Positions 1 through 35,977 of a DNA stretch of 35,977 bases are shown piece after piece. The notes beneath the pieces are model-generated. The model saw only the letters and a list, made by a program, of their open reading frames with translations. It searched no databases and was not told the DNA's origin. The DNA comes from Actinomycetota bacterium (GTDB lineage: Bacteria; Actinomycetota; Actinomycetes; Nanopelagicales; Nanopelagicaceae): assembly GCA_026393015.1 (NCBI GenBank), contig JAPLBA010000070.1, forward strand, positions 1-35,977, written 5' to 3'. A program made the translations under genes and the position numbers. Position 1 is the first letter of the stretch. Each line of letters begins with the position of its first letter.

Positions 1-2166
1 GACCACCCGGCCGAGGCCAAAGGTGTCGTGGTTGACCCGATCGCCAGCAGCAAGATCTACCACGGTGGCTGTGCGCTTCCCCGTCGGTAACGGCGGCGGC
101 AGATCACGTCCGGCCAACCGATTGGGCGATGAAGGCGATGAACGCGATGAACTAAATGCTGAGGCAATCTGTCGCCACTCGATGAGTTCCTCAGGAATTT
201 CTTCAAGGAAGCGAGAAGGTGGATTGAAATTGGGTGACCCCCAAGTAGAGCGAGCCGATGCGCGCGAAAGATAGAGATGTTCGCGAGCGCGCGTAAGGCC
301 CACATAGGCCAAACGTCGTTCCTCTTCGATTTCACCGGGCTCCATCAAAGAACGCGAGTGCGGGAAGATCCCCTCCTCCATACCCGTGAGGAATACCACC
401 GGAAACTCCAAACCTTTAGCCGTGTGGAGTGTCATCAAAGTAATGACGCCATCTTCGTTATCTGGAATCTCATCGGCATCAGCTACGAGTGAGACTTGCT
501 CCAAAAAGGCTAGGAGCGTCGGCCGGTCCACATCGGGATCGGCATCAGATTCAAAGTTGGCATCGAACTCGTGAGCCACGGCGACGAGCTCTTCTAAATT
601 CTCGATACGCATCTCATCTTGCGGATCACTACTTGCCGCCAATTCTTGAATAAGGCCCGACTGCTCAAGGACTGCTTGCGCGACTACTCCTGCGGTGAGT
701 CCACTCTCTACCAACGTGCGCAGCGCGTGAATCATTGAAGTGAAAGAGTCGATGGTGGCGACGGCGCGCGCTGGAAGACCTGGCGCGCTACTTGCTCGGC
801 AGAGTGCTCGCCAGAAAGAAGTCTGCTCCATCTGTGCCAACGCGTCGATGGATGCTAATGCTCGATCACCCAGACCACGTTTTGGCGTATTAATAATGCG
901 GCGCAGCGAAACTTCATCATTGGGGTTATTCACTACCCGCAGATAAGCGAGAATATCTTTTACTTCTTTGCGCTCATAAAAGCGCACTCCACCCACGACT
1001 TTGTAAGCGATTCCGCTCCGCATGAAGATTTCTTCAAAGACGCGGGATTGCGCATTAGTGCGATAAAAGAGCGCAATATCGCTTGGTTTCACAGAGCCAC
1101 GACACATTTCAGAGATCTCTTTGGCCACAAACGATGCCTCATCGTGCTCGTTTTCGCCGACGAAGCCCACGATTGCTGAACCTGCGCCACTTTCTGACCA
1201 CAGGTTCTTTGGTTTGCGCTCGCTGTTCTTAGAGATCACTGAGTTCGCGGCAGAGAGAATGTTCTGTGTTGATCGGTAGTTCTGTTCGAGGAGCACCGTG
1301 CGCGCCCGCGGGTAATCTTCCTCAAATTGCAAGATGTTGCGAATAGTGGCACCACGAAATGCATAGATCGATTGATCAGCATCACCCACCACACAAAGCT
1401 CAGCGGGCGCAATTGCGTCGGTATCACTTCCCACGAGTTGGCGAACTAATTCATATTGGGCGTGGTTAGTGTCTTGGTACTCGTCCACCAAAACATGCTT
1501 GAAGCGGTGGCGATAACGGTCGCGTACTAATGGATTAGTTTGTAGTAAGCGCACCGTATTTGAAATGAGATCGTCGAAATCCATAGCATTGGCGCCTTCA
1601 AGACGGGCTTGGTAGCGCTTGTACGCGTCGGCGCACATGCTCTCAATGTGATTAGTGGCTCGGCGCGCATACTCTTCCGGATCAATCAATTCGTTCTTTG
1701 CAGCGCTCACCAAATTTGAAAACTGGCGGGGCGGATAGCGCTTCGGGTCCAAGTCGAGGTCTTTGCAGACCAGCGACATCAACTTTTGGCTATCTGATTG
1801 ATCGTAAATAGAAAATGAAGAGGAAAAGCCGGCGGCCGCCGCGTCTCCGCGAAGGATGCGCACACAAGCAGAGTGAAAGGTAGAAACCCAGATGGAGCGG
1901 GCATTGCGCAGGGAGTGGGTGGGCGAGAGCTCGTTTACCAGCTCCACCACGCGTTCGCGCATCTCACCCGCAGCTTTGTTGGTGAACGTGATAGCCAAAA
2001 TCTCGTGCGGTTGAGCCGCGCCGGTGGCGAGTAAGTAAGAGATCCGCCTGGTCAGCACCCGAGTCTTCCCGGAACCAGCGCCGGCGACGATGAGCAGGGG
2101 CGAACCGACATGCGTCACCGCGTCACGTTGCGCCGGGTTCAAACCGACTAGTAAATCTTCCCTCAC
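1..2166 (-). CDS. pcrA: ATP-dependent DNA helicase PcrA/UvrD (C-terminus cut by window edge)
   Basis: Superfamily 1A 3'-5' helicase used in nucleotide excision repair and in clearing replication blocks. The reading frame is open from a GTG at 2166 to position 1 (722 codons), so only a short C-terminal piece is missing compared with the usual 750-830 residues. Visible motifs in order are the Q motif and Walker A (LNPAQRDAV, then VAGAGSGKTRVLT), motif Ia (AITFTNKAAGEM), Walker B (LVDEYQDTN), motif III (VVGDADQSIYAFRGA), QNYRST, the motif V stretch (TLHTAKGLEF) and motif VI (YVGLTRAR). The last visible residues (GDRVNHDTFGLGRVV) match the Tudor-like tail of PcrA that contacts RNA polymerase. The start is uncertain: there is no Shine-Dalgarno sequence, but a TAGGCT hexamer lies 8 nt upstream, suggesting a nearly leaderless mRNA. 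It is divergent from the PIG-L gene with about 36 bp between starts. Confidence 0.95.
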   Translation of the reverse strand, partial: MREDLLVGLNPAQRDAVTHVGSPLLIVAGAGSGKTRVLTRRISYLLATGAAQPHEILAITFTNKAAGEMRERVVELVNELSPTHSLRNARSIWVSTFHSACVRILRGDAAAAGFSSSFSIYDQSDSQKLMSLVCKDLDLDPKRYPPRQFSNLVSAAKNELIDPEEYARRATNHIESMCADAYKRYQARLEGANAMDFDDLISNTVRLLQTNPLVRDRYRHRFKHVLVDEYQDTNHAQYELVRQLVGSDTDAIAPAELCVVGDADQSIYAFRGATIRNILQFEEDYPRARTVLLEQNYRSTQNILSAANSVISKNSERKPKNLWSESGAGSAIVGFVGENEHDEASFVAKEISEMCRGSVKPSDIALFYRTNAQSRVFEEIFMRSGIAYKVVGGVRFYERKEVKDILAYLRVVNNPNDEVSLRRIINTPKRGLGDRALASIDALAQMEQTSFWRALCRASSAPGLPARAVATIDSFTSMIHALRTLVESGLTAGVVAQAVLEQSGLIQELAASSDPQDEMRIENLEELVAVAHEFDANFESDADPDVDRPTLLAFLEQVSLVADADEIPDNEDGVITLMTLHTAKGLEFPVVFLTGMEEGIFPHSRSLMEPGEIEEERRLAYVGLTRAREHLYLSRASARSTWGSPNFNPPSRFLEEIPEELIEWRQIASAFSSSRSSPSSPNRLAGRDLPPPLPTGKRTATVVDLAAGDRVNHDTFGLGRVV

Positions 2167-2174
2167 GGAGCGCG

Positions 2175-2196
2175 AGCCTAGTCGCTCGCCTAGGAT
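2175..2196. promoter_or_regulatory. Divergent -10 hexamers and CCTAG/CTAGG inverted repeat between pcrA and PIG-L gene
   Basis: On the plus strand TAGGAT (2191-2196) lies exactly 6 nt before the GTG at 2203. On the minus strand TAGGCT (2180-2175) lies 8 nt before the pcrA GTG. Both are TAnnnT -10 hexamers placed for leaderless transcription. CCTAG (2177-2181) and CTAGG (2190-2194) form an inverted repeat with an 8-nt spacer that overlaps both hexamers, so one protein or one polymerase could block both genes. No transcript data are available; this is inferred from spacing. Confidence 0.45.
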
Positions 2197-2202
2197 GTGC
2201 GG

Positions 2203-2928
2203 GTGAGTGAAGTCAGCAATGAGGGTATCGAGCGTGTCCTGGTAGTAACCGCGCATCCAGACGATGTGGATTTTGGCGCTGGTGGCACTCTGGCGGGTTG
2301 GATCAACGCTGGCATCCACGTCTCCTACTGCATCTGCACTAACGGTGATCAGGGTGGAAATGACGACGAAGTGCCTCGCAGTGAAATCCCCATAATTCGC
2401 CAGAGAGAGCAACGCGCCGCCGGCAAAGTTCTCGGAGTCGAAGAGATTACTTTCCTCAACTACGTCGACGGCTGGCTGCAACCCACCATTGAGTTACGTA
2501 AATCGATTGTGCGCGCGATTCGCATTGCGCGCCCTGACCGCATGGTCATTCAATCTCCAGAACGCAATTGGGACCGCATCGGCGCCAGCCACCCCGACCA
2601 CATGGCCGCCGGAGAAGCTGCGATCCAGGCGATATACCCGGACGCGAGAAATCCATTCGCCTTTCCAGAGTTACTCGAAGAAGAGGGCCTCCAACCCTGG
2701 ACGGTCCGCGAAGCGTGGGTCATGGGCTCCCCCATCACGAATCACTTCGTAGACACCACCGAATTCTTTGAACGAAAGATCGAAGCACTCAAAGCTCATC
2801 ACAGTCAAACAGCACACATGGAAGATATGCCAGGGATGGTGCGCATGTGGGGCGAAAGAATCGCAGAGGCAAACGGGCTGCCCGAAGGTAGAACGGCAGA
2901 AGCTTTCAAGATTGCAATTACTGCTTAA
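2203..2928 (+). CDS. PIG-L family (LmbE-like) deacetylase
   Basis: Zinc-dependent N-acyl deacetylase fold. The N-terminal motif TAHPDDVDFGAGG carries the His-Pro-Asp-Asp zinc site, and a second histidine motif, SHPDHMAAGEAA, appears around residue 130. About 241 residues is normal for the family. Members remove acetyl groups from GlcNAc-type sugars, including steps of mycothiol synthesis and its conjugate amidase; the sequence does not decide the substrate here. GTG 2203 fits a leaderless start (TAGGAT 6 nt upstream); GTG 2197 in the same frame is an alternative that adds two residues. The 3' end overlaps the convergent VOC gene by 11 bp. Confidence 0.88.
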   Translation: MSEVSNEGIERVLVVTAHPDDVDFGAGGTLAGWINAGIHVSYCICTNGDQGGNDDEVPRSEIPIIRQREQRAAGKVLGVEEITFLNYVDGWLQPTIELRKSIVRAIRIARPDRMVIQSPERNWDRIGASHPDHMAAGEAAIQAIYPDARNPFAFPELLEEEGLQPWTVREAWVMGSPITNHFVDTTEFFERKIEALKAHHSQTAHMEDMPGMVRMWGERIAEANGLPEGRTAEAFKIAITA

Positions 2929-3751
2929 CTTCTCGCAATTCCACTTCCATACCTGCAGGACCCTCGATCACATTCTCGGAAATCATGCGACATTCAAGTT
3001 CTACAAATTTTGCAAGCGTCTCTGCAAGATCAGCGGTGTTCATCACGATGCGTCGAATACCAATATTATCTTTTCGACCTTCTGAACGCTCCACACCTTC
3101 AAACGACATGAACTCAATGCGGGCAGGTGCCTTCTCTGGCCCTGCGAGAAATGCAATGCGTAGCGATGCCCCGCTTGGGAAACCAATCATCTCTTCGAAA
3201 ACTTCACCTTGCATCACACCATCAAAGAGGAGCGTCATGCCCCCAGCATCACGGAAAAAGGCGATGGCCTGATCAACATCTTCAACCACGACGACTACGG
3301 AATGGAGTTCGCCGTGTTGACGCGCGGGATTTTCTTCTAGGGCAGGAGAGGGTTGGCGCGGCCCGTCCGCACCGACTTCTGGAAGTGTCCACCACACATG
3401 ATCACTGCCGAGTGCAATAGCCTCGCGCATTTCGCCGCCACCATAAGGGTAGGAAACGAGCGGTCGAGGTGTGCCACCAGCTGACTCAATGCGCTTCAGA
3501 GTCGAAGAAAGATCGCGCGAGTACATACCAAGTAAGCGAGGGCCGAGATCCCATACATGCGGAGCGACTCCTTCGCGAGCCCGTACTTCGCGAAGCCGAA
3601 TCCTTCCAGAAGGAGAATTGAGCACTCCAAGGAGGATTGAGTCGTTTTCGCCTGCGAGCATGTGTAGATCGAATGCACCGATATAGAACTTGGCCGATGC
3701 TTCGATATCGACCACGTGAATGACGACTTCGTCGATACTCAAAAAGGACAT
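2918..3751 (-). CDS. Two-domain VOC (glyoxalase/dioxygenase fold) protein
   Basis: Protein of 277 residues made of two vicinal-oxygen-chelate modules, about residues 3-115 (begins FLSIDEVVIHVVDIEASAKFY) and 130-275 (begins LHSVVVVVEDVDQAIAFF). The spacing and the beta-alpha-beta start with FY/FF after the helix are typical of glyoxalase I, ring-cleavage dioxygenases and bleomycin-resistance proteins. The substrate cannot be read from sequence. The ATG at 3751 lies 2 bp after the guaA stop codon, and GGGAG inside the end of guaA serves as its ribosome binding site, so it is co-transcribed and probably translationally coupled with guaA. Confidence 0.8.
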   Translation of the reverse strand: MSFLSIDEVVIHVVDIEASAKFYIGAFDLHMLAGENDSILLGVLNSPSGRIRLREVRAREGVAPHVWDLGPRLLGMYSRDLSSTLKRIESAGGTPRPLVSYPYGGGEMREAIALGSDHVWWTLPEVGADGPRQPSPALEENPARQHGELHSVVVVVEDVDQAIAFFRDAGGMTLLFDGVMQGEVFEEMIGFPSGASLRIAFLAGPEKAPARIEFMSFEGVERSEGRKDNIGIRRIVMNTADLAETLAKFVELECRMISENVIEGPAGMEVELREVKQ

Positions 3752-3753
3752 CG

Positions 3754-5316
3754 CTACTCCCACTCAATTGTGCCGGGTGGCTTGCTCGTGACGTCGAGCA
3801 CTACTCGGTTTACATCACGCACTTCGTTGGTGATGCGCGTTGAAATCTTTTCGAGCACGTCATAGGGAAGACGGCTCCAGTCAGCAGTCATCGCATCTTC
3901 ACTCGAGACTGGACGCAGCACAATCGGATGCCCGTACGTGCGCCCATCACCTTGCACGCCCACACTTCGCACATCGGCAAGGAGCACAACTGGGCATTGC
4001 CAAATCTCGTCGTCAAGACCTGCGAGGGTCAGCTCTTCGCGTGCAATGGCATCTGCGGCGCGCAATATCTCCAGGCGCGCTTCGGTGACTTCGCCGATGA
4101 TGCGAATTCCTAGGCCAGGACCGGGGAATGGCTGGCGTTGCACGATTGCAGCAGGAAGTCCGAGATCGGCACCTACTCGGCGCACTTCATCCTTGAAGAG
4201 CGTGCGCAATGGTTCAATCAGGGCAAACTTAAGATCTTCGGGAAGGCCGCCCACATTGTGATGGCTCTTGATATTGGCAGTGCCTGCTCCCCCACCCGAT
4301 TCCACTACGTCGGGATAGAGCGTGCCTTGCACCAGGAAATCCACCGGCTCGTCTTTGGAGATATCACGAGCTGCTTGCTCGAAGGCGCGAATAAATTCCC
4401 GACCTATGATTTTGCGCTTCGTTTCTGGATCGGTAACACCGGCAAGTTGGGCAAGGAACTTTTCACGCGCATCGACCACATGAAGATTAACTCCGGTGGC
4501 AGCTACGAAATCGCACTCCACTTGTTCGGCTTCGCCTTCACGGAGCAGGCCATGATCGACAAAGACACAGGTGAGTTGGGCACCCACAGCTTTTTGTACG
4601 AGAGCGGCAGCGACCGCGGAATCTACGCCACCTGAGAGTCCGCAGATCACCCGATTCTTGCCAACTAAGGATTGAATCTTTGCTACCTCTGTCGAGATCA
4701 CGCTCTCCATGGTCCATGACGGCTTGAGTCCCACTACATCGATGAGCCAACGCTTGAGAATCTCCTGGCCAAATTCGCTATGAAGTACTTCCGGATGGAA
4801 TTGCACGCCCGCCGAACGGGTTTTCAAGTTTTCAAATGCCGCAATAGGAGCACCAGCGCTCTTCGCGGTGATCACAAAACCATCGGGAGCTTTCGAAACA
4901 CTATCTCCATGACTCATCCATACTTTAAAACTTTCAGGGAGCTCAGCGAGTAACTGGGATGATCCTTCGCGATGCAATTCAGTGCGACCAAATTCTGAGA
5001 GGCCCGTCTCTGTGACCGTGCCACCTAGGGCTTGCGAAAGAAGTTGGAATCCGTAACAGATACCGAAGACCGGGATCCCAGCACGGAGCACTTCCAGATC
5101 CACACTCGGGGCGCCCGCTGCGTACACGCTAGAGGGGCCGCCGGAGAGAATGATGGCGCTGGGGCGCATCGCGAGAATAGCTTCAGCCGAGAGGTGATGG
5201 CCGACGATCTCGCTATAGACCCCTGCCTCGCGCACACGGCGGGCAATCAACTGGGCATATTGGGCGCCAAAATCGACCACAAGGACCAATTCGCGCTCAG
5301 TCTCTCTGATGCTCAC
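3754..5316 (-). CDS. guaA: GMP synthase (glutamine-hydrolysing)
   Basis: Converts XMP to GMP using glutamine and ATP, the last step of guanine nucleotide synthesis; its partner IMP dehydrogenase is encoded at 12330-13817. The N-terminal class I glutaminase begins at [20 protein letters not shown] and has the nucleophile in FGICYGFQ (Cys about residue 87) and the VQFHPE histidine and glutamate. The ATP-pyrophosphatase P-loop [15 protein letters not shown] follows, and the C-terminal dimerisation domain ends in KPPGTIEWE. It is complete, about 520 residues. The GTG at 5316 is preferred because TAGTCT lies 7 nt upstream and family homology starts just inside; ATGs at 5343 and 5349 in the same frame would add 9-11 residues. 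Confidence 0.97.
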
Positions 5317-5323
5317 GCTCCCT

Positions 5324-5329
5324 AGACTA
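5324..5329 (-). promoter_or_regulatory. Putative -10 hexamer (TAGTCT) of guaA
   Basis: TAGTCT on the minus strand, 7 nt before the GTG start at 5316, consistent with a leaderless or very short leader. No convincing -35 hexamer is seen. If one of the upstream ATGs is the true start, this reading is wrong. Confidence 0.3.
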
Positions 5330-5386
5330 TCGCTTGGACGCATGCCCATCAGACCCTTACGTTAACTCTGAATCGACGAGCGCAGA

Positions 5387-5399
5387 TTTTGGGCCAAAA
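5387..5399. other. Small palindrome TTTTGG-G-CCAAAA upstream of guaA
   Basis: Perfect 6-bp arms around one central base, in the 120-bp gap between the metalloprotease gene and guaA, about 70 bp upstream of the guaA start. It could be an operator or part of a weak terminator, but there is no long U-run next to it. Confidence 0.25.
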
Positions 5400-5436
5400 G
5401 GGCGTCAGCGTGTCACCAACTTTTTCCTTAGACGTT

Positions 5437-7326
5437 TTAAGCCTTAGAGATTTCGATGGTTTCATAATCGCCTGTGCCCACGAACTTGATGCGGACGCCC
5501 TCAATAACAAATGAGTCACCTAGGACTGCTACATATTCGGCTAAGTTCTTTTGGTCACCTACATTTACATTAAATTGATTTGATTGCACGCCTTGAACTT
5601 TCTGCCACACAGCCCAGGCCCATTCGTCATTACCAACTGAGGTTCCATCAGAATTTATTGGCGGGGCCACATTCTTATCTAAATCTACAATGTAGGCCAT
5701 AACTGAGTAAAAGCCAGGTGGGAACTCTCGGTCGCCAAATTTAAAGTTACTCCACTTTCCGATTCCATGTGATTCAACAACAACTGCTTTGGTTGGTGAC
5801 AGTCTTATGACTGCCATCTTTGTTTGCTGATCTTCTCGCTCTACGGGAGATAATGAAATGGTTGCCGTTTTAAGAGTTGAAATATCATCGCAATAGATCT
5901 GATCAGCTGGCAACCAATCAAACAGGAACTGCTCCCATGGATTTAGTGCCAGGCTGATTCCAGATTGGTTGGTTCCAATGCTCATCGGCCAACCATTGCC
6001 TGGAGCATGCATTGTAATTCCAAAATCATGCATAGTTTCATGAATGTAGTAAGACCATTTGAGGGTTTCCATTCCTTCTAAATTTTTCCCCCAACTAAAT
6101 AAATTAAGTTGAACATCCCCCTCTTTAGTTTTAAACCATTGATTTCGGATTATGAAATCGACAAAAGTAATCTCGCCGTCTGGATAGAAGAAGTAAACTG
6201 TCGAAAATTTACGTAGCTCAATTACTTTTGTTATTTCATCGATAAAGGGTTGGGCTTGGTTCGCCATGCGACGACCATGATCTGCGGCAAAGGCATCAAC
6301 AGTCTTGGCATCACTCGGGTAGGCCAAACGTTCTTTTGGCATTCGTAGCCAGCTATTTACAGTTGTAATATTGAATTTTGACTGTCCATTACTAAAGTAG
6401 TCGTACCAATCAGTCATCCATTTCTTGTCGTACTCAAGTTGAGCCAACACTTCGCTACCACCCGGAAAATCAGGGAAATCTATAGGAACAATTAAGACCT
6501 CGTTTGTCCCCTTCAAAAACATTCGATTTCTATAGGTATTTGTCAACGGAAAGCCAACCTGACCGGATGAATTTCGTCCCGTTCGATCTGCGACTGAAGC
6601 ACTATTTTGCAATTTACAGACATCAATCGAGACTGGGCTTTTGGCATTTACGAAAGTAGGCTTACTGTTGTTTATCCTGATCCATTGAAGCTTTCCACCT
6701 TTTACCCAGCGACATTCAAGTATGCCTCCTGAAACATCAAAGGTGTCACCTGAATTTGCGCAGGATGCATTTTCCAAAGGAGCGGTTGTGTAGTTATTTG
6801 AGTTTGAGGATGGCACTTTAGAATTTGGGTAATATCGCCACATAACGTTCTTGAGAAAGTCATTTGTTGGTCCACCACCCCAAACGCATTTCATGAATCC
6901 GTTTTTATCGGACACCTTGGTGCCAATTTTTGAGCAGGCACTTCCCTGAACAGGAAGCTGTGTCTCAGGTGTTGGCGTAGGTGTTGGCGTAGGTGTTGGC
7001 GTAGGTGTTGGCGTAGGTGTTGGCGTAGGTGTTGGCGTAGGTGTTGGCGTAGGTGTTGGCGTAGGTGTTGGCGTAGGTGTTGGCGTAGGTGTTGGCGTAG
7101 GTGTTGGCGTAGAGACCGTCATGCCGACCGTCATGCCCTTATTCCAAACCAACTTCTTGCCTGATTTGATACAGGTGTAAGTTGTATTCTGGAATCTAAC
7201 TTTTTGCTTATAGACCGTGCATTTAGATCCTGAAGTGACTCTTTGTGCAGAAATTGCAGAGACTGGAATTAGGGAAAGCGCCAAGGCAATATAAAACCCC
7301 TTGGCAAGACTCCCCTTGATTCTCAC
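5437..7326 (-). CDS. Secreted M6-like zinc metalloprotease with Thr-Pro linker
   Basis: About 629 residues. An N-terminal signal peptide (KGSLAKGFYIALALSLIPVSAISAQ) is followed by a two-cysteine module ending GKKLVWNKG, a pure (Thr-Pro)24 linker at about residues 73-120, and two more paired-cysteine modules. The catalytic domain begins near LIVPIDFPDFPGG. The motif HETMHDFGITMH (H429, E430, H433, H440) fits the HExxHxxGxxxH zinc site of M6/immune-inhibitor-A and metzincin-like proteases, so an exported or surface peptidase is likely. GTG 7326 was chosen because TATACT lies exactly 6 nt upstream and the signal peptide begins there; an in-frame ATG at 7383 would put 19 non-hydrophobic residues before it. 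The adjacent aconitase-X genes look unrelated. Confidence 0.8.
   Translation of the reverse strand: MRIKGSLAKGFYIALALSLIPVSAISAQRVTSGSKCTVYKQKVRFQNTTYTCIKSGKKLVWNKGMTVGMTVSTPTPTPTPTPTPTPTPTPTPTPTPTPTPTPTPTPTPTPTPTPTPTPTPETQLPVQGSACSKIGTKVSDKNGFMKCVWGGGPTNDFLKNVMWRYYPNSKVPSSNSNNYTTAPLENASCANSGDTFDVSGGILECRWVKGGKLQWIRINNSKPTFVNAKSPVSIDVCKLQNSASVADRTGRNSSGQVGFPLTNTYRNRMFLKGTNEVLIVPIDFPDFPGGSEVLAQLEYDKKWMTDWYDYFSNGQSKFNITTVNSWLRMPKERLAYPSDAKTVDAFAADHGRRMANQAQPFIDEITKVIELRKFSTVYFFYPDGEITFVDFIIRNQWFKTKEGDVQLNLFSWGKNLEGMETLKWSYYIHETMHDFGITMHAPGNGWPMSIGTNQSGISLALNPWEQFLFDWLPADQIYCDDISTLKTATISLSPVEREDQQTKMAVIRLSPTKAVVVESHGIGKWSNFKFGDREFPPGFYSVMAYIVDLDKNVAPPINSDGTSVGNDEWAWAVWQKVQGVQSNQFNVNVGDQKNLAEYVAVLGDSFVIEGVRIKFVGTGDYETIEISKA
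6968..7111. repeat. Perfect 12-bp tandem repeat, 12 copies (minisatellite within coding region)
   Basis: The unit GGTGTTGGCGTA on the plus strand is repeated 12 times without a visible mismatch (144 bp). On the minus strand each unit encodes Thr-Pro-Thr-Pro. Since the unit is a multiple of 3, slippage would lengthen or shorten the linker without breaking the frame. Confidence 0.95.
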
Positions 7327-7332
7327 TTCAAT

Positions 7333-7338
7333 AGTATA
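7333..7338 (-). promoter_or_regulatory. -10 hexamer TATACT of metalloprotease gene (leaderless)
   Basis: TATACT on the minus strand is separated by 6 nt (ATTGAA) from the GTG at 7326, the spacing expected if transcription starts at the first base of the start codon. The match to the -10 consensus is strong; a -35 element is weak. Confidence 0.55.
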
Positions 7339-7422
7339 ATGGGAAGAACACGCTGCAACTATGGCTAAAGATTGCCCATCCACTCCACTAAAAAATTCAA
7401 CGTACCTTCTCAGATAATTACC

Positions 7423-7860
7423 TTACCAAGTGATGAAGCCAACCATGGTTTCGGTCGAAGCTTCCACCTGAATAATCCCTGCTGTGGGAATTTTTTCGTA
7501 ATCTTGGGCTGTGAGTTCTATCATTGGCATGCGGATCTGGTAGAGCTCTGCAGATACCAGAGCTCCAATTACCAAAATAGTGTCGCATTCCGTAAAAATC
7601 ATCGCTACCGGGGCTTTCTTAGCCCTAATCAACTCCGCAAGGACTGCCGTAGCTGAACTTGATCCGCGCCCAGATGTCATCACAAGAACTCGATCGGCAA
7701 CGCTCACACCGCATTGCGGATGATGAACATCGATTATCACCCCATGATGATCTACTCCGCCCCAGAAAGAGATTGGCTGGTCAAGTATTAAGACAGTCCC
7801 GGCGCCCTGCCCAGGATGCAACGCCCGACCGCTGAGCCTCTTAGAACCAGAGAGCGTCAT
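7423..7860 (-). CDS. Aconitase X swivel-domain (small) subunit, DUF126
   Basis: About 145 residues with the swivel-domain pattern of the aconitase-X small subunit: LSGRALHPGQGAGTVLIL at the start, a central ISFWGGVDHHGVIIDVHHPQ, and MTSGRGSSSATAVLAELI, in which the serine cluster closes the active site. It works with the large subunit encoded immediately upstream; the ATG at 7860 lies inside the last codons of that gene (20-bp overlap), so translation is coupled. In bacteria such pairs have been characterised as cis-3-hydroxy-L-proline dehydratases; in archaea a related pair acts in a modified mevalonate route. Dehydratase is therefore the safe call and the substrate is inferred. Confidence 0.85.
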   Translation of the reverse strand: MTLSGSKRLSGRALHPGQGAGTVLILDQPISFWGGVDHHGVIIDVHHPQCGVSVADRVLVMTSGRGSSSATAVLAELIRAKKAPVAMIFTECDTILVIGALVSAELYQIRMPMIELTAQDYEKIPTAGIIQVEASTETMVGFITW

Positions 7861-9130
7861 TACGCACCAACCTGCCTGCGCGTGCCGAAGCAACACATTC
7901 TTTGACCGATCCCAATATGGTGGCGATTCCTAAATTTCCCGGGGCATACCAGGCCCATTTTCCAGAATTTGTCATGACAGTCTTGATTTTGGGATTCAGC
8001 ACCGGTGTCACATATGTGCAAGTGTCAGTGACGATGCGACCTCCAGCATCGCGCAATATTTGCGCGTAGCCCATTTCTTCGGCTCGTCCTAGTACGCCCC
8101 GACTAGTTGAAACATAAAAGTCGATCGAGTCTGCAAACTTCTCACCGCTTTTCAATTCCTTGGCGAGAGATTCAAATTCGGGCAAGGAAAAATGTGGCGT
8201 TCCTAGGCTTACCGCATCAAGCCCATCCCCGACTGCAGTAGTAAGGCGATCTCGCGAGGCTCGTAATTGTTCGGTAGTAACTTTCATGGTTTCACAATTT
8301 GCTTGTACAACAGCTTCTAAATTTGGTGCCTCTGGGGTCACGCCAATAATGTGAAATAACCCAACCCCACCTGATGAAGCTGCAGTTGCTCCAAGACTCT
8401 TAAGGCGATCTTCAGTAAGACCCCCATCTGCTAGGTCACCGTGTAATCCCGTCATTGCAACCACACGGTTGCCAGCAATATCACCGAGCAAGGCACCCAT
8501 GGCTGGCCAGGCGCTCTCTTCATCCAACAGCTTGCGCGAGATAGCAGAAAAATCCATAACAAAAGATGCTTTCCTGCCTTGATCGGTATGGAGCCCAGCA
8601 AAGGGAACGCGACCCACTAGCGCTGCCGAAATATCTAGGAAATCTCCATATCGTTCGGTTCGTGCACCAAGAACTGAATTTGCAAAGACAATTGCATTGG
8701 ATTCGGCCCAAGCAATTTGAGCACCGAAACCCGGCCGATGCCCAGTCTGGTAAGGAGCACAGGTCCACGTGGCTTCACATCCGAGAGCAAGATGTGCATC
8801 CATGAGTCTTCGACTGTTGCCTAGGAATGCCCCATCTGCGCGAACTAAATCTGGATGCAATAAATCTAGAGAACTAACATTTGTCGTTGTCCGAACCCTT
8901 ACTTTGCCACCGAGTTTGACAAGAGTTTCGGTGTATTCAAGACCAGCAATACCGTGATACAGACAACCATCTGCATGTGCCGATTCAATTTCAATCAAAC
9001 GCGTTGCTTGATTAGCCTTCGCTACCCCCACGACTAATCGCATGCTCATTGCAATCGCTGGTCCAAGGTCTCCGGCAAGCATTGCCTGCTCAAGTTCGGT
9101 GAGAATCAATCTTGAGTCAGTCACGAGCAC
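7841..9130 (-). CDS. Aconitase X catalytic (large) subunit, DUF521; putative cis-3-hydroxyproline dehydratase
   Basis: About 429 residues matching the aconitase-X large subunit: LTELEQAMLAGDLGPAIAMSM at the N-terminus, IESAHADGCLYHGIAGLEY, the cysteine-bearing CAPYQTGHRPGFGAQIAWAE, and TDTCTYVTPVL plus MTNSGKWAWYAPGN near the C-terminus; the cysteines are candidate iron-sulfur ligands. Separate large and small genes correspond to the two-subunit form. No proline racemase, hydroxyproline epimerase or dedicated transporter is adjacent, so the pathway is not visible here. The start is uncertain: GTG 9130 and GTG 9124 are both possible, and there is no clear Shine-Dalgarno sequence. Confidence 0.88.
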   Translation of the reverse strand: MLVTDSRLILTELEQAMLAGDLGPAIAMSMRLVVGVAKANQATRLIEIESAHADGCLYHGIAGLEYTETLVKLGGKVRVRTTTNVSSLDLLHPDLVRADGAFLGNSRRLMDAHLALGCEATWTCAPYQTGHRPGFGAQIAWAESNAIVFANSVLGARTERYGDFLDISAALVGRVPFAGLHTDQGRKASFVMDFSAISRKLLDEESAWPAMGALLGDIAGNRVVAMTGLHGDLADGGLTEDRLKSLGATAASSGGVGLFHIIGVTPEAPNLEAVVQANCETMKVTTEQLRASRDRLTTAVGDGLDAVSLGTPHFSLPEFESLAKELKSGEKFADSIDFYVSTSRGVLGRAEEMGYAQILRDAGGRIVTDTCTYVTPVLNPKIKTVMTNSGKWAWYAPGNLGIATILGSVKECVASARAGRLVRNDALWF

Positions 9131-9315
9131 ACTCGGATTTCATAGGCGACAGACTACAGGGCCTCACCCTAGGTGTGGGCATGCCTCTGCTTTATGGGTT
9201 AGGAGTAAATTAACTTAAATCCACCGTAGATGAATTTTTTTATTGATTGACATATCAATGTTGGGATTGCGCTCATTGAAAGTGCCTCCAGGTCCACTAT
9301 CGGCTTGCCCTGACT
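9131..9315. other. Intergenic region, no gene seen
   Basis: 185 bp between the aconitase-X large subunit and the small membrane protein. It is AT-rich toward 9205-9270 and has an imperfect hairpin around CACCCTAGGTGTG (9166-9178). No open frame, tRNA or convincing terminator is visible. Confidence 0.4.
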
Positions 9316-9501
9316 TTAGCGACGGAAGAGTCTTTTCAGTAGTAGCCCCATGCAGAGTGAGATTGTTGTGCCGAGTATGACTAAGACTGAGGTAAGTAGA
9401 AGATTGCCGTCTTCCATGAAACGAGTGCCGACAACACCCACCAGCCCGCCAAAGAGAAGAGCGTTCCTGTTATCTCGAATAACCCTGCGAAAGAGATTCA
9501 T
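9316..9501 (-). CDS. Small membrane protein, unknown function
   Basis: 61 residues: a basic N-terminus (MNLFRRVIRDNRNA), a first hydrophobic stretch (LLFGGLVGVVGTRF), a charged turn (MEDGN), a longer transmembrane stretch (LLLTSVLVILGTTISLCMGLLL) and a basic tail (KRLFRR). This looks like a short hairpin membrane protein. It follows the large secreted-protein gene by 30 bp on the same strand, so it may be its operon partner. No family is recognised. A weak ribosome binding site and short length keep confidence moderate. Confidence 0.5.
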   Translation of the reverse strand: MNLFRRVIRDNRNALLFGGLVGVVGTRFMEDGNLLLTSVLVILGTTISLCMGLLLKRLFRR

Positions 9502-9531
9502 CGAACCAGCCGCTGGAAGGACCCGCTCAAA

Positions 9532-11178
9532 TCACTTCTTTTTGTAGCCGACTGGGCATGAGGGGCTCGTTCCCGTGACTTTCTTTATTGTCTTACCTTT
9601 CACACAAGTAATAGTGATTTGCTTCGCGGTAGATTTTTTCGCAACGGTCGATGGAGTTGCTTCTTTTGCAACGGCCGATGGAGTTGTTCCTTGGGAAGTG
9701 GCTGCCCCGCTCGTCGGCTTTGCTTCCACAGCTATCGCCTGGCTCAACTTCACTCGAATGGTAGGCGAAGAGAAGGTGAAATTCTTCGCGCTGAGATAGA
9801 GCCATTCACGAGCCGCGTCTTCTCGCAGTGATTCGGTGGCAATATCTTGCGTTGAACCATCTGTGGAAACAACTGAAATTTTTGCCTGTATCGGCGCATT
9901 TGTAAAACCGTACAAACAACGGGCAAAATCACTGCGTAGGACTAAGTCATACGATCCCTTAAACAAAGTTACGCCATCCTCTAAGTAATGTGCTCCCGCT
10001 ACTTTGTATCCCAACTCGCCATTTTCGAAGGCAGGGGGATTCGGAAGATATGTAGGGGCATTGGTAGTAACTAGACCTTGGAGTTTACTTTTATCATCGA
10101 AACACTTACTGCCACTTCCATTTCCACTTTGGGTACCGAATCGCCAGATCGAGGTAACCAGTGGACCAGATTTAACGAGATCTTCGAAGGCCGTAAAGTC
10201 CCCCATAGCCCATTCGGGGGATGGCCCTGTATCTACAGTGTCGTTACTAGTGAAATCGGTTGTGGCTAACTGCCGCCTGCGATCTTTCCAATAATCTACG
10301 ATCTTGGGATATTTGCTTAAATCACTTTTAGCAACATATGCATAAATTTTAGGTACATCAATCGGGTCTGCTTCAACTCGAAGAAGGTTAGTCGATGATG
10401 AAAGCGAAGTTAAATCTAAAGTTACATTCTTCATTCGACCAAAGAGGAATCCAGTGAGTAAATTATCAATTCGGAGCGTGACGGCTGCGCGTGCTCCAAG
10501 AGCAAAATCAACACTCTTGGCACACTTTTGGCCCTCTACCCAGAGACATTTTTGGTCACCTCCCACGTTCGATGTTCGATCTATGGGATATACCCTCGCT
10601 CTGAACCCTCGCGTAAACCCGCAAGGCGACGTAACGAATTGTGTACAACCTTTATTCTGAGAATTCTGAAAGGTAGTACTTACACTCACCGCATATTCAT
10701 CTGCCCCCGATGAATTAAGTGAGTCCTTGGCGTTCCACACACTCGGAGAACCACCCACTGGAGAATTACGGATCTTGCTCGCGGGATACTTTTGTCCCGG
10801 TATTTCATAACCTAATGATGCTTTCTGCAACACACCCTTTGCATCTGAAACCTCCAGCGATTGAACACACATTTCAGTCACCGTAGCTGAGCAAGGTGGC
10901 AAGATCATTTGAGCAAAGATGGAATCTGCGTTGGTGCACAAACTGTCATCGACAGATGCGCATGAAACAGTTCGCGTATAGAGCCCGCTCGTAGCACCTT
11001 CCGGATAAGAAAGCCCTGTCACGTACGACTGAGTTTCAATTAGGCTGTCATCACTTGCTGAGAATCCAATCGACGGCACTTTCGGCCAAGTACTAGGCAC
11101 TGAATACGATGCAGTAGGACCAATTAATGGAATGATAAGAGAAACTACAAGAACCATCGCAATTTTAACTGCTCGCAT
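9532..11178 (-). CDS. Large secreted protein of unknown function with CVKGK...GYKKK tail
   Basis: 548 residues. A signal peptide (MRAVKIAMVLVVSLIIPLIGPTAS) precedes a Ser/Thr/Gly-rich ectodomain with many scattered cysteines, probably in disulfides. A low-complexity Ala/Thr/Ser/Lys linker at about residues 485-520 follows, and a short C-terminal module reads ITCVKGKTIKKVTG, then SCPVGYKKK. That cysteine-lysine tail looks like a separate cell-surface module; I recall similar tails on other secreted proteins of planktonic actinobacteria, but this is memory, not a search. No catalytic motif is seen. The start ATG 11178 has TACCCT 8 nt upstream, so a short leader is possible. Confidence 0.75.
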   Translation of the reverse strand: MRAVKIAMVLVVSLIIPLIGPTASYSVPSTWPKVPSIGFSASDDSLIETQSYVTGLSYPEGATSGLYTRTVSCASVDDSLCTNADSIFAQMILPPCSATVTEMCVQSLEVSDAKGVLQKASLGYEIPGQKYPASKIRNSPVGGSPSVWNAKDSLNSSGADEYAVSVSTTFQNSQNKGCTQFVTSPCGFTRGFRARVYPIDRTSNVGGDQKCLWVEGQKCAKSVDFALGARAAVTLRIDNLLTGFLFGRMKNVTLDLTSLSSSTNLLRVEADPIDVPKIYAYVAKSDLSKYPKIVDYWKDRRRQLATTDFTSNDTVDTGPSPEWAMGDFTAFEDLVKSGPLVTSIWRFGTQSGNGSGSKCFDDKSKLQGLVTTNAPTYLPNPPAFENGELGYKVAGAHYLEDGVTLFKGSYDLVLRSDFARCLYGFTNAPIQAKISVVSTDGSTQDIATESLREDAAREWLYLSAKNFTFSSPTIRVKLSQAIAVEAKPTSGAATSQGTTPSAVAKEATPSTVAKKSTAKQITITCVKGKTIKKVTGTSPSCPVGYKKK

Positions 11179-11205
11179 ACTTAAAGAGGGTATCAGAACG
11201 GACCC

Positions 11206-12318
11206 TTAGCGAGATTGGATGACAACCTCAACCCGTTGGAACTCTTTCAACTCTGAGTAACCCGTAGTGGCCATCGCACGGCGGAGTGCGCCAAAGAGGT
11301 TCATTGAACCATCTGCAGTATGTGAGGGTCCAAGGAGAATCTCTTGAAGCGTGCCCACCGTTCCCACGTAGACGCGTTCGCCTCGCGGCAGTTCTGGGTG
11401 GTGTGCTTCACTCCCCCAATGCCAACCAGCGCCGGGTGCGTTTACTGCGCGCGCAAGCGGTGAGCCCATCATGACGGCATCTGCGCCGCACGCAATTGCC
11501 TTGGCGATATCGCCAGAGCGACCGACGGAACCATCAGCAATCACATGTACGTAACGTCCACCGGACTCATCAAGGTATTCGCGTCGTGCAGCTGCCACGT
11601 CTGAAACGGCAGATGCCATCGGGACTGCCAGGCCTAAAACGGAACGAGTGGTGTGTGCCGCGCCGCCACCGAAACCTACAAGTACCCCGACCGCACCAGA
11701 GCGCATGACGTGAAGCGCACCTGCATACGATGCCACGCCACCGACGACTACGGGAACCTCAAGTTGGTAGATGTACTCCTTGAGGTTAAGCGCCTCGCCT
11801 CCCTTGGCCACATGCTCAGCGCTCACCGTAGTACCGCGGATCACAAAGAGATCGGGATTTCCAGCTACCACAGCCTTATGAAATTCATCGACGTGAGCCG
11901 GAGAGAGGGCGCCCGCAACCGTGACACCCGCAGATCTAATCTCTTTAAGCCGCTCAGTGATCAGTTCAGCTTTGATCGGAGCCTGATAAATCTCTTGCAT
12001 GCGCCGCGTCGCGTCTTCCTTTTCAAGCTTTGCGATCTCTTCGTAGAGCGGCATTGGATTCTCGTAGCGTGTCCACAAACCTTCGAGGTTAAGCACGCCG
12101 ATGCCACCCAGCTTGCCGACTTCAATGGCGGTCTCAATGGACATGACCGAATCCATAGGCGCCGCGAGGAGCGGAAGCTCGCACTTGTACGCGTCGATCT
12201 GCCAATTGATGGAAACCTCTTCAGGATCGCGTGTGCGTCGGCTTGGCACGATGGCGATATCGTCGAAAGAGAATGTTTGGCGAGCGCGCTTGCTCCGGCC
12301 AATCTCGAGTTCAGACAT
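11206..12318 (-). CDS. guaB3: GuaB3-type IMP dehydrogenase/GMP reductase family protein
   Basis: 370 residues with the IMPDH/GMPR TIM barrel but no CBS pair. It starts GRSKRARQTFSFDDIAIVPS and ends GYSELKEFQRVEVV, the usual GuaB3 form in actinobacteria. At the loop where neighbouring GuaB has GPGSICTTR, this protein has GGGAAHTTR, so the catalytic Cys position is His222; it cannot use the standard covalent mechanism at that site. GuaB3 proteins have been described as GMP reductases in cyanobacteria; in mycobacteria the role is not settled. The gene lies 11 bp downstream of guaB with GGGAG before its ATG, so it is the second gene of a guaB-guaB3 operon. Confidence 0.92.
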   Translation of the reverse strand: MSELEIGRSKRARQTFSFDDIAIVPSRRTRDPEEVSINWQIDAYKCELPLLAAPMDSVMSIETAIEVGKLGGIGVLNLEGLWTRYENPMPLYEEIAKLEKEDATRRMQEIYQAPIKAELITERLKEIRSAGVTVAGALSPAHVDEFHKAVVAGNPDLFVIRGTTVSAEHVAKGGEALNLKEYIYQLEVPVVVGGVASYAGALHVMRSGAVGVLVGFGGGAAHTTRSVLGLAVPMASAVSDVAAARREYLDESGGRYVHVIADGSVGRSGDIAKAIACGADAVMMGSPLARAVNAPGAGWHWGSEAHHPELPRGERVYVGTVGTLQEILLGPSHTADGSMNLFGALRRAMATTGYSELKEFQRVEVVIQSR

Positions 12319-12329
12319 GTGTACTCCCT

Positions 12330-13855
<1,526 letters not shown>

Positions 13856-13872
13856 ACCACTTTGATAGGGCA

Positions 13873-13878
13873 AGCCTA
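13873..13878 (-). promoter_or_regulatory. Putative -10 (TAGGCT) of guaB-guaB3
   Basis: TAGGCT on the minus strand, the same hexamer used before tsaE and the ROK gene in this window, about 56 nt upstream of the guaB start. It would give a leader of about 50 nt that includes the 14-bp repeat. No good -35 is seen. Confidence 0.3.
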
Positions 13879-13909
13879 CTGGGGAATTGAGCGCTCCTGG
13901 CAGCCTGCT

Positions 13910-14776
13910 CTACAGACCGAGGGGACCCCCGATGAGGCTCAGCGCTTCATCAATGGAGCGGGCGTGTACCGCTCCCGCAGGGTGAGGAATATCCGCAAAA
14001 CCTGGACCTCCAGTAACGATTCGTGGAGCCGGGCGGATCGATGGGAAGCAGGAGAAATCTACGAGTTGCGAACTCTCCAAACGTTGCGACCAGATAAAGA
14101 CGGCTAATGGCCCGGTCTTTGCCATGACCGCAGCAAGTGCTCTCGATGGAGTTCTCGCACCAAGCAAGTGTGTAGCTACGGACTTTTCGGCTAGTGCCGC
14201 AGCCAATGCATAGAGGGGAAGAATGTGCTGGTCTTCGGGAGCGGAAGTGAGAAGAATTGGGCGAGTATTGATGGGACGTTCTACTTGTGCAGATTCACTC
14301 AGTACCTCCATGAGCAGTGAAGAGAGCGAATGCTCCATTGCAATGGCGTGATCACGCTCTTCCCATTGTTCACCTAACTCCCGCAGCAGCGGTGCGATCG
14401 AGTGATGCCAGGTTGCTATCGCACCGAAACTCTTCAATTGCGCACGCAGGGTGGTACGTATGAAATTCACGTCTAACGCATGCAGCGCCAGTAACAGACT
14501 TGCGAGTGAATCGACCGGCTCGTCGGCGAAGTCAGCACTTTCCTTCACTTCAGGGTCCGCTGCAAGTGCTCGTCTGGCAGCATCTCCAGGAGCGATGCCG
14601 GCAGCGATAAGGCGGCGCATCACTTGAAGGCGACCAAAATCGACTTCCGAGTAACGACGATGTGAGCCAGCTGCATGTTCGCCGGGTCCAAGGCCATATC
14701 GGCGATCCCAGGTACGCAAGGTGGCGGGGGCGATACCGAGCCGCCTGGCCACCGCAGCGACCGTGAATTCGCTCAC
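13910..14776 (-). CDS. MerR-family regulator with CarH/LitR-like cobalamin-binding domain
   Basis: 288 residues. The N-terminal MerR winged helix reads FTVAAVARRLGIAPATLRTWDRRYGLGP, then HRRYSEVDFGRLQVMRRLI. Residues about 85-160 form a helical cap and contain W138-x9-E148-H149, the W-x9-EH signature of the CarH adenosylcobalamin cap. Residues 173-288 resemble a B12-binding Rossmann fold: PEDQH gives His184 at the lower axial ligand position, followed by LLGARTP and GGPGF. CarH/LitR proteins repress genes in the dark and release DNA when light breaks the Co-C bond; photosensing here is inferred from these residues. GTG 14776 has GGGGGG upstream. It is divergent from whiB across a 158-bp region. 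Confidence 0.85.
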   Translation of the reverse strand: MSEFTVAAVARRLGIAPATLRTWDRRYGLGPGEHAAGSHRRYSEVDFGRLQVMRRLIAAGIAPGDAARRALAADPEVKESADFADEPVDSLASLLLALHALDVNFIRTTLRAQLKSFGAIATWHHSIAPLLRELGEQWEERDHAIAMEHSLSSLLMEVLSESAQVERPINTRPILLTSAPEDQHILPLYALAAALAEKSVATHLLGARTPSRALAAVMAKTGPLAVFIWSQRLESSQLVDFSCFPSIRPAPRIVTGGPGFADIPHPAGAVHARSIDEALSLIGGPLGL

Positions 14777-14878
14777 TTCCGACCCCCCATTTCCGATCGA
14801 ATTGTCCTATGTGAGGCATTCTTTCGCGAGCTGACCTGGTACGCGAGTCGAAAGAGGGCGTGTTGAACCGGAGATGGC

Positions 14879-14907
14879 TTGAACAACTTATGACTCGGTT
14901 GTACAGT
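14879..14907 (+). promoter_or_regulatory. Promoter of whiB
   Basis: TTGAAC (14879-14884), a 17-bp spacer and TACAGT (14902-14907) make a good housekeeping-type promoter with a leader of about 20 nt containing AGGA before the ATG at 14935. It lies in the divergent region shared with the MerR gene, so the MerR protein could also act here. Confidence 0.55.
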
Positions 14908-14934
14908 GCAGTTAACTTCAAAGACAGGATCATC

Positions 14935-15225
14935 ATGACTGAGGTATCGAGGCTCCCGGGTCCAGTGGCAGACCGCTGGGATTGGCAACTTCAAGGACTC
15001 TGCCGCGAGTTGCCTACCGAAATGTTCTTCCATCCTGAAGGCGAGCGCGGCCCACGCCGGCGCAACCGCGAGATGGCCGCTAAAGCTGTCTGTAACACCT
15101 GCCCAGTCCTTGCCCAATGCCGCGCACACGCACTGGCCGTCCGTGAGCCTTATGGAATCTGGGGCGGGCTTTCTGAAGAAGAGCGCGAATCGATTATCGG
15201 TCGCCGTCTCTCTTCGGCTTCTTAA
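14935..15225 (+). CDS. whiB: WhiB-family iron-sulfur regulator (WhiB3/WhiD type)
   Basis: 96 residues. Four cysteines bind a [4Fe-4S] cluster: C23, C53, C56 and C62 (C-x29-C-x2-C-x5-C). The GIWGG turn is at 74-78 and a basic tail follows. The opening LPGPVADRWDWQLQGLCRE and MFFHPEGERG strongly resemble mycobacterial WhiB3 and streptomycete WhiD, redox/NO-responsive partners of the principal sigma factor. ATG 14935 has AGGA upstream and family homology begins there; an earlier in-frame start at 14860 would overlap the promoter. WhiB proteins are restricted to Actinobacteria and their phages. Confidence 0.93.
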   Translation: MTEVSRLPGPVADRWDWQLQGLCRELPTEMFFHPEGERGPRRRNREMAAKAVCNTCPVLAQCRAHALAVREPYGIWGGLSEEERESIIGRRLSSAS

Positions 15226-15240
15226 CTCTTCTAATTATTT

Positions 15241-16206
15241 CTAACTCTTATCTCGTCTCGACCAGGCATCAGCACCCACGGCCGTCAAAATGACTGCGCC
15301 TTGAATGATGCGCTGATAAACCGGATCAACACCATTTAAGTTGAAACCATTCACGATGAACGCAATAAAGAAGACACCAACCACACTTCGCCAAATGGCA
15401 CCAGAACCACCTGCGATCGAAGTTCCACCCACTACGACGGCTGCAATCACCGCGAAGATGATGCTGAAGTCATCGGAGGCCTGCGCCGTCACGCTGCGAA
15501 TTGAGTTGAGGGTGCCAGCAAGTCCTGCACCAGCGCCCGCAAGTACGAAGGCCGCCACGACTACTCGATTGGTGCGCACACCTGCCAATCGAGCGGCTTC
15601 AAAGTTGCCACCGACGCTAAAGATGTATCGTCCAAAGCGAGTGCGATCAAGCATGATCCACGCAATAGCAACCACGACGAAGGCGATCCAAGTGGCGCTC
15701 GTCAGCCCGAGAATTCGAGTCGTGACCACTTCTCGCATGGTGATATCGGTGACACGGAGAATAGTTCCGTCACTGACAAGGTATGCGATGCCAAAGAATA
15801 TGAATGAAGTAGCAAGGGTGGCAATGAATGAATTGATTCTGCCGTAGGCAACGATAACGCCGTTCAAGAGACCGGCAATGAGACCCACCAGGATCCCCGC
15901 AAGAAGTGTCAGCCATGCTGAGTTGATGTTGTTCTGCACACGCAGTGCAACGAGCGGGGCCAAGATATAGATGGCACCCAGACTCACATCGAAGCCGCCT
16001 GAGATCAAAACAATCGTGGTGAACGCAGCAACAATTAAGACAACTGATTGCTGATCCAAGATATTGCGAAGATTATCCGCCGACAAGAACGCATCTGTGC
16101 TGGCAGAGAGGAAGATGAAGACCAGCAACGTGACCCACACTATCGCGTATTTGGAGAGCAGAGATTTCACGTTGATGCTTCTCGAAGCGGTATCTACAAC
16201 TGTCAT
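15241..16206 (-). CDS. ABC transporter permease (RbsC/BPD_transp_2 type)
   Basis: 321 residues, strongly hydrophobic, with about 8-10 membrane segments. It contains the family signature of sugar-type inner membrane translocators: ISGGFDVSLGAIYILAPLVA, an RINSFIATLATSFIFFGIAYL loop and VVVGGTSIAGGSGAIWRSVVG. It forms the membrane channel of the importer encoded by the two upstream genes; its ATG overlaps the ATPase stop codon (ATGA). The catabolic neighbours imply that the substrate is related to the island's pathway and need not be a sugar. It is convergent with whiB with 15 bp between stops. Confidence 0.93.
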   Translation of the reverse strand: MTVVDTASRSINVKSLLSKYAIVWVTLLVFIFLSASTDAFLSADNLRNILDQQSVVLIVAAFTTIVLISGGFDVSLGAIYILAPLVALRVQNNINSAWLTLLAGILVGLIAGLLNGVIVAYGRINSFIATLATSFIFFGIAYLVSDGTILRVTDITMREVVTTRILGLTSATWIAFVVVAIAWIMLDRTRFGRYIFSVGGNFEAARLAGVRTNRVVVAAFVLAGAGAGLAGTLNSIRSVTAQASDDFSIIFAVIAAVVVGGTSIAGGSGAIWRSVVGVFFIAFIVNGFNLNGVDPVYQRIIQGAVILTAVGADAWSRRDKS

Positions 16207-17702
16207 GACGCCAATCCTTCTCTCTGCTTCATTGAGAACGCCGCTGAAACAACCGCACTCTCACTTATTTGATCCCCCACTAATTCGGCCACAATTCTTC
16301 CGGTCTGCATCACGATAACTCGGTGCGCTAGACCCACAACTTCATCAAGTTCGGAGGAAATCACCAACACGGCCATGCCCTTCCGCGCAAGGTCGGCAAG
16401 TAATTCATAAATAGCTCGCTTAGATCCCACATCGACGCCTCGAGTGGGTTCGTCTGCAATAAAGAGAGTGGGATGGCCAGCAAGTGAGCGCGCAAAGAGC
16501 GCCTTCTGCTGATTTCCACCGGAGAGGGAACGCACGGTCATTTCAGAACTGAGAGCGCGAATGCCCGCAGCCGCAAAATTCTCAGCCACCATGGAATTCT
16601 CTTCTCGCCTCTTCATCAGAAGTTGGCTCAATTTTTTCAAGTAAGGGAGTGAAATGTTCTCCCTAATGGAGCGGTCGAGAATGAGGCCTTGATCCTTACG
16701 AGATTCCGGAATCATGGCGATGCCGTTTTCAATCGCCGTGGCTGGGTGAGAAATCTTGATGACGCTTCCCTGCAATTTCACTTCGCCGGAATCAAAGGGA
16801 TCCGCCCCATAAATTGCCCGTGCGACTTCGCTCCTTCCGGAACCGACCAACCCAGCGAGTGCCACGATCTCTCCGGCGCCTACCGTAAAAGAAATATCAG
16901 CGAACTGCATACCGCGAGTGAGGCCGTTAACTTCCAACACGGGTGCTGGTGAGTTCGGTGGGGTCTTAGCTGGAAAAGCCTCGCCGGCTTTACGCCCAGT
17001 CATAGCCTCAACAAGCGAATCGTGTGTTTCATCTGATGGCTTCGATGTGCGAATAATCTTGCCGTCTCGCATGATGGTGATCGCATCAGAAACATCGAGC
17101 ACATCACCCAAGAAGTGTGAGACGAAGATAATGGTCTTCCCTTGATTGCGCAGTGAGCGCATTACGTCTTTGAGTACCGCCGTCTCTTCGACCGAGAGCC
17201 GCGCAGTGGGCTCATCCATCACGATAACTTCGGCATTTCGGGCAAGTGCCCTGAGGATTTCTACCTTTTGCTGATCGCCGATCGAGAGCGCCGAGACGGG
17301 CCGGTCATTAGGAACGATGATTCCAGATGTGTTCGTTAATTCTTCAAAGCGATCTTTGATAACCCCACGCCGCACCCATGGGCCCGCATGATCTTCAATT
17401 CCTAGATACACATTGTCGGCAGCGTTGCGCGAAGGGACGAGTGAAAGTTCCTGGGCGATGATGGTGATCCCCCGAGAAAGAGCTTCGCGGGGCGAGCCGA
17501 TTGTGACGGCTTGCCCCGCGAGCTCAACTTCCCCGGAATCGAGTTGGTAAACGCCAGAAAGAATCTTTCCAAGCGTCGACTTACCAGCTCCGTTCTCTCC
17601 GATGAGAGAGTGAATGGTGCCAGAAGCGATCTTGAGGTTCACGTTATCTAGCGCGATAGTCGCGCCAAAACGCTTGCTTACGCTTCGAACCTCAAGATCC
17701 AC
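16203..17702 (-). CDS. ABC transporter ATPase with two nucleotide-binding domains (RbsA/XylG type)
   Basis: 499 residues, two fused ATPase domains. Domain 1 has Walker A GENGAGKSTLGKIL, signature LSIGDQQKVEILRAL and Walker B VIVMDEPTA. Domain 2 has a degenerate Walker A GLVGSGRSEVARAI, signature LSGGNQQKALFARSL and Walker B LFIADEPTRGVDVG. A degenerate second P-loop is normal in this importer subfamily, which serves pentoses, galactose, autoinducer-2 and nucleosides. It lies 48 bp downstream of the binding-protein gene and overlaps the permease gene by 4 bp. Confidence 0.95.
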   Translation of the reverse strand: MDLEVRSVSKRFGATIALDNVNLKIASGTIHSLIGENGAGKSTLGKILSGVYQLDSGEVELAGQAVTIGSPREALSRGITIIAQELSLVPSRNAADNVYLGIEDHAGPWVRRGVIKDRFEELTNTSGIIVPNDRPVSALSIGDQQKVEILRALARNAEVIVMDEPTARLSVEETAVLKDVMRSLRNQGKTIIFVSHFLGDVLDVSDAITIMRDGKIIRTSKPSDETHDSLVEAMTGRKAGEAFPAKTPPNSPAPVLEVNGLTRGMQFADISFTVGAGEIVALAGLVGSGRSEVARAIYGADPFDSGEVKLQGSVIKISHPATAIENGIAMIPESRKDQGLILDRSIRENISLPYLKKLSQLLMKRREENSMVAENFAAAGIRALSSEMTVRSLSGGNQQKALFARSLAGHPTLFIADEPTRGVDVGSKRAIYELLADLARKGMAVLVISSELDEVVGLAHRVIVMQTGRIVAELVGDQISESAVVSAAFSMKQREGLAS

Positions 17703-17750
17703 TTCGGCATCATTCCGTTCTTTTCATCAGGTTCTATTCTGCGGTTGAAA

Positions 17751-18776
17751 TTATCCAGCCCACTCTGCAGTGAACTTATCGATGTTCTCCTTGGTCATCA
17801 AAGCCTCATCAGGGACAACGGTTGCTGGATCAATTCCACCAGTCACCTTGCCACTCTTGAGAGCTTCAACCATGGCTTGCATCAAGATCTTGCCTTCAGT
17901 TGCAGGAGCGCCGAAGACGCCACCAAACCAAGTACCAGCCTTGATGCCATCGACTGCTGCTTGTGATCCACCGAGACCGATGAGCTTGGCAGTCTTGCCA
18001 GCGTCGGTGAGGGCGAGAATCGCACCTTGCATTGACTGATCAGAGCCGATAACAACATCGAACTTCTTGGTCTTTTGCATGATGTCAGCAAGCGACTTCT
18101 GCGCGACGTCTGGGCCGAGGTACTTGCCTTCGCCTTCAGCAACAACCTTGATTGCTGGGTTTGCAGAAATTACGGAGTCAAAGCCAAGCTTCAGAGCATT
18201 GTCCAAAGGAATGCCCTTGATTCCGTAGAGGTAAACGACGTTGCAAGGATTAAGACCTTCGCAAGCCTTGACTGTGAGCTTGCCAAGACGCTCGCCTGAG
18301 CGAAGCGGTGCAGCAAGAACAGATACCGAAGGACCTTCGAATTGTGGATCCGAAGTATCAAGTGCGGTGCCCACAATCTGGTTGAGGATACCGACCTTGA
18401 GTCCCTTTGCGATGGCTGCTTGAAGATCAGGAATGACTCCCGCACCGTCGACAGAGGCGATGATGATCGCCTTGTACTTACCGGAAGCGATGATGTCCTG
18501 AATTTGCTTTCCTTGCTCGCCTGGCTTAAACTGAGCATCAAATTCAGTGATCACCATGTTGTTCTCTGCTGCAATGGCATCCATTTCTTTCTTAGATGCT
18601 TGCAACCACGTATTTGCTGAGCTAGCCGAGAGATACGCAATCTCGGTCGCTGGCTCAGCTGGGGCAGCTGCTTCTTCGCTCGATGAGCTAGAGCTGCTGC
18701 AACCGGTGAGAGCAAGTGCTGCGATAACACCGCTCACTGCAACCATGCCGATTAAACGGCGGGTTGAACGTGCCAT
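17751..18776 (-). CDS. Substrate-binding lipoprotein of RbsB type
   Basis: About 341 residues. A lipoprotein signal (MARSTRRLIGMVAVSGVIA then LALTGC, lipid-modified C26) and a serine-rich spacer precede a periplasmic-binding-protein fold of the ribose-binding (Peripla_BP_4) type: IAYLSASSANTWLQASKKEM, IIASVDGAGVIPDL, VVIGSDQSMQGAILAL and GLGGSQAAVDGI. It captures the ligand outside the cell and delivers it to the permease. ATG 18776 is chosen for the strong AAGGAGG ribosome binding site. It is transcribed from a promoter that shares its operator with the DUF917 operons, which links the transporter to that pathway. Confidence 0.93.
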   Translation of the reverse strand: MARSTRRLIGMVAVSGVIAALALTGCSSSSSSSEEAAAPAEPATEIAYLSASSANTWLQASKKEMDAIAAENNMVITEFDAQFKPGEQGKQIQDIIASGKYKAIIIASVDGAGVIPDLQAAIAKGLKVGILNQIVGTALDTSDPQFEGPSVSVLAAPLRSGERLGKLTVKACEGLNPCNVVYLYGIKGIPLDNALKLGFDSVISANPAIKVVAEGEGKYLGPDVAQKSLADIMQKTKKFDVVIGSDQSMQGAILALTDAGKTAKLIGLGGSQAAVDGIKAGTWFGGVFGAPATEGKILMQAMVEALKSGKVTGGIDPATVVPDEALMTKENIDKFTAEWAG

Positions 18777-18792
18777 TTTTCCTCCTTCACGG

Positions 18793-18808
18793 GCGCCCAG
18801 GCGGGCGC
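18793..18808 (-). other. Stem-loop in leader of binding-protein mRNA
   Basis: GCGCCC-AGGC-GGGCGC (plus-strand reading) folds into a 6-bp GC stem with a 4-nt loop, ending about 7 nt upstream of the ribosome binding site. It may stabilise the mRNA or modulate initiation of the abundant binding protein. Confidence 0.35.
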
Positions 18809-18830
18809 AATCCAGGGATGTTCCAACATA

Positions 18831-18874
18831 ACTGTATGAGCCCGAAGCGAGCATAGATAGGGGCAATTCGCCCA
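18831..18874 (-). promoter_or_regulatory. Promoter A with GGGGC-N5-GCCCA operator, before transporter operon
   Basis: Reading the minus strand: operator TGGGC-N5-GCCCC (18874-18860), immediately followed by a poor -35 hexamer TATCTA (18859-18854), 17 bp, then -10 TACAGT (18836-18831). The leader to the ATG at 18776 is about 50 nt. A degenerate second half-site TGGGC-N5-GCACA lies at 18891-18905. The weak -35 next to the operator suggests activation. Confidence 0.6.
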
Positions 18875-18934
18875 AATTTGACGCTATTCATGGGCTAGGC
18901 GCACATTTTCAGAGAGAAGCGGACCTTTAAACGC

Positions 18935-20530
18935 CTAGGAGCGCTTCAATTTGACCACCCGGCAGGCTAATTGGACCGCCAGGCGTTCATCGGGGTCATC
19001 GAGGTTTACGGTCAAGAGCGCACGAATCTTCTCAATTCGATTCAGGACGGTATTGCGATGGATTCCGAGGCGAGCCGCGGTTTCCGTAGGCGATGATTGG
19101 TTATCGAGGTAGCTCTCTAGGGTAAAAATTAATTCCCCGTCATGATCGGCTTCAAGGGCATTGGCTAAGAGAGTGTGCGCAAACTCGGCAAAATTATCTG
19201 AGGCATACCACCCCAGCAAAATGCGACGCACACCCATCTCGTCGATATGTTGCACCGCCGTTGCCTGTCCACCCGCTTGCGCAATAGTGCACGCCTCTTT
19301 AGCTTCAGCCAAACTTGTGCGCAGACCCAACACTCCTTGATAAGGGCGCCCCACTCCCATATGCAGGCGGATGCCGGGTGAAGTAGGAATCAACCTACTC
19401 AATGCCGAACTGAGATTTTCTACAATGATTGCGTACGACTTCGATTGAGGTTCATCCTTTTCTACAAACCAACCAGACCAACCATCCGGACGTTCGATGA
19501 TGGGACCCTTAACTCCCACCGCTTGGAGCGCACGACTTAACTCATCGGAACCATTAAGGATACGTTGCGGATCCACCTCACCAGAGACTTGAAGATGAAA
19601 TGCGGAACACCAACCATCTACTTGCCAACCTAAAATTCCAAGTTGCTCGGTAAGGGTTGGCTCTACTCGATCCTTGGTTGCCGTAATTGCGTTGAGAATT
19701 CCAAGCCTGAAGCGCGCATCGCGTTCTCGTTCAAGGCGATCAGCGACCAAGATGGTGGCAATAAACCACGACGCAACGGCAAGTACTTCACTTGCCGACG
19801 ATGATCGACTAGGCGATGGCGATTTAAGGCGAAGCGCTAACCAGAGGGTCGGCTTTTCGCGTGGCGCAAGTGAGAGCGGTTGGGCAAAGTAGACGAAGTC
19901 GCCCGCTCGTTCAGAAGTGGGAACTTCCAAGATAGGCAGCGGAAGAGGGCCATTGAAATCTTTAGGAGCAGAGCTTGAAACTACGGTGCCATCTGAGCCA
20001 AGTAGTGCAGTCGATCCCTGTAAGACGTTTGCCAATACGCGAAGCGCATCCTCAATCGAGCCACCGCGCGGAATTTTACGGAGTTGCGTAAGCGCCTGGA
20101 GAATTGCATCACTTCGAGCCAGGAATGGTAAGCGAACTATTCGCCGAATATCGTCGGCCAGCCTCAATGATTCGACCTGCGAAATAGTGATCAAAGGAAT
20201 CTGCAATTTATCTGAAAGCCGAGTTGCTGGGAGCCCAATTCTCATAGCAGGTGAAACCAGCACAATCCCGCTGGCCTTTCCATCTGCCGCAGCCCTGAGC
20301 GCGATATCTACTTGATAGGTATCGGTGCTTAATGAAGTTGCATCAAAAATGAGGAGGCGATTCTCCATAGTGGCGATTTCATCTTCTACATGGAATGAAT
20401 TAAAAACATTAACGTCTTCAACGACGCGATCGATGCCTTCAGCACCACTTACTAGAACGGCATCGACAAAGAGATCGGTAGCTAGCAATTGCCGAAGCGA
20501 GGTAGTGGCTGGGTCTACAACGGAGTCCAC
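18935..20530 (-). CDS. PucR-family transcriptional regulator
   Basis: 531 residues. The N-terminal PucR/PurC-like domain (about 10-130) starts SLRQLLATDLFVDAVLVSG, a GGDEF-like central region covers about 300-440, and the C-terminal PucR-type helix-turn-helix reads LESYLDNQSSPTETAARLGI followed by HRNTVLNRIEKI. Members activate purine, proline, GABA or other nitrogen-compound catabolic genes in response to ligand. It is the last gene of the DUF917-1/hyuA transcription unit and is followed by the transporter unit. It is the only pathway-type regulator in the island, so it is the best candidate to bind the TGGGC-N5-GCCCA sites; that is inference. GTG 20530 has GGGGGAG upstream. Confidence 0.9.
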   Translation of the reverse strand: MDSVVDPATTSLRQLLATDLFVDAVLVSGAEGIDRVVEDVNVFNSFHVEDEIATMENRLLIFDATSLSTDTYQVDIALRAAADGKASGIVLVSPAMRIGLPATRLSDKLQIPLITISQVESLRLADDIRRIVRLPFLARSDAILQALTQLRKIPRGGSIEDALRVLANVLQGSTALLGSDGTVVSSSAPKDFNGPLPLPILEVPTSERAGDFVYFAQPLSLAPREKPTLWLALRLKSPSPSRSSSASEVLAVASWFIATILVADRLERERDARFRLGILNAITATKDRVEPTLTEQLGILGWQVDGWCSAFHLQVSGEVDPQRILNGSDELSRALQAVGVKGPIIERPDGWSGWFVEKDEPQSKSYAIIVENLSSALSRLIPTSPGIRLHMGVGRPYQGVLGLRTSLAEAKEACTIAQAGGQATAVQHIDEMGVRRILLGWYASDNFAEFAHTLLANALEADHDGELIFTLESYLDNQSSPTETAARLGIHRNTVLNRIEKIRALLTVNLDDPDERLAVQLACRVVKLKRS

Positions 20531-20551
20531 CGCTCCCCCTTTCTACCAAGG

Positions 20552-21559
20552 CTATTTAGCCGGAAGGTAGGAGTCTAACTTTGTTGCCATAGTCTTCCAG
20601 GCAACATCGTGAGCAGCCACTTCTCCGAGCCTTGCAACCAAGACAGGCCCCAAATTCGCCAGATCTGCTGGGCGATCCAGCCCCTGCACAAACGGCCAAC
20701 TATCAAGTGGGGTGAGTGCGCCTCCCAAGATGGGATCACAATGCCCCATGAGATCTTTCATGAAATCAAGACCCAGCGCCACGCTCTGAGAGCCGATCAT
20801 GTTGACCGCATATTCGGCATGATCCACATAACTCTCTACCGTGGGCTCTTTCGAAAGAAATTCGCCGAAACCGTTGAGTGCTACAAAACCGCCCGATGCG
20901 GCGACCGCCTTCATTTGTGCATCACGGAGGTTTCTCGGATGATCTCGAAGTTCAAAAGATGAAGAGTGACTGGCGATGAAAGGCTTCTTCGCAACTTCAT
21001 TCACGTGCCAAAAGCCGTTCTCTGAAAGGTGGCTGATATCGAGCACTATCCCAAGTCGTTCTAACTCGGCAACGGCTTGCACGCCCAAAGCAGTGAGTTT
21101 GCCACCGGTATCGCGTTCGCCCACTCCGTCGGCCATCATGGTGCGCCGATTCCATGAGAGCGACATCATGCGCACGCCCATGCGATAGAAGACGTCGATA
21201 ACTTCGAGACTGCTACCCATTCCTTCTGAGCCTTCAAGTGCAAGGATGAGCGCAATCTTCTTTTCAGAGATTGCCTTGGCGATATCACCTCGATTAAGGC
21301 AAATCGCTACCTCGGACTTATATTTCTCCTCGATTTTCCACGCACATTCAAGAAGCAGAAGTGTTCGGCGCAATGCGCCCTCACCAATGAATTGTTCTTC
21401 CACGTAAACGGGAAGCACCTGCAGAGCGACTCCGCCAGCTTTCAACTGCGGCAACCAGAAATCACCAAAAGGATCAGCGATGCCGCGCTCCTGTTGATGG
21501 AGCACACCGAGCAAAAGGTCATTGTGGCAATCGGCCATCGGTATCAATTTCTGAGCCAT
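20552..21559 (-). CDS. Membrane dipeptidase-like amidohydrolase (peptidase family M19)
   Basis: About 335 residues with an amidohydrolase-type barrel. Zinc-site motifs are visible: MADCHNDLL (H-x-D), ILALEGSEGM (bridging glutamate), LDISHLSENGFWHV and IASHSSSFELRDHPRNL. Characterised M19 enzymes hydrolyse dipeptides with broad stereochemistry and some beta-lactam amide bonds. No signal peptide is seen, so it is cytoplasmic. Being between pucR and the SnoaL gene, it probably cleaves an amide or dipeptide-like intermediate of the island's pathway. The ATG at 21559 follows GGAGG by 5 nt; a GTG one codon earlier is possible. Confidence 0.9.
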   Translation of the reverse strand: MAQKLIPMADCHNDLLLGVLHQQERGIADPFGDFWLPQLKAGGVALQVLPVYVEEQFIGEGALRRTLLLLECAWKIEEKYKSEVAICLNRGDIAKAISEKKIALILALEGSEGMGSSLEVIDVFYRMGVRMMSLSWNRRTMMADGVGERDTGGKLTALGVQAVAELERLGIVLDISHLSENGFWHVNEVAKKPFIASHSSSFELRDHPRNLRDAQMKAVAASGGFVALNGFGEFLSKEPTVESYVDHAEYAVNMIGSQSVALGLDFMKDLMGHCDPILGGALTPLDSWPFVQGLDRPADLANLGPVLVARLGEVAAHDVAWKTMATKLDSYLPAK

Positions 21560-21601
21560 CACATCCTCCTTAGCTGAGCCTTCGAGCGGAATACCTCGAT
21601 G

Positions 21602-22012
21602 TTATCCCTGCTGCGCCCTCTTGAGTACCGCATCCAATGCGCCACTTTCCATAAAGAGCGATGCACGCGTCATCACTTTCCCGTTAGCAGTCACTACCGA
21701 AACGCCACGTACATCTAGTTCACCAAGTTCACTTGATACAGCAAGAGCGGGGGTACCCCGCATACTCCACATCACAGTAACTCGGTCACCCGCTTCAATC
21801 ATCTCCAGAATTTCGCGACGGTAATCGGGATAACAGGAGTAAAGCTCATTCATGGCAATCGCATCTGCCTCAGCAGAAGCTACTTCCGCTACACCATTGA
21901 TCTCAACATAGAGATCATGAGCCACGTAGCGGCCGGTGCCCTCAGAATCTTTTCGATTCTCCGCCTCGTTGTAGCGTCGGTAAATCTCTCCAGCTGCGAG
22001 ATGTTCCGACAT
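21602..22012 (-). CDS. SnoaL-like/NTF2-fold protein
   Basis: 136 residues with the alpha+beta NTF2-like pattern: helix EIYRRYNEAENRKDSEGTGRYV, then HDLYVEINGV, AMNELYSCYPDYRREI and a strand-rich end (DRVTVMWSMRGTPA). This fold covers ester cyclases, isomerases, dehydratases and non-enzymatic proteins; the conserved Phe/Tyr-Pro-Asp segment YPDYRRE is typical of the SnoaL group. Its reaction is not predictable. GGGGAGAAG directly precedes the ATG. It lies 53 bp downstream of hyuA and 42 bp upstream of the M19 gene, so it is part of the operon. Confidence 0.8.
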   Translation of the reverse strand: MSEHLAAGEIYRRYNEAENRKDSEGTGRYVAHDLYVEINGVAEVASAEADAIAMNELYSCYPDYRREILEMIEAGDRVTVMWSMRGTPALAVSSELGELDVRGVSVVTANGKVMTRASLFMESGALDAVLKRAQQG

Positions 22013-22040
22013 CTTCTCCCCTGACTCTCCCGGTGTTCGC

Positions 22041-22075
22041 GGGTTTTAATGGGTATTAATGGGTATTAATGGGTA
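22041..22075. repeat. 10-bp tandem repeat (GGGTATTAAT) at end of hyuA
   Basis: Two perfect copies (22051-22070), a preceding copy with one mismatch (GGGTTTTAAT, 22041-22050) and a following partial copy (GGGTA). The array covers the hyuA stop codon; each unit supplies a TAA in one frame, so copy changes would not extend the protein. Confidence 0.85.
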
Positions 22076-23622
22076 GCGAGCGGACCGGCAGCTTTAACTT
22101 GAACGCGACATCCTTGACCAGGTAAGTAGCTCATCGGAACTTCCACTACAGAAGTGATTCGAACCTGATCGGCATCAGCACCGGCGCGAATGGCCGCCTC
22201 AGTTGCCAAGCGCTTGGCGTCATCAAGACAAGCATCACGGCCTTCAGCTTCATAGCGATATACGCGATCAACAGCTCCCGAAGCCTCCGCAATAGCAGCG
22301 CCAAAAGCATTTGCTACTGAGTGATGGGCGGGGCGAATAACACCGGCAACGCCTGGGATGTCATCAGGTACCAAGTGCGAACCTCCGCCCACTGCAATGA
22401 GTGGAAGAGAAGTGCGGCTAGCCTTCATGCGATCACAGAGAATTTGTATTTGCTCATCAACCCAAGCAAGGGCACCAGCAACAGTGGCATCCTTTACGCC
22501 AGCAACCTTGGATGCGTCACCAAAACCAGTGAGTCGATCACCCTTGGTAGAGATATCAGAGAGCGTGAGGGTAGATCCACCTGTAATGAGAGCTTCAGTC
22601 ACTACTCGATACCCCACAGAGTCTGGACCAACACGCACTCCGCCATCTTCATCACGAACGATGGTGCCGCCGCCAAGACCAATTGAAATCAAATCAGGCA
22701 TGCGGAAGTTTGTACGCACACCGCCGACTTCTACCGCGGCAGATGATTCACGGGGGAAGCCATCGATCAAGATTCCGACGTCAGCCGAAGTACCACCTAC
22801 GTCGATAACCAATGCATCAGAGAGTTTGGCAAGTGCACATGCGCCACGCATTGAGTTAGTAGGACCAGAACCCACAGTAAGAATCGGCAGACGAATAGCC
22901 TCTTCAGCTGTCATCAAAGTGCCATCGTTCTGCGTGAGGTAAGAATCCACTTTGAGACCATGGCTCAGCAGGGCGCCCTGGAAACCGTCGACCACGCGCT
23001 TGGCCACACCGAAGAGTGAGGCATTCAAGATGGTCGCGTTTTCACGCTCAAGCAGGCCAATCGCACCTACTTGATGAGAGAGGGAGACTGCGTAATCTTC
23101 ACCGAGCTCTTCAGCGATAATCGTCCCAGCTCGAAGTTCTTGCTCATAATTTGCTGGAGCAAATGCGCAACTTACGGCGATCGCGTTGACTACGCCCTTG
23201 CACTTCTGCGCAAAATCACGAACTGCTTGTTCATCGAGAGGCGAGATCTCGCTGCCGTCATACTCATATCCACCTTTGATGATGGCAGACGGTCCGATAA
23301 CAGTGGCGTGCAGATCCTTGGGCCAAGCAGCACCTGGACGAATCGCAAGCGATGACGGTGCTGCCAGACGCAATACGCCCACCTGTTGGAGGTCCTTGCG
23401 TTGAATAATCGCGTTAGCTGGATGTGTGGTACCGAGCATCGCCTGCTTAATGTGGCTCTTGTCGATGCCCTCGATCACGGCCTTCAAAGCGGCCGCAATG
23501 CCATCGGATGGATCAGGTGTGGTAACGGCCTTCGTGCTTGCGAGCACGTTGCCATCTTGATCGACCACAACTGCGTCGGTGTTTGTTCCACCTACGTCAA
23601 TACCTATTCGTAGACGACTCAT
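22066..23622 (-). CDS. hyuA: Hydantoinase/oxoprolinase family protein, HyuA-type subunit
   Basis: 518 residues with actin-like ATPase folds: N-terminal GIDVGGTNTDAVVVDQDGNV, LGTTHPANAIIQR, and a second phosphate motif VIDVGGTSADVGILIDGFP, with GGGTIVRDEDGG and IAVGGGSHLVP further on. Full HyuA/5-oxoprolinase A subunits are 650-700 residues, so this is the short form, and no HyuB partner is present. Family members use ATP to open cyclic amides such as hydantoins and 5-oxoproline. Its ATG overlaps the stop of DUF917 copy 1 (ATGA). HyuA and DUF917 domains are also found fused in some eukaryotic proteins (from memory), which supports a joint reaction. Confidence 0.9.
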   Translation of the reverse strand: MSRLRIGIDVGGTNTDAVVVDQDGNVLASTKAVTTPDPSDGIAAALKAVIEGIDKSHIKQAMLGTTHPANAIIQRKDLQQVGVLRLAAPSSLAIRPGAAWPKDLHATVIGPSAIIKGGYEYDGSEISPLDEQAVRDFAQKCKGVVNAIAVSCAFAPANYEQELRAGTIIAEELGEDYAVSLSHQVGAIGLLERENATILNASLFGVAKRVVDGFQGALLSHGLKVDSYLTQNDGTLMTAEEAIRLPILTVGSGPTNSMRGACALAKLSDALVIDVGGTSADVGILIDGFPRESSAAVEVGGVRTNFRMPDLISIGLGGGTIVRDEDGGVRVGPDSVGYRVVTEALITGGSTLTLSDISTKGDRLTGFGDASKVAGVKDATVAGALAWVDEQIQILCDRMKASRTSLPLIAVGGGSHLVPDDIPGVAGVIRPAHHSVANAFGAAIAEASGAVDRVYRYEAEGRDACLDDAKRLATEAAIRAGADADQVRITSVVEVPMSYLPGQGCRVQVKAAGPLATH

Positions 23623-24695
23623 TTCCTGGCTCCTTCCATCGGTGTATAAGGGACGTCATATCCAAATGCTTTCGGTCCTACGAGTTCGAGCATGCCCTCT
23701 TGATGCCACTCAGGTGCGCACGGCAATCCAATAACGTCTACCCGTTGGCCAAACGCGAGAGTTTCAGTAGTAATGGGTTGCGCATTCTCATGATCGAGAA
23801 TGCAAATGAGATCTGGCGTAGTCACTATTGGTTTCCCATCTTCAAAAGCCATCAGGAGCTCGTTCTGGATCTCAATGCGCATCGTGCGAGTCGGATCAGT
23901 GAGATGCTCGATCACCAAGGTGCCTTTAGCGAATCCTTCTGTGGTGCGACGATCGATATCGATTACCTTGCCCGAGAAGTACTTGTGCCCGCCGGAAAAT
24001 TCTAGAAAGGCATCGTAAGCGCCAACTTCGCCCCGTTGAACGGCAGATAACTTTCTTCCTAAGTCAACGCAGTAGGACATCGAGCCTTGAATGCCGAATT
24101 TTCGCACTTGTGCCACCGTCATCGGGTAGCAAGAAATTCCGTTAGCCATGCCCAGTTGCATCACCGAGGCGCGAGCTAGCTTTTCGGCAACCTGGTTCGT
24201 GGTCGTTTGAAAGACCACAATATTTCCTTTTTCATCTGCGACGCTCATGGGCGACGCTGGAATTCCAGCAAGAGTAAAGACTGTCATCTCAATTTGTGGG
24301 AAAGCTCGACGCATGGAGTCTGCATCAATAACTGGCAGGCCCATTTCTGCAGCGACAGCAATCGGAATAAGTGTGTTCATACCACCCACTTCGATCGGCA
24401 TGATGGCAACCGGCTTCTTACCTAAAAACGCAGCAAGTGAGGTCACGCAGCCGACAAACTCTGGTCCAGCCGGCACTTTCTCCGAAATTACCGTAGGGGC
24501 ACCAATAACTGCAGTCGTGAGCACTAATCCGTCTGGATCCAACTCATCTGGAGAGGCAATCATGACAGAGCCGAAATCTTCCATAGCTTGGCGCACCATC
24601 AAACGAGCAATGTAGGGATCTCCGCCGCCACCGGCGCCGAGCAAGGTCGCCCCCAGCACCATGTCATCGAGATCCTCAAGGGTTAATTCGCGCAT
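23619..24695 (-). CDS. DUF917 family protein, copy 1 (S-methyl-thiohydantoin desulfurase-like)
   Basis: 358 residues. Family landmarks are LGATLLGAGGGGDPYIARLM at the N-terminus, IMPIEVGGMNTLIPIAVAAEMG, DADSMRRAFPQIEM, the C-terminal LDHENAQPITTE and GLPCAPEWHQEGMLELVGP. The Pfam family has been renamed after an S-methyl-thiohydantoin desulfurase, so action on hydantoin-like rings is plausible, but the substrate here is unknown. Copy 1 is the most diverged from copies 2 and 3, is coupled to hyuA by a 4-bp overlap, and has its own promoter (24776-24819) and a repeat-filled leader. GGAG lies 6 nt before the ATG. Confidence 0.88.
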   Translation of the reverse strand: MRELTLEDLDDMVLGATLLGAGGGGDPYIARLMVRQAMEDFGSVMIASPDELDPDGLVLTTAVIGAPTVISEKVPAGPEFVGCVTSLAAFLGKKPVAIMPIEVGGMNTLIPIAVAAEMGLPVIDADSMRRAFPQIEMTVFTLAGIPASPMSVADEKGNIVVFQTTTNQVAEKLARASVMQLGMANGISCYPMTVAQVRKFGIQGSMSYCVDLGRKLSAVQRGEVGAYDAFLEFSGGHKYFSGKVIDIDRRTTEGFAKGTLVIEHLTDPTRTMRIEIQNELLMAFEDGKPIVTTPDLICILDHENAQPITTETLAFGQRVDVIGLPCAPEWHQEGMLELVGPKAFGYDVPYTPMEGARK

Positions 24696-24705
24696 CTGCC
24701 GCTCC

Positions 24706-24750
24706 TTCGATCCTGGCTATTTCGATTCTGGCTATTTCGAACCTGGCGAG
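24706..24750. repeat. Three 15-bp tandem repeats in leader of DUF917 copy 1
   Basis: The units TTCGATCCTGGCTAT (24706-24720), TTCGATTCTGGCTAT (24721-24735) and TTCGAACCTGGCGAG (24736-24750) are contiguous and end next to the GGAG ribosome binding site. They lie between the predicted transcription start and the start codon, so they would be transcribed. Confidence 0.9.
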
Positions 24751-24775
24751 CACCTATTAGGGGCTCCAGAGTCCG

Positions 24776-24819
24776 ACGGTAGGGCCTTGAGGGAGCGATG
24801 CCAATGGGCGCCCCGCCCA
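24776..24819 (-). promoter_or_regulatory. Promoter C with TGGGC-N5-GCCCA operator, before DUF917 copy 1
   Basis: Minus strand: a perfect inverted repeat TGGGC-N5-GCCCA (24819-24805), immediately followed by -35 TTGGCA (24804-24799), 17 bp, then -10 TACCGT (24781-24776). This is the same geometry as promoters A and B. It lies in the 178-bp gap between DUF917 copies 2 and 1. Confidence 0.65.
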
Positions 24820-24873
24820 CTATTTTGAATGGCTGAGGACATTTGGCACAGAGAGTCGCGCTCATGGCGGCCA

Positions 24874-25950
24874 TCAGCCCTGGAACTTGGAGATCGGCAC
24901 GTAGGGCACGTCATACCCAAAGGCGGAGGGGCCGACCAGTTCGAGCATCCCTGGTTGGTGCCATTCGGGGGCACAGGGCAAACCGACCACATCGACGCGT
25001 TGACCAAAGGCCAGGGTCTCTGTGGTGATGGGTCCGGCATTCTCATGATCAATGATGCAGATCAAGTCGGGGGCCGTGATGATGGGCTTGCCATCTTCAA
25101 AGGCGATCAAAAATTCGTTTTGAATTTCGATACGCATAATTCTGGTGGGGTCATTCAGATGTTCGATGACTACTGTTCCGCGGGCAAATCCTGCAGTGGT
25201 TCGACGATCAAGATCGATGATCTTGCCGGAGAAGACTCGCTTACCTTCTGCAAAATCTAAGAACTTATCGAAGGCGCCACGTTCCCCGCGTTGCACAGCC
25301 GAAAGTTTGCGCCCGAGATCAACGCAGTAACTCATGGAACCTTGAATGCCATACTTCGCAACTTCGGCAACAGTCATGGAATATGCAGACATAGCAGCTG
25401 ACATACCCAGCTCCATCACCGTTGCACGAGCAAGCTTTTCGGCCACTTGATTAGAAGTGGTACTAAAGATCACAACGTTGCCCTTAATGTCTGCCATCGA
25501 CATTGGCGTTGCAGTTATTCCGGCCAGAGTAAAAGTAGTCATTTCAATTTGTGGAAATGCGCGACGCATGGAATCTGCATCGATAACCGGCAAACCCATC
25601 TCTGCAGCAGCTGCCATCGGAATGAGAGTATTGAGACCGCCCACTTCGATCGGCATGATCGCGATTGGTTCTTTTCCCAGATATTTTGCGAGCGCTCGTG
25701 CGGCGCCCACAAACTCTGGACCGGCCGGTGGCTTTTCGGCGATCACTGTGGGCGCACCAATTCCAGCAACGGTCACCACTAATCCATCGGGATCTAATTC
25801 GCTTGGTTCCACAATCTGAATCGCCCCGTAAGTCTCCATCGCTTGGTGGACCATCAGCCGACCAATATATGGATCCCCACCACCGCCCGCGCCCAAGAGA
25901 GTGGCCCCTAAAGCCATGTCATCTAGGTCAGCGAGGTTTAATTCACGCAT
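24874..25950 (-). CDS. DUF917 family protein, copy 2
   Basis: 358 residues with all the landmarks of copy 1: GAGGGGDPYIGRLM, PIEVGGLNTLIP, DADSMRRAFPQIEM, DHENAGPITTE and PCAPEWHQPGMLELVGP. It is nearly identical to copy 3: by hand count 8 differences in residues 1-147, 13 in residues 148-193 and only 4 from 194 to about 340, with the last residues diverged (VPISKFQG). The ATG at 25950 sits inside the end of copy 3 (ATGCGTGA, 8-bp overlap) with AAGGGG before it; an upstream in-frame ATG at 25989 is rejected because it would overlap copy 3 further. It is the last gene of the promoter B unit. Confidence 0.9.
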   Translation of the reverse strand: MRELNLADLDDMALGATLLGAGGGGDPYIGRLMVHQAMETYGAIQIVEPSELDPDGLVVTVAGIGAPTVIAEKPPAGPEFVGAARALAKYLGKEPIAIMPIEVGGLNTLIPMAAAAEMGLPVIDADSMRRAFPQIEMTTFTLAGITATPMSMADIKGNVVIFSTTSNQVAEKLARATVMELGMSAAMSAYSMTVAEVAKYGIQGSMSYCVDLGRKLSAVQRGERGAFDKFLDFAEGKRVFSGKIIDLDRRTTAGFARGTVVIEHLNDPTRIMRIEIQNEFLIAFEDGKPIITAPDLICIIDHENAGPITTETLAFGQRVDVVGLPCAPEWHQPGMLELVGPSAFGYDVPYVPISKFQG

Positions 25951-27019
25951 TACGCCCCTTAATAGAACGGTATTCGGCGTCATACCCAAAAACGCGTGGC
26001 CCTACCAGTTCGAGCATTCCTGGTTGGTGCCACTCGGGGGCGCACGGCAAACCGACCACATCGACGCGCTGGCCAAAGGCCAGGGTCTCTGTGGTGATGG
26101 GCCCGGCATTCTCATGATCAAGGATGCAGATTAAGTCGGGGGTCGTAATGATGGGCTTGCCATCTTCAAAGGCCATCAAAAATTCGTTTTGAATTTCGAT
26201 ACGCATAATTCTGGTGGGATCTTCAAGATGTTCAATCACCACAGTGCCGCGCGCAAATCCTGCAGTGGTCCGACGATCAAGATCAATGATCTTTCCAGAG
26301 AAGACTCGCTTACCTTCTGCAAAATCTAAGAACTTATCGAAGGCGCCGCGTTCCCCGCGTTGCACAGCCGAAAGTTTGCGTCCGAGATCAACGCAGTAAC
26401 TCATGGAGCCTTGAATGCCATACTTCGCGACTTCAGCAACAGACATGGAATATAGAGACATTCCAGCCCCCATTCCCATTTCTATCATCAATGCACGAGC
26501 AAGTTTTTCGGCAACTTGATTAGTGGTAGTACTGATGATCACAACGTTCCCGTTAATGTCTACCATCGACATCGGGGATGCGGTAATTCCAGCCAAAGTG
26601 AAAGTGGTCATTTCGATTTGTGGAAATGCCCGACGCATCGAATCTGCATCGATAACTGGCAGACCCATCTCGGCTGCGGCGGCCAGTGGAATGAGCGTAT
26701 TGAGACCGCCCACTTCGATCGGCATGATTGCAACTGGTTCTTTTCCAAGATATTTTGCGAGCGCTAGTGCGGCGCCCACAAACTCGGGGCCTGCCGGTGG
26801 TTTTTCAATGAGCACTGTGGGCGCACCAATTCCAGCAACGGTCACCACTAATCCATCGGGATCTAATTCGCTTGGTTCCACAATCTGAACCGCCCCGTAA
26901 GTCTCCATTGCTTGAACGGCCATGAGTCGCCCAATATATGGATCCCCACCACCGCCCGCGCCCAAGAGAGTGGCCCCTAAAGCCATGTCATCTAGGTCAG
27001 CAAGGTTTAATTCACGCAT
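25943..27019 (-). CDS. DUF917 family protein, copy 3
   Basis: 358 residues and the closest relative of copy 2, also at DNA level: long stretches in the 3' half are identical or differ only at wobble positions, which indicates a recent tandem duplication or gene conversion. Family landmarks are intact (GAGGGGDPYIGRLM, DADSMRRAFPQIEM, LDHENAGPITTE, PCAPEWHQPGM). Differences from copy 2 cluster in residues 148-193 (for example MIEMGMGAGMSLYSMS against VMELGMSAAMSAYSMT). The ATG at 27019 overlaps the end of copy 4 by 8 bp (ATGCGTGA), exactly as copy 2 overlaps copy 3, so the duplicated unit includes the junction. Confidence 0.9.
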   Translation of the reverse strand: MRELNLADLDDMALGATLLGAGGGGDPYIGRLMAVQAMETYGAVQIVEPSELDPDGLVVTVAGIGAPTVLIEKPPAGPEFVGAALALAKYLGKEPVAIMPIEVGGLNTLIPLAAAAEMGLPVIDADSMRRAFPQIEMTTFTLAGITASPMSMVDINGNVVIISTTTNQVAEKLARALMIEMGMGAGMSLYSMSVAEVAKYGIQGSMSYCVDLGRKLSAVQRGERGAFDKFLDFAEGKRVFSGKIIDLDRRTTAGFARGTVVIEHLEDPTRIMRIEIQNEFLMAFEDGKPIITTPDLICILDHENAGPITTETLAFGQRVDVVGLPCAPEWHQPGMLELVGPRVFGYDAEYRSIKGRNA

Positions 27020-28088
27020 CGCGTCCCTCGATGGAACGGTAATCGGTGTCATACCCAAAAGCGCGTGGCCCTACTAGTTCTAGCATCCCTGGCTGATGCC
27101 ACTCCGGTGCACACGGCAAACCGACCACATTAACTCGTTGTCCAAAATTTAATCCTTCGACCGTGATGGGTTGTGCGTTCTCGTGGTCAAGTACACAAAT
27201 GAGATCTGGCGTCGTCACCACGGCTTCGTCGCCGTCGTAGGCAATAAGAAACTCGTTCTGGAAATCAAGACGCATCCTGCGATCCGGATCCTTAAAGTCT
27301 TCGATCAGTAGCGTGCCGCGCGCAAAGCCACCAGTGGTGCGCCGATCTAAGTCAATAATCTTCCCAGAGAAAAAGATTTTGGCTTTTGCGAACTCAAGAA
27401 ACTCAGCGTAAGCACCAGCCTTACCATTTTGAATCTGCTGTAAGTAGCGACCTAGCTCTGCGCAGTACGTCATGGAACCGTTAATGCCATGTTCTGCTAC
27501 TTGCTTTGCTGACATAGAGTAAGAAGAAAGCCCATCAGCCATCCCAAGTTGCATCACGCATGCACGCGCTAATTTCTCGGCGATCTGATTGGTTGTTGTT
27601 TCAAAAACCACTACGTTGCCTTTTTCATCCGCCAAACTCATGGGCGATGCAGAAATTCCAGCGAGCGTAAAAACGGTCATCTCAATTCCCGGAAACGCGC
27701 GGCGCATAGAATCTCCATCGACTACTGGGATTCCCATTTCGGCGGCCACTGCAAGTGGGAAGAGCGTGTTAAGACCGCCGACTTCTATAGCCATCACTGC
27801 CGCAGGTTTCTTACCGAGATACTTAGCAAGTGACTTCACGGCATCAACGAACTCAGTGCCAGAAGGGACCTTCTCTGTCATCACGGTGGGCGCACCAATC
27901 ACTGCAACCGTGAGCACTAGATCATCCGGATCCAGCTCGCTCGCACTCACGATATTTACTTCCCCGTACTTAGCCATCGCCTCTTGAACCATGAGCAGAG
28001 AAATGTAGGGATCGCCGCCACCGCCGGCGCCCAAAAGAGTGGCGCCCAGAGCCATGTGCTGGAGACCTTCTGGGGTGAGGCGGTACAT
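27012..28088 (-). CDS. DUF917 family protein, copy 4 (first gene of the unit)
   Basis: 358 residues, more distant from copies 2 and 3. The start differs (MYRLTPEGLQHMALGATLLGAGGGGDPYIS), it has VEVGG-equivalent AIEVGGLNTLFPLAVAAEMG, DGDSMRRAFPGIEM with Gly for Ala, AELGRYLQQIQNG in place of VDLGRKLSAVQRG, and VLDHENAQPITVE near the end. The C-terminal tail YRSIEGRDA matches the tail of copy 3. AAGGAG precedes ATG 28088. It is expressed from promoter B, divergent from mmsA across 228 bp. A distinct substrate or partner role from copies 2 and 3 is plausible but unproven. Confidence 0.9.
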   Translation of the reverse strand: MYRLTPEGLQHMALGATLLGAGGGGDPYISLLMVQEAMAKYGEVNIVSASELDPDDLVLTVAVIGAPTVMTEKVPSGTEFVDAVKSLAKYLGKKPAAVMAIEVGGLNTLFPLAVAAEMGIPVVDGDSMRRAFPGIEMTVFTLAGISASPMSLADEKGNVVVFETTTNQIAEKLARACVMQLGMADGLSSYSMSAKQVAEHGINGSMTYCAELGRYLQQIQNGKAGAYAEFLEFAKAKIFFSGKIIDLDRRTTGGFARGTLLIEDFKDPDRRMRLDFQNEFLIAYDGDEAVVTTPDLICVLDHENAQPITVEGLNFGQRVNVVGLPCAPEWHQPGMLELVGPRAFGYDTDYRSIEGRDA

Positions 28089-28141
28089 GAGGGCTCCTTC
28101 TGCTCGCGAATTCTCTGCTTGAACTGAGGTGAACTTAAGCG

Positions 28142-28185
28142 AACCTAGGGGGCGAGTGGGCGTCTGCCAATGGGCAAAGCGCCCA
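28142..28185 (-). promoter_or_regulatory. Promoter B with TGGGC-N5-GCCCA operator, before DUF917 copies 4-3-2
   Basis: Minus strand: a perfect inverted repeat TGGGC-N5-GCCCA (28185-28171), immediately followed by -35 TTGGCA (28170-28165), 17 bp, then -10 TAGGTT (28147-28142). Extra TGGGC half-sites lie at 28157 and 28192 on the plus strand. The site lies between the divergent DUF917 copy 4 and mmsA genes, so it may also influence mmsA, though no matching promoter geometry is seen on that side. Confidence 0.65.
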
Positions 28186-28316
28186 AACTCTTGGGCAAAT
28201 CTCCTCGGAACGCCCTCCCGGCTCCAGTCGGAGCCTCATTTGCCAGGCTCTCATTCCGCCAGGAGAATTGAGCCCATAAGACTTCCGTAGACCTCACGTC
28301 AGGGAATTGAGCAGCC

Positions 28317-29810
28317 ATGAGCAAGCACGTCACCCATTGGATTAACGGCCAAGAGTGGAGCGGCACCGCCGCCCGCCACGGCGATATCTACAACCCAGCC
28401 ACCGGCCAGGTCACCGGCACCGTTGACTTCGCCACCTCGGCGGTCATGGATCAAGCCGTCGCTTCCTCGAAGGCTGCTTTTGCAGAGTGGCGCCAAGCAT
28501 CACTTGCCCGTCGCGCTCAGGTCCTCTTTGCCTTTCGCGAATTGCTCAATGCAAAGAAAGAAGAACTCGCTGCCATCATCACCGCCGAACATGGCAAGGT
28601 GCTCTCCGATGCTTTGGGCGAAGTCACTCGTGGACTTGAAGTGGTGGAATTTGCTTGCGGAATTCCACACCTTCTCAAAGGCGGATACTCAGAGAGCGTC
28701 TCTACTGGCGTTGATGTGTATTCGATCCGCCAACCTCTAGGCGTAGTCGGCATCATCAGCCCATTTAACTTCCCCGCGATGGTTCCCATGTGGTTCTTTC
28801 CCCTTGCTATTGCAAGCGGAAACGTCGTGATTGTGAAACCAAGTGAGAAAGATCCATCAGCTACCGACTTCGTCGCCAAGCTCTGGAAAGAAGCTGGACT
28901 TCCAGATGGCGTATTCAACGTTGTACATGGCGATAAGGAAGCAGTTGATGCACTCCTTACTCACCCGGATGTGAAATCAATTTCTTTCGTGGGTTCAACA
29001 CCCATCGCCAAGTACGTATACGAAACCGGCACGGCACATGGAAAGCGCGTACAAGCACTCGGTGGCGCAAAGAACCATATGGTCGTGCTCCCCGATGCTG
29101 ACCTTGATCTGGCAGCTGATGCCGCCATCAACGCTGGCTTTGGCTCTGCAGGAGAACGATGCATGGCTATTTCTGCACTCGTTGCAGTAGAGCCAGTTGC
29201 TGACGCCTTGATCGCAAAGATAAAGGAGCGGATGGCCAAACTCACCACCGGAGATGGCACCAAGGGCGCCGACATGGGTCCATTGGTTTCCTCAATCCAC
29301 CGCGACAAAGTAGCTAGTTACGTTGCTGCGGGCGAAGAGGAAGGCGCCACCCTCGTAGTAGATGGTCGCACCACGAAATTTGAAGGAGATGCTGCCGGAT
29401 TTTGGCTTGGACCAACACTCTTTGACAATGTCACTTCTAAGATGAGCATCTACACCGATGAAATCTTCGGACCAGTCCTTAGCGTTATTCGCGTAAAGAC
29501 TTATGCAGAAGCGCTCAAACTGGTCAACGACCACCTCTACGGCAATGGCACGGCCATCTTCACCAACGATGGCGGCGCCGCTCGTCGTTATCAGAATGAA
29601 GTAGAAGTAGGCATGGTGGGAATCAACGTTCCCATCCCAGTGCCGATGGCTTACTACTCATTCGGTGGCTGGAAGGCGAGCCTCTTCGGAGATACACATG
29701 CCCACGGCATGGAAGGCGTGCACTTCTTCACTCGTGGAAAAGTTGTAACCTCACGCTGGCTCGATCCAAGCCACGGTGGCATCAACTTGGGCTTCCCGCA
29801 GAACGTTTAA
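28317..29810 (+). CDS. mmsA: CoA-acylating methylmalonate-semialdehyde dehydrogenase
   Basis: 497 residues. Oxidises malonate or methylmalonate semialdehyde with NAD+ and CoA to acetyl-CoA or propionyl-CoA, the end step of valine, thymine/uracil, beta-alanine and inositol breakdown. MMSDH features visible are ISPFNFPAMVPMWFFPLAIA, ALGGAKNHMVVLPDAD (lacking the general-base glutamate of ordinary aldehyde dehydrogenases) and catalytic C282 in GSAGERCMA, with YYSFGGWKASLFGD near the end. The sequence before ATG 28317 holds only a weak, distant AGGG, so initiation is unclear. It is divergent from the DUF917 unit with operator B between them, which suggests it uses the pathway's semialdehyde product. 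It is convergent with the ROK gene; the two stop codons share a TTAA. Confidence 0.95.
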   Translation: MSKHVTHWINGQEWSGTAARHGDIYNPATGQVTGTVDFATSAVMDQAVASSKAAFAEWRQASLARRAQVLFAFRELLNAKKEELAAIITAEHGKVLSDALGEVTRGLEVVEFACGIPHLLKGGYSESVSTGVDVYSIRQPLGVVGIISPFNFPAMVPMWFFPLAIASGNVVIVKPSEKDPSATDFVAKLWKEAGLPDGVFNVVHGDKEAVDALLTHPDVKSISFVGSTPIAKYVYETGTAHGKRVQALGGAKNHMVVLPDADLDLAADAAINAGFGSAGERCMAISALVAVEPVADALIAKIKERMAKLTTGDGTKGADMGPLVSSIHRDKVASYVAAGEEEGATLVVDGRTTKFEGDAAGFWLGPTLFDNVTSKMSIYTDEIFGPVLSVIRVKTYAEALKLVNDHLYGNGTAIFTNDGGAARRYQNEVEVGMVGINVPIPVPMAYYSFGGWKASLFGDTHAHGMEGVHFFTRGKVVTSRWLDPSHGGINLGFPQNV

Positions 29811-30574
29811 TCGTTTCGCAAGCTCCACGCACGAACGCCACCGCTCATCCCTGCTTCATTAGGCACCACGACCACATCGCTGCCCATTTTGCGCACCAAC
29901 TCGGGCGTGATGAGTCGCGAGTTGCCTCCGCCTAAGTAGAGGCGGTCCCAGAGAAATACCGGACGTAAGTCATCGATCATTAATCGGACCCGCCGCGACC
30001 AGAACGCATTTCCCAGTCGACGCCTTTCATGTTCGCCAATCCAGGTGTCGTAATTGGTACCTCGTCGAATAGGTGCGTGCGAAAACTCGATGTGTGGCGA
30101 GAGTTTGCCACCATCAAAGACTGCGCACCCAAGGCCAGTGCCAAGAGTCAGCACCACTTCAAATCCAATGCCCGAAATAACTCCAGCACCATGAACTTCT
30201 GCGTCGTTAAGTACCAGCGTAGGAATTCCCAATGCAGACGTAAGTGCGGCGCGAGCATCAAAACCAGACCACTGCTCACGAAGTGCCGGATCAATACGCG
30301 TTCGCGGCCCGTTCGCAGTGATGTACTGAGGCGTGGCCACTACGACCCCATGTCTGATCATCCCGGGCATCCCGATAGTGGCGCGCGATGCTTTTGGTAG
30401 AGAATCTGCTAGCCCCAACAAAGTTTCGATGAAGAGCGAAGGTGGAAAGGGATAGGGCGTATCAATACGAATCGTCGCAGCATGCGCGGTGCCTGCGGAA
30501 TCGAAAACGGAGGCCTTGATACCAAGGCCCCCGCAATCAATCGAGAGTGTTAACCGTTCCGTTACGGGATCCAT
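29807..30574 (-). CDS. ROK-family sugar kinase, polyphosphate-glucokinase-like
   Basis: 255 residues. It has an actin-fold phosphate-1 motif SIDCGGLGIKASVFDSAG, IGMPGMIRHGVV, the catalytic aspartate in LVLNDAEVHGAGV, phosphate-2 VVLTLGTGLGCAVFDGG and an adenosine motif LYLGGGNSRLI. The segment NYDTWIGEHERRRLGN and WSRRVRLMIDDLRPVF sets it in the group often annotated as polyphosphate glucokinase-like; glucose as substrate and polyphosphate as donor are family inference. The ATG at 30574 is preceded exactly 6 nt upstream by TAGGCT, so the mRNA is probably leaderless. Its 3' end overlaps mmsA by 4 bp in convergent orientation. Confidence 0.85.
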   Translation of the reverse strand: MDPVTERLTLSIDCGGLGIKASVFDSAGTAHAATIRIDTPYPFPPSLFIETLLGLADSLPKASRATIGMPGMIRHGVVVATPQYITANGPRTRIDPALREQWSGFDARAALTSALGIPTLVLNDAEVHGAGVISGIGFEVVLTLGTGLGCAVFDGGKLSPHIEFSHAPIRRGTNYDTWIGEHERRRLGNAFWSRRVRLMIDDLRPVFLWDRLYLGGGNSRLITPELVRKMGSDVVVVPNEAGMSGGVRAWSLRND

Positions 30575-30580
30575 GGACTC

Positions 30581-30601
30581 AGCCTAGAACGGATGTTCTA
30601 G
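30581..30601 (-). promoter_or_regulatory. Leaderless promoter of ROK gene overlapping a LexA-like palindrome
   Basis: The -10 hexamer TAGGCT (30586-30581, minus strand) lies 6 nt before the ATG. The perfect palindrome CTAGAAC-GGAT-GTTCTAG (30584-30601) overlaps it and contains GAAC-N4-GTTC, the core of the Gram-positive/actinobacterial LexA box. A protein bound here would cover the promoter. LexA binding is inferred from the core only; no second SOS gene is nearby to support it. Confidence 0.45.
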
Positions 30602-30645
30602 AAAGTCCCGAAGCTTAGAAGCCCCCGAAATTGGTGTCCGAGAAG

Positions 30646-32286
30646 TTAGTGGTTATGTCCGCCAGGTCCATGTGAGTGGCCATGTCCGCCACCGGCTGGC
30701 GCTGAGTTATCGCCTTCGACCTTCTCAACAACAGTGGCTTCGGTAGTGAGCAGCATGGCCGAGATTGATGCGGCGTTAGCAAGCGCAGAGCGCGTCACCT
30801 TCACAGGGTCAATAACACCAGCTTTGACCAAGTCAACGTATTCACCAGTAGCAGCGTTCAAGCCGAAGTTATCTGAAAGCTCGCGTACCTTGGCGACAGC
30901 GACATAGCCTTCGAGGCCGGCATTTTCGGCAATCCAACGAAGTGGCTCATCAACGGCTTTGCGAACGAGGCGTACGCCGACTGCTTCATCACCTGAGAGT
31001 CCAAGATCGCCCGCGAGCACAGTGGCAGCATGCACGAGTGCACTTCCACCGCCAGAAACAATGCCTTCTTCAACCGCAGCACGCGTTGCTGAAATGGCAT
31101 CTTCGAGACGGTGCTTCTTCTCTTTGAGCTCAACCTCAGTATGTGCGCCCACCTTGATGACACAGACGCCACCAGAGAGTTTGGCAAGACGCTATTGGAG
31201 CTTCTCTTTATCCCAATCGGCATCAGTGCGTGAGATTTCTCCACGAATTTCTGAAACGCGACCTTCGACATCTGCCTTATTGCCGGCGCCGTCGATAATC
31301 GTGGTGTTCTCTTTGGTGACGAGGACGCGGCGAGCGCGACCCAAGTACTCAAGACCGATTTGATCAAGCTTGAGACCAATTTCAGCTGAGATAACTTGAC
31401 CACCGGTGAGAATTGCAATGTCTTGGAGCATCGCCTTGCGGCGATCGCCAAATCCTGGAGCCTTGATAGCTACAGCGGTGAAGAGACCGCGCATCTTGTT
31501 CACTACGAGAGTGGAAAGCGCTTCGCCTTCTACATCTTCAGCAATGATGACAAGTGGCTTGCCGCCTTGGGCGACCTTTTCCATGATGGGAAGAAGTTCG
31601 CTGAGCGAAGAAATCTTCGACTGAGTGATGAGCACGTAAGCATCTTCGAGGATGGCTTCCATGCGCTCTTGGTCAGTCACGAAGTAGGGAGATATGTAAC
31701 CCTTATCGAATTGCATACCTTCAGTAAATTCGAGTTCCAAGCCAGTGGTGTTTGATTCTTCGACCGTGATAACGCCATCTTTGCCAACTTTGTCCATGGC
31801 CTCAGCAATAAGATCACCGATAGCAGGATCTTGCGCCGAGATGGTGGCAACGTTAGCGATCTGCGACTTGTCTTTTACTGGAATAGCAGTTGATGCGAGC
31901 TTCTCCACGAGAGCGACAACAGCGGCTTCGATGCCCTTCTTGATCGCCATGGGTTGTGCGCCAGCAGCGAGGTTGCGAAGGCCTTCGTGGATCATGGCTT
32001 GGGCAAGCACGGTGGCTGTCGTGGTGCCATCACCGGCGACGTCGTTGGTCTTAGTGGCAACTTCCTTGACGAGTTGTGCGCCAAGGTTTTCACCGGCGTG
32101 CTCCAACTCGATTTCGCGAGCGATGGTGACACCATCGTTAGTAATGGTAGGTGCGCCAAACTTCTTATCGATGACAACATTGCGACCCTTAGGTCCAAGC
32201 GTCACCTTTACTGCGTTGGCGAGAGCGTCGACTCCACGCTCCATCGCACGACGGGCATTTTCATCAAAACTGAGTGTCTTAGACAT
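30646..32286 (-). pseudogene. groEL: 60-kDa chaperonin GroEL1, interrupted by in-frame UAG at codon 365
   Basis: The frame spans 546 codons from ATG 32286 and is intact except for one TAG (31194-31192). The N-terminal part (31192-32286, 364 aa) has [20 protein letters not shown] and the ATP-site [15 protein letters not shown]. The part after the stop resumes in the same frame with RLAKLSGG, then [20 protein letters not shown], and ends with the His-rich tail [15 protein letters not shown] that marks the actinobacterial GroEL1 type. Homologues have Glu at the stop (KLQERLAKL), so GAG to TAG is the simplest change. A product truncated at 364 aa lacks the equatorial return and cannot form a ring. 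Possibilities are a real nonsense mutation in a dispensable GroEL1, UAG readthrough, an internal GTG restart at 31152, or a base error. A groEL2 elsewhere would be expected. Confidence 0.88.
31192..31194 (-). other. Premature amber codon inside groEL
   Basis: The minus strand reads AAG-CTC-CAA-TAG-CGT-CTT. The usual residue here is Glu (GAG), one transversion away. No frameshift is needed on either side. Confidence 0.9.
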
Positions 32287-32369
32287 GTTCTCTCTTCTTC
32301 AAGGTAGCTATTCGTGAACTTGCGAAATTCTCTACTTCGGCAATCAATAAAATTATGGGAGGAGAAGGT

Positions 32370-32401
32370 GCTCGCGGCCTGCGCTAGCGAAGGCCGCGAG
32401 C
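32370..32401 (-). other. Stem-loop between groES and groEL
   Basis: A perfect 11-bp GC-rich stem GCTCGCGGCCT / AGGCCGCGAGC (32370-32380 and 32391-32401) with a 10-nt loop, starting 8 nt after the groES stop. There is no U-run right after it on the minus strand, so a full intrinsic terminator is unlikely. A processing or attenuation element that sets the groES to groEL ratio is more likely. Confidence 0.65.
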
Positions 32402-32408
32402 TGCCAAA

Positions 32409-32699
32409 TTACTTCTCGATGACCGCGAGGATGTCGCGGGCGGAGAGAATGAGGTACTCCTCGTTGTTGTACTTCACTTCGGTCCCGCCGTACTTGCTGT
32501 AAATGACGACATCGCCAACCTTTACATCAAGCGGAACACGGTTTCCATCTTCGAATCGACCCGGGCCAACTGCAATAACAGAACCCTCTTGAGGCTTCTC
32601 TTTTGCAGTATCTGGGATCACGAGGCCAGATGCCGTGGTCTGCTCAGCTGCGCTGGCTTTAACCACGATCCGGTCTTCAAGCGGCTTAATAGCGGTCAC
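32409..32699 (-). CDS. groES: 10-kDa co-chaperonin GroES
   Basis: 96 residues, complete. The subunit of the heptameric lid that closes the GroEL cavity. It shows [23 protein letters not shown], the mobile loop region ending in [15 protein letters not shown], and the C-terminal [17 protein letters not shown]. The start is GTG 32699 with GGGGAAAGG upstream. It is the first gene of the groES-groEL operon, 122 bp upstream of groEL, with an intervening stem-loop and a CIRCE-controlled promoter. Unlike groEL, its frame is intact. Confidence 0.97.
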
Positions 32700-32780
32700 T
32701 TTGACCTTTCCCCTTTACTTTCGTCGTTGGTCTGCTGCCAACAGCGCCGACGCCGTCGCGGGGGTCGTAGACGCTTACTT

Positions 32781-32807
32781 TTGGCAGACTCGGGGTGAGA
32801 GTGCTAG
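32781..32807. promoter_or_regulatory. Degenerate CIRCE element, proximal
   Basis: TTGGCAGAC-N9-GAGTGCTAG resembles the HrcA operator TTAGCACTC-N9-GAGTGCTAA: 8 of 9 match in the right arm and about 6 of 9 in the left. It would cover the predicted transcription start of groES. Confidence 0.5.
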
Positions 32808-32811
32808 CCCA

Positions 32812-32840
32812 ACTTTACGAGTGGGTTAGCACTTGGTCAA
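32812..32840 (-). promoter_or_regulatory. Promoter of groES-groEL
   Basis: Minus strand: -35 TTGACC (32840-32835), 17-bp spacer, -10 TAAAGT (32817-32812). The -35 lies inside the spacer of the distal CIRCE and the start point falls in the proximal one, giving a repressed heat-shock promoter with a leader of about 105 nt. Confidence 0.65.
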
Positions 32841-32852
32841 ACCGAGTGCCAG
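32826..32852. promoter_or_regulatory. CIRCE element (HrcA operator), distal
   Basis: TTAGCACTT-GGTCAAACC-GAGTGCCAG matches the CIRCE consensus at 15 of 18 arm positions with the standard 9-nt spacer. It covers the -35 of the groES promoter, so repression by HrcA is expected. Confidence 0.85.
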
Positions 32853-32880
32853 CCCATCAGGCGGGAGGTGGGGCAAGCGC

Positions 32881-33918
32881 TCAGGCGAGGGTGACCTGGG
32901 CGACTGGGAGGGCAGATCTCGCCTCAAAGCCCGGCTGGGAGGGCGTGGTTCCAGCGGTGACGAGAAGGGAACCGAGGGCGGCCACCATGGCGCCATTGTC
33001 GGTACAGAGGGCAGGACGCGGGATACGGACGGCGACGCCCACCTTGGTGGCCCGTTCCTCGGCCAGGAAACGTAGGCGAGAGTTAGCCGCCACCCCGCCC
33101 CCAATGATGAGGTGCTCGATCCCCTCCGACTTGGCAGCAGTTAACGCCTTCGTCAGCAAGACATCAACGACCGCCTCTTGGAAAGAAGCGGCCACATCGG
33201 CCACGTGAAAATCCGGATGATCATGCAGGTACCGCGCTACTGCGCTCTTTAATCCGGAAAACGAGAAATCAAAAGCGTGATCTTCTTGATCCCTGGATTG
33301 TGTGAAACCTCGAGGGAAATCAATCGCACTCACATTTCCGCTCTGCGCTTCGCGATCGATTGCCGGCCCGCCTGGGAAACCAAGCCCAAGAATGCGCGCC
33401 ACTTTATCGAACGCCTCACCGGCAGCATCATCCATGGTGGCGCCAAGCGCAGTGATGCGAGAGCTCACATCGTCAACTCGCAAGAGCGAGGTATGTCCCC
33501 CACTTACTAGGAGCGCAATTGCAGGAGATGGAAGTGCGCCGTGCTCTAAGACATCAACGCTCACGTGCGCTGCTAAGTGATTAACTGCGTAGAGCGGCTT
33601 ATCAAGTGCAAAAGCCAATCCTGCGGCCGCGCTCGTGCCCACCAAAAGTGCACCAACTAATCCTGGTCCGGCAGTCACCGCAATTGCATCGAGATCGGCG
33701 AGCGAGACCTTCGCGTCTTTGCAAACTCGTTCAATTCCAGGAACCATCGCTTCCAGATGTGCGCGTGAGGCCACTTCTGGCACTACTCCCCCGAATCGGG
33801 CATGTTCATCGACGCTGGAAGCGATCGCATCGGCTAGCAAAGTAGTGCCGCGCACTATTCCTACTGCTGTTTCATCGCAGGAAGTTTCGATTCCGAGAAC
33901 TAAAGGTTGACTTTTCAT
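32881..33918 (-). CDS. tsaD: tRNA threonylcarbamoyladenosine transferase subunit TsaD
   Basis: Transfers the threonylcarbamoyl group to A37 of ANN-decoding tRNAs together with TsaB and TsaE. About 345 residues. It shows [32 protein letters not shown], the metal-binding [27 protein letters not shown] and [12 protein letters not shown], all typical of the Kae1/TsaD ASKHA fold. ATG 33918 overlaps the stop codon of rimI (ATGA) and gives the standard N-terminus; GTG/ATG codons just upstream are less likely. It is the last gene of tsaE-tsaB-rimI-tsaD. Confidence 0.97.
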
Positions 33919-34388
33919 CGCGTGAGCCACTCCTTTAGCAGATGTGAAGGCGCGGCCATGATGAGTGCGTGAATACCAGGAGCGTAGTAATTCTTTCGAC
34001 GTGAGATCTCTTCAAAGCCGGCACCCTTATAGAGGCCAATAGCTGAAGCATTATCTTCGCGCACTTCGAGGAGTACATCGGGTGCTTCGCGGCGAAGCGC
34101 TTCTTCGACCAGTAGCCGCAGTAACTCCTTACCAATTCCTTTGCCTTGCTCACTCTTGACCACTGTCATGGTTTGAATATCGGCCACTTCACCCGTGAGC
34201 GGCGAGAAGAGACCGGCATATCCAATAATTTCGTCACTCTCGGCGACTACGTAATAACGAGTATCAGGAATACCATCGAATTCGGAGTCGAAAATATCTA
34301 AGCTCCAGGCATCAATAGGGTAAAGCTCTACCTCGATTGAGAAGAGCGTTGGCAGATCTTCGCGCGTAGCGGCCCGGTAGGAAATCAT
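33915..34388 (-). CDS. rimI: Ribosomal protein S18-alanine N-acetyltransferase-like GNAT
   Basis: 157 residues, GNAT fold. The acetyl-CoA pyrophosphate motif is [15 protein letters not shown], and the RimI hallmark [20 protein letters not shown] followed by RRKNYY is clear. RimI acetylates the N-terminus of S18 and, in some bacteria, other proteins. The gene is nested between tsaB and tsaD with 4-bp ATGA overlaps on both sides, a common arrangement in actinobacteria. Confidence 0.93.
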
Positions 34389-35002
34389 GCGAGCACCGGC
34401 GGCGTAGCATCCGGTCGGCGCATGTACATGGGCGCATGGTCAGCCAGCGCAAACTCTGAAGCGCGCGCGGCCAACAGACCCATGCTGGGGAAGGGTGGAT
34501 CCAAGAGATATGGAAAGAGTTCCCCATAAATTTCTACCGCGTCCCCCGCGGTGGGTAGCCAACGCTCTTCATCGGTGAGATCGCCCGGCTTGAGAACACG
34601 CAACTCGCCTAAACGTTTCCCGGCCGCCGAGTACCGCACCCAATAGACCTCTTTGCGTCTAGCGTCGGTAGCGACTGCAAATTCTTGATTACATGAAACC
34701 TCTGCGGCGATGACATCTAACGTGCAGACCGATATCAACGGCACTCCGAGAGCGAATGCAAAGCTCTGTGCAAAAGAAATACCCACTCGTAACCCAGTAA
34801 AAGGACCCGGGCCCACTCCAACAGCCACTGAAGAGATGTTCGCACGATCCACGCCTTGCAGAAGTTGGGATGCTAATCGAGAGAGTGCTTCTCCGTGTGC
34901 AGTTGCGCCCTCTTCATATAGCTCACCGATCACATTTTGAGATGAGGCGAGGGCGATGCCCGTACGTCGTGTGGCAGTATCGATGGCGAGCGTGAGTGAC
35001 AT
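34385..35002 (-). CDS. tsaB: tRNA threonylcarbamoyladenosine biosynthesis protein TsaB
   Basis: About 205 residues. A catalytically inactive ASKHA paralogue of TsaD that scaffolds the TsaBDE complex. It begins LTLAIDTATRRTGIALAS, contains VGVGPGPFTGLRVGISFAQS and ends with a typical PMYMRRPDATPP tail. The ATG at 35002 shares bases with the tsaE stop codon (TAATG), so it is translationally coupled; the ATG/GTG four codons upstream would overlap tsaE more. Confidence 0.94.
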   Translation of the reverse strand: MSLTLAIDTATRRTGIALASSQNVIGELYEEGATAHGEALSRLASQLLQGVDRANISSVAVGVGPGPFTGLRVGISFAQSFAFALGVPLISVCTLDVIAAEVSCNQEFAVATDARRKEVYWVRYSAAGKRLGELRVLKPGDLTDEERWLPTAGDAVEIYGELFPYLLDPPFPSMGLLAARASEFALADHAPMYMRRPDATPPVLA

Positions 35003-35427
35003 TAGCTGCGCCACTCCAAAGTTACTTCGCGCTCTTCCGGCGAAGTGATGGCGATATTAACGACAAGGCGCACTTCATCGAAAAAGGTTTCGTCTCCCCA
35101 CTCCACCACAACGACGCCTCTGGCGAGGTCAGCTTCCACATCAAGATCCCCTACTTCTGCGCGCACGTTGGAGTGATCGAGCAATCGATAGAGATCAACA
35201 TGGGTGAGCGGGATAGTGCCAAAGTATCGGCGGGCAATCACGAAGGTGGGGGAAAAGATCTGTTCAATAATCCCCAGTCCAGCGCCGAGGCCACGCACTA
35301 ACGCAGTCTTTCCAGCAGCTAAATCCCCGCGAAGAATCACTAAGTCGCCAATGCTGAGGAGCGTGGCGATCTCAGCGCCCAGGGCTTCCATCTCGGTGAC
35401 TGTGGTGATCTTCGCACTGATCTGCAT
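35002..35427 (-). CDS. tsaE: tRNA threonylcarbamoyladenosine biosynthesis ATPase TsaE
   Basis: 141 residues. A P-loop ATPase that resets the TsaBD complex. Walker A reads GDLAAGKTALVRGLG (usual form GDLGAGKT; Ala replaces the second Gly but the GKT core is kept). FSPTFVIARRY and THVDLYRL follow, then VVVEWGDE, which holds the expected Walker B-like end. It is the first gene of a four-gene operon. Its ATG at 35427 has TAGGCT exactly 6 nt upstream and no Shine-Dalgarno sequence, so it is likely leaderless. Confidence 0.94.
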   Translation of the reverse strand: MQISAKITTVTEMEALGAEIATLLSIGDLVILRGDLAAGKTALVRGLGAGLGIIEQIFSPTFVIARRYFGTIPLTHVDLYRLLDHSNVRAEVGDLDVEADLARGVVVVEWGDETFFDEVRLVVNIAITSPEEREVTLEWRS

Positions 35428-35433
35428 GAGAGG

Positions 35434-35439
35434 AGCCTA
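35434..35439 (-). promoter_or_regulatory. -10 hexamer TAGGCT of tsaE operon (leaderless)
   Basis: TAGGCT, 6 nt (CCTCTC) and then ATG on the minus strand, the same spacing and hexamer as at the ROK kinase gene. Confidence 0.5.
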
Positions 35440-35476
35440 CTTGCTCGACCTGAGGCACTCGCTGGGGGCAAAAAGA

Positions 35477-35504
35477 ATCGGGGGGCTCTTTCGAGCCCCC
35501 CGAT
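35477..35504 (-). terminator. Rho-independent terminator
   Basis: A perfect 12-bp stem ATCGGGGGGCTC / GAGCCCCCCGAT with a TTTC loop (plus-strand reading), followed on the minus strand by TCTTTTTG. It ends transcription of the gene at 35520 onwards and insulates the tsaE operon. Confidence 0.93.
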
Positions 35505-35519
35505 CAACTTTCGAATCTA

Positions 35520-35977
35520 CTACTCGTAGATCTTCAAACGCGGTGTCTCCAGCATGTCATCCGTTGAGAAACCAGGAATGGTTTCGCGGAGGAATTGAGT
35601 GATGAAAGCATCTGGAAGCACGCCGTTTTGCGCACCGTAATTCGCCATCCAGGCAACGGTCAACATCTGCATAGATGAGAAGTTGCAGTGATTAGCTGAG
35701 GTAGGCGCAGGATACGTCGTATCTGGCAGCCCCACCGCGGTGAATTGGGTGTAGTGCTCAGGGCCTGTGGTGATGAACGAGGCGTACATCTCTGTGGCCG
35801 AGTTCGTAGCAAGGTACTTATCGGTGAGCCATTGAGTGTTTCCAGCAAAGACCGCTGGATCATTCAAAGAGTGCATTGTCACTGTGGGAATAACAACCTT
35901 GCCTGAAGTTGACTTCAAGGCCTTTAACTTGGCAACAGCGGCTGCATCAGCAGTCCATTTAGGTGCCAACTTAAGCA
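35520..35977 (-). CDS. Probable alpha/beta-hydrolase, C-terminal part (runs off right edge)
   Basis: About 151 residues are visible and the frame is open through position 977 beyond the last start codon, so the N-terminus is outside the window. KVVIPTVTMHSLNDPAVFAG and, later, TSANHCNFSSMQMLTVAWM resemble the catalytic Asp strand (LNDP) and the catalytic His loop (NHC) of the alpha/beta-hydrolase fold; the nucleophile would lie upstream. The substrate is unknown. A TTG at 35969 could be misread as a start. It ends at TAG 35520, 16 nt before a strong terminator. Confidence 0.6.
   Translation of the reverse strand, partial: LKLAPKWTADAAAVAKLKALKSTSGKVVIPTVTMHSLNDPAVFAGNTQWLTDKYLATNSATEMYASFITTGPEHYTQFTAVGLPDTTYPAPTSANHCNFSSMQMLTVAWMANYGAQNGVLPDAFITQFLRETIPGFSTDDMLETPRLKIYE

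Follow-up and report, generated by a model that had tools for sequence, protein, structure and literature searches.

GabR of C. glutamicum is a PucR-type activator of gabTDP that binds two inverted repeats of 21 bp, both located in the region from -87 to -33 and both needed for strong binding (PMC7652997). The same paper cites, as further activators of the family, PutR and AdeR of B. subtilis, whose sites are palindromic (inverted repeats of 17 bp and 24 bp), and describes the site of B. subtilis PucR as not palindromic (PMC7652997). In MabR (Rv2242) of M. tuberculosis, the recognition helices are spaced to enter two neighbouring major grooves (PMC11617747). The DUF917 enzymes, which recur in the loci considered here, had no experimental characterisation as of 2024 (PMC11055893).

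The window, which is the whole stretch of 35,977 nucleotides analysed here, carries a gene island with three promoter elements (S1, S2 and S3) and a gene for a PucR-type protein. GabR is the nearest precedent for this arrangement. In both cases a PucR-family regulator lies beside its catabolic operon; GabR is a local activator, and activation is predicted here. The GabR repeats at -87 to -33 compare with two dyads at about -81 to -36 in S1 and its orthologues; at S2 and S3 the distal dyad is degraded. In contrast to the island PucR, GabR has no GGDEF-like domain; the stated length of its repeats is 21 bp and that of the dyads here 15 bp; its regulon is one operon, whereas the present site is common to three promoters and its layout was followed across families. 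PutR and AdeR resemble S1–S3 in their palindromic sites but serve other pathways. B. subtilis PucR, the family namesake, acts in purine/allantoin catabolism, which is chemically near the hydantoins, but its site differs from the palindromes found here. MabR, which forms dimers and tetramers, shares the family, the GGDEF-like domain and the HTH with the island PucR, and the distance between its helices matches a palindrome whose half-sites are separated by one turn, as here; it differs in having a globin-like N-terminal domain and in regulating mycolic-acid genes. The preliminary description of this DNA knew of no published site of this kind for the family. This holds for the exact sequence of S1–S3, for which no published report was found in the open-access literature, but not for the inverted-repeat type, for which GabR is a precedent. 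S1–S3 would thus represent a new operator and regulon in a family for which inverted-repeat sites are already known.

Genes and promoter elements of the island

The island reads as a gene set for the uptake and breakdown of hydantoin-like compounds, organized as follows.

15241..18776, minus strand: ABC-transporter operon of S1, encoding an SBP (Peripla_BP_4), an ATPase and a permease (BPD_transp_2)
18935..20530, minus strand: pucR, the proposed regulator gene and final gene of the S2 operon
20552..24695, minus strand: S2 operon upstream of pucR, encoding an M19 dipeptidase, a SnoaL-like protein, HyuA (hydantoinase/oxoprolinase) and DUF917 (S-Me-THD)
24874..28088, minus strand: S3 operon of three tandem DUF917 (S-Me-THD, PF06032/PF20906) genes

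The PucR protein contains a C-terminal HTH (HTH_30, PF13556; 74.5 bits, cut-off 27) and a GGDEF-like domain (PF17853; 46.5 bits, cut-off 24.5), while its N-terminal domain (PF07905; 32.7 bits, E = 9.9e-8) scores slightly below the cut-off of 33.5. At 30646-32286, the chaperonin Cpn60 is represented by two adjacent ORFs (profile positions 1-331 and 342-489), which may reflect a frameshift, a sequencing error or an additional copy that has been disrupted. No Rfam match was found within the window.

The three promoter elements consist of the following parts.

18874..18831, minus strand: full element of S1, TGGGCGAATTGCCCC-TATCTA-17-TACAGT
18860..18874, minus strand: proximal dyad of S1, TGGGCGAATTGCCCC, with C as its last base at 18860
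18831..18859, minus strand: S1 promoter (TATCTA, 17 bp, TACAGT), ahead of the ABC-transporter operon
18891..18905, minus strand: distal dyad of S1, TGTGCGCCTAGCCCA, a good copy exactly 31 bp above the proximal dyad
24819..24776, minus strand: full element of S2, TGGGCGGGGCGCCCA-TTGGCA-17-TACCGT
24805..24819, minus strand: proximal dyad of S2, TGGGCGGGGCGCCCA
24776..24804, minus strand: S2 promoter (TTGGCA, 17 bp, TACCGT), ahead of DUF917-hyuA-SnoaL-M19-pucR
24836..24850, minus strand: distal dyad of S2, TGTGCCAAATGTCCT, degenerate, 31 bp upstream
28185..28142, minus strand: full element of S3, TGGGCGCTTTGCCCA-TTGGCA-17-TAGGTT
28171..28185, minus strand: proximal dyad of S3, TGGGCGCTTTGCCCA
28142..28170, minus strand: S3 promoter (TTGGCA, 17 bp, TAGGTT), ahead of the three tandem DUF917 genes
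28202..28216, minus strand: distal position of S3, 31 bp upstream, with the left half-site AGGGCG only

At all three sites the sequence reads TGGGC-N5-GCCC(A/C), followed by 6 + 17 bp and TAnnnT. Direct reading agrees with the minus-strand coordinates of the preliminary description at 3/3 sites, and also with the arm mismatch that it placed at 18860 and with its dyad set against the -35. Each proximal dyad is 15 bp long and abuts the -35 position. When the first T of TAnnnT is counted as -12, the proximal dyad would span about -50 to -36 (centre about -43) and the distal dyad about -81 to -67 (centre about -74). The promoters had been described as carrying one repeat each; the repeat itself is there, but the second dyad 31 bp upstream speaks against a single-site operator.

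Rarity and conservation of the composite site

The discriminating power of the motif was assessed by pattern searches, on which all genome-wide statistics are based. The bare dyad with one mismatch allowed occurs four times in the window, compared with 1.3 expected, and the perfect TGGGCN5GCCCA occurs seven times in the 1.8-Mb genome. It was rejected as a discriminating motif, since the other five genomic copies are not followed by a properly spaced TAnnnT. The composite GGGCN5GCCCM-N22-24-TANNNT has four genome matches, three of which are S1–S3, and the relaxed composite TGKGCN5GCCYM-N22-24-TANNNT matches the genome exactly three times, at S1, S2 and S3; its reversed control gave no match in the genome. 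Many unrelated copies in the genome had been named beforehand as one of the outcomes that would refute the proposal, and all three matches proved to be island promoters. By itself the bare dyad says little; the composite is strong evidence. Its confinement to these three promoters argues for the regulon proposed earlier, which would unite the transporter, DUF917/hyuA/SnoaL/M19/pucR and the DUF917 genes. The family comparison covered 41 genomes, 37 of them outside the genus; these 37 contain five matches to the relaxed composite in total (0.14 per genome), and no full-length pucR orthologue was found in the examined subset of the family genomes outside the genus.

Three further genomes of the genus contain the island, with PucR 94-98% identical. 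The proximal dyad of S1 is invariant across the four genus members except for one central base. In G002, where DNA identity is 82%, the blocks ATTTGGGCG.ATTGCCCCTATC, GTGGGCGG.GCGCCCATTGGCA and TTTGGGCGCTTTGCCCATTGGCA are retained and the neighbouring bases have changed; the distal positions of S2, TGTGCCAAA(T/C)GTCC, and S3, GGAGGGCGTTCCG, are retained as well. The dyads read as footprints, nearly constant at 82% DNA identity while their flanks drift. Together with the differing spacers, this bears out the earlier statement that the match is not from recent copying. The TA of the -10 is retained in G002, with TAC conserved at S1, and the -35 of S1 is not conserved across the genus (TATCTA/TATCCG/TATCGC). 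Two extra composite matches in G002 (contigs C21 and C34) lie inside ORFs and were set aside.

PucR orthologues of about 50-55% identity were found at five loci of other families (L072, L073, L087, L088 and L091), where the gene order is mostly DUF917-hyuA-SnoaL-M19-pucR, then an antisense hydantoin racemase, then the transporter. The antisense racemase was identified in L073 and L088, where it adjoins pucR; the window has no such gene between pucR and the transporter. The four tandem DUF917 (S-Me-THD) genes at 23619-28088 of the window characterize this genus, and one such gene each was seen in L073, L087 and L088. In L073, L087 and L088, TGKGC-N5-GCCYM lies 22-23 bp before TAnnnT at the promoters of both DUF917 and the transporter; L072, whose contig starts within hyuA, shows this at its transporter promoter. 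L091 has a tandem ahead of DUF917, but TAnnnT is missing at 23 bp. The repeat is thus present in orthologous islands of genus members and of other families, a conservation whose absence the preliminary description had named as a refutation. Across 16 aligned promoters the composite geometry is conserved and the -35 is weakly conserved, with TTGACA as a weak majority. The shared design described earlier stands in its dyad, spacing and -10, but not in its -35 hexamers, which are poor and variable.

The full 31-bp tandem pattern has a single match in the own genome and likewise one in G002, located at the transporter promoter. The distal dyad starts exactly 31 bp above the proximal one in S1 (18905/18874), in G002 and at four of the orthologous loci, whose dyad positions are as follows.

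L072: 5472/5503
L073: 5189/5220
L087: 11947/11978
L091: 897/928

Third dyad copies are located at L087:11896 and L072:5392, still further upstream of the transporter promoter (51 bp and 80 bp, respectively, beyond the second copy), which suggests larger operator arrays in some relatives.

The 31-bp tandem in distant PucR loci

A matrix built from the window and the near loci was applied to ten loci picked by PucR homology (PucR about 30-34% identical). Since the near loci had served as training set for the matrix, only these distant loci provide an independent test. Among 64 spacings (16-79 bp), 31 bp ranks top in seven of the ten loci and second in one, with a mean score of 17.4 compared with 5.35 (sd 1.97) over all spacings. 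In 8/10 loci, the observed score was reached by at most 1 of 200 dinucleotide shuffles. The 31-bp tandem was found in eight loci, most with DUF917/hyuA adjoining, and TAnnnT follows exactly 23 bp beyond it in five of these eight. In L078 and L092, the tandem precedes a purine/allantoin-type permease and hyuA. The matrix scan detected no 31-bp tandem in L075 and L076, and TAnnnT at 23 bp was not found in L077, L079 and L080, which do have the tandem. L080 has neither DUF917 nor hyuA nearby, and its tandem may lie inside coding sequence. At 21 control loci, which surround other PucR paralogues, the mean score was 1.9, with one high value (13.9, L146). When palindrome pairs were ranked by spacing with no matrix, over whole loci or putative non-coding stretches, 31 bp did not stand out; this search is too noisy and recovers few even of the known pairs.

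At L043:14302-14347, where hyuA and a hydantoin racemase gene diverge, a single 31-bp tandem occupies the space between them and has TAnnnT exactly 23 bp away in either direction; it is predicted to be a symmetric shared operator.

Pairs with the same spacing were also observed beside other PucR-type genes. A second gene of this type in the own genome (503 aa; L032:454-500, contig C156 of G000) has a divergent neighbour, and in the gap between them GGGACATAACGTCAA and TTGACATAGCGTCAC lie at a spacing of exactly 31 bp. The counterpart in G002 (L033:421-467) conserves the GGGACATAACGTCAA/TTGACATAGCGTCAC pair with a different spacer. These dyads are of the TTGAC type, so that the 31-bp geometry is shared with S1 and the half-site is another. 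At L146:2578-2623 (G054), which belongs to another PucR subfamily, TGTACGTTTCCTCCA and TGGAGGAAACGCACA are mutual inverted copies 31 bp apart, apparently just upstream of the expected pucR start of this locus as judged by position.

Proposed regulator and mode of action

The palindromes of S1–S3 very probably serve as the promoter-proximal operators in a local regulon under the PucR-type protein of the island. The preliminary description had named the resident PucR as the natural candidate, which the comparison of loci favors: PucR is the sole recognised DNA-binding product common to them, and its linkage to DUF917/hyuA persists down to about 30% identity. A MerR/B12-type gene (13910-14776) was rejected as the regulator, as it has no counterpart in the related loci.

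We infer that a PucR dimer would bind TGKGCR-N3-YGCCYA, in which the half-sites lie one helical turn apart; their centre-to-centre distance of 10 bp fits one helix-turn-helix dimer. The proximal dimer would cover about -50 to -36 and so adjoin the -35 of a sigma-A promoter that is weak and has a 17-bp spacer and TAnnnT, and a second dimer would bind exactly 31 bp upstream, at about -74. As 31 bp corresponds to three turns, both dimers would occupy the same DNA face. The sequence geometry is that of a class II activated sigma-70-type promoter, with a site centre near -41 to -43, a weak -35 and TAnnnT at normal spacing. With TTGACA as only a weak majority at the -35, the promoters probably have little strength of their own and depend on help from bound protein. 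PucR would sense a hydantoin-like substrate or breakdown product and activate three operons, namely the transporter, DUF917/hyuA/SnoaL/M19/pucR and the extra DUF917 genes. Since pucR is last in the S2 operon, it would control its own operon in positive feedback.

It is unlikely that PucR binds these dyads mainly as a repressor, which would block RNA polymerase until released by an inducer. A protein bound at the proximal dyad, which abuts the -35, could hinder polymerase; however, the fixed distance of 22-23 bp to the -10 over many families, the in-phase dyad at -74 and the poor -35 are typical of activation. Repressor sites are usually located over or downstream of the -10, at variable positions. 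B. subtilis PucR is both activator and repressor, whereas the remaining PucR-type regulators listed in the same source are activators (PMC7652997). A regulator encoded elsewhere, such as a nitrogen regulator or another protein of the PucR type, with pucR merely linked to the sites, is very improbable. The genome does encode two further HTH_30 proteins as well as global regulators, but it has no composite site outside the island, unlike what a global regulator would show; the site travels with pucR/DUF917/hyuA between families, and the paralogous pucR on C156 is adjoined by a different dyad.

There is next to no likelihood that the resemblance arose by chance or by duplication of promoter DNA, without function. 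The bare dyad is weakly enriched in the window and the four tandem DUF917 paralogues indicate that duplication happened in the island; however, the spacers are unlike one another, the dyads stay constant against drifting flanks, and the same layout recurs in unrelated families and at transporter and racemase promoters. The conservation tests have in practice refuted this explanation.

Control of S1–S3 by the island PucR would provide a concrete candidate operator for the PucR clade tied to DUF917/hyuA clusters and a promoter usable for inducer screening. The site delimits a set of genes for transporter, DUF917, HyuA, racemase and permeases, which makes a hydantoin-like compound or a cyclic amide the likely substrate. 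The 31-bp pairs on C156 and in L146, together with the GabR repeats within -87 to -33, lead toward a general geometry. It is conceivable, though on balance doubtful, that a 15-bp dyad, a second dyad 31 bp upstream and 23 bp to the -10 constitute a general operator rule for actinobacterial PucR activators, with half-site letters drifting between subfamilies. If true, this would make it possible to read operators in a large regulator family with few known sites.
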